From Cellulophaga sp. (GTDB taxonomy: Bacteria; Bacteroidota; Bacteroidia; Flavobacteriales; Flavobacteriaceae), in assembly GCA_030731855.1 (NCBI GenBank), contig JANQTG010000189.1:1-64000 (forward strand): a stretch of 64,000 bases of DNA, given 5' to 3'. The position numbers and the translations under genes were made by a program. Below are positions 1 through 64,000 of the stretch, piece by piece. The notes under the pieces were generated by a model. It was given only the letters and a program-made list of their open reading frames with translations, did not search any database and was not told the DNA's origin. Each line of letters begins with the position of its first letter. Positions within the stretch are counted from its first letter, which is position 1.

Positions 1-411
1 TATCATTATAATGATATTGTGAGTGTTAAATTAAATACTGATGGTGATATGGTTTGGGCTCGAAATATTAATAAAACCGAGGTTACTCAAGGCGATGCTG
101 CTTACACATCGTACTCGTCATTTACAAAAGATAATAATACCTATTTTTTCATCAGTACCGCTAGTGAAAATCCACAACAACTCACCGATGAACGCCTGGT
201 ATTTAAACAAGGTCTTAGTCAAAACAGAAATATTTTTGTGGTGAAGTTAGATAAAGATGGGCGCATGAATTACGAAAAAATAATTGATGGTGAAGAAGCT
301 CGTTTGCCTGTAATGGTATCTGTTCCTTTAATAAATAAGGCAGATAACCAAATGCTTTTTTATGCAAAACGTGGTTCTAAAAAGCAACTTCTTAAAGTGA
401 ATTTTAAATAA
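1..411 (+). CDS. 3' part of an uncharacterised secreted/repeat protein (truncated by window start)
   Basis: Frame is open from base 1 (YHYNDIVSVKLNTDGDMVWARNI...) to TAA at 411. 'VKLNTDGDMVWARNI' and 'VKLDKDGRMNYEKII' resemble beta-propeller-like repeats of Bacteroidota surface proteins. The listed GTG start at 19 is probably internal. Confidence 0.6.
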   Translation, partial: YHYNDIVSVKLNTDGDMVWARNINKTEVTQGDAAYTSYSSFTKDNNTYFFISTASENPQQLTDERLVFKQGLSQNRNIFVVKLDKDGRMNYEKIIDGEEARLPVMVSVPLINKADNQMLFYAKRGSKKQLLKVNFK

Positions 412-523
412 TTAATCTTGTCTAACACTTTTAACTTCAGCTTTTTGATTAGACTTATAATTTATCTGAAAGGTAATTAGACATTCTTCGTCTAAATACC
501 AAGAATATTAAAAAAAACACTGT

Positions 524-1225
524 ATGAATATTAGTATATGGTCTGATATTAGATGTCCGTTTTGTTATATAGGGAAAAGAAATTTTGAAAAAGCTTTGGC
601 TGATTTTCCGCACAAAGATAAGGTTGTAGTGGAATGGAAAAGTTTTGAATTAGATCCAAGGGTAAAAACCAGAACAGACATAAGCGGTTTAGCGCATTTT
701 ATGGAAGCTAAAAACGTAGATAAAGCAACTGCTGAAGGTATGTTTGCAAACGTAACCCAAATGGCTAAAACGGTAGGTTTAGATTTTCAATTCAGTAAAA
801 TGATTCCCGCTAATTCCCTTAAAGCACATCGCTTATTACATCTTGCAAAAAAATACACTTTAGCCGATGCTACAAAGGAAGCGCTATTAAAAGCGCACTT
901 AGTAGATGGTGAAAATATTGATGATATTGATTTTCTGATAAAAATTGCAACTCAGGTCGGCTTAGCACCTGTTGAGGTAAAAACAATATTAGACTCAGAA
1001 GACTTTACCTATGAAGTGCGCCAAGACCAAATGGAAGCTAAAAATTTAGGTGTAAACGGAGTTCCGTTTTTTATTATGGATAATACATACGGTATTTCAG
1101 GCGCACAACCTGTAGCTGTTTTTACCGAAACCTTAGAAAAAGCTTGGAAAAAGCACCAAGAACAATTAACGATAATTACAAATACCTCCGGAAATGCTTG
1201 TGATGTTGAGGGCAATTGTGATTAG
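524..1225 (+). CDS. DsbA family oxidoreductase (FrnE-like)
   Basis: 233 aa; N-terminal WSDIRCPFCYIGKRNFEKAL with CPFC active site; GVNGVPFFIMD cis-Pro region. Confidence 0.9.
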   Translation: MNISIWSDIRCPFCYIGKRNFEKALADFPHKDKVVVEWKSFELDPRVKTRTDISGLAHFMEAKNVDKATAEGMFANVTQMAKTVGLDFQFSKMIPANSLKAHRLLHLAKKYTLADATKEALLKAHLVDGENIDDIDFLIKIATQVGLAPVEVKTILDSEDFTYEVRQDQMEAKNLGVNGVPFFIMDNTYGISGAQPVAVFTETLEKAWKKHQEQLTIITNTSGNACDVEGNCD

Positions 1226-1280
1226 GTTAATGTGAAAATATATTTAATGTAGCAATGTAACAATGAATTATACTTTATAT

Positions 1281-1320
1281 AAAAAGCCACAACCTTAGAT
1301 TTAAGTTTGTGGCTTTTTAT
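1281..1320. terminator. bidirectional rho-independent terminator
   Basis: AAAAAGCCACAA...TTGTGGCTTTTT between convergent genes. Confidence 0.8.
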
Positions 1321-1324
1321 AGTA

Positions 1325-2746
1325 TTACAATTCCCAACCTTTACGGTAATTACCTTTCACCCATTCGTTTGCTTTTTCATAATTGGTCACACGCATATTA
1401 GCGCCATCCCATAAAATTTTGCGTCTTCCTGGGTAAGCAAATGGCTCCCAATCGCCTATCTTTTTGCCTGGTTTTAGTTCTTTTAATTGGTAGGCTTTTA
1501 TGGCTAAGTTGCCCATTAAAACTGCTTCTGTTAACGGACCAGCTTTTGCAAAATCAGACGATGTTGGAGTGCCGTTTAAACAACCATTTACGAAATTCAT
1601 CGCATGGCCAGAAGTATCGCCTTCAATTCTGGTTAATGTTGGTTTTGGCGGGTTAAACATCGCCATAGTTTCCGAGGGTAATAAACGGGCATTACGTGAA
1701 TAGGTATCGGTGACTAAAATACCTTTCGTGCCGTAAAATATACTTCCGCCACCAGAGTCGCCAATGGTTTCATCGTCTTTAAGTTCATCTGGTAAATCGG
1801 GTTTTAGGCCACCATCGTACCAATTGAGTGCAATATCGCCTTGTGCTTCGGTATTAAATTTTAAACGTACAATAGATGATGCCGGACAAGATGCATTGTA
1901 ATCGGCCTCTACAAAATCGCCCACCCAATTAGTGGTACAACTCGCTTCTGCCTCGGTTGGATAGCCCAAACCTAGCGCGCTAAAAGGAGTTTCCATAATG
2001 TGGCATCCCATATCGCCAAGAGCGCCAGTACCAAAATCCCACCAGCCGCGCCATTTAAACGGCAAATATCCCGCATAAAAAGGTCTGTCTGCTGCCGGAC
2101 CTAACCATAAATCCCAATCTAATTCTTTAGGAATTGGATCACCACCTTTAGGCACAGGAATGCCTTGGGGCCATACAGGTCTGTTCGTCCAACAATCTAC
2201 TTTGTAAATTTTGCCAATAAAGCCAGAATCTATCCATTCTTTTGCTTGTCTACTACCATCACTGGAGGCACCTTGGTTTCCCATTTGCGTAACAATACCA
2301 TTTTCTCTGGCAACGGTGGTCATTAGGCGAGCTTCATTTATATTATGTGTAAGTGGTTTTTCAACATAAGCATGTTTTTTTGAACGCATAAATGGCAAAG
2401 AAATAGTCGCATGGGTATGGTCGGGTGTTGCCACCATTATCGCATCAATATCTTTTAAATGTTTATCGTAAACCTTTCTATAATCTTTGTAAAATTTTGC
2501 AGTAGGATGCAGCTCGGTACTTGCTTTTATATTGCGTTCATCCACATCACAAAGTGCTACAAATTTTACTTTTTGTGTATTGGTTAAATCTTTGATAACA
2601 CCGGCACCGCGCCCACCGATTCCGAAAGCGCCCATATAAATAGTGTCACTTGGCGGAATATGTGTTTTTCCTAATACAAAACTGGGAACAATGGAAAATA
2701 CAGCCGAAGCGGCTATAGTGTTTGTTATAAACTTTCTTCTTTGCAT
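1325..2746 (-). CDS. Gfo/Idh/MocA family oxidoreductase (Tat/secretion-type leader)
   Basis: 473 aa; MQRRKFITNTIAASAVFSIVPSF leader, GIGGRGAG nucleotide-binding loop, YVEKPLTHN motif. Confidence 0.9.
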   Translation of the reverse strand: MQRRKFITNTIAASAVFSIVPSFVLGKTHIPPSDTIYMGAFGIGGRGAGVIKDLTNTQKVKFVALCDVDERNIKASTELHPTAKFYKDYRKVYDKHLKDIDAIMVATPDHTHATISLPFMRSKKHAYVEKPLTHNINEARLMTTVARENGIVTQMGNQGASSDGSRQAKEWIDSGFIGKIYKVDCWTNRPVWPQGIPVPKGGDPIPKELDWDLWLGPAADRPFYAGYLPFKWRGWWDFGTGALGDMGCHIMETPFSALGLGYPTEAEASCTTNWVGDFVEADYNASCPASSIVRLKFNTEAQGDIALNWYDGGLKPDLPDELKDDETIGDSGGGSIFYGTKGILVTDTYSRNARLLPSETMAMFNPPKPTLTRIEGDTSGHAMNFVNGCLNGTPTSSDFAKAGPLTEAVLMGNLAIKAYQLKELKPGKKIGDWEPFAYPGRRKILWDGANMRVTNYEKANEWVKGNYRKGWEL

Positions 2747-2876
2747 GATGGTAATTTGTTAGGTAATTTTAGACTATCAAATTACAAAATATAATTAGAA
2801 GAGCGATTTAAACTTTAGAAAATCCGAAGTAAAAATGTATTATTTAGTAAATTTTAAAAGAAGATAATACTGTTAT

Positions 2877-3548
2877 TTAGTTTAAAAACGGCTGACCATT
2901 CCATTCTTGATAAAATTGCTCAAGGTAAATGAGCATAAAATCATGACGCTTCAGTGCCAACTTTTTACCTGTAGTGGTATTCATTTTATCTTTTAGTAAA
3001 AGTAATTTTTCGTAAAAATGATTTATAGTAGGTGCATCAGATTTTTTATATTCTTCTTTAGTCATATTGAGTTTTGGTGGAATCTCAGGGTCATAAAGAA
3101 GTCTGTTTTTAAAACCTCCATAATTAAAAGCACGCGCAATGCCCATAGCACCAATAGCATCTAACCTATCAGCATCTTGTATTACTTGTAATTCTAGCGA
3201 GTTGAATTTCTTTTTTGTTTTATCAAGACTCGATTTAAAAGAAATATTTTCAATGATATTAATTACATGCTGAATAATTTTAGCATCTATATTTAAAGAA
3301 ACTAAAAAGTTTTTAGCCAAATTTGGGCCTACAGTTTCGTCACCATTGTTAAATTTTGCATCGGCAATGTCGTGTAAAAGCGCTCCTAAGCTAACCACTA
3401 AAATATCGCAGTTTTTTTCATCTTTTGCAATCAACAATGCATTTCGAAAAACACGTTGAATATGAAACCAATCGTGACCGCCTTCAGCACCTTGCAATGT
3501 TTCTTTCACAAAAACGATAGTTTCTTCTACAATTTCAGAGTCAGTCAT
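2877..3548 (-). CDS. HD domain phosphohydrolase
   Basis: GGHDWFHIQRVFRNA...LGALLHDIAD...QDADRLDAIGAMGIARAF. Confidence 0.9.
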   Translation of the reverse strand: MTDSEIVEETIVFVKETLQGAEGGHDWFHIQRVFRNALLIAKDEKNCDILVVSLGALLHDIADAKFNNGDETVGPNLAKNFLVSLNIDAKIIQHVINIIENISFKSSLDKTKKKFNSLELQVIQDADRLDAIGAMGIARAFNYGGFKNRLLYDPEIPPKLNMTKEEYKKSDAPTINHFYEKLLLLKDKMNTTTGKKLALKRHDFMLIYLEQFYQEWNGQPFLN

Positions 3549-4282
3549 TTTTTAGATTTTATACCAGCGGTTATAGTTTGCTCTACTTGAGCGATTATTT
3601 CATTTAAATCTCCTTTAGGTTCTATCGGTTGATGCACATCTAAGGTAATATGATTACCAATACCATTTGGAAATTTACCATAACGAAGCGTTTTCCACGA
3701 ATTATTAATGCTGATAGGTACAATTAATGCCGAAGGTGCATTCTTTATTAATAGTTTTAATCCGGTGGTTTGAAATGGTTTTGGATCACCGTTTCTACTT
3801 CTGGTACCTTCCGGAAATATGACGGCACTTCTGTTGTGTTCTTCAATATAGTTACCCAGTTTTATAATTTCTCCTAAAGCCTGTTTACTGTCTTTACGAT
3901 CTATTAAAACCGAGCCTCCATGAACTAAATTATACGATACACTGGGGATATTTTTACCCAATTCAATTTTGCTTACAAATTTTGGATGGTACTTTCGCAT
4001 GTGCCAGATTATGGGAGGAATATCTTGCATACTCTGGTGGTTGGCTACAATAATTAAAGGTCTATCTGTTGGTATTTTATATGGATTGGTAAAGGTATAT
4101 CTGGTACCTAATAGCCAGGCGGATTTCAATAAGCAAAAATTCAATAGACTTACCGATTTTTTTAACCCATTATACCCAAATATCTGGTGGCCGAGCCATT
4201 GTATCGGATGAAAAATCAGTAAGCATAACCCAAAAGTTATTTGGTATAGCATGCTTAACGGATAGGCTAGAATTTTCTGCAT
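3545..4282 (-). CDS. 1-acyl-sn-glycerol-3-phosphate acyltransferase (PlsC-like)
   Basis: NHQSMQDI (NHx4D) and FPEGTRSRNG motifs. Confidence 0.9.
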   Translation of the reverse strand: MQKILAYPLSMLYQITFGLCLLIFHPIQWLGHQIFGYNGLKKSVSLLNFCLLKSAWLLGTRYTFTNPYKIPTDRPLIIVANHQSMQDIPPIIWHMRKYHPKFVSKIELGKNIPSVSYNLVHGGSVLIDRKDSKQALGEIIKLGNYIEEHNRSAVIFPEGTRSRNGDPKPFQTTGLKLLIKNAPSALIVPISINNSWKTLRYGKFPNGIGNHITLDVHQPIEPKGDLNEIIAQVEQTITAGIKSKK

Positions 4283-4293
4283 CTGACAAAAAT

Positions 4294-4325
4294 AAAAAAC
4301 CGCTCGTTTTAAGGAGCGGTTTTAC
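4294..4325 (-). terminator. rho-independent terminator of the downstream minus-strand gene (4365-4775)
   Basis: AAAACCGCTC-gttttaag-GAGCGGTTTT. Confidence 0.75.
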
Positions 4326-4364
4326 TTAGAATTTTTTAGTAATTCTGAAAAGTTTATTTAATGA

Positions 4365-4775
4365 CTAACAGAATTCGTCATAAGCGGCCATTAAATTTTG
4401 AGCGATAACCTCCGCAGGTCTTCCCTCAATATGATGACGCTCTATCATATGCACTAATTCTCCGTTTTTAAACAAGGCCATACTTGGTGATGATGGAGGA
4501 AAAGGAATCATTAAACTTCTAGCTTTATCAACAGCCTCAAAATCTACCCCAGCAAAAACAGTTACCGCGTGGTCTGGCTTTTTGCTATTGGTTAAGCTAA
4601 ATTTTGCTGCTGGTCTTGCATTAGCGGCTGCGCAACCACAAACAGAGTTTACAACCACTAGGGTTGTACCTTTTGCACTAATGGCTTTTTCAACAGCATC
4701 TGCGGTATGTAATTCTTGAAACCCAGCAACTACTAGGTCTTCTCTCATTGGTTTTATTAAATCTGCTGGATACAT
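4365..4775 (-). CDS. BrxA/BrxB family bacilliredoxin (YphP/YqiW)
   Basis: 136 aa; VNSVCGCAAANARPA CGC active site, FPPSSPSMALFKNGELVHMIERHHIEGR. Confidence 0.92.
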   Translation of the reverse strand: MYPADLIKPMREDLVVAGFQELHTADAVEKAISAKGTTLVVVNSVCGCAAANARPAAKFSLTNSKKPDHAVTVFAGVDFEAVDKARSLMIPFPPSSPSMALFKNGELVHMIERHHIEGRPAEVIAQNLMAAYDEFC

Positions 4776-4984
4776 AATTTTTATTTTTAATAATATTTTT
4801 CAAAGATAACCAATTTGTTGTGGTATGCCTTAAACCTTAACTTTTCATTACTATAATTTTTGAGTTTGAAAATTATATCTTTGACAAAAATTTTCAGCTT
4901 AAAAATTAGGCCCGTTAAAAGTTATAAGCAACTAAAATGGTTAAGTACTAATTTCAATTATCTTAAAAAAACAAATAGTAACAG

Positions 4985-5665
4985 ATGAAGTGGATTTTAT
5001 TTTTTGTCCTATTTTACATTCTCCAAAAATTATTTAGTAAATCTAAAACCAAGGTTTTTTCTCAAACCACAAGACCTGTAAGTCCTGCGGATTTTGAACT
5101 TAATTTACTATCCTTATGCTCTTTGGTTATTAAAGCTGATGGAAATGTAAGTGCCAGTGAAATGGAATATGTACAGCGTTATTTTGTAAGCACGTATGGT
5201 AAAGAAAAAGCGAATGCTATTTTTAGAACCTTTAACGAGGTGATTAAAAAAAGAGAAATTTCAGCCCAGCGCATTTGTGATTATATGAACTTGCGGACGA
5301 GTATTGAAGTCCGTTTGCAATTAGTACATTTTTTATTCGGAATTGCACAAGCCGACGGTACTGTTAGTGCTGCGGAAATTAATAAAATAGAAGAAATAGC
5401 CAGATTTTTACGAATAGGTCGCAGCAGTTTTGAAAGCGTAAAAGCTATGTTTATTAAAAAGGCGGATAATGCCTATAAAATTCTAGAGATTGAAAAGTCG
5501 GCCACAGACGATGAGGTTAAAAAGGCCTACAGAACTATGGCTAAAAAATATCATCCTGATCGTGTAAATACCGAGAATGAGGCCATTAAAAAAGGTGCGG
5601 AAGAAAAGTTCAAAGAAGTACAGATTGCTTACGAAACCATACAAAAAGAACGGGGTACTAATTAG
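4985..5665 (+). CDS. TerB-like plus C-terminal J-domain protein (DjlA-like)
   Basis: TerB-like helical region ([16 protein letters not shown]...[14 protein letters not shown]) followed by J-domain [30 protein letters not shown] with HPD. Confidence 0.9.
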
Positions 5666-5690
5666 TTTTTAATTGTAGAAATGAACACTT

Positions 5691-6275
5691 ATGGATAATT
5701 TTTGGTTTTATTTAAAAATGGGTTTAGAGCACGTTTTAGATTTTTCGGCCTACGACCATATTCTTTTTTTAGCTGTTTTAACCATTCCCTTTACCTTTAA
5801 ATCGTGGAAAAAAGTAGTGGTTTTAGCCACTATTTTTACCATTACTCATTGTATATCTTTGGGATTATCAGCCTATAAAATTCTGGAAGTTGATGTGAGT
5901 ATTATTGAGTTTTTAATTCCTGTAACTATTTTGTTAACGGCAATTTTTAACCTAGTTCATGTAAAATCAAAAGAAGAACAGAAAAGCTTATTATGGCACG
6001 GAATAGCTACTGCTTTTTTTGGTTTAATTCACGGGTTTGGCTTTTCTAACTATTTTAAAATGCTAATGGCAGAAGAGACCGATATTATAACGCCCTTATT
6101 AGGTTTTGCGTCAGGTATAGAGCTTTCTCAGTTATTGATTGTGCTTTCGGTGCTTGTTTTGGCTTTTTTAGTGCAATCAATAGTTAAGGTAAAACAGTCA
6201 TTGTTTATCTTAGGAGCATCAATTTTAGTGTTACTAATTACGATTCCTATGCTGATAAATACCTTTCCTTTTTGA
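5691..6275 (+). CDS. HupE/UreJ family membrane protein
   Basis: GLEHVLDFSAYDHILFL and WHGIATAFFGLIHGFGFSN; multiple TM segments. Confidence 0.85.
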   Translation: MDNFWFYLKMGLEHVLDFSAYDHILFLAVLTIPFTFKSWKKVVVLATIFTITHCISLGLSAYKILEVDVSIIEFLIPVTILLTAIFNLVHVKSKEEQKSLLWHGIATAFFGLIHGFGFSNYFKMLMAEETDIITPLLGFASGIELSQLLIVLSVLVLAFLVQSIVKVKQSLFILGASILVLLITIPMLINTFPF

Positions 6276-6373
6276 AAATTTCACGAATTATTATCCTTTT
6301 GAAATTGTTATGCTTGCCTAAAGCAGGTATCTTAGTGGTTTATTACATGAGAGTGCACGCTCTTAAAAATTAA

Positions 6374-6811
6374 ATGATAGAAATAAAACAGAAAAAATAC
6401 GACAAGGCTTATTTGCGAATGGCCACTGAGTGGGGCAAATTATCGTTTTGCAAGCGCAAGCAAGTTGGCGCTATTGTTGTAAAAGACCGCATGATTATTT
6501 CTGATGGCTATAATGGAACACCCACAGGTTTCGAGAACCATTGTGAAGATGACGAAGGCTATACAAAATGGTATGTTTTACACGCTGAAGCTAATGCTAT
6601 TTCAAAATTAGCATCCTCCACACAATCTTGTGACGGCGCTACGCTTTACATCACCTTATCGCCTTGTAAAGAATGTAGTAAGCTAATTCATCAATCTGGC
6701 ATAAAACGTGTAGTATACCAAAATGCGTATAAAGATGATGAAGGACTTCAATTTTTACAAAAAGCAGGCGTACAGTTAGTCCATTTGGCCAATATCGAAG
6801 ATAAATCATAA
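6374..6811 (+). CDS. dCMP deaminase family protein
   Basis: HAEANAISKLA and SPCKECSKLIHQSGIKRVVY zinc-binding motifs. Confidence 0.92.
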   Translation: MIEIKQKKYDKAYLRMATEWGKLSFCKRKQVGAIVVKDRMIISDGYNGTPTGFENHCEDDEGYTKWYVLHAEANAISKLASSTQSCDGATLYITLSPCKECSKLIHQSGIKRVVYQNAYKDDEGLQFLQKAGVQLVHLANIEDKS

Positions 6812-6827
6812 AACAACAACGAATAAA

Positions 6828-8435
6828 ATGAGTAAAAAGCAGTCCTTTATGTGGCCAACTATTCTAGCAGGAACGCTAGCAATGGGCATTTTTATTGGAG
6901 GCAAACTTCATTTTAATGACACTCCTGAGAAACTATTTACAACCAATTCAAAAAAAGATAAACTGAACAGGTTAATCGATTATATCGATTATGAGTATGT
7001 AGATGATATTAATACCGATAGTATTGTTGATGTTGCGGTAAATAATATTTTAGATAAGTTAGACCCACACTCTGTTTACATTCCTAAAAAAAATATGGAA
7101 AAAGTCTCTGAAAGCATGAAAGGAGATTTTGTAGGGATTGGCGTAAGTTTTTTTATGGAGAATGATACTATTGCAATCGTTAGAACAATAGAAGACGGCC
7201 CTAGTTATAATAAAGGAATAGTGCCTGGTGATCGGATATTAATGGCCAATAGTGATACTTTGTTCGGACAAGACATCACTAATGAAATGGTTATAGACAA
7301 ATTAAAAGGTCTAAAAGGGACTCCCGTAAAACTAAAAATATATCGCAAACAAGATAATAAAACATTTGATGTTGTTATTAGGCGTGGTGATGTTCCCTTA
7401 AAAAGTGTAGAAGCCTCTTATATGTTAACCAACGATATGGGTTACATAAAGATAAATAGATTTGCAGAAACTACTTTTAATGAATTCAAAACTGCATTAA
7501 CCGAACTTCAAAAACAGGGAGCTCAAAAACTAACTTTAGACCTGCGCGACAATCCTGGTGGTTATTTAGGTATTGCAGAGCAAATGGCAGATGAGTTTTT
7601 AGAAAACGGAAAATTAATTCTTTTTACTAAAAATAAAAAAGGACAGATTGATAAAGCGTTCGCCACCAAAAAAGGTTCTTTTGAAAATAAACCAATTTAT
7701 GTGCTAATCAATGAGCGTTCTGCTTCTGCTAGTGAAATTATTGCTGGTGCCTTACAAGACAATGATATAGGCACCATTGTGGGCCGTCGTTCTTTTGGAA
7801 AAGGCTTAGTACAGCGCGAAATGGAACTTGGCGATGGTTCAGCAGTTCGTTTAACTATTTCACGTTACTACACCCCAACAGGCAGATCCATTCAAAAACC
7901 ATACGATAATGGTAACAAAGATTATTATCAAAAATTTATGGATCGGTATGCTAGTGGTGAGTTAATATCTGTAGACAGTATTAAAGTTGCAGATTCGCTT
8001 AAGTTTACCACACCTAAAGGGAAAGTGGTCTTTGGCGGTGGTGGTATTGTTCCAGATGTTTTTGTTCCCATAAGTGGCTATGAAGATGAAGCTATTAGCT
8101 CTGAGCAAAGTGAGGTAATTATGTCTCGTTTTATATTCAATCATTTAGAAGAAGATAGAAAACGATATGACATGTATTCCGAGAAAGAGTTTTTGGCAAA
8201 TTTTAGGGTAGATGATATTCTGTTTCAAAAATATATATCTTACATATCAAGATTTCTTGATCCTAGAGTTCCTGGTATTGATTATTACGATTATGAAGAT
8301 AAAATAAAGTTATACCTAAAAGCAGCCATTGCTGAGCAACAATTCAACCCTAATGCTTTTGCTATTGTAAAAGGTAAAAGCGATACCATGCTGAAAAAAG
8401 TATTAGAATTAGATGCCGCTGCTAAACAAAACTAG
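6828..8435 (+). CDS. S41 family C-terminal processing peptidase
   Basis: PDZ (GIGVSF...DGPSYNKGIVPGDRI) and catalytic NERSASASEIIAGALQDND...GRRSFGKGLVQ. Confidence 0.95.
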   Translation: MSKKQSFMWPTILAGTLAMGIFIGGKLHFNDTPEKLFTTNSKKDKLNRLIDYIDYEYVDDINTDSIVDVAVNNILDKLDPHSVYIPKKNMEKVSESMKGDFVGIGVSFFMENDTIAIVRTIEDGPSYNKGIVPGDRILMANSDTLFGQDITNEMVIDKLKGLKGTPVKLKIYRKQDNKTFDVVIRRGDVPLKSVEASYMLTNDMGYIKINRFAETTFNEFKTALTELQKQGAQKLTLDLRDNPGGYLGIAEQMADEFLENGKLILFTKNKKGQIDKAFATKKGSFENKPIYVLINERSASASEIIAGALQDNDIGTIVGRRSFGKGLVQREMELGDGSAVRLTISRYYTPTGRSIQKPYDNGNKDYYQKFMDRYASGELISVDSIKVADSLKFTTPKGKVVFGGGGIVPDVFVPISGYEDEAISSEQSEVIMSRFIFNHLEEDRKRYDMYSEKEFLANFRVDDILFQKYISYISRFLDPRVPGIDYYDYEDKIKLYLKAAIAEQQFNPNAFAIVKGKSDTMLKKVLELDAAAKQN

Positions 8436-8499
8436 TTTCATTAGTTGCGTACAGTGTTGATTTATTTCGTGCGGTGTTTCTGTTTATAAACCACCAATT

Positions 8500-10293
8500 T
8501 TATTTCGTAAAATTAATAAGCTTTCTGCGGTATGCTGTTAATAGCTTAGATTTTGAAATAAAACCTACATATTCATTATTTCGGGTAACGGGTAAGTTCC
8601 AAGCACCGCTGTCTTGAAATTTTTTCATAATATCCGTCATTTTATCTTTATTTAATTCGATAATATCTGGAGGAGTATGCATTATATCGCTAACAAAAAC
8701 TTCTTTGTATAAACTTTGGTTAAACATAATAGCGCGGATATCATCTAAAAGAATAATGCCTAAAAGCTGTTTATCTTCGGGATCAACGACAGGAAAAATA
8801 TTTCGGTTAGATTTTACAACGGCCTCGTGTACCATATCGCCTAAGCTCATTTCAGGATGCACCATGGCAAAATTATCTTCAATTACCTTATCAATATCCA
8901 TGAGTGTCAGCACAGCGTGGTCTTTATCGTGCGTAATTAATTCTCCTTTTCTGCCTAATTCCATATTATAGACCGAATGTGGGTGAACATATTTGGTGAT
9001 GGCGTAAGAAATAGCCGCAGTAATCATTAGGGGAATAAAAAGTTCGTAACCACCCGTAACTTCGGCAATTAAGAAAATAGCGGTTAAAGGCGCATGCAGC
9101 ACACCAGCCATTAAACCAGCCATGCCAACTAGGGTAAAATTACTTTCAGAAACTCTAAAATTAAAATAGCCTATGTTATTAATAATTTTGGCAACAAAAT
9201 TACCCATAATACTTCCCATAAAAAGGGTAGGAGCAAAAATACCACCTACACCGCCAGCGCCAAAAGTGAGTGCACTAGCAATAATTTTAAAGGCTACTAA
9301 ACCCATAAGCAGTAAAATAACCATCCAAATATTGGTAAGATCTACTCCAAAAATAGTATTTGCCAAAACTTTGGTAGTATCACCTTGAACTAAACTGTTG
9401 ATGGTATCAAACCCTTCGCCATATAGCGGAGGAATTAAATAAACAAGAATTCCTAAACTGATGCCACCGAGTAATAAGCGATGTATAGGCGAAGCTATTT
9501 TGTCAAAAAGTTTTTGAACTCTCTCGTAAACCTCCGTAAAATAAATACTTGTTAATCCGGCGACGATTCCTAAAATAGCAAAGAACGGAATATCACTAAT
9601 TTTAAAGGTATCTTCAATTTTAAAGGGCAATAAAATATCATTTCCAAAGAAGAAATAAGAAGTAATTATAGCAGAAATCGACGCTAGTAATAAAGGTAAC
9701 ATTGAGGCAATAGTTAAATCTAAACTAAAGACTTCAATAGCAAATATAATAGCCGCAATAGGCGCTTTAAAAATTGATGACATAGCACCTGCTGCGGCAC
9801 AGCCAATTAATAAATTTCGGGTAGTTTGGTTCATGTGAAACATTCTCGAAATATTAGAGCTTATCGCTGCACCCGTCGCGACAGTAGGGCCTTCTAACCC
9901 AACAGAACCGCCAAAACCTACGGTTAGCGGTGCGGTTAAAATAGAACCAAACATTTGGTATTTTCGCATAATGCCCTTGTGTTTTGCAATGGCAAAAAGG
10001 GTAGATGGAATACCGTGACTCACTTTATGGCGAATTACAAATTTAATTACCAAATACACAAAAATTAATCCGATAATAGGGAATACAAAATAAAAAGCTT
10101 GATGGTAATACCGTACTAAATTACCTTCTAACAAATGTTGAAAAAAATGGGTTAAATTTTTAAGAATCAGTGCAGCGACTCCAGAAGTAATACCAATTAA
10201 AATACTCAAAAAATAAATAAACTGGCGTTCAGAAATATGCTTTACACGCCATATAAGAAAATTCGTAAACCAAGTTTTTTTCTTTACTGTCAT
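8500..10293 (-). CDS. ClC family voltage-gated chloride channel / Cl-/H+ antiporter with C-terminal CBS domains
   Basis: GGSVGLEGPTVATGAAI (GREGP-like), GAGGVGGIFAPTLFMG, tandem CBS at the C-terminus. Confidence 0.95.
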   Translation of the reverse strand: MTVKKKTWFTNFLIWRVKHISERQFIYFLSILIGITSGVAALILKNLTHFFQHLLEGNLVRYYHQAFYFVFPIIGLIFVYLVIKFVIRHKVSHGIPSTLFAIAKHKGIMRKYQMFGSILTAPLTVGFGGSVGLEGPTVATGAAISSNISRMFHMNQTTRNLLIGCAAAGAMSSIFKAPIAAIIFAIEVFSLDLTIASMLPLLLASISAIITSYFFFGNDILLPFKIEDTFKISDIPFFAILGIVAGLTSIYFTEVYERVQKLFDKIASPIHRLLLGGISLGILVYLIPPLYGEGFDTINSLVQGDTTKVLANTIFGVDLTNIWMVILLLMGLVAFKIIASALTFGAGGVGGIFAPTLFMGSIMGNFVAKIINNIGYFNFRVSESNFTLVGMAGLMAGVLHAPLTAIFLIAEVTGGYELFIPLMITAAISYAITKYVHPHSVYNMELGRKGELITHDKDHAVLTLMDIDKVIEDNFAMVHPEMSLGDMVHEAVVKSNRNIFPVVDPEDKQLLGIILLDDIRAIMFNQSLYKEVFVSDIMHTPPDIIELNKDKMTDIMKKFQDSGAWNLPVTRNNEYVGFISKSKLLTAYRRKLINFTK

Positions 10294-10302
10294 TATAGAA
10301 AG

Positions 10303-10324
10303 AATCCCGAAATAGTTCGGGATT
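10303..10324 (-). terminator. stem-loop between aspS and the ClC gene; possible weak terminator
   Basis: AATCCCGAA-ATAG-TTCGGGATT, perfect 9-bp stem; only a short U-rich tail on the minus strand. Confidence 0.45.
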
Positions 10325-10335
10325 AGAGTTATTAT

Positions 10336-12099
10336 TTACGCTTTTAAATCTAGTTTTAGATGTAATTCTTTTAATTGATTGTCGTCTATAAAAGCTGGAG
10401 CATCAATCATAACATCTCTACCGCTATTGTTTTTTGGGAAGGCAATAAAATCTCGGATGGTTTCTTGTCCACCTAAAATAGCTACCAGTCGGTCTAAACC
10501 AAATGCCAAACCACCGTGTGGTGGCGCTCCATATTGAAAAGCATCCATTAAAAATCCGAATTGAGCTTTAGCTTCTTCCAGTGTAAAGCCTAAATGTTTG
10601 AACATGGTAGCTTGTATATCTTTATCGTGAATACGAATTGATCCGCCACCAATTTCATTGCCATTTAATACCAAATCATACGCATTGGCTTTCACCGCGC
10701 CCGGATCGGTATCTAATAATTGCAATTGTCCTGGTTTTGGAGAGGTAAACGGGTGGTGCATGGCGTGGTAATGGCCAGTTTCTTCGTCTAATTCTAACAG
10801 TGGAAAATCAACCACCCAAAGTGGTGCAAATACCTCAGGATTACGCAACCCTAAACGCGTTGCTAGTTCCATTCGCAAAGCACTTAACTGCGTTCGTGTT
10901 TTGTTGGTTTCGCCAGATAAAACACAAATTAAATCGCCTGGTTTGGCATTTGTTGCAGTTGCCCACTTTGCTAAATCGTCTTGATCGTAGAACTTATCTA
11001 CGGATGATTTAAAAGTACCATCTTGATTGTAGCGCACATATACCATGCCTTTAGCACCAACTTGCGGTCTTCTTACCCAATCGACTAAAGCATCTATTTC
11101 TTTTCTTGTGTATTCAGCCCCATTAGGAACAGCAATACCAACTACTAATTCTGATTCATTAAAAATACCAAAATCTTTATGCTGCGCAAAGCTATTTAGT
11201 TCGCCAAACTCCATTCCAAAACGAATATCGGGCTTGTCGTTACCGTATTTGCGCATCGCATCATCATAGGTCATTCTTGGGAACGAATCAATGCTTACAC
11301 CTTTAATTTCTTTCAAAAGATATTTTGTTAAATTTTCAAAAACATTCAAAATATCTTCTTGCTCTACAAAGGCCATTTCACAATCTATTTGTGTGAATTC
11401 TGGCTGTCTGTCGGCACGTAAATCTTCGTCTCTAAAACACTTTACAATTTGGAAATATTTATCCATACCACCAACCATAAGCAATTGCTTAAAAGTTTGT
11501 GGTGATTGTGGTAACGCATAAAACTGACCTTCGTTCATGCGGCTAGGCACCACAAAATCTCGCGCGCCTTCTGGGGTAGATTTTATTAAATATGGGGTTT
11601 CAACCTCAATAAAACCTTCATCTGATAGAAACTTACGGACTTCCATGGCCACTTTATGCCTAAACATAAGGCTGTTTTTAACAGGATTTCTACGAATATC
11701 TAAATACCTGTATTTCATTCTAATATCTTCACCGCCATCGGTTTTGTCTTCAATAGTAAACGGTGGCACTAAAGCTTTGTTTAAAACAGTCAATTCTTTC
11801 ACCAAAACTTCTACTTCGCCCGTTGGGATGTTTGGATTTTTTGAAGCACGTTCAACAACAATTCCACGAACTTGAATGACAAATTCACGTCCTAATTTTT
11901 GAGCTTGAGCCATGATATTTTTAGGTGTGTTCTCTTCATCAAAATATAATTGAGTAATCCCATACCGATCTCTTAAATCGATATAAATCATGAATCCTTT
12001 ATCTCTTATGCCTTGCACCCAACCAGATAGGGTAACTTCGTTATTTATTTGTGCTATTGATAATTCGCCACAAGTATGACTTCTATACATGGTTTTCAT
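10336..12099 (-). CDS. aspS: aspartate--tRNA ligase
   Basis: [64 protein letters not shown]. Confidence 0.97.
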
Positions 12100-12412
12100 A
12101 ATTTGAAGGCAAATTTAATGAACTGATTTAGACTTTTCGCATTTAAGCTAAAATTAGTTGGGTTTTGTTTAAATATCGTTTTGTGAAAATTTTCACGAAC
12201 TACAACCCACATTTTTTGGATATATATTTTGAATAAAAAAGCATAAAACTTTTATAGACCAACACTTTATGTTTATGATAAAGTAGAAGGCATTCGTTTA
12301 CATCGTATGATTTTACTTGGCTATGTAATATTTAACTATCTAAATATCAGTAAATTAAAAGATTAATGTTAATTTAATGTAAATTAAATGTTACTTTAAT
12401 AAGTAATATTTG

Positions 12413-12420
12413 TATATTTG
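12413..12420 (+). promoter_or_regulatory. Bacteroidota-type -7 box (TATATTTG)
   Basis: Matches TAnnTTTG upstream of the 12464 CDS; no clean -33 TTTG seen. Confidence 0.4.
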
Positions 12421-12463
12421 ATACGTTAGTTAAAAAGAAATTAATCATAAATAAAAAAATATC

Positions 12464-12811
12464 ATGAAAAAATTCACATACATAGCAGCCTTATTCTTTG
12501 TTGTGGCTCTATCGGCACAAGAAGCAAAGCCAACTTTTACCAAAGATGGCGATAAAGTTATAGCTACGTATTTTCATGAAAACGGAGAAATTGCCCAAAC
12601 AGGAGAATTTTTAAAAGGAAAACTTCATGGCGAATGGACCATGTTTGATGAAGCTGGAACTAAAATAGCTTCAGGCGAGTACATTAGCGGTAAAAAAACT
12701 GGAAAATGGTTTTTTTGGAAGGGCGAAGAATTTAAAGAAGTAGATTTTGAAGACAGTAGAATTGTTGGTGTAACCAAACATGATGCTAACGGTGCAGTAG
12801 TTATTAAATAA
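12464..12811 (+). CDS. YwqK/MORN-repeat family secreted protein
   Basis: Signal peptide; YFHENGEIAQTGEFLKGKLHGEWTMFDEAGTKIASGEYISGKKTGKWFFW. Confidence 0.85.
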   Translation: MKKFTYIAALFFVVALSAQEAKPTFTKDGDKVIATYFHENGEIAQTGEFLKGKLHGEWTMFDEAGTKIASGEYISGKKTGKWFFWKGEEFKEVDFEDSRIVGVTKHDANGAVVIK

Positions 12812-12835
12812 TTTTTCCACTCAAAATAAAGTATT

Positions 12836-12874
12836 AAAAAGCCCCAATTATAATTTTATAATTGGGGCTTTTGC
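12836..12874. terminator. bidirectional rho-independent terminator
   Basis: AAAAAGCCCCAATTATAA-ttt-TATAATTGGGGCTTTT between convergent genes. Confidence 0.85.
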
Positions 12875-12893
12875 TTGTTATAAATTTAATAGT

Positions 12894-15800
12894 TTAAACT
12901 TCTAAAGGGCTTAATTCTTTAGCTTCATTTTCAGATTCAGAACTTGTTTTAGTTCTTAACCACATTTTAAATTTCATGATTAAAAAGAATAAAACAGGCA
13001 CCAAAATTAAGGTTAAGAAAGTTGCTATTAATAAACCATAAATAACAGTCCATGCTAAAGGCCCCCAAAACACTACGTTATCACCACCCATATAAATGTT
13101 AGGGTTGAAATCTGCAAATAAGGTAAAAAAGTTAATGTTTAAGCCTATTGCTAAAGGAACTAATCCTAATATTGTAGTAATAGCAGTTAGTAACACAGGG
13201 CGTAAACGTGCTTTTCCTGCAATTACAATACTATCAAATAGATCTTTTTCTTCAAGATACTCTGAATCTTCTAAGTCTAAATCGTTCTTTTTTCTATCGA
13301 TGACTAATTGGGCATAATCTAAGAGTACCACTCCATTATTTACCACAATACCGGCAAGGGATATAATCCCTACCATGGTCATCATAATAACAAAAGCACT
13401 GCCTGAAATTACCAAGCCGCCAAATACACCAATAAAGCTTAAAAAGATGGCAATCATAATAATTGCTGGCTTTGAAACGGAATTAAACTGAAAAATTAAG
13501 ATAAAGAAAATTAACCCTAGTCCCGTAAAAAATGCACCCATTAAAAAAGCCATTTGTTTATTTTGCTCTTCAATCTGCCCAGTATAATCTATTTTAACAT
13601 TTTTAGGCAAATCTTCATAACTTTTCATTTCGTTTTCAATTTGTGTTACAATAGCTCCCGCATCTGTAAAGCCCGGCGAAAGTGCAGAGTATACCGTAAC
13701 TAAGCGTTGTGTGCCTTTATGTTTTATGGCACTAAAACCAGAATTATTGGTGTGTTTTACAACAGTAGAGAGCGGAATATCTTTTAACTTACCTGTATTA
13801 TCTCTAAAGGTTATATTTTGATTGAATAAGGCACTGGTATTAAATCGGTTTTCTTCATTAAAACGAATATAAATATCAAAATCGTCTCCATCCTCTTTGT
13901 AAATACCGGCTTTAGCGCCAAAGATAGAATTACGCAATTGTTGCCCAACTTGTGCAGCGCTGATCCCTAATTCTCCTGCTTTTTCTCTATCGATAACCAC
14001 ACGCATGGTGGGTTTATCTTTATTAACATCAATCTTTAATTCGTCGATACCAGCAATATTTTTGGTATTGATAAATTCTCGCATTTTTTCTGCGGTTCTA
14101 ATCAATTCGTCATAATTGTCTCCTTGAATTTCAATATTAATGGGCGCACCGGTTGGTGGTCCAGCAGCATCTTTTTCTACAGAAATTAGCACCCCAGGAT
14201 AAATACCTACCAAAGCGGTTTGTACTTTTTGACGCAACAATTCGCTATCTTCCCCTTTTCGATACTTAAATTCTCGCATGGAAGCCGTTATTTTGGCTTT
14301 ATGTGGCATTTCTGCCGATGAACCTCCGTCTGTTTGTGGGTTACCAGCCCCTTCACCTACTTGTGAAACCGCACTTTCTACTAAAAAGTTACGACCTGCT
14401 TCTATGTACTGATTGTCGTTTATTGTGGTGTAAACACGTTTTTCTATTTCTTTGGTGATCGCATTTGTTTTTTGAATATCAGTGCCTTGTGGATATTCAA
14501 TGTATACAATGATTTGATTCGGTTTATTATCTGGGAAAAACTCTATTTTGGTTCGTTGTGTACTGACCGAAAATCCAAAAGCAATAAAAGATATAATAAG
14601 AAGTAAAAAAGTACCTATGGTTAAGGCAAAGGGTTTCCAACCTGATAATGCGCTGCGTAACTGACGTTCATACCAATTTTCTAATTTTACTAATGTTTTT
14701 GTTTGAAAATGATTTGCCCATTTGCGCAAGAACAAGCGATATGCCCATAATAATAGTGCTGTCATCACCATTAAAGTTCCCAAACCTCTATATGCGCCCC
14801 CTGTAATATAGATCAGAATACCTATGCCCGCCATTATAGCTGTATTTTTTATAATTTTATTCAAAGGCATAGCTTTGTCTTCAATACTCATATATTGAGA
14901 AACTAAAACGGAGTTGAAAAATATAGCAACAAACAATGAAGAGCCTAAAACTACGGATAGTGTTATGGGTAAAATTTTCATAAACTCGCCCATAATCCCC
15001 GGCCATAAGCCTAAAGGAATAAAAGCCGCTACGGTGGTTGCGGTAGATATGATAATCGGGAAAGCAATTTCACCAATACCTTTTTTGGCAGCTTCTAAGC
15101 GACTCAAGCCTTCGTCTTCCATAAGGCGATATACGTTTTCAACTACCACAATACCATTATCTACGAGCATGCCAAGTCCCATAATTAGCCCGAAAAGCAC
15201 CATGGTATTTAAACTTTGCCCCAAAAGATTTAAAATCATTAAAGACATGAACATCGACATAGGAATTGCAAAACCAACGAAAATGGCATTTTTAAAGCCT
15301 AAAAAGAACATTAATACGGTAACAACCAAAATAACTCCGAAAATGATGTTATTCACCAAATCGTCGACCTGACCAATAGTTACTGACGATTGATCGTTGG
15401 TAACGGTAACTTTTAAATCTTTTGGAAATACATCTTTTACTGCTTTATCAACAATAACTCGTATTTGCTCTACGGCAGCCACCATGTTTTTTCCGGCTCG
15501 TTTTTTTACATCTAGCATAACCACTGGCTCACCAAATTCTCTAGCGTAGGTAGTTTTTTCTTCCTCTTGGAAAGTAACGGTGGCAACATCTTTTAAATAA
15601 ATGGCATTACCATTTTCTGCTTTTACTACAAAATTTTCGAGTTCATCTGGAGATTCAATTTCACCTAAAATACGAATGGTACGTCTTTGTCCGCTTGCAA
15701 TTAAATTACCGGCCGACATAGTCATATTCCCATTATTTATAGCCCCAATGATATCGTTAAAAGTGACTTCGGCAGCCATCATTTTATAAATATCAACAGC

Positions 15801-16403
15801 AACTTCTATTTCTTTTTCTTGAGCTCCACGAATATCTACTTTTTTAATCTCTAATAAATTTTCGATTTCGTCTTGTAAATATTCAGCATATTCTTTTAAT
15901 TTTTCAATTGGGTAATCACCAGTTAAATTTATGTTTAGAATCGGTATTTCTTCCGATAAACTTAGCTCAAAAACATCGGGTTCTACTTTAGCCCCATTAA
16001 AAGTAGGCCAGTCCTCGCTTGATGTTTCTGTATCAATTTCGTCTTTTACTTTTTGTTTGGCTTCCTCAACACTAATTTTTTCATCGAACTCTACGATGAC
16101 CATCCCGTAATCTTCTTGAGATGTTGACGTAATTTTAACAACATTACTTACCGTCTTTAATTTATCCTCTAGCGGGTCTACAATTAATTTTTCAATGTCT
16201 TCTGCCGTATTCCCTGGGAATACAGAGCTCACATAAATTTTAGTTTCATTTACTTCTGGGAAATTTTCTCTTGGCATATCGAAAAATGCAGCAATACCCA
16301 AATAAAAGATTACCACAATAAGCACATACATGGTAGTTTTATTATTAATTGCCCAAGAGGAAAATCCGAATTCTTTATCTATTTGTTTTTTTTGTTTAGT
16401 CAT
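12894..16403 (-). CDS. efflux RND transporter permease (AcrB/MMPL superfamily)
   Basis: 1169 aa; FFDMPRENFPEVNETKIYVSSVFPGNTAEDIE; GLGMLVDNGIVVVENVYR; multiple TMs. Confidence 0.95.
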   Translation of the reverse strand: MTKQKKQIDKEFGFSSWAINNKTTMYVLIVVIFYLGIAAFFDMPRENFPEVNETKIYVSSVFPGNTAEDIEKLIVDPLEDKLKTVSNVVKITSTSQEDYGMVIVEFDEKISVEEAKQKVKDEIDTETSSEDWPTFNGAKVEPDVFELSLSEEIPILNINLTGDYPIEKLKEYAEYLQDEIENLLEIKKVDIRGAQEKEIEVAVDIYKMMAAEVTFNDIIGAINNGNMTMSAGNLIASGQRRTIRILGEIESPDELENFVVKAENGNAIYLKDVATVTFQEEEKTTYAREFGEPVVMLDVKKRAGKNMVAAVEQIRVIVDKAVKDVFPKDLKVTVTNDQSSVTIGQVDDLVNNIIFGVILVVTVLMFFLGFKNAIFVGFAIPMSMFMSLMILNLLGQSLNTMVLFGLIMGLGMLVDNGIVVVENVYRLMEDEGLSRLEAAKKGIGEIAFPIIISTATTVAAFIPLGLWPGIMGEFMKILPITLSVVLGSSLFVAIFFNSVLVSQYMSIEDKAMPLNKIIKNTAIMAGIGILIYITGGAYRGLGTLMVMTALLLWAYRLFLRKWANHFQTKTLVKLENWYERQLRSALSGWKPFALTIGTFLLLIISFIAFGFSVSTQRTKIEFFPDNKPNQIIVYIEYPQGTDIQKTNAITKEIEKRVYTTINDNQYIEAGRNFLVESAVSQVGEGAGNPQTDGGSSAEMPHKAKITASMREFKYRKGEDSELLRQKVQTALVGIYPGVLISVEKDAAGPPTGAPINIEIQGDNYDELIRTAEKMREFINTKNIAGIDELKIDVNKDKPTMRVVIDREKAGELGISAAQVGQQLRNSIFGAKAGIYKEDGDDFDIYIRFNEENRFNTSALFNQNITFRDNTGKLKDIPLSTVVKHTNNSGFSAIKHKGTQRLVTVYSALSPGFTDAGAIVTQIENEMKSYEDLPKNVKIDYTGQIEEQNKQMAFLMGAFFTGLGLIFFILIFQFNSVSKPAIIMIAIFLSFIGVFGGLVISGSAFVIMMTMVGIISLAGIVVNNGVVLLDYAQLVIDRKKNDLDLEDSEYLEEKDLFDSIVIAGKARLRPVLLTAITTILGLVPLAIGLNINFFTLFADFNPNIYMGGDNVVFWGPLAWTVIYGLLIATFLTLILVPVLFFLIMKFKMWLRTKTSSESENEAKELSPLEV

Positions 16404-16603
16404 TAGTGCTAGTTGTTAGTTGTTAGTAATTAGTTCTTAGTGATTTAAATTTGGCACTATATTTTACTAACACTTATTGTTTATATTTTTCAACATTTAA
16501 GGCTGCGACTCTGGTCAGCCACTGAGTTATAAATTTTGTAATTTTAAAAGTAATCTTAGGTTATTGACTATCGTATAAATATCGTTAACTACCCTCTAAA
16601 AAC

Positions 16604-17779
16604 TTAAAGGTTAATTACTTCTACGGTTTGCCCGTCTTCTACGCTACGGGCACCTTCTTTTACTATTTCTGCACCATCTTTTATGCCTTCAAGTACTTCA
16701 ATAATATCGCCTTGTGTTCTACCTGTTTTGATAATAATTTTTTGCGCAACACCTAAAGATTTGCTGTTTTTTTCGTTCACAACATAAACATATTGTTCTC
16801 CATCGGCATTTTCTGATATAATACTTTGAGGTATTAATAAAGCATTTTCGTTGGTATAATCGTTTATTTTTAAACGTGCAGTTAGGTTGGGTTTAATATT
16901 TTTTTCTTTATTCGGAATTGCTACTTCTACCTTAAAAGTTCTGTTTGCAGGATTAATAAAATCACCTGCTTGCCTTACCGTAGCGTCGATGGTTTTTCCT
17001 AAAATAGGAAAATTAACTTCAACACGTTTACCTTTGGTAATGTCTGTAATGTAAGATTCAGGAACATCCGTTTCAATATACATATTGTCTAAATTTACAA
17101 TACGCATTAATTGCGATTGACCTGCGGCTACAACGCTACCTTGCTCCGTAATAACATCATCAATAGTACCAGAAAAAGGAGCTACAACTCTAGTTTTAGC
17201 TATTTGTTGTTGTAACTGATCTACGGCTCTTGCCTGAGATTCGTAAGTAGATTTAGCTTGTAAATATTGAATTTCACTACCTATATTTTGATCCCATAAA
17301 CGTTTTTGACGTTCGAAAGTGGTTTTAGCCAATTCTGATTGAATTTGAAGTTGTGCCACTTGTTGTCCTAATCCACCATCATCAATTTTAGCTAAAAGTT
17401 GACCTTTGGTTACTTTTTGACCTTCTTTAACATATACATTGGTTAAAATTCCGTTATATTCTGGCGTTATAACCAACAAATTTTTTGTAGTTACATTACC
17501 TTGAATTTCTAAAAAGTGATTAAAAACCTCTTTTTTAGCCGTAAACGTTGTAATTAAAGGTACTTTTTGTACTGTATCGTATTTGGCTAAAGCTTCATCT
17601 AAATTTTTAATTTCGCCCAATAAAACTTGCTGCTGTTCTACAAGCGCTACTCTTTTTTCTTTTATGATTTCAGGGTTCGATGTAGCAATAACCTCGTCTA
17701 CTGTTTGTTCTTTATTATCTCCACAAGCAGCAAAGAATATGGATATACTCAGGATAATTAGTTTGTATGATTGTTTCAT
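16604..17779 (-). CDS. efflux RND transporter periplasmic adaptor subunit (membrane fusion lipoprotein)
   Basis: Lipobox FFAACGDN; YVKEGQKVTKGQLLAKIDD; VVAPFSGTIDDVITEQGSVV. Confidence 0.93.
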   Translation of the reverse strand: MKQSYKLIILSISIFFAACGDNKEQTVDEVIATSNPEIIKEKRVALVEQQQVLLGEIKNLDEALAKYDTVQKVPLITTFTAKKEVFNHFLEIQGNVTTKNLLVITPEYNGILTNVYVKEGQKVTKGQLLAKIDDGGLGQQVAQLQIQSELAKTTFERQKRLWDQNIGSEIQYLQAKSTYESQARAVDQLQQQIAKTRVVAPFSGTIDDVITEQGSVVAAGQSQLMRIVNLDNMYIETDVPESYITDITKGKRVEVNFPILGKTIDATVRQAGDFINPANRTFKVEVAIPNKEKNIKPNLTARLKINDYTNENALLIPQSIISENADGEQYVYVVNEKNSKSLGVAQKIIIKTGRTQGDIIEVLEGIKDGAEIVKEGARSVEDGQTVEVINL

Positions 17780-17793
17780 TATTTTTAAGTTTA

Positions 17794-18226
17794 AGTTTAT
17801 TAGTTTATGTGTTTAGAAGTTTAGTTTTATAATTTTAATTGAGCTTTTTGTAAGGCATTAAGCATTGCAGTAATTTCTGAAATTCTTGTTCTTATGTTCA
17901 TAAACTTTTCTTCTGATAAAAATTTTAAGTCTAAAGATAAAATGGCTTGATTCAATAACTCTAATACTGATCCATAAGCTATTTCTGTAAATCGTGCCTT
18001 ATCTTTTCCTGAATTTCTTCCTGAACCTTCTGCAATATTTGAAGAAACTGAAACAGCACATCTTCTCATTTGACTAATTAATCCAAAATGTTCTTCCTCA
18101 AGAAATGATTGGGTTATCTCATAAACAACTAACGATAGTTCTCTAGATTTCTGCCAAACATTTAATTTTTCAAAAGAGAATATTTTCATTTTATTTAGTT
18201 TATTATTTTAAGTGTTTAGGAGTTTC
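17794..18226. repeat. degenerate direct repeats flanking the four-helix-bundle gene
   Basis: AGTTTATTAGTTTATGTGTTTAGAAGTTTA (17794-17823) versus AGTTTATTATTTTAAGTGTTTAGGAGTTTC (18197-18226), 26/30 identical by eye. Confidence 0.7.
17827..18189 (-). CDS. four helix bundle protein (23S rRNA intervening-sequence-protein family)
   Basis: 120 aa; FEKLNVWQKSRELSLVVYEIT...LISQMRRCAVSVSSNIAEGSGRNSGKD, family hallmark. Confidence 0.93.
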   Translation of the reverse strand: MKIFSFEKLNVWQKSRELSLVVYEITQSFLEEEHFGLISQMRRCAVSVSSNIAEGSGRNSGKDKARFTEIAYGSVLELLNQAILSLDLKFLSEEKFMNIRTRISEITAMLNALQKAQLKL

Positions 18227-18305
18227 TTAATTTAAAAACTTTGTTTAAAGTTTTTTATCAAGTGATGGTATTGTTCTAACCATCTAACCTTCTAAACTCG
18301 TAACC

Positions 18306-19640
18306 TTATTCATTAAGTACCGCTTCTAAGCTTGTTTTTGTATTTATAACATCAACCATAGATTGTAGGTGTTGATTTTGAGCATCATACAATTGCAATT
18401 GTGCTTGTCTGAGTTCAAAACTTGAGGCAATACCCTCGGCATATTTGATTTGATTTTTGTTTTCGATACGTTCTGCAAGGGCCAAATTTTCTTTATTAGT
18501 ACGGTATTGTTCAATGGCTAAAATATAATTGCTTCTCGATTGTTTTAACTGTAAGCGTATTTGCTCTTCGGCTTCTGTTAATTGTGTTTTTGCTTTGTCC
18601 AAAGCAATTTTAGCTCTTTGAGTGCTTGCACTGCGTTTAAAAGAACTGAAAATAGGGATACTTAAATCAACTCCAAATACAGATGCATCGAACCATTGCG
18701 CATCATTTTGTAAAAAATTGAATTGATCGTTAAACGATGTGCTGCCATAATTTACAAATGCATTAAGTGTAGGTAGCGCTCTACTTTTAGCCAATTTTAG
18801 TTCAAAAAAACGTTGTTCGTTTAGGTTTTGCGCTAATTTATAGTCTACATTGTTATTAATATTAAAGTCGGCTTCCATTAAACTTAAATCGGTTTGCTTT
18901 AGGGTTAAATCGTCTAAGCTTTCCGCCAAGGTTGTTGGAGAATCGGTCATGATGCCTAAAGTTAAATTTAACATCTGAACAGTTATTTCTTTTAAACGTA
19001 TGGCATTTTTTAACTGATTCTGAACTGAGGATAAAGTAATTTGCAATTGCTCAACACTTTCTTCGTCGCCCAATCCGTTCTCAAATATTTTTTTAGTTTC
19101 AAAAAGATTTTTTTCTAACGTTGCGATGTTTTTATTTAATATTTCAACACTTTCTTGGGCTAAAAGAACATTACCATACGCTTCGACAACTGATTTTTTT
19201 ACTTCTATAGCGGTTTTTTCTTTGTTATTAGCACTGTAGCTTATAAATGTTTTTGCGGCTTGTACGCCAACAATATAAGAGCCATCAAAAATTTGTTGAG
19301 ATAATGTTGCCGTTGCGCTCAAGGTTTGTGGTACGCTTAAGATTAAAGGAACAAATGTACCAGGCTCACCACCTGCAATTTCTCCAGGTAATAAAGAAAC
19401 AGGTTGTTTAAGCTGATTTTGATAGCTTACCGCACCAGTAATTTGTGGTAATCCGGCTGCTATAGTTTCCCATTTTTGTTTTTGAGCATCAATAATATCT
19501 CTATCTGCATTAATGGCATTATAGTTATTTTTTAGGGCAAAAGCTATAGCTTCTTCTAAGGTGAAGGTTTTTGGTATTTCTTGTGAATATCCTTTTAGCA
19601 TAACAAAAAAGCTAAATATCACTACTATTTTAAAGTTCAT
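18306..19640 (-). CDS. TolC family outer membrane efflux protein
   Basis: Signal peptide; TLEEAIAFALKNNYNA; coiled-coil TolC pattern; efflux operon context. Confidence 0.93.
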   Translation of the reverse strand: MNFKIVVIFSFFVMLKGYSQEIPKTFTLEEAIAFALKNNYNAINADRDIIDAQKQKWETIAAGLPQITGAVSYQNQLKQPVSLLPGEIAGGEPGTFVPLILSVPQTLSATATLSQQIFDGSYIVGVQAAKTFISYSANNKEKTAIEVKKSVVEAYGNVLLAQESVEILNKNIATLEKNLFETKKIFENGLGDEESVEQLQITLSSVQNQLKNAIRLKEITVQMLNLTLGIMTDSPTTLAESLDDLTLKQTDLSLMEADFNINNNVDYKLAQNLNEQRFFELKLAKSRALPTLNAFVNYGSTSFNDQFNFLQNDAQWFDASVFGVDLSIPIFSSFKRSASTQRAKIALDKAKTQLTEAEEQIRLQLKQSRSNYILAIEQYRTNKENLALAERIENKNQIKYAEGIASSFELRQAQLQLYDAQNQHLQSMVDVINTKTSLEAVLNE

Positions 19641-20258
19641 TTATTCGTGGTTTGAGTTGATAAGATTGTTTAATATTTTTCTTCCATCTGGGGTAATAAT
19701 ACCTCTAAGGTGGTATTCTAAATAGTCGTCTTGTAATTTGTTTGTTGGGAACATGTCTGCCGGGAAAAGTTTAAAATCTTTAATGCTTATAACTCCAGAA
19801 AAATAAATTCTCGAAACAAAATCTATATTTAAGTTTTCGCGATAAATACCCATTTCTATGCCTTTTTTAATGTTATTTACAACACAATGTTGCATCATAT
19901 CATACTGTTTACTGCGAATAGAGGCATAAATTTTCGGATAATATTTTTGTAATTGATATTGAGGAGATGATTTTTCATCTTTCAGATGTTCCATTACAAG
20001 TTTTTTAATATCTAAAAGTTCTTCAATAGGGTTTTTATGTAAAGCACAAATGGTATCTATTCCTGAAGAAATACTACAGAATAGATGCATAGTGCTTTCT
20101 TCAACTAATTTTGTTTTATTTTCAAAATGAGTATAAATAGTTTTCTTTGATATGCCCATTTCGCGAGCTAAATCATCCATAGTAACACTTTTAAAACCAA
20201 GTGTTAAAAATAATTCTGTTGCTTTTTCTAAAACTTTTTCTTTCATAATCGGGTGCAA
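19641..20258 (-). CDS. TetR/AcrR family transcriptional regulator of the efflux operon (start may be 20246)
   Basis: KATELFLTLGFKSVTMDDLAREMGISKKTIYTHFENKTKLVEE HTH. The listed start overlaps a promoter-like box, so internal ATG (MKEKVLEKA) at 20246 is plausible. Confidence 0.93.
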   Translation of the reverse strand: MHPIMKEKVLEKATELFLTLGFKSVTMDDLAREMGISKKTIYTHFENKTKLVEESTMHLFCSISSGIDTICALHKNPIEELLDIKKLVMEHLKDEKSSPQYQLQKYYPKIYASIRSKQYDMMQHCVVNNIKKGIEMGIYRENLNIDFVSRIYFSGVISIKDFKLFPADMFPTNKLQDDYLEYHLRGIITPDGRKILNNLINSNHE

Positions 20259-20285
20259 ATGTAATCAGGAAACTTTAGAAACAAA
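20256..20285 (-). promoter_or_regulatory. putative promoter of the TetR-TolC-MFP-RND operon
   Basis: Minus strand: TTTG (20285-20282) - N18 - TACATTTG (20263-20256). Confidence 0.55.
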
Positions 20286-20296
20286 ATAAGTTTCCT
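20267..20296. promoter_or_regulatory. candidate TetR operator (inverted repeat)
   Basis: AGGAAACTT-N12-AAGTTTCCT, perfect 9-bp arms, overlapping the -33 box of the tetR promoter. Confidence 0.6.
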
Positions 20297-20435
20297 AAGT
20301 ATTTACAATTATTTAACATTAAAGGAGCTCAATACTTTAAATTGAGCAGAGGAATAGATAAAATGTATTATTTATGATGCTTGTTGGCCTCTACAAATAG
20401 AATATTCACTTGATTAATGTATTTTTGAAAAAAAA

Positions 20436-21416
20436 TTGCGCATGCAAACCATTGAAACGTATAGATCAGAATTTATTAGCTATTTAGAGCAAAAAACTAA
20501 AGAGAAAGAACCCATAAATTTATACGAACCTATTAGCTATATTTTAGGTTTGGGTGGTAAAAGATTAAGGCCTTTGTTAACGCTAATGACTACGGAAATT
20601 TTTGATACTGATTATAGGAAAGCATTAGACGCCGCCTTGGCAATTGAAGTATTCCACAATTTTTCTTTAGTTCATGACGATATTATGGATGACGCTCCTT
20701 TGCGAAGAGGAAACCCAACGGTTCACGAAAAATGGGATATTAATACAGGAATACTTTCTGGTGATGCGATGCTTATAAATGCGTATCAATTATTTGAAAA
20801 TTATGAAGGGGAAACTTTTCGAAGTTTAGCAAAACTGTTTAGTAAAACAGCCATTGAAGTTTGTGAAGGGCAGCAATACGATGTAGATTTTGAAACGCGA
20901 GATGATGTTACGATACCCGAATACTTAAAAATGATTGAATATAAAACCGCTGTTTTGGTAGGTGCTGCCATGAAAATGGGCGCAATTATTGCCAATGTTC
21001 CAGAAAAGACCCAAAATGATATCTATGATTTTGGTAAAAATTTAGGCATTGCCTTTCAGTTGCAAGATGATTATTTAGATGCTTTTGGAGATCCAGAAAC
21101 TTTTGGGAAACAAGTAGGTGGTGATATTATTGAAAACAAAAAGACCTTTTTGTATTTAACATCTTTGGCGTCGGTAACCAAACAAGAAGCAAAAGAATTA
21201 GAACATTTGTTTTCGATACAGCCTAAAGATGTTACGGATAAAATAAATACCGTAAAAAATATTTTTGTGAATAGTGGAGCTGCGGAACAAACTAAACAAG
21301 AAATTGCGTTTTATACTCAAAAGGCTTTTGAAGTTTTAGAAAAGCTACCCATAACAGACGCTAAAAAAATGTTACTTCAAAAATTTGGAGAAAATTTAAT
21401 GATGCGGGAAGTTTAA
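20436..21416 (+). CDS. polyprenyl synthetase family protein (TTG start, or ATG at 20442)
   Basis: LGGKRLRPLLTLM; FSLVHDDIMDDAPLRRG; FQLQDDYLDAFGD (DDxxD motifs). Confidence 0.95.
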   Translation: MRMQTIETYRSEFISYLEQKTKEKEPINLYEPISYILGLGGKRLRPLLTLMTTEIFDTDYRKALDAALAIEVFHNFSLVHDDIMDDAPLRRGNPTVHEKWDINTGILSGDAMLINAYQLFENYEGETFRSLAKLFSKTAIEVCEGQQYDVDFETRDDVTIPEYLKMIEYKTAVLVGAAMKMGAIIANVPEKTQNDIYDFGKNLGIAFQLQDDYLDAFGDPETFGKQVGGDIIENKKTFLYLTSLASVTKQEAKELEHLFSIQPKDVTDKINTVKNIFVNSGAAEQTKQEIAFYTQKAFEVLEKLPITDAKKMLLQKFGENLMMREV

Positions 21417-22568
21417 CTAAAATCCATTCCAAATTCTACCTAATAAGGCCTTAATAAAAGGCAGCGGAGAAGGTGTACTTATAAATTTAAAATCTTCGAA
21501 GTAGCTTGTTTCTTCATCTAAAAATTTAAAAATGAGTTGTGGTTTTCTTTTTTTAAATAAGGATTCAAAAATACTACCGCCCTTAGCGTTGTTTTTTGAA
21601 ATTACATCGAGTAATAGTAAGTCGTAAAACCAAAATTTGTCTTTCTTGTAGAATTTATTCAGTGGTTCATTAGCTTTTAAATGCAAAACTAGCTTTTTTA
21701 CTTTTTTGGTGGTATTCATAAACGTATAGCCAGTACTCGCTTTAGACCAACCACCAGCAGTACCAATGTAAAGCATGTTATCGGTATTTTTTTGAGCGAA
21801 ATTATAAGAAGTCATAGGAATGCTTCCTTTTTCTGTTTCGGTAATTTGGTAATTTTCCACTCCTAAATTATCGCTTAAATAGGTTTTAATAGCCTCTTCA
21901 TATTCCCTTTTTTCAAGCAGCGATTTAGAGAATAAAGTATATTCTACCAGCCCTTCTGTGCTCGAAAACGGTAGCACATACATAAAACGTGTGTTCCCTT
22001 TTTGAGGGATTGAAAAATCCATGAAAGTGGCGGTATTTTCATTAAAAACAGACTTGTCTGTTTTAACAAACCAACCTATAAAATGTTGTTGTAAAACGGG
22101 GTATTTTTGTTGTTTTAAAGGCTCCTTAAAATCATAAATGCTATTAAAAACTTTCGATGCCGAATAGGTATTATTTGTTGTTTTAACAACCTGAAAATGC
22201 TCTTTTTCTTCGACACTTATAACTTCTTCCTGTAAAAAATTTAGGTTTTTATACCCGCTAATTTTTTTTAAATAACGAGCATAAAAATCAACACCCTTAA
22301 TCATTTTATAGGTATAGGGTGCAATGTGGTATTCTTCGTTTAATTTTTTGCCAGCGAAAAAAATACTTTTCCATTCTTTAAAAAGAATCTCATCAAAATC
22401 GCCTTGGCCTTTTTCCCAGAAACACCAAGTTCTGTCATTCGTTTGTTTGGCATCTTTATCTAAAAGTAAAATAGATTTTTGCTTAAAAAAAGGATCTTTA
22501 CCCAAAGCCTCAGCCAATTGTAAACCAGCAGCTCCTGCACCAATAATAATATAGTCGTACGTGTTCAT
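21417..22568 (-). CDS. crtY: lycopene beta-cyclase family protein (CrtY-type)
   Basis: DYIIIGAGAAGLQLAEAL; NDRTWCFWEKG; FMYVLPFSSTEGLVEYTLFS; GTAGGWSKASTGYTF. Confidence 0.88.
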   Translation of the reverse strand: MNTYDYIIIGAGAAGLQLAEALGKDPFFKQKSILLLDKDAKQTNDRTWCFWEKGQGDFDEILFKEWKSIFFAGKKLNEEYHIAPYTYKMIKGVDFYARYLKKISGYKNLNFLQEEVISVEEKEHFQVVKTTNNTYSASKVFNSIYDFKEPLKQQKYPVLQQHFIGWFVKTDKSVFNENTATFMDFSIPQKGNTRFMYVLPFSSTEGLVEYTLFSKSLLEKREYEEAIKTYLSDNLGVENYQITETEKGSIPMTSYNFAQKNTDNMLYIGTAGGWSKASTGYTFMNTTKKVKKLVLHLKANEPLNKFYKKDKFWFYDLLLLDVISKNNAKGGSIFESLFKKRKPQLIFKFLDEETSYFEDFKFISTPSPLPFIKALLGRIWNGF

Positions 22569-23581
22569 TAATCTATAAAGTAAGGAATTTTAGTACTTGT
22601 TATAATAGGCTTACGTACTTTTTTATTCACTTGTTCGGTTTTTTCTACCACGGCAATAATTTCAACTGCGACATGAATTCCGTATAAATTGTCAGGATTT
22701 CGAATGCCTAAAAAGCTCTTTTCAGTATTGGTAACTTTTACGATTCCTGATTTAAAATTTTCTCGTGTGCCTTCTAAACTAGAGGTAAAATCTTCTTTTT
22801 CTTTAAATAGTTCGGCATCGGTATCTTTATGAATCACGTAAATATCGCAAATATGAGCGCCAGGTGGCGGACTCAAATTACTTACCGCATTTTGTATGGA
22901 CGTATCATCTTTAATAAATTTTGTAATCTGTGACGCTAAATTGAAAGACGATAAGGTGTTATGGATATCTTTTTCTTCTCTTGATGCCGTAAATACATAA
23001 TACCATTCTTTGGTATTTTCAGGAATATTAACAGGAATTATAATCCTATTTTTACCACCTTTTAGCAAAGCATTTGACGTGCTATTAATATAAAATTTTT
23101 CGTTTTGAATGGTTTCAGTAACCAATATTTTTTGTGGCGCTAATTGCATTATTTCAGGGCCATATGTAGTATCGTTTTGAATGGCAAAGCCTATTTGAGG
23201 TTTTTTCTTTTTGCTAGAATTTATGGTATAGATTACTGAATAATCAGTGTTTTTTTTATTGTCGTTTTTTAAAACTAACTTATAGATACTATTTTTTGAA
23301 GCTATTAATTGGGTTTCCAATTTTTTAGTAAAATTTTCTTTGATTTTTAAATTAGAAGGATATTCATAAACCAATAAGCTGTTTTTTTTAGCTCTTTTAC
23401 TGTTATGAAGTTCAATAGTTAAAATAATGGTATCCGATTCATAAGCAGGAATTAATAGTTCTTTTTCTCCATTTACAGCAATGCTTATTATTTCTTTCTG
23501 TACTATTTGTGCATTTATCTTAAAACAGATACTAAAAATAATAAGATAGCGGATGGCTTTCATTTTCAGAGTTTTTTTCAA
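22568..23581 (-). CDS. uncharacterised secreted protein, overlapping/co-transcribed with crtY
   Basis: Signal peptide (RYLIIFSICFKINAQ); 337 aa; no family recognised; 1-nt overlap with crtY start (ATGA-type junction). Confidence 0.6.
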   Translation of the reverse strand: MKKTLKMKAIRYLIIFSICFKINAQIVQKEIISIAVNGEKELLIPAYESDTIILTIELHNSKRAKKNSLLVYEYPSNLKIKENFTKKLETQLIASKNSIYKLVLKNDNKKNTDYSVIYTINSSKKKKPQIGFAIQNDTTYGPEIMQLAPQKILVTETIQNEKFYINSTSNALLKGGKNRIIIPVNIPENTKEWYYVFTASREEKDIHNTLSSFNLASQITKFIKDDTSIQNAVSNLSPPPGAHICDIYVIHKDTDAELFKEKEDFTSSLEGTRENFKSGIVKVTNTEKSFLGIRNPDNLYGIHVAVEIIAVVEKTEQVNKKVRKPIITSTKIPYFID

Positions 23582-23652
23582 AGATACTAATTTAAGCTAT
23601 GGCTTGTTTTCGTATTTGAATTATGAGCATTACATAAATCACCCAATTAAAT

Positions 23653-23660
23653 TACATTTG
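23653..23660 (+). promoter_or_regulatory. Bacteroidota-type -7 box (TACATTTG) upstream of the Pel-like locus
   Basis: TACATTTG 25 nt upstream of the ATG at 23686; no well-spaced -33 TTTG found. Confidence 0.4.
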
Positions 23661-23685
23661 CACCTCAATATTTAAGCTTAAGATA

Positions 23686-24699
23686 ATGCGGTTTTTAAAA
23701 ATGGTTAGTGTGTGTCTGTTTTCAGTATCTGGTTGTGCGGCTAATACAGGTTTAAGTTCTATGACAAAAGATAACCAAATTACCTCCCAAAATGACACGA
23801 TTAAATACCGCGACGAAATGCGAAATTTTGTCATTAAAATTAGTGAATATGCTAAAAGTACAAAACCTAATTTTGCAATAATTCCTCAAAATGGTATAGA
23901 ACTAGTTACGTTAAACGGTGAAATTTCTGGCTCACCAAGTACCGCTTATTTAAAGGCTATTGATGCGAATGGACAAGAAAGTCTGTTTTATGGATATAAC
24001 GGCGATAATAAGGCAACTCCTAAAGACACCAAAGATTACACTGTAGATTTTCTGAATGTTTCTAAAGCCAACGGCAATACAATTTTAGTGACAGATTATT
24101 GTTATTCAGCTCATAAAGTTTCAGAATCGTATTCAAAAAATGCCGCTTTAGGGTTTGTCTCTTTTGCAGCACCAGAACGCGATTTAAACCTAATTCCTAA
24201 TAAAGACTTTCCTATTTTCAATGAAAACACAGAAGATATTTTAACCATAAAACAGGCCAAAAATTTCTTGTACTTATTAAACCTAGAAAATTTTGATACT
24301 AAATCAGAATTTTTAAGCGCTATTCAAAACACCAATTATGATGTTATTTTAATTGATTTATTTTTTAATGACGGACAGCAATTTACTAGCGAAGAAATAT
24401 TAAAATTAAAAACAAAGGCCAACGGTTCTGGGCGTTTAGTTGTTGCATACATGTCTATCGGAGAAGCCGAAGAGTATCGTTTTTACTGGCAAAAAGCTTG
24501 GAAAAACACAAATCCGCTATGGCTAGATAAAGAAAACCAAGATTGGAAAGGTAATTTTAAAGTAAAATATTGGAATGCTGATTGGCAAAAAATAATATTA
24601 GGCAGTGAAAATGCCTATTTAGATAAAATTTTAAACGCTAATTTTGACGGTGTTTACCTCGATATTATTGACGGTTTTGAATATTTTGAAGAAGAGTAA
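23686..24699 (+). CDS. TM1410/MJ1477-type GH114-like glycosidase (endo-alpha-1,4-polygalactosaminidase-like), apparently circularly permuted
   Basis: YAKSTKPNFAIIPQNGIEL in the N-terminal half; YDVILIDLFFNDGQQFTSEEI...VVAYMSIGEAEEYRFYWQKAW...WKGNFKVKYWNADWQ...FDGVYLDIIDGFEYF at the C-terminus. Confidence 0.85.
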   Translation: MRFLKMVSVCLFSVSGCAANTGLSSMTKDNQITSQNDTIKYRDEMRNFVIKISEYAKSTKPNFAIIPQNGIELVTLNGEISGSPSTAYLKAIDANGQESLFYGYNGDNKATPKDTKDYTVDFLNVSKANGNTILVTDYCYSAHKVSESYSKNAALGFVSFAAPERDLNLIPNKDFPIFNENTEDILTIKQAKNFLYLLNLENFDTKSEFLSAIQNTNYDVILIDLFFNDGQQFTSEEILKLKTKANGSGRLVVAYMSIGEAEEYRFYWQKAWKNTNPLWLDKENQDWKGNFKVKYWNADWQKIILGSENAYLDKILNANFDGVYLDIIDGFEYFEEE

Positions 24700-24851
24700 A
24701 CCATTAAAAATGTGGTATTATTCGTCAAAAATGCGTTTCAAAGAGTAATCTTAGAGATTAAACTAATAAAAGTTACTATCAACCTATTTAAGATTTTCTT
24801 TGTGTTCTATATTTTGGAGCTTTTAAACCAAAATTAGTTAGAGAATTAACC

Positions 24852-26375
24852 TTGAAAGAGAAAATACAAGTTTTGCTAATTACCGAGGGTACTTACCCTT
24901 ACAACACCGGTGGTGTTTCTACATGGGCACATAGTCTTTGTTCTGACGTTCGCAATGTAGACTATACTCTATACGCTATAAACGCAGTGGTAGAAAGCAA
25001 AACTCAATATCCAATAACACCATCAGTTAAAAAAATAATTCAGGTGCCTATGTGGTCGCCAGAAGAGCCTTTTGATTGTGTTGATTATGATGTAAAGTAC
25101 TCAAAGATTCTAAATAGTCGAGAAAATACCACTGAGCTTAAAATAGCGAACGAATTTTGTCCCGTTTTTGAGAAATTTATCAATGAAATTTATGCAGAAA
25201 AACATTCCGTAAAAATTTTAGATGATTGTTTTAAAGCTATGTGGAAATTTTTTCAATCGTACGACTATAAAATTACCATGACGAGTGAAGCTGTTTGGAA
25301 CTCATTTGGCAAAATAATTAAAGCCAACTTAAATCAAACCGAATTAGAAGCCATTACTCTTGAGCATTTAACCACAGGTATGCGCTGGATTTATCGTTTT
25401 TTAATTCCCATAGCTATTGATGTGCCCAAAGTAGACATATCGCATATTACCATTTCAGGTATTGCGGTTTTACCCGCTTTAGCTTTAAAATACAAATACA
25501 ATACGCCCATGATGGTTACAGAGCATGGGGTTTTTATTAGAGAAAGATTAATAGCGATTAGTGCATCAGACTATTCTTATTTTTTAAAGAAAATGTTGAT
25601 TAACTTCTCAGAATGTATCACCAAATTGGTCTATCATCATTCTGAAATAATAATTACAGTAAACAAGTTTAACATGACTTGGGAAAAATATTATGGCGCT
25701 GATGTAAATAAAATTAAAGTGATTTACAATGGGGTAGACCCTAACTTTTTTAAACCAGGAGAAAAACCTTCACATTTAAAAAATATACCTACTGTTGTTG
25801 CGGCTGCTCGTATTTTTGATTTAAAGGATATTTTAACCATGATCCAAACTGCAAATGTGGTTAGAAAAACAATCCCGAATGTGCAGTTTTTTGTCTATGG
25901 TAATAAAGATGCAGTACCCGAGTACACCGATGAATGTGAAGCTTTAATAAAAGAATTAGGCGTCGAAAACAATTTTTTCTTAAAAGGATTTCATGACCGT
26001 CCGGAGCTTTTATTTGCGGAGGGTGATATTTCTATTTTAACTTCAATATCCGAGGGTTTTCCGTATACGGTAATTGAATCTATGAGTTGCGGAATTCCTG
26101 TAGTGGCTACCGATGTTGGGGGCGTTTCAGAAGCTCTAGACGATTCTTGTGGGTTTATTTGTAAGCCTAAAGATTATAATGAAATTGCAGAAAAAGTCAT
26201 CACATTATTACAAAACGAACAATTGAGACGTTTTATGGGCGAAAATGCTAGAAAAAAAATAATAGAGAATTTTACTATTGAAAACTTTATTAGCGCCTTT
26301 GAAGATACTTATGAAGAACTTCATACAACGCAAAAGACTTTAAGCGAAAAATCATTCACTAAATACGAATTTTAA
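24852..26375 (+). CDS. pelF: PelF-like GT4 glycosyltransferase (TTG start)
   Basis: LLITEGTYPYNTGGVSTWAHSLC; VIYNGVDPNFFKPGE; TSISEGFPYTVIESMSCGIPVVATDVGGVSEAL. Confidence 0.9.
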   Translation: MKEKIQVLLITEGTYPYNTGGVSTWAHSLCSDVRNVDYTLYAINAVVESKTQYPITPSVKKIIQVPMWSPEEPFDCVDYDVKYSKILNSRENTTELKIANEFCPVFEKFINEIYAEKHSVKILDDCFKAMWKFFQSYDYKITMTSEAVWNSFGKIIKANLNQTELEAITLEHLTTGMRWIYRFLIPIAIDVPKVDISHITISGIAVLPALALKYKYNTPMMVTEHGVFIRERLIAISASDYSYFLKKMLINFSECITKLVYHHSEIIITVNKFNMTWEKYYGADVNKIKVIYNGVDPNFFKPGEKPSHLKNIPTVVAAARIFDLKDILTMIQTANVVRKTIPNVQFFVYGNKDAVPEYTDECEALIKELGVENNFFLKGFHDRPELLFAEGDISILTSISEGFPYTVIESMSCGIPVVATDVGGVSEALDDSCGFICKPKDYNEIAEKVITLLQNEQLRRFMGENARKKIIENFTIENFISAFEDTYEELHTTQKTLSEKSFTKYEF

Positions 26376-26410
26376 AAAAACAAAGTTATTCATATTGCTT
26401 CCCCCCATTC

Positions 26411-28018
26411 ATGAAGGTACATCAAGAAAATACAGCCCATATAAGTCAAAAGGTCATCCAAAAAGTGGGTAATCCTGTGAGCGAAATGGTAGTTTTGGCA
26501 ACCTTAGAATCCTTCGGGATTAGAAATAAAGATGTCGACACTGATTACGGTTTTGACTCTATTTTTGATATGGCGATGTATATTTTTAAAGACCTAAAAC
26601 AAAAGCCAATTGCAGAATTAAGAAACTTAAACGAGTTAAAGCCACCTAAAAAAGGAGATAAGTCTATTCCTATTTCTGATTATTTATGGATAAAGGCAAA
26701 ATTATTAGTACAGTATTATCCTTTGGGCATTTTTCACTTATTTCCTATCGTCATACAAATTGTCTGTATTATTCTTTTTGGATATTCCCTTTGGACTTTC
26801 TTAGGTTTTAATGTAGTACAATCTACAGCGGTAGTTTTTGGTGTAATTTTTGGCTTAATTATTTCCGGAGGCTATGTTCAGGTTTTAGGAAGGCAAGCTT
26901 CGTTTTATTGGCATCACCAAGAGTATCAGAAATCTAAAATTGTAGTTTACAAGCTTATAAAATCGGGTGTTAAAGGAAACGTAGTGGTATTTGCAGTTTT
27001 AGCAATTGTGAATTTTTTATTCAATTTATATCCTTTTAGCTTTTTCTTAATAACGTTTATTTATGCCTTTTTAATTGGCTTATTGCTCTTGGTTTCGGCA
27101 CCTTTTCATACCATTAAGCATCGTTGGGCAATTTCTGTTGCTATTTCTGTGGGTACACTGCTTGCACTTTCTCTTAAATTATGCACTACGTTACACATAT
27201 TTTTTACCCATTGGATAGGTTTATGTGTTGCAATACTAATTTCATTAATTTTCTTAAAACTTATTTTTAAGAGTAAAATTAAAACGGCTAAAACGGTACA
27301 ATCAAACCCTAAAAAAATTATGGTGATCTATAGAAATTACAAATACTTTTTCTATGGTGCCTTAATTTATGTCTTTGTTTTTTTAGATCGTTTGTTGGCT
27401 TGGTCGGCACCATTTGGGATATCGCATAAATTTATTTTCTTATATGAGAAAGACTATGAAATAGGGATGGATTTAGCCATACTTATATTTTTTATGTTGG
27501 CAGGGGTGTTAGAATATGCTATCGCCGCTTTTAGTAAATTTCTCGATATTAAACAAAAAAATATTAAATTTTTAGATGCAAGAGAATTTAATAAAAGTCT
27601 CTATAAAATGTACTGGGGACACATTTTTTTATTGTTTTTAACCGCCATAGGTACCACAACTTTTGTGTACTTAATTGTAACACAACCTTGGGGTTATCAA
27701 GCAAGTTTTGGGGAAACTTTAAATCCTTTAAGTATTAAAGTTTGTGTTTTAGGTGGTATTGGCTATTTTTTTCTGACTTGGGGCATGTTAAATGCATTAT
27801 ACTTATTTACCCTCAATCAACCATCAGCGCCATTAAGAGCCTTGGTAATAGCAACAAGTATTAATTTAGGAATAGGTTTTATATGTAGTCGATTTTTAAG
27901 TTATGAATATAGTGTTATTGGGATGCTTGTCGGGGCTTTTGTTTTTATGGTACTTACCATTAAAACGATACATGTATTTTTTAAAAAATTAGATTATTAC
28001 TACTATGCGGCATATTAA
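26411..28018 (+). CDS. pelG: PelG-like exopolysaccharide transporter/flippase with N-terminal soluble extension
   Basis: Polytopic; follows pelF; SGGYVQVLGRQASFYWHHQEY...; long N-terminal region (~95 aa) before the first TM. Confidence 0.72.
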   Translation: MKVHQENTAHISQKVIQKVGNPVSEMVVLATLESFGIRNKDVDTDYGFDSIFDMAMYIFKDLKQKPIAELRNLNELKPPKKGDKSIPISDYLWIKAKLLVQYYPLGIFHLFPIVIQIVCIILFGYSLWTFLGFNVVQSTAVVFGVIFGLIISGGYVQVLGRQASFYWHHQEYQKSKIVVYKLIKSGVKGNVVVFAVLAIVNFLFNLYPFSFFLITFIYAFLIGLLLLVSAPFHTIKHRWAISVAISVGTLLALSLKLCTTLHIFFTHWIGLCVAILISLIFLKLIFKSKIKTAKTVQSNPKKIMVIYRNYKYFFYGALIYVFVFLDRLLAWSAPFGISHKFIFLYEKDYEIGMDLAILIFFMLAGVLEYAIAAFSKFLDIKQKNIKFLDAREFNKSLYKMYWGHIFLLFLTAIGTTTFVYLIVTQPWGYQASFGETLNPLSIKVCVLGGIGYFFLTWGMLNALYLFTLNQPSAPLRALVIATSINLGIGFICSRFLSYEYSVIGMLVGAFVFMVLTIKTIHVFFKKLDYYYYAAY

Positions 28019-28823
28019 ACTTTTTTATTTTTTATTGCCTTTTTTGGCGACCGCTCAGAATGCTACTAAAAGCGCTAAGACAGATAGTTTTTTTATTTGT
28101 TATGGAAAAATTATGCCCGAAAAAGTATTTGGTTATGATGTGGTTATTTTAGAATCTCAGTTATATAATACCGATGAAATTAAACAATTTAAAGCACAGA
28201 ATAATACGGTTATTGGGTATATAAGTCTAACTGAAATTCATCCTACGTCTACCTTATACGAGAAAATCAAAAACTATACGTTTGGTAAAAATGATATTTG
28301 GGGAAGTTATTATATTGATATCGCAAAACCGCAAGCACAAGAAATTATCTATCAAGAAGTAGATAGCATACTACAAAAAGGTTTTGATGGTTTGTTTATG
28401 GACAACTTAGACAACGCTTCGCAATGGGGTGTTTTAAAAGATCATAAGTGTAGTTTAGTCCAATTAGTAAAAGAAATTAAAAAAAGGCATTCTTCTATTT
28501 ATTTAATGCAAAATGCTGGACTTTTTGTCGCTAAAGATTTAAAGAATACTACCGACAGTATCTTAATCGAGTCTGTAATGACCGCTTACAATTTTGAAAA
28601 AAATGAATATGCATTTAGAGAAGATACTTCAAAAAAAAATCTACTTCAAGAGCTTACTACATTAAAAAAAGAATGTAAAAAGCAGATTTATATTTTGGAA
28701 TATGCTGCATCAGAAAAAATGAAAGAAACGATAGAAACTTCGTTATCTAAAACTACTTTTTCTTTTTCAGTTGCCAATATAGATTTACAGCATATTCCTG
28801 AATTTAAAAATATAAATAATTAA
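28005..28823 (+). CDS. GH114/PelA-hydrolase-like secreted protein (canonical order)
   Basis: Signal peptide ...LATAQN; FGYDVVILESQLYN; TVIGYISLTEIHP; WGSYYIDIAKPQAQE; KGFDGLFMDNLDN; SIYLMQNAGL. Confidence 0.82.
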   Translation: MRHIKLFYFLLPFLATAQNATKSAKTDSFFICYGKIMPEKVFGYDVVILESQLYNTDEIKQFKAQNNTVIGYISLTEIHPTSTLYEKIKNYTFGKNDIWGSYYIDIAKPQAQEIIYQEVDSILQKGFDGLFMDNLDNASQWGVLKDHKCSLVQLVKEIKKRHSSIYLMQNAGLFVAKDLKNTTDSILIESVMTAYNFEKNEYAFREDTSKKNLLQELTTLKKECKKQIYILEYAASEKMKETIETSLSKTTFSFSVANIDLQHIPEFKNINN

Positions 28824-28825
28824 CT

Positions 28826-30805
28826 ATGTTTTTATTTGATTCCGTTCTTCTTGGACCTTTACGTATGCTAATGCTCTTTTTTGGAGTGTTGTTAGTACAT
28901 CAAATAATTACAAGACAAGCGATAACAAACTATACGTTAGATTACATAGTTCCGCGCTTAGCAATATATTGTGCAAGCGTACTTATTTTAATTTTTGTAT
29001 TAATTCAGATTAATATGTACGATATGTTTTCGTTATTATTAATTTTATTGATATTGTTGATTCTTGTTTATTTTCAGTCTAAAAATCCATTTCATATTAT
29101 TAAAGGGATCAACGCCAAAAGAAAATCATTTTTATTAAACTTCTTTAAATTTATTGAACGAGACATTAGCTTTAAAAAACTTTTTAAGAATAATGAACGC
29201 TATTTATATCCGAGAAAAATAAATTTTATTCTTGTTTCTGCCTTTGCTTTAGGCCTTACCACATTTATTTCTCGATATATTTTTCTGAAAAACGATTTGT
29301 ATACCCTTTCTGATTTATGGATTAAAAATTTAGATAAAATAAAGGCATTTAATACTGGGAGCTGGTTTCAAAAAGGACTAGAAGTTAATGGAGAACTTGC
29401 ATTCATTAATTTTTATGCTAAAATAACAAGTACTAGCGATGAAATGGCCATGCATTCTTTTGGTTTAATTGAAAGCTTCGGATTAGCTATAATTTTATAT
29501 TGGTTAGTAAAAAACTTGGTTAAATCTCAGTTTAAAGCTCCAATAATAGCGGTATTATTTTTTGCAGTATTCTACAGGTACTTACCTATAAATATTAATT
29601 TACTTTTAGAACACAATCCACTATACTTCGCATTTTGTTTTGCCTTACCAGCTATGTTATTTACGGTAAAGCCAAGAATATTTAAAGGTACTGAAAGGTC
29701 TTTTTTTATAGCACTTTTGTTATTATACTTAGCCATTAGTCTTACCAGTTTATTTGTGTACGTAATACTATTGCCTTTATATTTTGTCCCAGCTTTAGTT
29801 TTAAATCTGAATAAAAATTCAAAATTTGTACTAAAAAGTATCTTAGCGTATTTTTTAAGTTTGGCTATAAGTTTCGGTGTTTATTATTTAGCGTCAATTT
29901 ATACATCGCAATCTTTTAAGGAGTTTTTAATAACCAGTTTTTTACAAGTAAATTCATACACCTATTTTCCTCAGTTAATTGTACCTCTAGATCAGCTTTT
30001 GTTAATTTATACTATTGTAGGTTGGTTTACGGCAGGCTTCTTAGTGTTCCTAGTGTATAAGAATAGGAGGAAGTGGATGCCCGCCTTGGTATTTCAATTG
30101 TTTTTTAATGCATTTATGTTGTTAAACAAAATAAATTCTATTTGGTTTGATAAAGATTTATACTTTCAATCTTTAGCCGTTTTATTAGTTATTTCATTTG
30201 GTATTTTGGTAGGTATAGTCGTTTATTTTTTCAAAATCACCATCCCTAAAAAGCCAGTACTTAGAGCTATTAGTTTAAGTATCTTTTTTGCCATATTATT
30301 AATATTTTCTTATTTAACCAACGGATTTTATGATTATAACACGAAAGAATCAGAAGTTTTAAAGGCCGATATTTTAAAGGTGTATGATGAGCTTTCAAAC
30401 GACTACTTGCCTTATTCTTACGCAGTGGTAAACCAAGCTTATGGGCAAAGCATTAGTGCTAATATGCACCATTTTATAACCTATGACGATTTTATCACAA
30501 ACTACGTAAAAAGAGATTCTATTTACCAAATAGTTAAAGATAATAAACAGGTGATTAAAGATCATCCAGAATACATATTGCCCCAAAGTGTTTTTGTTTT
30601 TATCGCAAAAAATGCTAAAGAAAATTCAAAATATGATTTAGCTACTTCAGAAACTGTTTTAAGTGTATTAGAACAACAACTGGCACAACTTAAAAAAAAG
30701 GGTAGAAACATAGCCCTTTTCTATCAAGACGATTATATGCAGGTTTATCAAATTATAAACAAAGAAAAGGCTTCAAAAATCGATGATTTAATTTTTGATT
30801 TTTAG
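28826..30805 (+). CDS. large polytopic membrane protein of the Pel-like locus, C-terminal soluble domain; function unknown
   Basis: 659 aa, many TM segments then ~160 aa soluble tail (HHFITYDDFITNYVKRDSIYQ...NIALFYQDDYMQVYQI); 2 nt after the preceding gene. Confidence 0.75.
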   Translation: MFLFDSVLLGPLRMLMLFFGVLLVHQIITRQAITNYTLDYIVPRLAIYCASVLILIFVLIQINMYDMFSLLLILLILLILVYFQSKNPFHIIKGINAKRKSFLLNFFKFIERDISFKKLFKNNERYLYPRKINFILVSAFALGLTTFISRYIFLKNDLYTLSDLWIKNLDKIKAFNTGSWFQKGLEVNGELAFINFYAKITSTSDEMAMHSFGLIESFGLAIILYWLVKNLVKSQFKAPIIAVLFFAVFYRYLPININLLLEHNPLYFAFCFALPAMLFTVKPRIFKGTERSFFIALLLLYLAISLTSLFVYVILLPLYFVPALVLNLNKNSKFVLKSILAYFLSLAISFGVYYLASIYTSQSFKEFLITSFLQVNSYTYFPQLIVPLDQLLLIYTIVGWFTAGFLVFLVYKNRRKWMPALVFQLFFNAFMLLNKINSIWFDKDLYFQSLAVLLVISFGILVGIVVYFFKITIPKKPVLRAISLSIFFAILLIFSYLTNGFYDYNTKESEVLKADILKVYDELSNDYLPYSYAVVNQAYGQSISANMHHFITYDDFITNYVKRDSIYQIVKDNKQVIKDHPEYILPQSVFVFIAKNAKENSKYDLATSETVLSVLEQQLAQLKKKGRNIALFYQDDYMQVYQIINKEKASKIDDLIFDF

Positions 30806-30883
30806 GCTATTTAAAAATATTACACATCAAAAAAGAATTTTAGATATCTAATTGGTATTTACAGTATTAAAAAGAAAGTTTGA

Positions 30884-33800
30884 ATGAAATTAATAAAATT
30901 TTTAAGTATTCTGCTTATAACAATTCTTGTGACTAGTTGCCAGCAAGATTTATATAAGTTTACCCAAGAATTTAGCATTCCTGAGGTAAACCAAGAACCG
31001 CCAGTAATTCAGTTTATTCATAATAATGATGCTGAAAGTGCTTTTGAAGAAGCCAATCTTAGAAAAGTGGCGGATTATACTAAAATGCCTTACGAAGCTA
31101 TTTCAGTAACAGATTTCAATAAAAACAAAAACATACGTTTATCAACAAGAGTCCTTTGTATTTATGACCCGCAAAGTATTACCGATGTAGCTGTAGATAC
31201 CCTATTGTCTTTCGTAGCCAAAGGTGGCACCTTAGTTTTTACAAAAACAACAACAGATAAAAGATTTGGTTTTCTTTTAGGGTTAAACCCTGACGCCACT
31301 ATGGAAATCGATGCTACTGCTAACGGTTATTATTTTAAAGAAGCCATATTTCCTGGAAAAAAGAATTTTTCTTTAGCCAAAAAACCCTACCCTCATAAGG
31401 GGCTAAAAGACCATAATTTTTCTGACAAAATAAAAATTATGGCGACTGCTCAAGACGCAAAAAATTATCCGTTAATAATTCAAAATGAAATAGGTAAGGG
31501 AAAGGTAATATTTTATAATTCTACCGATATTTTATCTAAAAATCTTCGTGGTTTAATGTTTTCTAATGTTTTAAACGGATTGCAAGGTATTCCTTACCCA
31601 ATAGTAAATGTTGCAACTATTTTTTTAGACGATTTTCCATCACCCATTTACAATATTAATAAAGAGCCCATAAAAAAAGAGTTAGGTGTAACGGTTGCCG
31701 ATTATGTGACAGAATATTGGTGGAACGATATGAAAAAACTAGCCAAAGAGGAGAATATTGATTATACAGCGTATGTAACTTTTGATTATAATGCTTACGT
31801 AATTCCGCCTTTTACCTTTAAAGAATGGGATAAAAATACCTTTCAAAAAAATGGTATACAACAACAAAAAAGTAGTTGGTTGGGCCGAGATATTTTAGCG
31901 AATGGTCACGAACTTGGTTTTCATGGGTACAACCATGTGTCGATAACCAAAGACAATTGGAAACAAAATGAATACATAGGTATTGCCTTAAACACAGCCA
32001 TTAAAAAATGGAATACCTTAGAATTTAAAGATTTACCAGTTAGTTATGTGCCACCATCAAATATCATAGATAGTGTTGGTATATCAGAATTGCATAAAGG
32101 TATGCCTAGTCTGCGCTATATGCAAAGTACGTATTTAGGGGATTTAGAAGAAGGTGGTAATAGAGAATTTGATCCTGAACCTTACAACAACGCTTTATTT
32201 GGATACCCAAGAATAAGTAGTGGTTTTTATCTTGAGCCTTTCAATGAATTTGCAATTGAGTCAATGTATTTATATACAGGTATCTGGACGCATTTTGTGC
32301 ACCCAGATGATGTGTATCAAATTCCGGATGCATCAAATTCTAAAACAAGTGGAGACTATGAATATAGAAATGCAAATAGCCTACCATGGTATTCAAAAGG
32401 CACAAAAACAGGATTGTTAGATACCTTTAAAAATCATATTACATCGTTTAAAAAAGCGCATCCAATGTCGCGTTTTTTAACCGCTAAAAAAGGTTCAGAA
32501 TTGGTAATGGACTGGCGCTATGCTTATTTTTCGCATTTACGGGTAGATGGTAATTATATTGTTGAAAGCGATGCGGGTTTTAAAAATAAACAAGAACATT
32601 TTTGGTTGCTCTATGCCAGTAACGAAAATCAAAAACTTATTGATGCAGATTTACTTTCGCAACAAGCCGATTTTAAAAAAACACCCTTTTTGTATGGTAG
32701 TTTGTACACCATAAAAACACCTAAAACCTACATTTCTTTACCCGATCTACGCTTAAAAGGGTATAATGCAGGTTTGAATGATGGCGCCGAAAAAAATAAG
32801 GCTTTTGAAGCTTCAAAAGACTATTTTTTAGCAGAAGAGTTGTTAATGCCTCTTGTTGAAAAAGTGCGAAAGTTGGTGGAAGAAAATAAATTAAGAGAGG
32901 CAAGCGATCTACTAATTAGTCATATCAAAGAAGACAAAACACCGATTAGTAAAAAAATATGGACAGACTTAGCCACCTATTTAATGTGGCAAAAAAATAC
33001 CACAAAAATCTGGGAGGTGTTAGATGCCTATTACACAGAAAAACCAACGAAAGAAAATGCTGAGTTAGCTTTTGATATTTCAAAAATAGCAGATTATCCA
33101 AGCCTTACAGTTCGAGAAAAATGGCTTTTTAGACAAATTTCTGAGGGCACAACAAATAAAGAGGTACTAACCAGTTATGTAGACTATTTTAACTCCGATA
33201 CGTATAAAAACACCGTGAATATCGCTTTAGAACGTTTAGTTGAACTTTACCCAAATCCGGTAAACAATAAAAATTATATAGTGCATTTAATGACCTATGA
33301 TTTAGAGCAATTAATACCTTCATTAAATAAACTAGCTGTTTGTGATGCAGCATATGCAGATATGGCTACTGATATTACTTGGGTTTATGCTAATAAATTT
33401 CATTTTGACAAAGCCATAGCATGGGAAAAGTGTAGTACCGGAATTACACAAGAAACCTTAAACAGTTGGATTGTTAAGAGTGACTCTTTTGAAAGTTATA
33501 AAAAAACAGATTTTCCTTTTTACATGACTATTTTAGTAGCTAATGATGAAAAAAATGCTTTAGATAATCTTCAAAATATACAGCCTTGTCAGCCTAATTT
33601 AATCCCTATTGCTAAAGAAATTGCTTTAACCTATAGCAACTCAAAATTATATAGAGAAGCGTTGAAATGGTCAGAATGTGCAGAAGGCTTGTCTATTACC
33701 TCAAAATTATCATGGTTATATGAACTTAAAGATTATCAAAGTTTAGTAACTACCTATACTGCTTACAGTAATGAAAACCCAGAAGATTACAATGCAAAAA

Positions 33801-34888
33801 TCTTTATGAGTGTATTATATATTTATATGGGCAAACTTAAAGAGTCAGCACAAATAACGGCTAATTTGCCAGAAACCTTAGATAAATCAATCTTACAAAA
33901 AAGAATTAATGACGATATTAATACGCTAAATGCCACACAACAGAAAGACATTTTAGATAATTATGGGGAGTTATTATTTCCTCAAATGCGTAAGAATATT
34001 AATAAAAATATCCGTCAAGAAGAAGGTAATTCCATTAGTTTAAATAGTTACACCATAAACGATAGGTTAGAGCCTACAACGGTTTCAAACATTTTAAGTT
34101 ATAATTTTTTCGATAAAAAACGAAATATTCATAGTATTTCTGCCACTCAAAGCAACATGTTTCCGATTCTATTTTTTCCTGTAGATGATGAAAATAAACG
34201 ACATGATTTATTTGGACTAGAATACCGATTTAAAAATCAAAATTATAAACCCATCCGTTATTTTTTAAGTGCAAGAGTAGAGAGAGATAATTTTGAAGAA
34301 TTTTATTATCATGCAGGTGCCGGAATTAACTTTTCAAAAGCGGCTCAGTTTTCTTCTTTTCAATTAGATTTTTTTCCTGTGCGTTCTGGACCAGGCCATA
34401 GTTTAGATCTATACCGTGGAGAATTTAATAATTACAATGAGTTTACCATTTCTAACAGAGCTAAACAAATAGTGGCATTTCAGGCGAATTATTATACCGA
34501 TGAGGAAGTAGAAGGTTTGGTTTTAGGAAGAACTGAGCTGGCTATAGTTAAGCAAAAAAAGTTTAGCTTTTCTCCTTATATTGAAGGTTCATTTAGCAGA
34601 GGAACTGTAGATAAACGAGACGGGTACCCGTATTGGATGGCTTTAGAACGTCTTTACGGCGGCGGCGGTGCTGTAGTAAATATAGGCAATGAAACTACAA
34701 ATTTTAGAATGACCTTGGATGCATCGATGTTTGCAGAAAGCCAACAGCCAAATTTTGAGCGTTATACGGGGAATATAAGTTTTAGAATTAAAAACTTTAC
34801 CACTATTAAAGGGGCGTTTGAGGTGTACACTATCGAGAATTTTTTCTCTAACATTTTTCAATTAGGCATAGTTTATGATTTTAAGTAA
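30884..34888 (+). CDS. lipoprotein fusing PelA-like/DUF2194 polysaccharide deacetylase, TPR-like helical region and C-terminal beta-barrel (PelB-like)
   Basis: 1334 aa; lipobox LVTSC; IFLDDFPSP (Asp motif) and ELGFHGYNH (HxxxH-type motif); helical repeats ~33.0-34.0 kb; alternating amphipathic strands to C-terminal GIVYDFK. Confidence 0.75.
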   Translation: MKLIKFLSILLITILVTSCQQDLYKFTQEFSIPEVNQEPPVIQFIHNNDAESAFEEANLRKVADYTKMPYEAISVTDFNKNKNIRLSTRVLCIYDPQSITDVAVDTLLSFVAKGGTLVFTKTTTDKRFGFLLGLNPDATMEIDATANGYYFKEAIFPGKKNFSLAKKPYPHKGLKDHNFSDKIKIMATAQDAKNYPLIIQNEIGKGKVIFYNSTDILSKNLRGLMFSNVLNGLQGIPYPIVNVATIFLDDFPSPIYNINKEPIKKELGVTVADYVTEYWWNDMKKLAKEENIDYTAYVTFDYNAYVIPPFTFKEWDKNTFQKNGIQQQKSSWLGRDILANGHELGFHGYNHVSITKDNWKQNEYIGIALNTAIKKWNTLEFKDLPVSYVPPSNIIDSVGISELHKGMPSLRYMQSTYLGDLEEGGNREFDPEPYNNALFGYPRISSGFYLEPFNEFAIESMYLYTGIWTHFVHPDDVYQIPDASNSKTSGDYEYRNANSLPWYSKGTKTGLLDTFKNHITSFKKAHPMSRFLTAKKGSELVMDWRYAYFSHLRVDGNYIVESDAGFKNKQEHFWLLYASNENQKLIDADLLSQQADFKKTPFLYGSLYTIKTPKTYISLPDLRLKGYNAGLNDGAEKNKAFEASKDYFLAEELLMPLVEKVRKLVEENKLREASDLLISHIKEDKTPISKKIWTDLATYLMWQKNTTKIWEVLDAYYTEKPTKENAELAFDISKIADYPSLTVREKWLFRQISEGTTNKEVLTSYVDYFNSDTYKNTVNIALERLVELYPNPVNNKNYIVHLMTYDLEQLIPSLNKLAVCDAAYADMATDITWVYANKFHFDKAIAWEKCSTGITQETLNSWIVKSDSFESYKKTDFPFYMTILVANDEKNALDNLQNIQPCQPNLIPIAKEIALTYSNSKLYREALKWSECAEGLSITSKLSWLYELKDYQSLVTTYTAYSNENPEDYNAKIFMSVLYIYMGKLKESAQITANLPETLDKSILQKRINDDINTLNATQQKDILDNYGELLFPQMRKNINKNIRQEEGNSISLNSYTINDRLEPTTVSNILSYNFFDKKRNIHSISATQSNMFPILFFPVDDENKRHDLFGLEYRFKNQNYKPIRYFLSARVERDNFEEFYYHAGAGINFSKAAQFSSFQLDFFPVRSGPGHSLDLYRGEFNNYNEFTISNRAKQIVAFQANYYTDEEVEGLVLGRTELAIVKQKKFSFSPYIEGSFSRGTVDKRDGYPYWMALERLYGGGGAVVNIGNETTNFRMTLDASMFAESQQPNFERYTGNISFRIKNFTTIKGAFEVYTIENFFSNIFQLGIVYDFK

Positions 34889-34951
34889 TTAGCAGTACTT
34901 TTATATGCAATACAGTTAGTTTTTTACATCAATTCGTTTGAATTTTGTACT

Positions 34952-35362
34952 ATGAAAAAAATGTTATTTTTATTATTCTTGATGCCCATGACAACTTTAG
35001 CACAGCATACCTTAACTCTAAAAATTACCAACGTAAAGAACACGAATGGCGAAATTAGGGCAGCAATTTATGATAATTCCGAAGATTTTTTAAAGTTTGA
35101 TAAGGTTTTTAAAGCAGCAGCAGAAGATGCCAGCAAAGGAACCACGACATTAACGTTCAAGAATGTTCCAGTGGGCACCTATGCAATAGCCGTTTTTCAT
35201 GACGAAAATTCTAACGAAAAGTTAGATACAAATTTCGTGGGATATCCTAAAGAAGCTTTAGGATTTTCAATCGGAAAAATGAAAACCTTTGGACCGCCTA
35301 GTTTTCAAGAATGTGCTTTTAAGTTAGATGCTGATAAAGAACTTACGATTGAGATTAAGTAA
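34952..35362 (+). CDS. DUF2141 domain-containing secreted protein
   Basis: Signal peptide; NGEIRAAIYDNSEDFLK; VPVGTYAIAVFHDENSNEKLDTNFVGYPKEALGFS. Confidence 0.92.
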   Translation: MKKMLFLLFLMPMTTLAQHTLTLKITNVKNTNGEIRAAIYDNSEDFLKFDKVFKAAAEDASKGTTTLTFKNVPVGTYAIAVFHDENSNEKLDTNFVGYPKEALGFSIGKMKTFGPPSFQECAFKLDADKELTIEIK

Positions 35363-35375
35363 AGGTCTCCCCTAA

Positions 35376-35392
35376 CCCCTCCGAAGGAGGGG
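35376..35392. repeat. CCCCTCCGAAGGAGGGG palindrome within a CCTAACCCCTCCGAAGGAGGGG intergenic repeat
   Basis: Perfect 7-bp arms with 3-nt loop; matches an interspersed repeat I recall in many Bacteroidota genomes. Confidence 0.8.
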
Positions 35393-35452
35393 AATACTTT
35401 ACAGATAATATATTATTTGTTACTTCGTCTATTGAGTTTGAACTTTTTTTTA

Positions 35453-35533
35453 TTTCTAATCTCGTATTCCGTAATTTTTTTAACTAAACTCCTAAACTTT
35501 TTTTGAACTCTTGCACTGAGCGTCGCCGAAGTG
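35453..35533. repeat. composite intergenic repeat (TTTCTAATCTCGTATTCCGTAATTTTTTTAACT...TTTTTTGAACTC plus CACTGAGCGTCGCCGAAGTG)
   Basis: First part resembles 51834-51916; CACTGAGCG..CGAAGTG is a quasi-palindrome. Confidence 0.7.
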
Positions 35534-35574
35534 TAAACTTGAACTTAAGTTTTCTCTAAAAAAGAAAATTATCA

Positions 35575-35705
35575 CCATTTTCTATCATCCATTTTCAATT
35601 TTCAATTTTTCATTATTAATTATTAATTATTCATTATCCATTTTCAATTTTTCATTTTCAACTTTCAACTTTTCATTATCCATTTTCAATTATTAATTAT
35701 TCATT
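35575..35705. repeat. stuttering word-like tract (ATTTTCAATTTTTCATTATCCATTTTCAATTATTAATTATTCATT)
   Basis: Repeated short words TTTTCA, ATTATTAATTATTCAT, CATTATCCATTTTCAA; runs into the 3' end of the minus-strand protease gene. Confidence 0.85.
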
Positions 35706-38700
35706 CCCATACCCAACTGGTCTTTTCCAGCGTATTGGTGGGGCAGGTTCTGGTTTTATAGTGAATTCTTGAGTTTTTAGAAGTCTTAACGCTTCTTCAA
35801 CACCTTTTTCTAATTGTGGGTCTTTGCCTGCTAACAACGATTTTGGGTCTTGAATAACTTCAATATCTGGCGCAACACCGTCACCTTCAACCGCCCATTC
35901 GCCATTAATATCATAAAAACCACCGCGAGGAGCAACCATTCTACCACCATCAATAAACGGTGGAGTATCCCAAGTACCTACAAGTCCGCCCCACGTTCGT
36001 GTGCCCACTAAAGGACCTACTTTTTTCATGTGGAACATATAGGGTAATAAATCGCCACCGGATCCAGAACGCTCGTTAATCAACATCACCTTAGGACCAA
36101 AAATACCTGCTGCAGGTGAAGTCCATGGTCGGTTTCCTTCAGTTTTACTATTAAAATAGCCGTAAGGAGTTCTCGTCATAATATCAATCATATAATCTGC
36201 CGCAGAACCGCCGCCATTATTGCGCTCGTCGATAATGACTCCTTTTTTATCTTGTTGTGAAAAGTAATAGCGATTAAAAGATGTAAAGCCGCCGTTTCCT
36301 GTATTTGGCACGTACACATACGCTAGTTTTCCGCCCGAAAGTTCATCAACTTTACGTCGGTTACTTTCAACCCAATCATAAGTTCTTAAACTTCTATCGC
36401 TACGAACAGGTTTTACTAGAATTTCTTTTCCTCCTGTATTTCCTGATGTATTTATGGTAAGTCTTGTTTCGCGACCAGCAGTTTGCTCTAAAAGTAAATA
36501 TGGGTTTGTGGCTGAGGTAAGGGGTTTTCCGTTAATAGCGGTAATAAAATCGCCTTCTTTTACTGCAATACCTGGCTGTGCTAAAGGTGCTTCTGCATCA
36601 GCATTCCAGCTTTCACCGGTATAGATTTTTGAAATTTTGTAAAAGCCATTCTCTAGCACTAAATCGCATCCTAAAAGTCCGACAGGCACCGTTTCAACAT
36701 CGGGCATATCGCCACCCGAAACATACGAATGCCCAATAGCTACTTCGCCACTCATAATGTCCACCACATAATTTAGGTCAGTACGATGGCGTACATGTTT
36801 TATCCAAGGAGAATACCACTCGTAAATAGTGTTCCAAGGCGCTCCGTGCGTGTTATTCACGTAAAGAAAATCACGCATATAGCGCCATCCTTCTTTAAAA
36901 ATTTGCTCGTATTCTGCGGTTGGGTCTACTTTTATTTTTATAGTTATGGGTAAATTATCTTTACTTGCATCAGGCTTGGAAGCGGTTTCGGTTAACATCC
37001 ACGAGTTATTTACATTGAGTAAAATATGCTTGCGATCTTCAGAAACTACCATGGAGTTTACTTTTGTAGCATACTCTTCGGCCTTCATTTTTTCCACATC
37101 GTATTTGTGTAAGGTAAGTCCGTTTTCATTAGGAATACTTTCGGCAATAAATACCGTATTTTTTGGTCCTTTCGCTAAGGTGGCATAATTCCGATCTGGG
37201 AGTGGTAAATTGATAATTCTATTATAAATTCCATCTTCATCAATCTTAACACTTACTTTCGGCGTTTTATCTTCTTCTTTATCCTTATCTTTTCTAGTAT
37301 TTTTTGATGCGATTTCTGGCTCGCTTACTGCTTTTTCTTCATCGGTTTTAGGTAGGTTTGGCGATTTTCCGTCTTTTGATAGGACAATGGCGTATAGGCT
37401 ATAAGTAACATTAGCATCGTAAGAGCTCATATCTAACCAGCCCGATTGTAAACCATAATTGGTGCTCGCTAAAAAGTAAAGGTATTCGCCAGAGGCATCC
37501 CAAACAGGGCTAATAGCATCAGCCATACCGTCAGTAAGTTGTATTGTTTTTTTACTGTTTAGATTGTAGGCAAAAATAGCTTTAAAGTTACTCACCAGTT
37601 GTTTTGGATAGGTTATCCATTGGCTATCTGGAGACCAAACTGGGTTCATAGTTCTATTCGGATGTGCATACGAATCGGTCGCTATTTTCTCCGCATTTCC
37701 TGAAGTTAGATTGATGATCCAAACATTATAATCCGTATCAGAATACGCAATATAATTACCATCGGGAGACCAATCTGGTACAAAATAAAAAGTATTATTA
37801 GGTAATTTATAGCTTTTTTGATTTTCACCATCTTGGTTGGCAGTTACTAATTGATATTCACCAGAAGCATCAGAAAACCACGCTATTTTATCGCCTTTTG
37901 GCGACCAAACAGGTGCGCGATCTGCAACGCCTGATGAATTCGTAATATTTTTCCAAGTGCCGTTTTCTTTAGGAACTGTAAAGATTTCACCTCGATGCTC
38001 AAAAACGGCTCTTTTTCCTGTTGAAGATAAATTAGCATTACTTAGTTGCCTAGCACTAACATCTTCCCAGCGTGGTCTTGAGAAATTCATATCACCATTT
38101 ACGGTGATCGAAAGTTGTTTTGTTTCGCTTGTTTTAGGGTTTAAAAGATGTAAATAACCGCCTTGCTCGTAAACAATAGCAGTTTGGCTGGCATCTAAAC
38201 TTTTAACATCGAATTTTTTATGAAAAGTAAGTTGTTTCTCAGCTTTTGTTTCAGGATCAAAAGACCAAATATTACTCGCAAAATCTCGCTCTGATAAGTA
38301 AAACACCTTATTATTGAACCAAACAGGATCTAAATGGCGTTCTTGAGTAGGTTGTGGAGTAGTCATTAAATCTTTAGTCTGCATGTTCACTATCCAAATA
38401 GGCATGGCTTGGCCACCTCTGTAATTTCGCCATTCAGGATCCCAGGAGGTTATTGGTGTATAAGCGATATATTTACCATCATCAGAAATTTCGCCATAGG
38501 CGGCTCTAGGTATATCAATCGCCACAGGAAAACTTCCGTTTACCGAAACTTTATATAATTTATTGGTAAGTGTAGGTTGAGCCTCTCTCCCAGATCTAAA
38601 AAGTACTTCGCCATCTGGTGTCCAGCCTTGTACAAAATCGCCGTCTGGGTGATAGGTTAAGCGTTTAGGTTCACCACCTTCCGATGGAATGATGTAGACA

Positions 38701-38954
38701 TCGGTATTCCCATCGTATTCTGCGGTAAAGGCAATAGTTTTACCATCTTTTGAAAAATGCGGACTAGATTCGTAGCCTTCATTACTCGTTAATCGTATAG
38801 CATTACCACCATTGATACTCGTTTTCCACAAGTCATTTGCATAAACAAAAACAATTTCGGTTTCTGATGCTGTGGGTTGTCGTAGTAGTTGTGTTCCTTG
38901 CGCTTTTGAGTAAAATGATGCTAAAAAAATAATGATGGAGTAGTAGATTTTCAT
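35697..38954 (-). CDS. tricorn-like S41 family peptidase (WD40-like propellers, PDZ, S41)
   Basis: 1085 aa; VNGGNAIRLTSNEGYESSPHFSKDGKTIAF; PDZ PGIAVKEGDFITAINGKPL; MLINERSGSGGDLLPYMF. Confidence 0.93.
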   Translation of the reverse strand: MKIYYSIIIFLASFYSKAQGTQLLRQPTASETEIVFVYANDLWKTSINGGNAIRLTSNEGYESSPHFSKDGKTIAFTAEYDGNTDVYIIPSEGGEPKRLTYHPDGDFVQGWTPDGEVLFRSGREAQPTLTNKLYKVSVNGSFPVAIDIPRAAYGEISDDGKYIAYTPITSWDPEWRNYRGGQAMPIWIVNMQTKDLMTTPQPTQERHLDPVWFNNKVFYLSERDFASNIWSFDPETKAEKQLTFHKKFDVKSLDASQTAIVYEQGGYLHLLNPKTSETKQLSITVNGDMNFSRPRWEDVSARQLSNANLSSTGKRAVFEHRGEIFTVPKENGTWKNITNSSGVADRAPVWSPKGDKIAWFSDASGEYQLVTANQDGENQKSYKLPNNTFYFVPDWSPDGNYIAYSDTDYNVWIINLTSGNAEKIATDSYAHPNRTMNPVWSPDSQWITYPKQLVSNFKAIFAYNLNSKKTIQLTDGMADAISPVWDASGEYLYFLASTNYGLQSGWLDMSSYDANVTYSLYAIVLSKDGKSPNLPKTDEEKAVSEPEIASKNTRKDKDKEEDKTPKVSVKIDEDGIYNRIINLPLPDRNYATLAKGPKNTVFIAESIPNENGLTLHKYDVEKMKAEEYATKVNSMVVSEDRKHILLNVNNSWMLTETASKPDASKDNLPITIKIKVDPTAEYEQIFKEGWRYMRDFLYVNNTHGAPWNTIYEWYSPWIKHVRHRTDLNYVVDIMSGEVAIGHSYVSGGDMPDVETVPVGLLGCDLVLENGFYKISKIYTGESWNADAEAPLAQPGIAVKEGDFITAINGKPLTSATNPYLLLEQTAGRETRLTINTSGNTGGKEILVKPVRSDRSLRTYDWVESNRRKVDELSGGKLAYVYVPNTGNGGFTSFNRYYFSQQDKKGVIIDERNNGGGSAADYMIDIMTRTPYGYFNSKTEGNRPWTSPAAGIFGPKVMLINERSGSGGDLLPYMFHMKKVGPLVGTRTWGGLVGTWDTPPFIDGGRMVAPRGGFYDINGEWAVEGDGVAPDIEVIQDPKSLLAGKDPQLEKGVEEALRLLKTQEFTIKPEPAPPIRWKRPVGYGNE

Positions 38955-39255
38955 GAGTTGAAGTTTTGTGAAATAAATGTAACGAAAAGTTTACATATAA
39001 GAAAATGGAATATTGAGTAGGACAGGAGTAAGGTATTTAAATTACAATAAAAATTACATCATTTTAAAACTTTATGAGAGTTAAAATTATGGATTCGTTT
39101 TTTTACCGACTAAAAATAAATAGCACAAAAAATGTATGATTATATTTGTAGACGCTAATTTCCCTATAATAACCTATTGTAAGAACTTGCAAATTCATTT
39201 TTAATGTTAAGCTAGTCAATAGTAAATTTTTAAAATAAAACATAAAAAAACTGTC

Positions 39256-39519
39256 TTGAAATATCTAATCACCCTTATTTTAGTAGCTTCTTTTGTGAGT
39301 ATCGTTTACGGATTTTCTATCTTAGAAGAGCAGATGACTTTTGCACACAAATGTATTGGTTTTGGTACCGTTGGTATATTTTTAGTCGCCATGCCACTTT
39401 TTTTACTCAGCGTTAGCAAAGGAAAAAAATTAAAGGATTACATGTTGAACGAAGAAAATATTCTAAAAATGCGAGACCAAAACACTAAAAAGTCTGATAA
39501 CCAGCAAGGTAAATCATAA
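39256..39519 (+). CDS. small two-TM membrane protein of unknown function (TTG start)
   Basis: 87 aa with two hydrophobic segments and charged C-terminus. Confidence 0.65.
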   Translation: MKYLITLILVASFVSIVYGFSILEEQMTFAHKCIGFGTVGIFLVAMPLFLLSVSKGKKLKDYMLNEENILKMRDQNTKKSDNQQGKS

Positions 39520-39532
39520 TTTTTTACACTAT

Positions 39533-39565
39533 TTTGAGAAAATTTATTAAAATATGATACATTTG
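39533..39565 (+). promoter_or_regulatory. putative promoter of the cold-shock gene
   Basis: TTTG (39533-39536) - N21 - TACATTTG (39558-39565), Bacteroidota consensus. Confidence 0.6.
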
Positions 39566-39594
39566 TAATAGTATTATTTTTAATTTTTATTCAA

Positions 39595-39789
39595 ATGACC
39601 GGAACAGTAAAATTTTATAATGTATCTAAAGGCTACGGATTCATTACTAACGACAAAACAGGAAAAGACATTTTTGTACATGCTACATCTTTAAATGGCG
39701 CTGAGCTTAACGAAGGAGACAAAGTAGAATATACAGAAGAAGATGGTAAAAAAGGTATTGTTGCTGCACAAGTAGAAGTGATTGGCTAA
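39595..39789 (+). CDS. cold-shock protein (CSD)
   Basis: GTVKFYNVSKGYGFITNDKTGKDIFVHATSL. Confidence 0.96.
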   Translation: MTGTVKFYNVSKGYGFITNDKTGKDIFVHATSLNGAELNEGDKVEYTEEDGKKGIVAAQVEVIG

Positions 39790-39812
39790 TTATTTTTTTT
39801 AAGGGATTATTT

Positions 39813-39857
39813 AAAAAGGGCAATTTAAAACTTACGTTTTAAAACTGCCCTTTTTTA
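39813..39857. terminator. bidirectional terminator
   Basis: AAAAAGGGCAATTTAAAAC-ttac-GTTTTAAAACTGCCCTTTTTT between convergent genes. Confidence 0.8.
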
Positions 39858-39859
39858 TA

Positions 39860-40303
39860 CTACTTTCTTTTTCGACTAAAAAATCGCTTTAATAAGGTGG
39901 CAGCTTCTTCAGCTAAAACGCCACCTTCTATTCTAGTTTTTGGATGCAATTTTGTGCCCATAACACCACAACCCCGTTCTTCGTCTTTCGCGGCGTATAC
40001 AATTCTCGAAATCTGACTCCAATACAAAGCCCCTGCGCACATTTGGCAAGGCTCTAAAGTCACATATAGCGTGCAATCTTTTAAATATTTACCTCCTAAA
40101 AAATTAGCCGCTGAGGTTATGGCTTGCATTTCTGCGTGTGCCGTAACATCATTTAACTGCTCAGTTAAATTATGAGTTCTTGCAATAATTCTATCTTGTA
40201 CCACAATAACAGCGCCCACAGGCACTTCGCCTTTTTCAAAAGCAGTTTCAGCTTCTTGCAAAGCTTTTTTCATAAAATAGGTGTCGTCGTAAGGTAAAAT
40301 CAT
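39860..40303 (-). CDS. tadA: tRNA adenosine(34) deaminase / nucleoside deaminase
   Basis: HAEMQAITSAAN; TLEPCQMCAGALYWSQISRIVYAA. Confidence 0.9.
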   Translation of the reverse strand: MILPYDDTYFMKKALQEAETAFEKGEVPVGAVIVVQDRIIARTHNLTEQLNDVTAHAEMQAITSAANFLGGKYLKDCTLYVTLEPCQMCAGALYWSQISRIVYAAKDEERGCGVMGTKLHPKTRIEGGVLAEEAATLLKRFFSRKRK

Positions 40304-40334
40304 GCCTCAAAAATAGAAAACAACTTTAATAGTT

Positions 40335-41681
40335 CTATCTTTTTATTTTACTTCTTTGATAAATAGGAATTTTTACACCAGCATATACATTAAATACTCT
40401 TGCACTTTGTGAAAATAAATTGCTAATAACCGTACTGGAACCAAGCATAAGTGGTCCAAAACGAAGGCCTGAGCCTATATCAACGCCGCCAAATTCACCA
40501 AAACTAATAGGTGTATAAAAACTAAAAACTTTAGACTCATATCTTGGCGTTATGGTAAAAACGTTCAACATTCTTGTGGTTAAGGCTTCTCCCTTTTTGT
40601 GCATAGGTTGAATATAATTAACGCTGGTAAAAAAGTGTTTACTAAAACTATAATCTAAATTTAATCGGATTGCCGTTGGTAAGTTTACCTGAACATCTTC
40701 AATAGTGGTTGTGCTGGGAAAATTATCCTCTAAAGCTTGTCCTAAATCGTTTTCTAATTCATCGGCGGTAACTGTGCCGTTTATATCATAATTTGAGGTT
40801 TCTACATCGGTATACGTAATACTACCAATATCTGTTAAAGCAACACCTAATTTCAGCTTATATTTATTCAAGCCTCTATAATCATCACTGTATTCATCAT
40901 AATCAGCATGATTAGGTCTCCATTCGTAAACAAAACCAATATCGGCTCCGAAACCTGGTGTAGTATCTTCAAAAGAATACTCTTCATCTTCTAAATCTAC
41001 ACTGGCGTTGTACAAAAAACTGCCTGATGTGGTAAGTGTATTTGTGGCCGCGGAGTAGTTTCCACTTACTGAATTTGAATTTCCTTGAGCTACGCCAGCA
41101 CCTAAAAGATATTTAAACGTGACACCTGCTTTTAAAAAATTTTGTTCGTTATTAATAACTGTTCTACCATAGGCTAAACCCACTTCACCCCAAACGTGCG
41201 TGATGGTATTTAACTGTTCCATATTAAATGAAAAGTCTTCATTTAAATCAAATTCGTCTGCTAGACTTTCAAACAATTCGCCATTTATATTATTCACATT
41301 GAGAATTCCTCGTACCCTTGTTACCACTCCAATGCTACTTTTAGGACTTAAATTAAACATAAAAGAAGGGCCGACAACATCTACGTTTAATAGAAAATTA
41401 TTCTGTTCTGATGGGAATCGGGTAATGTCTTCTTGAAAATTAAAATCGTCTAAAAGGCTTAATCCATTATCTAAGGTTAAGGCTAAATAATCTGTTCCAA
41501 AAAGCGCATCGCCTGAAAATAAATTAATTTCTGCTTGTAAACGTGAATCGGTAACATTTGCAGGGTTAAAAATGATGCCATGCACACCGGTATAATTATC
41601 GGCTTCCATGCCTAAATAAGACTGCGCATTTACCCATATAGCTAATAAGATAAATGATGGTGTTAAGATTAATTTTTTCAT
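40335..41681 (-). CDS. DUF5723-like outer membrane protein
   Basis: Signal peptide; GMEADNYTGVHGIIFNPANVTDSRLQAEINLFSGDALFGTDYL; C-terminal barrel pattern. Confidence 0.8.
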   Translation of the reverse strand: MKKLILTPSFILLAIWVNAQSYLGMEADNYTGVHGIIFNPANVTDSRLQAEINLFSGDALFGTDYLALTLDNGLSLLDDFNFQEDITRFPSEQNNFLLNVDVVGPSFMFNLSPKSSIGVVTRVRGILNVNNINGELFESLADEFDLNEDFSFNMEQLNTITHVWGEVGLAYGRTVINNEQNFLKAGVTFKYLLGAGVAQGNSNSVSGNYSAATNTLTTSGSFLYNASVDLEDEEYSFEDTTPGFGADIGFVYEWRPNHADYDEYSDDYRGLNKYKLKLGVALTDIGSITYTDVETSNYDINGTVTADELENDLGQALEDNFPSTTTIEDVQVNLPTAIRLNLDYSFSKHFFTSVNYIQPMHKKGEALTTRMLNVFTITPRYESKVFSFYTPISFGEFGGVDIGSGLRFGPLMLGSSTVISNLFSQSARVFNVYAGVKIPIYQRSKIKR

Positions 41682-41714
41682 ATGGTTGAATTTTAAAGGT
41701 TTCTTAATGTAATT

Positions 41715-41756
41715 AAAACGCTGTCTAAAACATGTTGTTACTAAACAGCGTTTTTG
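41715..41756 (-). terminator. terminator of the 41814-42827 minus gene
   Basis: AAAACGCTGT...ACAGCGTTTTT stem. Confidence 0.6.
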
Positions 41757-41813
41757 TTAACTAACTAAATAAACAAAATGAAATGTTATGGTTAATGTTT
41801 TAGTTACTGCTTT

Positions 41814-42827
41814 TTAGCGCCCATAAAATTCTTTATACCTTTCATCAATAATACCATCGCCGTCATCGTCATATTCATCAGAAATAATTTGTAATTCATT
41901 CCCAGAAATTATTGCAATTACTTGATAAATGTCAGCATCAAGAATAGGTAATAGTTCCTCATAATTAACGCCATTTTCATCGGTATTTTTAGCAAAGTAT
42001 TCCACCAAAGTCAATAGATTGCTAGCGTTATCATAAGACCAATTACCTGCGGATTCGTAAGTATCAAAGCTATCGTAAACAGTACTATTTACTTCTTTTC
42101 GTGAATATTTTGATTCATAAGCGAAAGTACCGTCAGCATTAAAAATTAAAAACCCATAGTCTGTAATATAACAACCAAAACTATCGCAATACTCAATACC
42201 TGCTTCTTCAATTGTTGTACTGCCTTCATAAAAGTCTTCATAATACATAAAATTCCATTGCCCAAGTAGGGCAGTACTACCTCCCCATTCTTTAACCGTA
42301 ATACAAACAGTTTGCGGAGCGCTGATATTGCCCTGATCGTCATAAACACAAATTTCATAACAAAATGTTTCCGCATCAAATTGTGGCGTAAAACCTAAAT
42401 TTAGCCTGAATTCTGTGCCTTTAGCTGTTTTTGTATTCTTTGATTTTTTAAAGAGCCTGGGAGAATTAAATGGGGATGATTTCCCTGTATTCTCATTCGC
42501 TTCTAAATCTACATCATAATAGGAGGTAGCAGCTTTATTTTTGTCATTTATAAAACGAATATAAGCGCCAGACACATCTGCGTTTGTGCTAATAGGTATT
42601 TCAAAACCGGCATCTAAAAAGGCATTTTCGCTTACCTCTGGCAAACTCAATTGAATGCCGTTATTAGGTACTGGCATATCACCTGTAATTAAAGATGCCC
42701 CTCTAATAGTGATATTTTCTGTAATGTTTTCTACTTCATCGATTGTAGTAGTTGTACTTTTTTTATCACAAGCTAAAAAGCTTAAAAATGCTATACTTAA
42801 AATAGTTGCGCTAATCTTTGTTTTCAT
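41814..42827 (-). CDS. uncharacterised lipoprotein (lipocalin-like C-terminal region)
   Basis: Lipobox SFLACDKK; LLGQWNFMYYEDFYEG...YGFLIFNADGTFAYES. Confidence 0.75.
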   Translation of the reverse strand: MKTKISATILSIAFLSFLACDKKSTTTTIDEVENITENITIRGASLITGDMPVPNNGIQLSLPEVSENAFLDAGFEIPISTNADVSGAYIRFINDKNKAATSYYDVDLEANENTGKSSPFNSPRLFKKSKNTKTAKGTEFRLNLGFTPQFDAETFCYEICVYDDQGNISAPQTVCITVKEWGGSTALLGQWNFMYYEDFYEGSTTIEEAGIEYCDSFGCYITDYGFLIFNADGTFAYESKYSRKEVNSTVYDSFDTYESAGNWSYDNASNLLTLVEYFAKNTDENGVNYEELLPILDADIYQVIAIISGNELQIISDEYDDDGDGIIDERYKEFYGR

Positions 42828-42845
42828 ATTTTTAGTTTTAAAAGG

Positions 42846-43103
42846 TTATAATAAATCGAATGTTATTGAAAAAAGTAAAATCTTGTAATTAGATTTTATC
42901 TTTAGTTTTTTGTAAATATTTTTTCGATGTGTATCAACTGTATTTTTAGATATGTTTAATTGCAATGCAATTTCATTACTGGTATTACCTTCAACGATAT
43001 ATTTTATAACTTCTTTTTCTCTAATTGTGAGTTTTTCAAAAGCTTTGACATTAGTATGATATTCATTTTGAAAAATTTTAAATAGTTTTTCTTTAGGAAT
43101 CAT
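42846..43103 (-). CDS. stand-alone LuxR/NarL-type HTH protein
   Basis: 85 aa; LTIREKEVIKYIVEGNTSNEIALQLNISKNTVDTHRKNIYKKLKI; no receiver domain. Confidence 0.88.
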   Translation of the reverse strand: MIPKEKLFKIFQNEYHTNVKAFEKLTIREKEVIKYIVEGNTSNEIALQLNISKNTVDTHRKNIYKKLKIKSNYKILLFSITFDLL

Positions 43104-43229
43104 AAAGTCATACTTAATTTTAAAAAGTAAGTTATTTTAGTAGGTAGGTTTGAGGAAGGCATTAAAAATGATTGTTTATGCCCATAATGTTTACAATCGA
43201 GACAAATTTAATGTAAGTAGTAGGCTGAC

Positions 43230-43253
43230 AAAATACCCACTCATGGGTATTTT
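43230..43253. promoter_or_regulatory. palindromic regulator-binding candidate site 1
   Basis: AAAATACCCA-CTCA-TGGGTATTTT, perfect 10-bp arms. Confidence 0.65.
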
Positions 43254-43459
43254 TAATCTCTTTTTGAAGTTTTTAAAGTAAATACTTACACAACTAAATC
43301 ATAAATCTTATTTTTTACATTAAATACTAAAAATTCTCTCTATTTTAAATTATAATTTAGCATTATTCTTAAATTTTTGTGATTTATATATTTCTATTTT
43401 GGAAACATCAAAAAATTGACCTAATTTACAAGAGATTAGTTGTTGACGCTATATAAAAT

Positions 43460-43477
43460 ATACCCACAAATGGGTAT
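43460..43477. promoter_or_regulatory. palindromic regulator-binding candidate site 2
   Basis: ATACCCA-CAAA-TGGGTAT, perfect 7-bp arms, same core and spacer length as site 1. Confidence 0.65.
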
Positions 43478-43539
43478 TTTATAAAAGATTGTAATGCAAG
43501 ACCTTTATCTGCATACAAATCCTTAAAAGACCAAAAACA

Positions 43540-44112
43540 ATGAAAACTAGCATTTTAAAAATTAGTGGTATTATTTTTTTAATACTACTTGCTACATCTT
43601 GTAAAGAAGCTCCTAAAGAAAAAACGGATGGCGTTGAAGTTTCAAAATCCGAATCTAAACCAGAAATATTTTGGAATAGCTATAAGCCTATAGCTGCTAA
43701 AAGTAGCTTTAGCACGAAAGAAAAAAACCTAATTGTAACACTTCCGTTAAAACGAGAAAACTTACAAATCCATGAAGCGGTTAATGTTTCTAGCACCACG
43801 ATAAATGCCATTGTTATAAGAGTGACTGATGATAAGAAAAACGAACTAAGTTCAACTGAGATTGACAATAGGGTTAAAAGTAAAACCTTTGAGTTTTCGG
43901 CAATTAAAGGCTTAGAATTAAATGCTGACCTTTTAAAAACAGATGGAAAGCTCCTTGTGTATGTATTAAATACGAATAGGTTAACCCCCGAACATATAGA
44001 AAGTTATAAAAAATGTGTTTTAGAACTTGAAAAATACGAGTATATAAAATGCATCAAATCCTCAGGAATTTTACCCGACGAAGAAGACGGTGATATCTTA
44101 ACAGGTGGTTAA
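43540..44112 (+). CDS. uncharacterised lipoprotein upstream of a histidine kinase
   Basis: Lipobox LLATSCKEAPK; overlaps next CDS by 8 nt. Confidence 0.75.
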   Translation: MKTSILKISGIIFLILLATSCKEAPKEKTDGVEVSKSESKPEIFWNSYKPIAAKSSFSTKEKNLIVTLPLKRENLQIHEAVNVSSTTINAIVIRVTDDKKNELSSTEIDNRVKSKTFEFSAIKGLELNADLLKTDGKLLVYVLNTNRLTPEHIESYKKCVLELEKYEYIKCIKSSGILPDEEDGDILTGG

Positions 44113-45877
44113 AAGACTTTTATACCATATCGTCCTATTTAGTTGTTTAACTAGCCTACTTCATGCACAAAACGAAACCCAATTAAATACTGCTTTAAAA
44201 GATTCTTTTGCAAGTGGTAATTATAATTGGGTGGCATCGAAAGGTGGAGCATTTCTTGAGCTTTCTGATGATAAAAATTATTTAGATATACAGGTTTTAA
44301 TTGGTGATTCATATTCAAATACCAACAAAGAAGATTCCTCTTTTGTAGCTTATAAATTAGCATTAAAAGGTTATGAAAATTTAAGTCTAAAAGTAGAACA
44401 AGCTACTACCAATTTTAAAATTTATAATCTTATTCAAGGACAAAGTAATCCCTCGATTGATAATACCAAATATTTTAATGCATTTTATGACTATGCCAAA
44501 GAAAGTAATGATCCCGAACTACTTGGGAAAAGTTATAATGAACTTGGAAGAATAAATTATCGTGATAAAGACCCTTACCTTCCCAAAAATCATTTTTTAA
44601 AAGCATACGAATATTATGTAGACGCAAACATTCCCGAAAAACAAGTCAATGCCTTAATAAATGTAGGGGCGGTTTATAATAGTCGCATTCAAAAAAGAGA
44701 TTCTGCAAGGTATTATTATAATAAAGCGCTACAACTTTTTGAAAAAGATACAACTACTATTAAAGATACCAACACCGCATTTAACTTGTACAACAATATT
44801 GGCAATACCTATAGAAAAGATAAAGACTATACCACTGCCATTAGTTACTATAAAAAAGCGGAGCAACTAGCATTAAAAAAATACCCGCTAAAAAGCCTTA
44901 AAATACTCTATGGTAATTTTAATGCGGCCTATTATTACAATAATGAATTTAAAAATGCCTACACGTATTTATACAAATATGATTCTATAAAAAATGAAAT
45001 TAACCTTGCCGATCAAAATATTAAGATTTCGGAAGTTCAAGAACAATTTGATAATGAAAAACTCCGTGCAGATAATTTAGAAATTGATGGTAAACGCCAA
45101 CAAAATAAAAATATTTTGATTGGTATTAGTATGCTAACCGTTTTAATAAGTCTTATTGGTTTTTTAGGCTATAAAAACACCAAAAGAGCCCAATTATTAG
45201 CCGAAAAAGACAAGGCAATAGAGCAACAAAAAGTAGTTACACTCTTAAAAGAACAAGAGCTAAGCAGTATAGACGCCATGATTGCTGGCCAAGAAAAAGA
45301 ACGGGTACACGTTGCCAACGAACTCCACGATGATTTGGGGAGTTTAATGGCGACTGTAAAATTACATTTTAACAATATTAGTGCAGATAAAAAGGATAAT
45401 TCGCTCCAAAAAGCTAAAGACTTATTAGAAGATGCTTATCAGAAAATAAGAGGTATTGCACATGCAAAAAACTCAGGTGTTATGGCTAAAAAAGGCTTAT
45501 TACCGTCTATCCAGAATATGGCAAATACCATATCTGCGTCAAACACGCTGGCTATTGAAGTGCTAGATTTTGGACTAGAAGACCGTCTTGAAAACTCATT
45601 AGAATTAAGCATTTTCAGAATAGTCCAGGAGCTTTTGGCAAATATTATAAAGCATGCCAATGCTACAAAAGTGACCATTCAATTAACACAGCATAAAACT
45701 AGTTTAAACCTACTAATTGAAGATAATGGTAAAGGTTTTATTTACGTTCCCGATAAAAGCAACAACGGAATGGGCTTGCAAACTATTGAAAAACGAATAG
45801 AACATTTAGAAGGCAACTTTACGGTGGATAGTGTGGTTGGTAAAGGAACGTCTGTTGTGATTGATATTCCGTTATAG
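44105..45877 (+). CDS. TPR sensor histidine kinase (NarX/DesK-type HisKA_3)
   Basis: Periplasmic TPRs, one TM (NILIGISMLTVLISLIGFLGY), EKERVHVANELHDDLGSLMATVKLHF, EDNGKGF...GMGLQTIEKRIEHLEG. Confidence 0.93.
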   Translation: MVKRLLYHIVLFSCLTSLLHAQNETQLNTALKDSFASGNYNWVASKGGAFLELSDDKNYLDIQVLIGDSYSNTNKEDSSFVAYKLALKGYENLSLKVEQATTNFKIYNLIQGQSNPSIDNTKYFNAFYDYAKESNDPELLGKSYNELGRINYRDKDPYLPKNHFLKAYEYYVDANIPEKQVNALINVGAVYNSRIQKRDSARYYYNKALQLFEKDTTTIKDTNTAFNLYNNIGNTYRKDKDYTTAISYYKKAEQLALKKYPLKSLKILYGNFNAAYYYNNEFKNAYTYLYKYDSIKNEINLADQNIKISEVQEQFDNEKLRADNLEIDGKRQQNKNILIGISMLTVLISLIGFLGYKNTKRAQLLAEKDKAIEQQKVVTLLKEQELSSIDAMIAGQEKERVHVANELHDDLGSLMATVKLHFNNISADKKDNSLQKAKDLLEDAYQKIRGIAHAKNSGVMAKKGLLPSIQNMANTISASNTLAIEVLDFGLEDRLENSLELSIFRIVQELLANIIKHANATKVTIQLTQHKTSLNLLIEDNGKGFIYVPDKSNNGMGLQTIEKRIEHLEGNFTVDSVVGKGTSVVIDIPL

Positions 45878-45932
45878 CATAATTTTTACAAGTAATAAAT
45901 AAGATTGTAAGCTTAATAACCAAAACTAAAGT

Positions 45933-46739
45933 ATGAAATCAATTTTGAGTATCTTATTACTATTTTCTTTCAGCATAGCATCTGGACAAAGTAAATTTTA
46001 TAAAAAAAATGGTAAAAAAGTACCTATCATTGGTGAACAAACACTTCTTGAATTTGATAATGAGAGTTCAATAAATCGTTCGAATGTAAAAAATATAGAA
46101 AAAGAAAGCCTTATACCCTTGGTTCTTCCGTCATTAATAGACCTTGGTTTTAAAATTTCTACAGAATTACTTAAAAGTAATCTAAAAAAATTCACGAGTG
46201 AATTTTCAGCAAAACAAACCTATAATAATACTCACAATTATATAAGTGGTTTTAAAATTGAACGGAAAATTAGGCTTAAAAATTCAAAGGAAGAAAATAA
46301 AACGGCTTTTGAGATACAGGTTAAACCTATAAAAACAGACGAGATGTTTTTTGTATTTGCAGTAACCAGTATGAAAACTTTATATAGCGGAGCAAAAACA
46401 AAAAGTGGCTATAACGCGAATAATTATAACATTGAAATTAAACTAAGCTACTTTGACGGAAAGGATATAAAAGAACAAACATCTGCCCCAATAGTAGTTC
46501 AATTATTTGATTTAGAAAATATTAATTATTCCTTCAGGAATTCAGATTCAGATTTTCGCTATTTATCCGATAAATTTCTGTTAGATGCCAATTTCACTAT
46601 TTCAAAAGTTGAGGTAAAAATTACCGAAATTAATACAGCGAAAGCCAACGCTGAAAAAATGAAAGCAATTTATGACAGCTATTCGGAAGATCTAAAGAAC
46701 TTAACGAAAACGATTGTCAATTTTTATGTTGAAAAATAG
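45933..46739 (+). CDS. uncharacterised secreted protein between two histidine kinases
   Basis: Signal peptide LLFSFSIASGQ; 268 aa; no family recognised. Confidence 0.65.
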   Translation: MKSILSILLLFSFSIASGQSKFYKKNGKKVPIIGEQTLLEFDNESSINRSNVKNIEKESLIPLVLPSLIDLGFKISTELLKSNLKKFTSEFSAKQTYNNTHNYISGFKIERKIRLKNSKEENKTAFEIQVKPIKTDEMFFVFAVTSMKTLYSGAKTKSGYNANNYNIEIKLSYFDGKDIKEQTSAPIVVQLFDLENINYSFRNSDSDFRYLSDKFLLDANFTISKVEVKITEINTAKANAEKMKAIYDSYSEDLKNLTKTIVNFYVEK

Positions 46740-46770
46740 CACTAAATAATAAAAACTTTAGATTACTAAC

Positions 46771-48120
46771 ATGTTTTTAGACCTAAGCTCTAATTTTTAT
46801 GCGATGATATTGGGCGCCCTGATAATGCTTGGGGTATATCATTTTTTTATGTTTTTGCAGAACAAGAAAAAGCTCTATTTATACTACAGTTTGTATGCAC
46901 TTACATTTTCTATCTATCTTTTAGAACGATTGCCCGACGATCCTTTTCAGTTACACCTTATTAATCCCGCTATTCAGTTTTTAACCTTTGCTTTTTATGT
47001 GTTGTTTGCCAGACATCTTTTGGAAACTAAAAAACAAAGTAAACTACTCGATTCAATTCTTAAACATTCAAAGAACTTTTTGTATGCGCTTACGGTACTA
47101 TTTTTAGTGTTAACAATATTTTTCCCGAATGAAGTGCAACACAAAATATACTTCTATGTGATTCCCGTATTTATTATCCTCTGTGTTTTTATTTATGGCT
47201 TAATTTTCAGAATTAAAGGGCCTGATGTGTTCTATTTTCTAGTAGGCTCTTTAATATACTTCGCAACTGCGGTTGTAAGTTTTGTGTCCACACCAACTTC
47301 CGGAGCTATTTCAGAGGCATATTTGTATAAACAAGGTATTCATCCATTGTTACCTATGTATGTTGGTGTCATGATTGAGAATTTGGTGTTTGCTGTTTTG
47401 GTTGGCAACAAAACGAAGCGGGTGGAGGTTCAAAAAATAACCGCTGAAAAAAATATCGAAATAGCCCATCAAAAAAATGTCAACCTACTCAAAGAACAAG
47501 AGTTAATTTCTATTGATGCCATCATTGAAGGCCAAGAAATAGAACGGCGCAAAGTTGCCGATGAATTACATGATGATTTAGGGAGTTTATTAGCGACGAT
47601 TAAACTCCATTTTGAAAATATTAAAAATCAAAAAACGGATACAGCACTCGCTACTGTGCAAACACTTTTAGATGAAGCCTACACTAAAATAAGAGGCATT
47701 GCACATACTAAAAATGCGGGTGTTATTGCCAATCAAGGTTTACTACCCGCTTTAGAAAAAATGGCTACTGCAGTGAGTGCAACCAATAAAATGACCGTAG
47801 AAATTTTTGAATTTGGACTCAAAGAAAAGCTTCAAAACTCGCTAGAATTAACTATTTTCAGAATTATTCAAGAACTCATTTCAAATGCTATTAAACATGC
47901 AGATGCTACAACAGTTACCATACAACTCACTGATCATAACGACACATTAAATATTATTGTTGAAGATAATGGTAAAGGTTTTAAATTTTCAAAAGAATAT
48001 AAAAACAAAGGAATTGGTTTAACAAATATTGAAAAGAGAATAGAAAACTTAGAAGGCAATTTTACAATTGATAGTATTCTAGGTAAAGGCACAACCATTT
48101 TAATAGATTTACCCTTATGA
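46771..48120 (+). CDS. 7TM-type sensor histidine kinase (HisKA_3)
   Basis: About seven TM segments, EIERRKVADELHDDLGSLLATIKLHF, EDNGKGFKF...GIGLTNIEKRIENLEG. Confidence 0.92.
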   Translation: MFLDLSSNFYAMILGALIMLGVYHFFMFLQNKKKLYLYYSLYALTFSIYLLERLPDDPFQLHLINPAIQFLTFAFYVLFARHLLETKKQSKLLDSILKHSKNFLYALTVLFLVLTIFFPNEVQHKIYFYVIPVFIILCVFIYGLIFRIKGPDVFYFLVGSLIYFATAVVSFVSTPTSGAISEAYLYKQGIHPLLPMYVGVMIENLVFAVLVGNKTKRVEVQKITAEKNIEIAHQKNVNLLKEQELISIDAIIEGQEIERRKVADELHDDLGSLLATIKLHFENIKNQKTDTALATVQTLLDEAYTKIRGIAHTKNAGVIANQGLLPALEKMATAVSATNKMTVEIFEFGLKEKLQNSLELTIFRIIQELISNAIKHADATTVTIQLTDHNDTLNIIVEDNGKGFKFSKEYKNKGIGLTNIEKRIENLEGNFTIDSILGKGTTILIDLPL

Positions 48121-48734
48121 TACGTTTACTAATAGCAGAAGATCACCAAGCATTAATTGATGGTATAACATCGTACATCGCTTACGAGGAAGATATAGAG
48201 GTTGTGGGGCACGCCAATGACGGTGAAGAATTATTAGCATTAATTGTAAAAAAAATGCCTACTGTTATTTTATGCGATATAAGAATGCCAAAAATTGATG
48301 GTATTGCGGCAACTAAGATTATCACAGAAAAATACCCTAAAATAAAAGTAATAGCTTTTACGATGTTCGATCAGCAAGAAGCCATAGATCAAATGCTTGC
48401 CGCTGGAGCGCAAGGCTATGTACTTAAAAATTCATCACTAGACGTAGTGCTAGAAGCAATCCGAAAAGTGGATAAAGGAGAAACCTATTTCGACAAAAAA
48501 ATTCAACTAGACGTTCCGATAAAAAACAGCTCAAAAAGTATCTTATCTTCAAGAGAAAAAGAAATACTAATGTTAATTGGTAGAGGAAACACATCACACG
48601 AAATAGCTAGTGAACTTTTTATCGGAAAAAGCACAGTTGATACTCATAGAAAAAATATGATTCGAAAATTAGGATTGAGCGGATCAGGAGAGCTTCTGCG
48701 CTATGCCATGCAAAAGAAATATGATTTTGACTAG
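48117..48734 (+). CDS. LuxR/NarL family response regulator
   Basis: IRLLIAEDHQALIDGI...VILCDIRMPKIDGI...LSSREKEILMLIGRGNTSHEIASELFIGKSTVDTHRKNMIRKL; 4-nt overlap with the kinase. Confidence 0.96.
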   Translation: MIRLLIAEDHQALIDGITSYIAYEEDIEVVGHANDGEELLALIVKKMPTVILCDIRMPKIDGIAATKIITEKYPKIKVIAFTMFDQQEAIDQMLAAGAQGYVLKNSSLDVVLEAIRKVDKGETYFDKKIQLDVPIKNSSKSILSSREKEILMLIGRGNTSHEIASELFIGKSTVDTHRKNMIRKLGLSGSGELLRYAMQKKYDFD

Positions 48735-48837
48735 TATATAATAAGAAATTATCAGAGCACTTCGCTATATTTAATAATTTCAAAAAAACAAAAAAGGTAG
48801 GTAAACAAAATTTAACAAAACAAGATGCCGTTCGTTG

Positions 48838-48866
48838 TTGATAAATCCTTAAAATAAGTACTTTTG
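48838..48866 (+). promoter_or_regulatory. putative dxs promoter
   Basis: TTG (48838-48840) - N18 - TACTTTTG (48859-48866). Confidence 0.5.
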
Positions 48867-48885
48867 CATCTAATTCTGTGCTAAT

Positions 48886-50664
48886 TTGGGTACTCTCCTA
48901 AAAAAAATAAATTCTCCTACTGATCTTCGCTTATTAAAACAAGAAGATCTACCGCAACTTGCGCAAGAATTACGCGATTTTATTATTGATATTGTTGCGG
49001 CAAAAGAAGGACATTTAGGGGCTAGTCTTGGCGTTGTAGAACTTACCATTGCCTTACATTATGTTTTCAACACACCGGATGATTTATTAATTTGGGATGT
49101 TGGTCACCAAGCCTACGGACATAAAATACTTACTGGTAGAAAAGAAATTTTTGAAACAAATAGGCAGTTAAACGGCATTAGTGGCTTTCCAAAACGTAAT
49201 GAAAGTGAGTATGATGCTTTTGGTACCGGACATAGTTCTACCGCTATTTCTGCTATTTTAGGTATGGCCATTGCGTCACAATTAAAAGGAGACTTTAATA
49301 AGCAGCATGTTGCCGTTATTGGCGATGCTTCCATTGCTAGTGGAATGGCTTTTGAAGCCTTAAACCACGCTGGCGATACCAATGCAAATATTCTGGTTAT
49401 TTTAAACGACAACGCCATTGGCATTGATCCAAGTGTTGGTGCTTTAAAAAAATATTTGACGAATGTTAAAAAAGGCACCGCTAAAGATGAAAACATTTTT
49501 GAATGTTTGAATTTCACTTACGCAGGCCCTATTGACGGTCATAATATTGAACTACTCATAAAAACTTTAGAAAACTTAAAAAGCGTAACAGGTCCAAAAT
49601 TATTACACGTCATTACCACCAAAGGCAAGGGCTTAAAAAAAGCAGAAGAAAACCAAGTTACGTATCATGCACCTGGTAAATTTGATAAGAAAACAGGAGA
49701 TTTAGTTCCAAAAGTAAGCGATTTTCAACCTGCAAAATATCAAGATGTTTTCGGGTATACTTTAGTAGAATTAGCAAAAATAAATCCGAATATTGTTGGT
49801 ATAACCCCAGCAATGCCAACAGGTAGTTCATTAAAGTTTATGATGGAAGAAATTCCTGATAGAGCTTTTGATGTGGGCATTGCGGAGCAACATGCGGTGA
49901 CCATGGCTGCGGGAATGGCTGCGGAAGGTTTAGTGCCTTTTTGTACTATTTACTCCACTTTTTTACAACGTGCTTATGATCAAGTAATACACGATGTAGC
50001 CATTCAGAATTTACCGGTAATTTTTTGCTTAGACCGAGCTGGTTTAGTAGGCCAAGATGGCGCAACGCACCATGGAGTTTATGATATTGCGTATTTACGA
50101 TGCATTCCAAATCTAATTCTATGCGCTCCTATGAACGAGTTAGAGCTTAGAAATATGCTATTTACAGCGCAATTGGGTTTAAAACATCCTATTGCAATAC
50201 GTTACCCAAGAGGTCGAGGCGATTTAAAAGAATGGGAACTACCCTTTGAAAAAATTGAAATCGGAAAAGCACAAGAATTAAAAATTGGAACAAAAGTTGT
50301 GGTGTTGTCTATCGGTGCGATTGGAAATATGGTCTCTGAAGTGGTAAAAAGTCATAAAAAAGAATCAAAAATTGGGCATTATAACATGCGTTTTATAAAA
50401 CCATTAGATACCACCGTTTTAAATACCATTTTCAGCACATACGAGCATATTATTACTATTGAAGATGGATGTAAAATTGGTGGATTCGGAACGGCAATTT
50501 TAGAGTTTGCAAATAGTATGAAATATAAAAAACCAATAACTATTTTAGGAATTGATGATGTTTTTATAGAGCATGGCACTACTGAAGAATTACATGAGCT
50601 TGCTAAAATTGATGCCTTATCATTAATTTCAAATTTAAACCAGATTTTAGATGTTTTTGAATAG
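48886..50664 (+). CDS. dxs: 1-deoxy-D-xylulose-5-phosphate synthase (TTG start)
   Basis: GHLGASLGVVELTIALHYVFNTPDDLLIWDVGHQAYGHKILTGR; GDASIASGMAFEALNHAG; DRAGLVGQDGATHHGVYDIAYLR. Confidence 0.96.
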   Translation: MGTLLKKINSPTDLRLLKQEDLPQLAQELRDFIIDIVAAKEGHLGASLGVVELTIALHYVFNTPDDLLIWDVGHQAYGHKILTGRKEIFETNRQLNGISGFPKRNESEYDAFGTGHSSTAISAILGMAIASQLKGDFNKQHVAVIGDASIASGMAFEALNHAGDTNANILVILNDNAIGIDPSVGALKKYLTNVKKGTAKDENIFECLNFTYAGPIDGHNIELLIKTLENLKSVTGPKLLHVITTKGKGLKKAEENQVTYHAPGKFDKKTGDLVPKVSDFQPAKYQDVFGYTLVELAKINPNIVGITPAMPTGSSLKFMMEEIPDRAFDVGIAEQHAVTMAAGMAAEGLVPFCTIYSTFLQRAYDQVIHDVAIQNLPVIFCLDRAGLVGQDGATHHGVYDIAYLRCIPNLILCAPMNELELRNMLFTAQLGLKHPIAIRYPRGRGDLKEWELPFEKIEIGKAQELKIGTKVVVLSIGAIGNMVSEVVKSHKKESKIGHYNMRFIKPLDTTVLNTIFSTYEHIITIEDGCKIGGFGTAILEFANSMKYKKPITILGIDDVFIEHGTTEELHELAKIDALSLISNLNQILDVFE

Positions 50665-51757
50665 CTTAAAATACATATTAATTGTGCTTATTTTTTCTGG
50701 AAATTTACAAGGAAAAGCGCAAGATAGCATTCCACCTACTCAAGAAATAGATTCTGTTAAAATCGATACCATTGTTATTAGAGCCTTTCAAGACCGAATT
50801 AAAAATATTCCGCGTGGTGCTAACTTAACAAATCCTGTAATATCATTTAAAAAAACAAAACCTCTAAGGAATAAATACTACAGATTTAGGATACCTTCAT
50901 TTTGGGATGTAAAAAATAAGGTTGGTTTTAATTTTAGCGAAGCTGCATTTGTAAATTGGAATGCGGGTGGTAATAATGTGATATCAGGATTAGCACACTC
51001 CAAATTTGTTCGCAATTATAAGTTCAGATATATACAATGGAATAACGATTTAGAGATGCGTTTTGGATTAAATGCTCAAGAAGGTCGTGAGTTACGTAAA
51101 ACAGAAGATGTTATTAGGTTTAGTTCTACGTTTGGGTATCGCCGTGATACTATTAGTAATTGGTATTATTCGGTAAAAACTAATTTCAATACCCAGTTTA
51201 TTGATGGATTTAAATACCCAAATACAGAGAACCCAATTTCTAGTTTTATGGCTCCAGGTTATTTGTTTCTCGGAGGTGGAGCTTCATATATTCTTAATGA
51301 TAAAAAGCTTAATTTATACATTTCACCACTAACGCAAAAAGCTACGTTTGTTCTAAATCAAGAACTAGCGAATAGAGGGGCTTTTGGTGTTCGTAAAGCC
51401 ATTGTTGATGCAGATGGCAACATTCTAGAAGAAGGTAAAAAAGTGTATATGGAGCTTGGTTTTTTAGTAACCAATACATGGGAAAACGAAATTGCAAAGA
51501 ATATAACCCTCAACCATAGAGTTAGTCTATATTCCGATTATTTAAATAGTTTTGGAAATATTGATATTGATTGGGAGCTTAATTTTAATCTTAAAGTAAA
51601 TAAGTATATCAGCACCAGCTTTGGCACCCATGTAATTTATGATGACGATATTTTATTTGATGAACAGAAAGACGCTAGTGGTAACATCACACAAAATGGA
51701 GTTCCTAAAATACAATTCAGACAAATTTTAGGTGTTGGTTTGTTGTATGATTTTTAG
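50651..51757 (+). CDS. DUF3078 domain-containing protein
   Basis: FNFSEAAFVNWNAGGNNVISGLAHSKFVRNYKF; overlaps dxs by 14 nt. Confidence 0.9.
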   Translation: MFLNSLKYILIVLIFSGNLQGKAQDSIPPTQEIDSVKIDTIVIRAFQDRIKNIPRGANLTNPVISFKKTKPLRNKYYRFRIPSFWDVKNKVGFNFSEAAFVNWNAGGNNVISGLAHSKFVRNYKFRYIQWNNDLEMRFGLNAQEGRELRKTEDVIRFSSTFGYRRDTISNWYYSVKTNFNTQFIDGFKYPNTENPISSFMAPGYLFLGGGASYILNDKKLNLYISPLTQKATFVLNQELANRGAFGVRKAIVDADGNILEEGKKVYMELGFLVTNTWENEIAKNITLNHRVSLYSDYLNSFGNIDIDWELNFNLKVNKYISTSFGTHVIYDDDILFDEQKDASGNITQNGVPKIQFRQILGVGLLYDF

Positions 51758-51769
51758 GTAGATAGTTGT

Positions 51770-51916
51770 CAGTTATCCGTTGCTGGTTGATGGTTTTTTG
51801 GGTCTTAATACTTTGTACTTAATACTTAATACTTTCTTCTAATTTCGTATTTCGTATTTTTTTAACTTGCGCATTAATAATTTTTTATCTTAATACTTAA
51901 TACTTTTTTGAACTTA
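51770..51916. repeat. stuttering word-like intergenic tract
   Basis: TCTTAATACTTTGTACTTAATACTTAATACTTTCTTCTAATTTCGTATTTCGTATTTTTTTAACTT...CTTAATACTTAATACTTTTTTGAACTTAA; second half resembles 35453-35510. Confidence 0.8.
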
Positions 51917-51922
51917 AATTTT

Positions 51923-53287
51923 TCAAAGCTGTTTCCCCATAATTTTATTGTGAATATACACTGCGGCACTATCGGACAAACTAGCCACATAGCAGCAGTT
52001 ATTCAGCAATATTTCATACAATGGAATTGTTGTATTTTGATAGATTTCTGGCAAAGTTTTAATCAATAAATTGTCGTAATTAGTTGAATTTTGCATTTTT
52101 TTGTTAAAAAGGGCAGTAGTATATACATCTAAAATGTCTGATATAATTTTGTAGCCCGCGATTTCTTTGTCAATCACTTCTTGTGACTCGTATATTTTAT
52201 CGACACTAATTTTTATGATATCATCAATTTGAGCTTTGTACTTGCTTTTATCTAAAAGAGAAACTGTAAAGGTGCCATCTAAAATGGCTTCTTCGTATTC
52301 TAAAAACACAGCAACCGCATCGGTAATTAAAGTATTTATGGCTAAGGCGCGCAAATAACTCAGTCGATCATGCATGTGCGCCATTGCATTGTATTTTTTC
52401 GTGCTAATAGAATCTTTTACTAGTTTTATTAAATACTCTAAAGCGAACTCTTCAGATATTAATCCCAAATTTATGCCGTCTTCAAAATCAATAATGGTAT
52501 AGCAAATATCATCGGCAGCTTCAACCAAAAAAGTCAACGGATGCCTAGAAAAACTAATACTTTCTCCAGTTCTAGTTTGTTTTAATCCAAGCTCTTTTGC
52601 AACTTCAATAAACGCTTCTTTATCAGACTGAAAAAAACCGAATTTTTTATCAGAAATATGGTTGGTAGGTTTTTTAGGTAAACTTTCTTTCGGGTATTTC
52701 ATAAACGCGCCCAAAGTACCAAAACTAAGTCTCAATCCGCCTTGTACGCCTTCTCTATTAGCGGTTAGTAGCCTAAATCCATTGGCATTTCCTTCAAAAT
52801 CAATAATGTCTTGATACTCTTTTGCAGTAAGTTGCTCTTTGTATTTTTGTCCTTTTCCAGAAATAAAAAATTCGCCAATTGCTTTTTCTCCACTATGGCC
52901 AAAAGGAGGATTTCCAATATCGTGCGATAATGCCGCAGCAGCCACAATAGCACCAAAATCGTTTATTTGGTAGCCATGCGTTTCTTTTAAATACGGATGT
53001 TTCTCTAATATTTTTTTACCGGCAATTCGTCCTAAACTTCTGCCAACAACTGATACTTCCAAACTATGGGTAAGTCTGGTATGAACAAAATCGGTTTTAG
53101 AAAGCGGAATTACTTGTGTTTTATCTTGTAAACTTCTAAAGGCCGATGAAAAGATAATACGATCATAATCTACCTCAAAGCCTAAACGGGTTTCGTCTTG
53201 TTCTTTTCTTAACCTTTTATGCGTATCGCCTTGCCTTTTTAAAGAAAGTAGTTGCTCCCAATTCATGTACTTACAATTTTTCTGCAA
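51923..53287 (-). CDS. dgt: dGTP triphosphohydrolase (HD domain)
   Basis: FRSLQDKTQVIPLSKTDFVHTRLTHSLEVSVVGRSLG; AAALSHDIGNPPFGHSGEKAI; ADDICYTIIDFEDG. Confidence 0.95.
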   Translation of the reverse strand: MQKNCKYMNWEQLLSLKRQGDTHKRLRKEQDETRLGFEVDYDRIIFSSAFRSLQDKTQVIPLSKTDFVHTRLTHSLEVSVVGRSLGRIAGKKILEKHPYLKETHGYQINDFGAIVAAAALSHDIGNPPFGHSGEKAIGEFFISGKGQKYKEQLTAKEYQDIIDFEGNANGFRLLTANREGVQGGLRLSFGTLGAFMKYPKESLPKKPTNHISDKKFGFFQSDKEAFIEVAKELGLKQTRTGESISFSRHPLTFLVEAADDICYTIIDFEDGINLGLISEEFALEYLIKLVKDSISTKKYNAMAHMHDRLSYLRALAINTLITDAVAVFLEYEEAILDGTFTVSLLDKSKYKAQIDDIIKISVDKIYESQEVIDKEIAGYKIISDILDVYTTALFNKKMQNSTNYDNLLIKTLPEIYQNTTIPLYEILLNNCCYVASLSDSAAVYIHNKIMGKQL

Positions 53288-53432
53288 GATACATTTTTCA
53301 AAAATTACTTACCTCGTTATGTTATGCAGTTGTCATAAAAAATAACCTTAAAGAAATACATTTATAACATCAAGATAACCTAAAATTTACATTCGTACAC
53401 TTAATTTGTAGTAATATTTAAAATCAAATTCT

Positions 53433-53837
53433 GTGTTACACAAATTTTTCTATATTTCGATATTTTTAATTTTTGCAAGTGCTTTTTCACAACAAAATGC
53501 GACTATTTCAGGTAATGTTACCGATTTTGAAATAGGTAACGAACCTATATTATTTGCTTCTGTAAAAATTAAGGAAAGCGCTGCTTCTGTTCAAACTAAT
53601 TTTCATGGGAATTACAGGTTTGAAAACATAGCATCTGGTGAGTATATTTTAGTTTTTAGTTTTCTTGGGTATGACGACAAAGAAATTGCTGTCAGCGTTA
53701 AAGAGGATAAAAATTATAATGTGAACGTTGCTTTAACATCTAAAACTATTGCCATTGATTTACTTTCTGATACTGAAATAGCTGGTAATGAAACAATAAG
53801 CAAGAATAGCGCAAACAAAATTTCTTCGATAGATTAA
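53433..53837 (+). CDS. orphan carboxypeptidase-like regulatory domain protein (GTG start; possible TonB-receptor N-terminal remnant)
   Basis: ATISGNVTDFEIGNEPILFASVKIKESAASVQTNFHGNYRFENIASGEYILVFSFLGYDDKEI; stops after ~134 aa. Confidence 0.75.
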   Translation: MLHKFFYISIFLIFASAFSQQNATISGNVTDFEIGNEPILFASVKIKESAASVQTNFHGNYRFENIASGEYILVFSFLGYDDKEIAVSVKEDKNYNVNVALTSKTIAIDLLSDTEIAGNETISKNSANKISSID

Positions 53838-53855
53838 TACCAGTCTCTTGGTATT
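53836..53855 (+). terminator. short stem-loop after the orphan CDS; weak terminator candidate
   Basis: AATACCA-gtctct-TGGTATT, followed by a mixed CCTTATTTTCC tail. Confidence 0.35.
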
Positions 53856-53975
53856 CCTTATTTTCCAATAGTTTAGACTGCAAATACACTCAAGTCTATA
53901 TATTTCGGTACTTTTATACACGACAGTTATATCATAACCTTATTTTAACTTAAAGACCAAATAATAATAGCATAT

Positions 53976-56279
53976 TTGTTGCTTTTATACATAAACTTGA
54001 TGGGCGAAAATATCTACTTTTTAATGATTATTGCTTTAGCTTTATTAGCTATTGCCGATTTGGTCGTTGGTGTTAGTAATGATGCTGTTAATTTTTTAAA
54101 TTCTGCTATTGGTTCAAAAGCAGTTTCCTTTAAAACTATTATGATTGTCGCGAGTGTTGGTATTGCATTGGGTGCAATTTCATCTAGCGGTATGATGGAT
54201 ATTGCGAAAACAGGTATTTTTAATCCAAGCAATTTCGTATTTTCTGAGGTCATGATTATTTTTATGGCGGTTATGATTACCGATATTTTACTTCTTGATT
54301 TTTTTAATACCTTAGGAATGCCCACGTCTACAACCGTTTCTATTGTTTTCGAATTATTAGGTGCGGCCGTTGCTATTTCAATATTTAAGATTATTAATTT
54401 AGATGCAAATTTATCTAGTATTGGAGAATATATAAATACAGATAAAGCCACTGAAATTATATTTGGGATACTATTGTCTGTGATAATAGCGTTTACTATA
54501 GGTGCTGTAGTACAATTTCTTTCTAGATTATTAGTAACATTTAATTTTGAAAAAAAGCCAAAGTGGATTAGTGCATTATTTGGAGGTTTCGCAATAACTT
54601 CTATAATTTATTTTATTATTGTTAAAGGCCTTAAGAGTGCCTCTATACTTAGCGCTCCAATATCAGAATTTATTTCACAGCAGACCGAGCTTTTTATTTT
54701 ACTAAATTTTATCATTTGGTTTTTTATATCCTATTTATTAAACGTATTATTCAAAGTCAACATATATAAATTAATAATTCTTTTAGGCACATTTGCTTTG
54801 GCGATGGCCTTTGCAGGTAATGATTTGGTAAATTTTATCGGAGTACCTATCGCCGCATTACAATCTTATCAAGACTGGATTAGTTCTGGAGCCTTACCAA
54901 CTGAATATGGCATGTCTGGGCTTTCGAATCCTGTACAAACGCCAATTTATTTATTGCTATTTTCCGGATTAATAATGGTTTTAACGATTTGGTTTTCATC
55001 AAAAGCTAAGAATGTAGTTAAAACCAGTGTAGATCTCTCAAGACAAGACGAAGGAGATGAACGTTTTGAGCCTAATTTTTTATCGCGTCAAGTAGTGCGT
55101 TTTTCTGTAAAAATTTCAGAATCATTTTCAATTGTTTTACCTTCAAAATTGCAAGAAAAAATTAATCTTAGGTTTGAAAAAGTACCGCCATCACCCTTAA
55201 AAATTAAAGAAGTTGATAAACCTGCATTTGATCTTGTGAGAGCAGCAGTAAATTTAATGGTTGCTAGTATTTTAATTTCATTAGCTACTTCTATGAAATT
55301 ACCACTTTCGACTACTTATGTTACGTTTATGGTAGCTATGGGGACATCATTAGCAGATAAAGCATGGGGTGCAGAGAGTGCTGTTTATAGGGTTGCCGGA
55401 GTACTGAATGTTATTGGTGGATGGTTTTTTACCGCGTTTATTGCTTTTACAGCATCAGCTTTTATTGCTGTTTGTATTTATTACGGCGGCACGGTAGCGA
55501 TTGTTATTTTTTTACTGCTAGCAATAACAATGATTTTAAAGAATTATTTTAACCATAATAAAAAATCAAAAGAAATAAAGGCCGAAGACAGTCTTAAAAG
55601 AGCCGAGAGCAGTTCTATTCAAGGTGTTATTTTAGAAAGTACGGACAATATTTCAAGTGTTGTAAAACGAAGCAATAAAATTTACACCAACGCTATTGAT
55701 GGTTTAGCACGTCAGGATCTAGATTTATTGAAGAAGAATAAAAAACAAGTTTCTAAACTCTCTAATGAGATTGACGAGCTGCGAGATAATATTTTTTATT
55801 TTATTAAAAATTTAGATGAATCTAGTTTAGGGGCAAGTAATTTTTACATCAATATTTTAGGATATTTACAAGACATGGCACAGTCTTTAGAATATATTAC
55901 TAAAGTGAGTCATAAACATGTTCACAACAACCATAAAAAGTTAAAATTCAATCAAATTAAAGAGCTAAAAGAAGTTGATAAACGCTTTGATACGTTCTTT
56001 AATAATACTAAAAATGCTTTTGATTCTCGTTCCTTTGAAGAAATAGGTGCTATTTTAGGACGTAAGCAAGAAATCTTAGGCTTAGTAACTAGCAAAATTC
56101 AAAAACAGGTAGAACGTACTCGAAATGAAGAATCTAGTCCTAAAAACACGACTCTTTATTTCTCTTTATTACAAGAGACTAAAGATCTTTTAGTAGCAAC
56201 TATGAATTTATTAGAGTTGTATTATAACGAACACGACGATTCTGTAAAGCCAGCAAAAGTGGAACCTCCTCAGAAGTAG
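53976..56279 (+). CDS. PiT-type inorganic phosphate transporter with C-terminal PhoU-like helical domain (start likely ATG at 54000)
   Basis: LVVGVSNDAVNFLNSAIGSKAVSFKTIMI; ALAMAFAGNDLVNFIGVPIAA; MKLPLSTTYVTFMVAMGTSLAD; helical C-terminus. Confidence 0.92.
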   Translation: MLLLYINLMGENIYFLMIIALALLAIADLVVGVSNDAVNFLNSAIGSKAVSFKTIMIVASVGIALGAISSSGMMDIAKTGIFNPSNFVFSEVMIIFMAVMITDILLLDFFNTLGMPTSTTVSIVFELLGAAVAISIFKIINLDANLSSIGEYINTDKATEIIFGILLSVIIAFTIGAVVQFLSRLLVTFNFEKKPKWISALFGGFAITSIIYFIIVKGLKSASILSAPISEFISQQTELFILLNFIIWFFISYLLNVLFKVNIYKLIILLGTFALAMAFAGNDLVNFIGVPIAALQSYQDWISSGALPTEYGMSGLSNPVQTPIYLLLFSGLIMVLTIWFSSKAKNVVKTSVDLSRQDEGDERFEPNFLSRQVVRFSVKISESFSIVLPSKLQEKINLRFEKVPPSPLKIKEVDKPAFDLVRAAVNLMVASILISLATSMKLPLSTTYVTFMVAMGTSLADKAWGAESAVYRVAGVLNVIGGWFFTAFIAFTASAFIAVCIYYGGTVAIVIFLLLAITMILKNYFNHNKKSKEIKAEDSLKRAESSSIQGVILESTDNISSVVKRSNKIYTNAIDGLARQDLDLLKKNKKQVSKLSNEIDELRDNIFYFIKNLDESSLGASNFYINILGYLQDMAQSLEYITKVSHKHVHNNHKKLKFNQIKELKEVDKRFDTFFNNTKNAFDSRSFEEIGAILGRKQEILGLVTSKIQKQVERTRNEESSPKNTTLYFSLLQETKDLLVATMNLLELYYNEHDDSVKPAKVEPPQK

Positions 56280-56404
56280 GTAATGGCTATAAGTTATAAG
56301 CAATAGGTTGTAGGCTATAGGCTAAAATAAATTAGTGCTATAGAAAAAACCACTAAGGTTTGAGTATTCTTTTGTTTAAACTATCTTTAAAAAGTAAAAA
56401 GTAA

Positions 56405-56470
56405 AAAGTAACCAGTGTTCAGTTGGCAGTTCGCTATTATTTAAACTGCCAACTGAACACTGGTTACTTT
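56405..56470. terminator. long perfect inverted repeat between convergent genes
   Basis: AAAGTAACCAGTGTTCAGTTGGCAGTT (56405-56431) - 12-nt loop - exact reverse complement (56444-56470), 27-bp perfect arms. Confidence 0.75.
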
Positions 56471-56480
56471 AATTAGAATA

Positions 56481-58982
56481 TCACTTAGCCGAATTACCAT
56501 CAAGTAATTCATCAATACGTGCAATACCATCTTCATAATGGTAACGTGTAATGGTATTTATACTTGCGTTTTTAGCTCTTTTTAATTGTGATCGTAAAGC
56601 ACTTAATTCTCCACGAGCTAAAGCTCTTACATCAGAAAGATTAACATCGTAACTTATAGCACCTTCAAAACCAGGCCTGCTGAAGTTTCTTGAACTTCCC
56701 TTATTGGTCAATAGATATCCCATTCTATCAATATATGAGCGTTGTAAGTTTCTTCTATAAATACTTGCATTTCTGCTATTTGCAGCTTCGCTCCAAATAC
56801 CTGATCGTAAATCTTTCATCATTTCTAATGCACTATAGTAGTTGGCGTTAGTAGTTTCGGCATCAATTAGTCTTCCTAAACGGTCAAAACTTAATAACGA
56901 GTTGAGATGTCGTTCTTGGAGGCTTCTAACGTTTTCAAAATACCCAGCATGATCTATATTTTGAAGTATTTTTTCATCAATTAACCACTCAGGTGTTTCG
57001 AAAATATTTTTTTGCAGCCACTGCATGGATTCTTGTTGTTCTTTTTTAGCTAAATGGGTATAGATAAAGCCAGCTTGTTCAGGTGTTTTTAAATTTTCAA
57101 CAACACCGCCAATATTCGTTACTACATGGCCAATAAAACGAGAGTATACCCCTAAAAGTTCACCATATAACTCCTCTAAATCATCATAATTATTGGTTTT
57201 GTCTGATGTCCAAGCAGGTAAATTTGCCGCTACATACTTTAAATTTTTTAATCCGTACGTACTTGCCAAAACAGGATCATCGCCAACTCCTTCAGTTTGT
57301 GACTGCGGATCGAAGGTACTTGACTGTCGCCCGAATTTATATTTAGGATCATCGGCCTTTTCTAAAATCCATTTGTTTAAAGTTGGTTTTTCCGCTTCTG
57401 GAGATTTTGCTTCGCCAAGATAACGATAGCCCCAATTGGTAGCATAGTGATCATAAGGCCCCATTTGACGCACAAAACGAATGTTTTTATCCCCTGGTTG
57501 TGCTACATAATTATAACGGGTATAATCCATTAAACTAGCGGCTAAACCAAATTCTTGGGTGAATGCACCGTCTCTTAAAGATTCCACAGGATAGGCATAA
57601 CTTGCACCCATATTATGAGGAAAACCTAGCGCATGGCCCACTTCGTGCGCAATTACCATTCGCATCATTTCGCCTATTTCTTCTTCGGAAGTATTTAAGG
57701 TTCTAGCGGATGGGTTTGCAGCGCCTGTTTCTAGTAAATAACGGTTTCTGTAACTTCTTAAATGGTTGTGGTACCAGATAATATCACTTTCTATAATTTC
57801 TCCACTTCTAGGGTCAGATACGCTTGGTCCAACTGCATTTCTGGTAGTACTTGCTACATAACGAACAACAGAATAGCGAATATCTTCAGGACTAAATTCT
57901 GGATCTTCTTCGGGTGTTGGTGCATCTTTAGCGATAATTGCATTTTTAAAACCAGCAGTTTCAAAAGGTTTTTGCCAATCTTCGATTCCTTGGCGCATGT
58001 ACGTTTTTAGATTTTCAGGAGTACCAGGATCTAAATAATACACTATAGGTTTTATAGGCTCAACCAATTCACCGCGGGCGTACGCCTCAGGGTCTTTTGG
58101 TTCTAATCGCCAACGTCTTATATATGTTTTTTCATCTGCTTTTAATTCAGAACTGCCATAATCATATTGGCTTACCGTAAAAAAGCCAACTCTAGGATCA
58201 TATAATCTTGGTTGCATCGGCTTTTCTGGTAACAATATCATAGACTGGTTCATTTGAAGGCTTATAGATTCTGAATCAGAATTTGAGGGTGGTTGAGATG
58301 CTTCATAGGTAAAATCTTGTTTTACTTCAATATTTTTAGGGAAGCTTTTTACGCTGTTGATAAAACTTCTTGCAGCGTCTAAACGCTTTACTTTATACTC
58401 GCTACGTAGTCTGCTAGAGAGTCCGCTAATAGCAGGGACATCTTGAGAGAAAAACTTGGTAACATCTATAACTACTGAAGTAGAATCAGCATTAAAGGCT
58501 TCAATATCAAATGCAAATAAAGTGGGATCATAATTATTTACTTGAACCGATTTGGAGATAGCTTTTGTACTATCCGCTATATTCGAAAACGATTTTATCT
58601 TTAATAAAATTTTATCTTGGTACCGTTGCCAATGTACCACTTGCTCATTAGTTTTAGAACCTGCATTTACGTACCCACCACCTAAACCAGTAGGTATTTG
58701 AGCAATTCTACTTACCCAAAGCATATCTTTTTCTAAGGTGTTAAAAGGAATTTCATAGTAATAGGCCTTTTTAACTTGGTGTGTTTTAAACAACCCATCG
58801 TCGGTAATGGCATCTTTGGTAATTACTTCGCTATACTTTTTAATAGCGTCTTTATCTTTAGGTTTGGCTGGTGGTGCTGCCATTTCTGAACCTTTGGATT
58901 TTTTATTTTTCTTTTTTTGGGCTTGTAGATTGGGTAGGGTAAATAAAGACAAGCAAATACAAAATAGGAGTAGTTTTTTCAT
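56481..58982 (-). CDS. zinc-dependent metalloprotease (DUF5117/DUF5118 family)
   Basis: 833 aa; signal peptide; MVIAHEVGHALGFPHNMGAS (HExxHxxGxxH) and SLMDYTRYNYVAQPGD. Confidence 0.95.
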   Translation of the reverse strand: MKKLLLFCICLSLFTLPNLQAQKKKNKKSKGSEMAAPPAKPKDKDAIKKYSEVITKDAITDDGLFKTHQVKKAYYYEIPFNTLEKDMLWVSRIAQIPTGLGGGYVNAGSKTNEQVVHWQRYQDKILLKIKSFSNIADSTKAISKSVQVNNYDPTLFAFDIEAFNADSTSVVIDVTKFFSQDVPAISGLSSRLRSEYKVKRLDAARSFINSVKSFPKNIEVKQDFTYEASQPPSNSDSESISLQMNQSMILLPEKPMQPRLYDPRVGFFTVSQYDYGSSELKADEKTYIRRWRLEPKDPEAYARGELVEPIKPIVYYLDPGTPENLKTYMRQGIEDWQKPFETAGFKNAIIAKDAPTPEEDPEFSPEDIRYSVVRYVASTTRNAVGPSVSDPRSGEIIESDIIWYHNHLRSYRNRYLLETGAANPSARTLNTSEEEIGEMMRMVIAHEVGHALGFPHNMGASYAYPVESLRDGAFTQEFGLAASLMDYTRYNYVAQPGDKNIRFVRQMGPYDHYATNWGYRYLGEAKSPEAEKPTLNKWILEKADDPKYKFGRQSSTFDPQSQTEGVGDDPVLASTYGLKNLKYVAANLPAWTSDKTNNYDDLEELYGELLGVYSRFIGHVVTNIGGVVENLKTPEQAGFIYTHLAKKEQQESMQWLQKNIFETPEWLIDEKILQNIDHAGYFENVRSLQERHLNSLLSFDRLGRLIDAETTNANYYSALEMMKDLRSGIWSEAANSRNASIYRRNLQRSYIDRMGYLLTNKGSSRNFSRPGFEGAISYDVNLSDVRALARGELSALRSQLKRAKNASINTITRYHYEDGIARIDELLDGNSAK

Positions 58983-59154
58983 TTGTTAGTTTTAAATTTT
59001 AGGTTGTAGGGTTTCAGTAACTTTTTTGGTTAGCGCTTAGCACCTTTACAGTTTCCTAAATTAGAAAAACAAGACCGTCTTTTAGACACTTTAGAATAAT
59101 ATTAACATTTTAAGTAGCTGTTTAAATAATTTTTTTCGCGTAAAATCCTAAAAT

Positions 59155-59192
59155 AAAAAGCCACTATTTACATTTAAATAGTGGCTTTTTAA
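59155..59192 (-). terminator. rho-independent terminator of the SulP gene
   Basis: AAAAAGCCACTATTTA-catt-TAAATAGTGGCTTTTT. Confidence 0.8.
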
Positions 59193-59209
59193 GAATTATT
59201 TTTTTGAAT

Positions 59210-60865
59210 TTATAGTTTGAAATTAGTTTCTATAAAGTCAAATCCATCATCTATGGTCTTAAATAAATTTTCTTCAGGAATTAAATCGGGAACAATATCA
59301 ATAGATTTTAACATGTCATAAGGCTGTTCTTGAACAGCTGTTAAAATTACTTTTATACCTCTTGTATGCAAATCCATTACAGCGTTTTCGAGGGCATATA
59401 ATCCAGATTGATCAATATAAGGAACCCTATCCATACGAATTACCAAAGCTTTAACACTCTCAGGTACATTTTTCATTTCATTCTGAAAATGCGACGTAAA
59501 CCCAAAGAATAGTGGACCATATAAGTGTTTAATATAGACTTTATCTTTATGCGCCTCATAGAAAGCTAATTCGTCTTGCCACGGTTTTTCACCATCAAAA
59601 CCTGCTAAAGTACCAACTTCCATTCCTTTTTCACCAATATCGCTAGCGCGCTTCATAAATAAAAGCGATGCTAATAGAAGTCCTACAACCACTGCTTGTA
59701 TAAGGCTACCGAAGGTTGTCATTAAAAGAACAATAATTAAAACTACAGCATCTGCTCGTGGTACGGCCAATAAGTGCTTAAAACCTTTGGTATCAATAAT
59801 TTTAAATCCGATAGGGATCAATAAACCTGCTAATACTGAAAGGGGAATATAACCGGCTAATTTACCTAGCCCAAGAAGTACCGCTAATAAAACTAAACCA
59901 TGAATGGTACCTGAAACTCTTGTACGACCGCCCGAATTAATATTTACCACAGTACCTTTAGTAGCACCAGCACCAGGGATTCCACCAAAAATTGCAGCAA
60001 TAGCGTTACCAATACCTTGGCCGATAAGTTCTCTATTGCTATTGTGCTTTGTTTTGGTCATATTATCTGCAATAACCGAAGTAAGTAAAGAATCAATAGA
60101 ACCTAAAACAGCTAAAACTAAAGCATATTCTGCTATTAAAAAGTAAGCGTCAGCATTAATCGTTAAAATACCAGCCACTTGTAAAGAGGGCAATCCAGAA
60201 GGTATTTCACCAATAATGGGTACGTCCCATTGTAAATAAAAACCAACTATAGAAGCAACAACTAGAGCGACTAATGCACTCGGAATTGCTTTGGTAATTT
60301 TTGGAAAAACATAATAGATTAAAACTGTTAACGCACCCAAAGCCAAGGCTTGCCAGTTAAAATCAGTAAATAAACGCGGTAAATCTTGCATCACCAACCA
60401 AGTAGATTTTGCAGATGACAAACCGGCAAACGGAAAAAGTTGGAGAATAACAATAATTAAACCAACCCCACTCATAAACCCTGAAACCACAGGATAGGGA
60501 AAGTATTTAACATAGCTTGCTATATTTACTAGTCCAAATACAATTTGAAGTGCACCACCTAAAAGAAAGGTAAGCACTATAATTCCCATGGCAGTTTCTA
60601 GGCTTCCGGTAATTTCAATAGCACTGGTAACTAAAGCGGCAGAAACTACGGTCATTGGACCAGTTGGGCCACTCGCCTGTGTAGCCGTACCACCAAAAAT
60701 GGCAGCAAAAATACCTACAGCAATGGCACCATATAAACCTGCAATGGCTCCCATGCCAGATTGTACACCAAAAGCTAAAGCTAAAGGCAAGGCAATAACA
60801 CCTGCTACCAAACCACCTGTAAGGTCGCCTTTGAGGTTTTTTACATCGTAATATTTAGAGATCAT
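59210..60865 (-). CDS. SulP family inorganic anion transporter with STAS domain
   Basis: GDLTGGLVAGVIALPLALAFGVQSGMGAIAGLYGAI; FGGTATQASGPTGPMTVV; STAS VLVIRMDRVPYIDQSGLYAL-like segment. Confidence 0.95.
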   Translation of the reverse strand: MISKYYDVKNLKGDLTGGLVAGVIALPLALAFGVQSGMGAIAGLYGAIAVGIFAAIFGGTATQASGPTGPMTVVSAALVTSAIEITGSLETAMGIIVLTFLLGGALQIVFGLVNIASYVKYFPYPVVSGFMSGVGLIIVILQLFPFAGLSSAKSTWLVMQDLPRLFTDFNWQALALGALTVLIYYVFPKITKAIPSALVALVVASIVGFYLQWDVPIIGEIPSGLPSLQVAGILTINADAYFLIAEYALVLAVLGSIDSLLTSVIADNMTKTKHNSNRELIGQGIGNAIAAIFGGIPGAGATKGTVVNINSGGRTRVSGTIHGLVLLAVLLGLGKLAGYIPLSVLAGLLIPIGFKIIDTKGFKHLLAVPRADAVVLIIVLLMTTFGSLIQAVVVGLLLASLLFMKRASDIGEKGMEVGTLAGFDGEKPWQDELAFYEAHKDKVYIKHLYGPLFFGFTSHFQNEMKNVPESVKALVIRMDRVPYIDQSGLYALENAVMDLHTRGIKVILTAVQEQPYDMLKSIDIVPDLIPEENLFKTIDDGFDFIETNFKL

Positions 60866-60906
60866 AATTTGTGTATAAGGTTAGTCAAATTTTAATTAAA
60901 TATAAC

Positions 60907-61635
60907 TTAAATAAAATCTACTTTACCTGTATCCATATCATAAACGCCCCCTACAATTTTTATTTCGCCACTGTCTTCCATTTCCTTTAAAATAGAACTT
61001 TTTTCTCTAATGTCAGTAATTGCTTTTTTAACATTATGCTCGCAAACCATATGCACAAACTCTTCGTTAGCAGAAGTTTTGTCGCCTTTATAGTCTTGTA
61101 GTTTTTCAACTACAGGCCTAATTTTACTTAACATAGCAGTAATATTTCCTAGCTTTACATTATCAACGGCAGCTTTTACAGCACCACAATGTTCATGACC
61201 AAGAATCATTATTAATTTAGAACCGGCCACTTTACAGCCAAATTCCATACTTCCTAAAATATCTTCGTTGATAAAATTACCAGCTACCCTGGCTACAAAT
61301 AAATCGCCAATACCTTTGTCGAACACATCTTCTACAGGAATACGACTATCCAAACAGGATAAAATTACCGCTTTAGGGTATTGCCCATTAGTAGCCATTC
61401 TAACTTGAGCGTTATGGTCCCTTGCGGTTAAGTTATTATTCAAAAAACGCGTATTGCCATCTTTTAAACTTTGAATAACGATATCTGGTGTTAGTTTAGC
61501 TTGTTCTTCTGCCGTTAATACTTTTTCTACTAATGGCGTAATCTCTATTTCTTGTCCGTCTTCCGAGCGGTAATTAACTTTAGTCTTTTGGCTCATGTGT
61601 TTATGTTTTATGATTTTAACAAAAATAGATGCCAA
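60907..61635 (-). CDS. beta-class carbonic anhydrase
   Basis: ILSCLDSRIPVEDVFD; GDLFVARVAGN; LIMILGHEHCGAVKAAVD. Confidence 0.95.
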   Translation of the reverse strand: MASIFVKIIKHKHMSQKTKVNYRSEDGQEIEITPLVEKVLTAEEQAKLTPDIVIQSLKDGNTRFLNNNLTARDHNAQVRMATNGQYPKAVILSCLDSRIPVEDVFDKGIGDLFVARVAGNFINEDILGSMEFGCKVAGSKLIMILGHEHCGAVKAAVDNVKLGNITAMLSKIRPVVEKLQDYKGDKTSANEEFVHMVCEHNVKKAITDIREKSSILKEMEDSGEIKIVGGVYDMDTGKVDFI

Positions 61636-61766
61636 AGGGCAATATTGAATTGTAAATTATATTTATAGTATATATGTTAATCATAAAATATGCTTATGAT
61701 AAGTGAATTATTAATTACATAGTATCCAAGTTATTTTTCGATTTTTGAATAATAAAACGAACTGTA

Positions 61767-62354
61767 TTAACTCCTATAAAAATTCATTTCATCCATATAC
61801 TTAAAAACACCTTCGGGTAATAGCGGTCTTATATTTTTCCCAGCTTTGTGGTTTTTACGAATAAAAGTGGAAGATATTTCCATTATAGGAGCATCAACTT
61901 TATGAATTTTTGGATGATTTATAAATTGATTTTCAATACTACCCTCGGAAACTCTGGGATATACATATAAACTATAATTTTCTAGAATTACCTCATAGTT
62001 TTTCCATTTATGGAAGCCTTTTAAATTGTCTTCACCCATAATTAAAGAAAATGCATATTGGTTTTTGTACTTTTCTTCGAGGTGTACTAAGGTGTTTATC
62101 GTATAATTGGGTTGTGGTAAATTAAATTCAATAGTGCTAGGTTTTAGCTTATCGTAGTCGAGTGTTGCCTCAAACACCATTTGGTACCTATGGTTATTAT
62201 CAAGTAGCGTTTTTTTAGTTTTAAACGGACTTTGAGGGGTTACCACAAACCAGACTTCATCTAAATCAGAAAATTCGACCATATGATTGGCAATCACTAA
62301 ATGACCAATATGTATGGGATTGAAAGTGCCAAAATAGAGTCCTACTTTTTTCAC
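61767..62354 (-). CDS. nadD: nicotinate-nucleotide adenylyltransferase
   Basis: KVGLYFGTFNPIHIGHLVIANHMVE; ISSTFIRKNHKAGKNIRPLLPEGVFKYM. Confidence 0.95.
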   Translation of the reverse strand: MKKVGLYFGTFNPIHIGHLVIANHMVEFSDLDEVWFVVTPQSPFKTKKTLLDNNHRYQMVFEATLDYDKLKPSTIEFNLPQPNYTINTLVHLEEKYKNQYAFSLIMGEDNLKGFHKWKNYEVILENYSLYVYPRVSEGSIENQFINHPKIHKVDAPIMEISSTFIRKNHKAGKNIRPLLPEGVFKYMDEMNFYRS

Positions 62355-62360
62355 GTTTAG

Positions 62361-62933
62361 TTAGACTTTTAAAAATTCAGCGACTAAATCATGTGCTTCT
62401 TTTAAAGCAATATCTAGGTCATAATTTTTAATAATTTTATCGAATTGCGGTGCTGTTGCCAGTTCTACCGAAGCCTTTGCAATTCGCATATTTATTTTCT
62501 CGTCGGTTTCCGTACTTCTTTTTTTTAAGCGAATTTTAAGCTCGTCGATACTTGGTGGTTTTACAAAAACGGCAAGCGTTTGGTCAGGGAATTTCTTTTT
62601 TATTCTGAGCCCGCCAACAACATCAATATCAAAAATTACATTTTTACCTTCAGCCCATAAGCGATCTACTTCACTTTTTAAGGTACCGTAAAAATTGTCG
62701 CGGTATACCTCTTCCCATTCTAAAAAATCATCATTTTTTATATGCTGTTTAAATTCGGAAAGTGTTTTAAAATAGTAGTGTTCTCCATGTTTTTCTTTAC
62801 CACGTCTTGGTCTAGAAGTAGCCGAAATAGAAAAAGCTAAGTTTAAATCGTCTTGTGCTAATAAATGTTTAACAATTGTTGTTTTACCGCTGCCTGATGG
62901 GGCTGAAAAAATAATTAATTTGCCTCCCTTCAT
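62361..62933 (-). CDS. gmk: guanylate kinase
   Basis: GGKLIIFSAPSGSGKTTIVKHLL; SATSRPRRGKEKHGEHYYF. Confidence 0.97.
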   Translation of the reverse strand: MKGGKLIIFSAPSGSGKTTIVKHLLAQDDLNLAFSISATSRPRRGKEKHGEHYYFKTLSEFKQHIKNDDFLEWEEVYRDNFYGTLKSEVDRLWAEGKNVIFDIDVVGGLRIKKKFPDQTLAVFVKPPSIDELKIRLKKRSTETDEKINMRIAKASVELATAPQFDKIIKNYDLDIALKEAHDLVAEFLKV

Positions 62934-63790
62934 TATAATACATTTAGCATTTGTTCTTTTACTTTTTCTAGTTCATCTTTCATTTGAACAACTACTTGTT
63001 GTAGCGGCGCAAAATTGGCTTTAGAACCAATGGTATTAATTTCACGACCTATTTCTTGACAAATAAATCCTAGTTTTCTTCCGTTAGAATCTTCAGATTT
63101 TAAGGTGGTGATAAAATAATCTAGATGATTTTTTAAACGTACTTTTTCTTCGGTAATATCATATTTCTCTAAATAATAAATAAGTTCTTGTTCAAACCTA
63201 TTTTCATCAAGTGAAACTTTTAAATCAGACACGGCTTTTTCTAAACGTTCGCGAATCGTTTCTAATCGGGCTTTATCAAAATGTTCTACTTCATTCAATA
63301 AAGAACTAATAGTCGCTATTCGAGCCACAAAATCATCATCTAAAACCTGACCTTCTTCTGATCTAAAAATATTAATTTCTTTTAAAGCCATTTCAAGAGT
63401 TTCTTCTATCGCCGTAAATTCGTCTTCATCAATATCTTCTCGTTCTGTTTTTAAAGCATCGGGCATGCGCATGGCAATTTCCAATGATTTTTCAGCGCTA
63501 ACGGTTGCAATAGCATTCAATTGCTTTATGTACTGAAACACTACTTCTTCATTGATTACGGAAGAGGTTTCGCTTCCTGTACTCTCAATATATAAGCTAA
63601 AATCTATTTTGCCGCGTACCAAAGCCGTTGCAATAGTTTTTCGAAGTTGTAATTCTTTTTCTTTGTAGGCCGATGGCATACGTGCATTTAAATCTAAACT
63701 TTTACTGTTTAACGATTTTATTTCGATGGTAATTTTTTTGCTTGGCAGTTGCACTACATGTTTGCCAAACCCCGTCATAGATTGAATCAT
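62933..63790 (-). CDS. YicC family endoribonuclease-like protein
   Basis: MIQSMTGFGKHVVQLPSKKITIEIKSLNSKSLDLNARMP; DFITTLKSEDSNGRKLGFICQEIGREINTIGSKA. Confidence 0.95.
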   Translation of the reverse strand: MIQSMTGFGKHVVQLPSKKITIEIKSLNSKSLDLNARMPSAYKEKELQLRKTIATALVRGKIDFSLYIESTGSETSSVINEEVVFQYIKQLNAIATVSAEKSLEIAMRMPDALKTEREDIDEDEFTAIEETLEMALKEINIFRSEEGQVLDDDFVARIATISSLLNEVEHFDKARLETIRERLEKAVSDLKVSLDENRFEQELIYYLEKYDITEEKVRLKNHLDYFITTLKSEDSNGRKLGFICQEIGREINTIGSKANFAPLQQVVVQMKDELEKVKEQMLNVL

Positions 63791-63825
63791 AAAATGCTGT
63801 AATTTTTGGCAAAGATACTTAAAAT

Positions 63826-64000
63826 TCAGTTTAACTTTTTTGGCTTTCCGTTCCTATCGAATTTCTTGTTTAATTGGGTTTCGCACCAATATATACCAAC
63901 ACCCAACCCAACTAATATTATAAATATGTTTATAATTACACTAAAACCTGGTATTGTAAAATAAGCGATTAATGTGAGTATAAAGCTAAGCCATCCTAGA
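63826..64000 (-). CDS. C-terminal part of a small membrane protein (truncated by window end; not in the supplied ORF track)
   Basis: Minus-strand frame open from 64000 to TGA at 63826-63828; translation ...LGWLSFILTLIAYFTIPGFSVIINIFIILVGLGVGIYWCETQLNKKFDRNGKPKKLN*, hydrophobic helices then basic tail. Confidence 0.6.
   Translation of the reverse strand, partial: LGWLSFILTLIAYFTIPGFSVIINIFIILVGLGVGIYWCETQLNKKFDRNGKPKKLN

Follow-up and report, generated by a model that had tools for sequence, protein, structure and literature searches.

The pelABCDEFG locus of Pseudomonas aeruginosa combines PelF and PelG with PelA, in which hydrolase and deacetylase (CE21) functions share one protein, and with an export module of TPRs plus a barrel. 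In Gram-positive pel loci the hydrolase is already separate from the deacetylase (PMC7112168), and the membrane-anchored deacetylase PelADA of the Bacillus cereus pelDEADAFG locus has been shown to deacetylate alpha-1,4-GalNAc oligomers (PMC13254593). Pel in Streptococcus runs without c-di-GMP control, and the pel locus of S. intermedius also encodes a DUF4832 protein with glycosidase activity, which breaks up Pel aggregates (PMC12345266).

Here, we analyze a locus in a stretch of 64,000 nucleotides (the window) from Cellulophaga sp., whose genome is available as a draft of 246 contigs with 90% completeness. Judged from sequence, this is probably a complete Bacteroidota Pel-type exopolysaccharide locus, most likely for a partly deacetylated alpha-1,4-GalNAc polymer, and its five-gene set looks like a Pel-type factory of Gram-positive-style and Gram-negative-style parts.

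Results

ORF calling in the window places six genes, g1 to g6, in this order on the + strand between 23686 and 34888, and they are as tightly spaced as the original prediction had it (152, 35, -14, 2 and 78 nt from g1 to g6, the negative value being an overlap). The features are:

23653..23660, + strand: candidate Bacteroidetes -7-like box TACATTTG, pattern only
23686..24699, + strand: g1, GH191-type (TM1410-like) alpha-galactosaminidase homologue, circularly permuted, accessory
24852..26375, + strand: g2, PelF, GT4 glycosyltransferase (polymerase)
26411..28018, + strand: g3, PelG-like flippase with an N-terminal extension of ~110 aa
28005..28823, + strand: g4, PelA-hydrolase-like (GH166-like) glycosidase
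28826..30805, + strand: g5, polytopic GT-C-fold protein, 659 aa
about 28826-29224, + strand: N-terminal helices of g5
about 29225-30322, + strand: GT-C core of g5
about 30356-30802, + strand: C-terminal soluble domain of g5
30884..34888, + strand: g6, lipoprotein-like fusion of 1334 aa in a single open frame, with a CBM114-CE26 deacetylase, a TPR region and a probable outer-membrane barrel
30947..32320, + strand: DUF2194 part of g6, corresponding to PelADA-type CBM114 plus CE26 (PDB 9zau match)
32801..33973 (approximate), + strand: TPR-like region of g6 (TPR_19 in orthologues, TPRs in the distant orthologue L148)
34001..34885 (approximate), + strand: probable beta-barrel of g6 (beta-moment pattern, PgaA_barrel match in L148)

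The start originally given for the locus, 23653, is not an ORF start; it marks a TAnnTTTG motif 33 nt 5' of the first ATG, a pattern found 46 times on the + strand of the window. A neighborhood survey across Bacteroidota identified a recurring five-gene core, g2 to g6: the order pelF-pelG-GH-polytopic-fusion is kept in 76 of the 80 loci that are homologous, contig ends cut the remaining four, and this recurrence argues that the arrangement is not due to chance. In a sample of the phylum, PelF is present in 28 of 399 genomes and the fusion in the identical 28. Carriers of the gene set include the laboratory-amenable Cellulophaga omnivescoria W5C and Flavobacterium saliperosum. A DUF4832/DUF4874 gene adjoins 29 loci in convergent orientation. 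A DUF2141 gene (34952-35362), considered as a possible PelC, lies downstream of g6 and is absent from the conserved neighbors of the homologous loci. No UDP-GalNAc epimerase was found at the locus.

The first gene had been counted as part of the locus proper, but g1 is accessory, lying outside the conserved core and missing at most loci. That it is GH114-like was borne out (56.5 bits against the GH114 clan in profile searches), and it also exceeds the cut-off of TIGR01370 (184.4 bits versus 181.25). Compared to the GH191 enzyme TM1410 (PMC12054363), g1 contains both barrel halves and the catalytic Asp and Glu but has the halves in swapped order: profile positions 213-336 correspond to TM1410 49-166 and positions 44-163 to TM1410 178-294. 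The Asp/Glu pair, D326 and E98, aligns to the TM1410-like barrel and is invariant in 28/28 sequences, and a lipobox lies close to the N-terminus. The possibility that g1 is a truncated gene was ruled out by the swapped TM1410 halves together with the same C-terminal end in the first three homologues.

The assignment of g2 as a PelF-type GT4 stands, with 156.9 bits against the NCBIfam equivalog NF038011 (cut-off 100) and 205.9 bits against DUF3492. For g3, the PelG profile PF16933 gives 25.5 bits, which is below the Pfam cut-off of 29, in an alignment that covers positions 34-452 of the 452 in the profile. Two of the orthologues, L019 (46.3 bits) and L148 (29.9 bits), pass the cut-off and the others remain below it. 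These values are compatible with the predicted PelG-like flippase. The second GH114/PelA-hydrolase-like gene, g4, is likewise a GH114-clan protein, and its best solved relative is PelA (9cgy, E 1.4e-15; 5tcb, E 3.9e-15). D133 and E189 of g4 align with the Asp and Glu of PelA and are invariant in 80/80 sequences; from the known Asp/Glu pair of the GH166 family, we take them to be the catalytic pair.

The deacetylase-TPR-barrel fusion proposed for g6 is supported by the data, indirectly for the TPRs and with the barrel as a probable element. The N-terminus matches DUF2194 with 234.8 bits and aligns with B. cereus PelADA (PDB 9zau) over 435 positions (E 1.7e-53). The catalytic and zinc residues D249, D250, H347, H351, H473 and D476 correspond to D262, D263, H350, H354, H488 and D491 of PelADA, and all six are invariant in 54/54 orthologues. 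By sequence, the deacetylase is thus of the B. cereus PelADA type (CE26) and not, as originally assumed, a piece split off from a Pseudomonas PelA. The TPR region of the window's g6 has no Pfam match; TPR_19 is matched in 15 of 45 orthologues, and L148 has eight strong TPR stretches and a weak PgaA_barrel match. The C-terminal part has 12 candidate strands and a beta-moment/alpha-moment ratio of 1.55, an amphipathic-beta pattern that, together with L148, suggests that it is probably an outer-membrane barrel. No sequence match to PelB was detected in the TPR-barrel part. Deacetylase and exporter-like module are joined, as predicted, in a single ORF that is full-length in 76 loci, and 63 of these 76 copies have a lipobox-like motif. 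An assembly artefact was ruled out because the fusion occurs at the same place in the 76 loci and as a frame of at least 1268 aa in 28/28 PelF-bearing genomes.

The description of g5 as a large polytopic membrane protein was correct as far as it went and lacked the most unusual trait of the protein, its GT-C fold. An AF2 model built from three sequences had a pLDDT of 45, and the model from an alignment of 65 orthologues reached a pLDDT of 85. In a Foldseek search of the latter against the PDB, the best 25 matches were all GT-C enzymes with oligosaccharyltransferases on top and TM-scores of about 0.3-0.4, and we assign the GT-C fold to g5 on the basis of this model. In the subtype to which the window belongs, D157, D442, Y520, H548, Y560 and D564 are invariant in 79/79 sequences and are predicted to be on the outer side. 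The eight sequences of subtype 2 and G302 all carry Asn or His in place of D157, which lies in the first external loop, and g5 may therefore be catalytically dead. Thus, g5 resembles PglB/STT3, ArnT and DPY19 in predicted fold, topology and, in the window's subtype, the acid in the first external loop, but differs from them in having no detectable sequence similarity and in the absence of this acid in subtype 2.

Neither PelD nor PelC is seen in the locus, as had been noted originally, and there is no PelE among the core genes. PelD_GGDEF (PF16963) is not found above cut-off in the genome itself or in nine other carrier genomes, several of which are complete. No GGDEF domain was detected in the 90%-complete draft, and 26 of the 29 other carriers likewise show none; with the draft in 246 contigs, the absence of GGDEF and PelD is not absolute. 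Because PelD is absent and no GGDEF is found in the genome, control of the locus by c-di-GMP is unlikely. The suggested c-di-GMP-independent control is consistent with these results but is not a novelty given the precedent in Streptococcus (PMC12345266).

Discussion

The rearrangement of Pel modules in this locus is real; however, the split between hydrolase and deacetylase that was part of the original prediction is not new, having a Gram-positive precedent (PMC7112168). With B. cereus (PDB 9ZAU; PMC7112168, PMC13254593) the locus shares PelF, a PelG-like protein, a CE26 domain with CBM, the six deacetylase residues and a separate hydrolase, but its deacetylase is lipoprotein-like and fused to TPRs and a probable barrel instead of membrane-anchored, PelD and PelE are not seen and a GT-C protein is added. 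With P. aeruginosa it shares PelF, a PelG-like protein, a PelA-type hydrolase and a probable TPR-plus-barrel export module, whereas the PelA functions reside on two proteins, the deacetylase is CE26 and not CE21 and is fused to the exporter, PelC, PelD and PelE are not seen and the GT-C protein is present. The S. intermedius locus (PMC12345266) is similar in its PelADA deacetylase, in control without GGDEF (here predicted) and in a nearby DUF4832 glycosidase (here in Flavobacterium loci); it differs in keeping PelD (TM-GAF) and PelE and in having no exporter and no reported GT-C protein. The Deinococcus, Thermus and Streptomyces plasmid pelF loci (L160-L163) have in common with it PelF, a deacetylase-like protein, GH114-clan enzymes and a PelG-like protein with N-terminal extension, but the deacetylase of Deinococcus and Thermus resembles Agd3 (CE18), the Streptomyces match being marginal, and these loci have no fusion and no detected g5 homologue. 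We found no published Bacteroidota Pel locus, and no described Pel locus with a GT-C protein, in the literature searched, which omits most subscription papers and all preprints; on this basis, neither the GT-C component nor the fusion of CE26 with an exporter seems to have been described before.

We infer the identity of the polymer, the direction of its flow, the function of the barrel, the role of g5 and control without c-di-GMP in the following scheme. PelF would polymerize UDP-GalNAc on the cytoplasmic side and the PelG-like flippase would carry the chain over the inner membrane. In the periplasm, g5, which occurs at loci where neither PelD nor PelE is seen, may touch the emerging chain and either serve as a scaffold or transfer to it a sugar taken from a polyprenyl-phosphate donor. 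The chain would then be bound by the CBM of g6, deacetylated by CE26, led along the TPRs and released through the protein's own barrel, with g4, and g1 where it occurs, trimming or releasing the polymer.

Two roles are considered for g5. If g5 is a dead GT-C fold that acts as a membrane scaffold for PelF and PelG in place of PelD and PelE, the product would be an ordinary Pel polymer. That PelD and PelE are not seen where g5 is always present, the replacement of D157 in subtype 2 and G302 by Asn or His, and core genes without a polyprenyl-phosphate-sugar synthase point in this direction; yet six invariant outer-side residues are more than one would expect in a scaffold, and we place this possibility somewhat below an even chance. 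These acidic and aromatic residues and the oligosaccharyltransferases among the best fold matches would rather fit a g5 that is active as a GT-C glycosyltransferase in the periplasm, where it would decorate the chain or pass it on to a carrier, either a lipid or a protein. Given the loss of D157 in subtype 2, the low TM-scores and a locus without a donor-making gene, we regard this model-based alternative, too, as possible at slightly less than even chances. In a more specific proposal, an active g5 would work on the nascent chain in the periplasm, coupled to a single deacetylase-exporter. The product would then be a heteroglycan derived from Pel or a GalNAc polymer linked to a carrier, and c-di-GMP, PelD, PelE and PelC would be dispensable; we put this forward tentatively, at less than even chances.

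A different aminosugar polymer, possibly a mixed one, for which relatives of PelF and CE26 were re-used, would explain the divergent PelG, the second DUF3492 glycosyltransferase of subtype 2 and the additional GT-C protein, but is unlikely since PelF, CE26 and the GH166-like and GH191-like enzymes all belong to families of GalNAc/GalN polymers (PMC13254593, PMC12054363). An ordinary Pel locus with PelD, PelE, PelB and PelC elsewhere in an incompletely assembled genome is very improbable: PelD_GGDEF is above cut-off in none of ten carriers, GGDEF was not found in the draft genome, and the fusion is present in every PelF-bearing genome of the sample; this explanation was rejected.

Read as a Pel-type locus, this gene set provides an example of Pel machinery that lacks PelD and for which no c-di-GMP synthesis is detected. 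It also includes a GT-C-fold component that is in none of the Pel models we came across, in a phylum for which, as far as the literature searched shows, no Pel-type matrix has been described so far. The link between Pel deacetylation and export in Gram-negatives has been described as unclear (PMC13254593). With the two functions apparently fused in g6, their coupling becomes directly testable.

Results

Six ORFs occupy 23686-34888 on the + strand with successive gaps of 152, 35, -14, 2 and 78 nt, bearing out the original prediction of six tightly spaced same-strand genes. With the matches from Pfam and NCBIfam searches in brackets, they are:

23686-24699, + strand: g1, GH191-type hydrolase (GH114-clan/TIGR01370)
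+ strand, after g1: g2, PelF (156.9 bits, cut-off 100)
+ strand, after g2: g3, PelG-like flippase (25.5 bits, cut-off 29, the alignment spanning nearly the whole profile)
28005-28823, + strand: g4, PelA-type hydrolase (GH114-clan)
28826-30805, + strand: g5, 659-aa polytopic protein (no family assigned)
30884-34888, + strand: g6, 1334-aa apparent deacetylase-exporter fusion (DUF2194, 234.8 bits)

The locus had been predicted to start at 23653; a TAnnTTTG motif does lie there, but the first ATG is at 23686. With 46 copies of this motif on the + strand of the window, the one at 23653 counts only as a candidate promoter. Immediately downstream, 34952-35362 encodes a DUF2141 protein, which is not among the conserved operon neighbours; a similar gene adjoins a g6 remnant in G017, a genome of the same genus.

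Conservation and loss

All six genes recur in unchanged order in two related genomes, including G012 from the window's genus. A scan with the PelG-like alignment as query and one genome per species yielded 80 loci, mostly from Flavobacteriaceae, plus Roseivirga and others. In 76 of these, pelF-pelG-g4-g5-g6 is intact in order on a single strand (median gaps 12, -14, 5 and 1 nt), and the remaining four are interrupted by contig ends. g1 is an accessory gene: with the window included in the tally, 16 loci have it upstream on the same strand, eight divergently and two downstream; it is missing from the fetched stretch in 51, and four further loci have no room for it. As the scan had used PelG as its entry point, PelF and DUF2194 served as an independent check, in which 28 of 399 Bacteroidota genomes contained DUF3492 (PelF) and those same 28 contained strong DUF2194 matches, always in open frames (1268-1641 aa); one extra genome had a marginal DUF2194 match (30.8 bits).

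In G428, a decayed second copy (L158:14774-18589), comprising g5, PelG and PelF fragments and a full-length g4, adjoins an intact one. Two MAGs labelled Bifidobacterium breve (L020) and Sphingobacterium thalpophilum (L043) carry operons of flavobacterial type, and these contigs are probably misbinned or mislabelled.

G017 retains neighbouring genes at a partly syntenic site beside only 48 codons of the g6 3' end (L007:11550-11741, 65% identity), pointing to deletion of the operon in place. Of 18 congeners, counting the own genome, two carry the operon and one the remnant, so that the patchy distribution looks to be at least partly due to loss.

Protein functions

Residues 1-480 of g6 match Bacillus cereus PelADA (PDB 9zau, E 1.7e-53). 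CE26 and CBM114 were both founded on this protein, which has been proven to de-N-acetylate alpha-1,4-GalNAc and is required for Pel (PMC13254593). In an alignment with the chain offset set by hand, the PelADA catalytic/zinc residues D262, D263, H350, H354, H488 and D491 pair with g6 D249, D250, H347, H351, H473 and D476, all invariant in 54 orthologues; the Pseudomonas PelA deacetylase gave no match to g6 up to E = 1. The region that follows is TPR-like: TPR_19 is matched in 15 of 45 orthologues, and in L148, a distant orthologue, eight stretches match TPR_14 and the PgaA barrel gives a weak match. A strong amphipathic-beta signal (ratio 1.55 versus 0.60 in the TPR region) and 12 candidate strands mark the C-terminus, and 63 of 76 g6 sequences contain a lipobox-like motif. 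From these sequence features together, g6 appears to join a Gram-positive-type Pel deacetylase to a Gram-negative-type exporter, in agreement with the predicted deacetylase-TPR-barrel fusion.

For g5, Pfam gave nothing convincing and sequence searches of the PDB found no match. Its AlphaFold2 model, built with 65 orthologues (pLDDT 85.1, pTM 0.85), was compared with the PDB by Foldseek. The top 25 matches (E values starting at 4e-7; probability 0.89 for the 25th and 0.99-1.00 for those ranked above it) are GT-C glycosyltransferases without exception, including oligosaccharyltransferases, DPY19, ArnT, AftA, AftD and ALG enzymes; the 26th was unrelated (0.11). TM-scores are modest, about 0.3-0.4, so that the modelled fold makes the GT-C class clear, not the family. 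Since the first core helix follows a lysine-rich stretch (88-133), D157 is predicted by the positive-inside rule to face outward. All 79 sequences of the window's subtype have D157, and the eight remaining sequences have Asn or His there; seven of those eight retain D442 and D444. Given this substitution, g5 is best described as a GT-C-fold protein that may or may not be catalytic.

g4 is closest to PelA (GH166; E 1.4e-15), with D133 and E189 invariant (80/80). g1 is a GH191 homologue resembling TM1410 (PMC12054363) with its two barrel halves swapped, and E98 and D326 are invariant (28/28).

Discussion

As a rule, Gram-positive pel loci encode hydrolase and deacetylase separately (PMC7112168), as does this locus. 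A DUF4832/DUF4874 gene is convergent to 29 of our loci, and the one examined ends in a tail for type IX secretion; the Streptococcus intermedius pel locus encodes a DUF4832 protein that has hydrolase activity (PMC12345266). Both the fusion and g5 are lacking from plasmid-borne PelF loci of Deinococcus, Thermus and Streptomyces, and the Deinococcus/Thermus deacetylase resembles Agd3. Three of these plasmid loci (L161-L163; Deinococcus, Streptomyces) combine pelF with a PelG-like protein, sugar-nucleotide genes, GH114-clan enzymes and, in Deinococcus, the Agd3-like deacetylase; no PelD was recognisable among the genes examined, and they form a further Pel-like type. The CE26-TPR-barrel fusion, its GT-C-fold partner and the permuted GH191 homologue are apparently new here.

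As predicted, PelD seems to be missing: searches of ten carriers gave no PelD_GGDEF match above cut-off, and GGDEF went undetected in the own genome and in 26 of 29 other carriers. In Streptococcus, PelD is devoid of GGDEF, and diguanylate cyclases are not known from those species (PMC12345266). The second subtype, from more distant families (L149, L151, L155-L159), has extra genes for a DUF3492 GT4, a histidine kinase and a response regulator, and a gene for an HD-domain protein of ~540 aa, with a degenerate HD-GYP motif (e.g. HHEWVNGKGTP), inserted between pelG and g4; several of these loci also have a pair of small genes downstream (DUF2752 and TM2 in L149). In G302, which has GGDEF proteins, the homologue carries a canonical motif (HHEWVDGWGYP), and the locus (L148) is interleaved with SpoIIE phosphatase, STAS, HATPase, response-regulator and canonical HD-GYP genes, a gene content that suggests partner-switching control replacing PelD. 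Although G070, with GGDEF present yet HD-GYP degenerate, fits imperfectly, these patterns suggest that regulators may have been swapped or lost alongside loss of c-di-GMP signalling.
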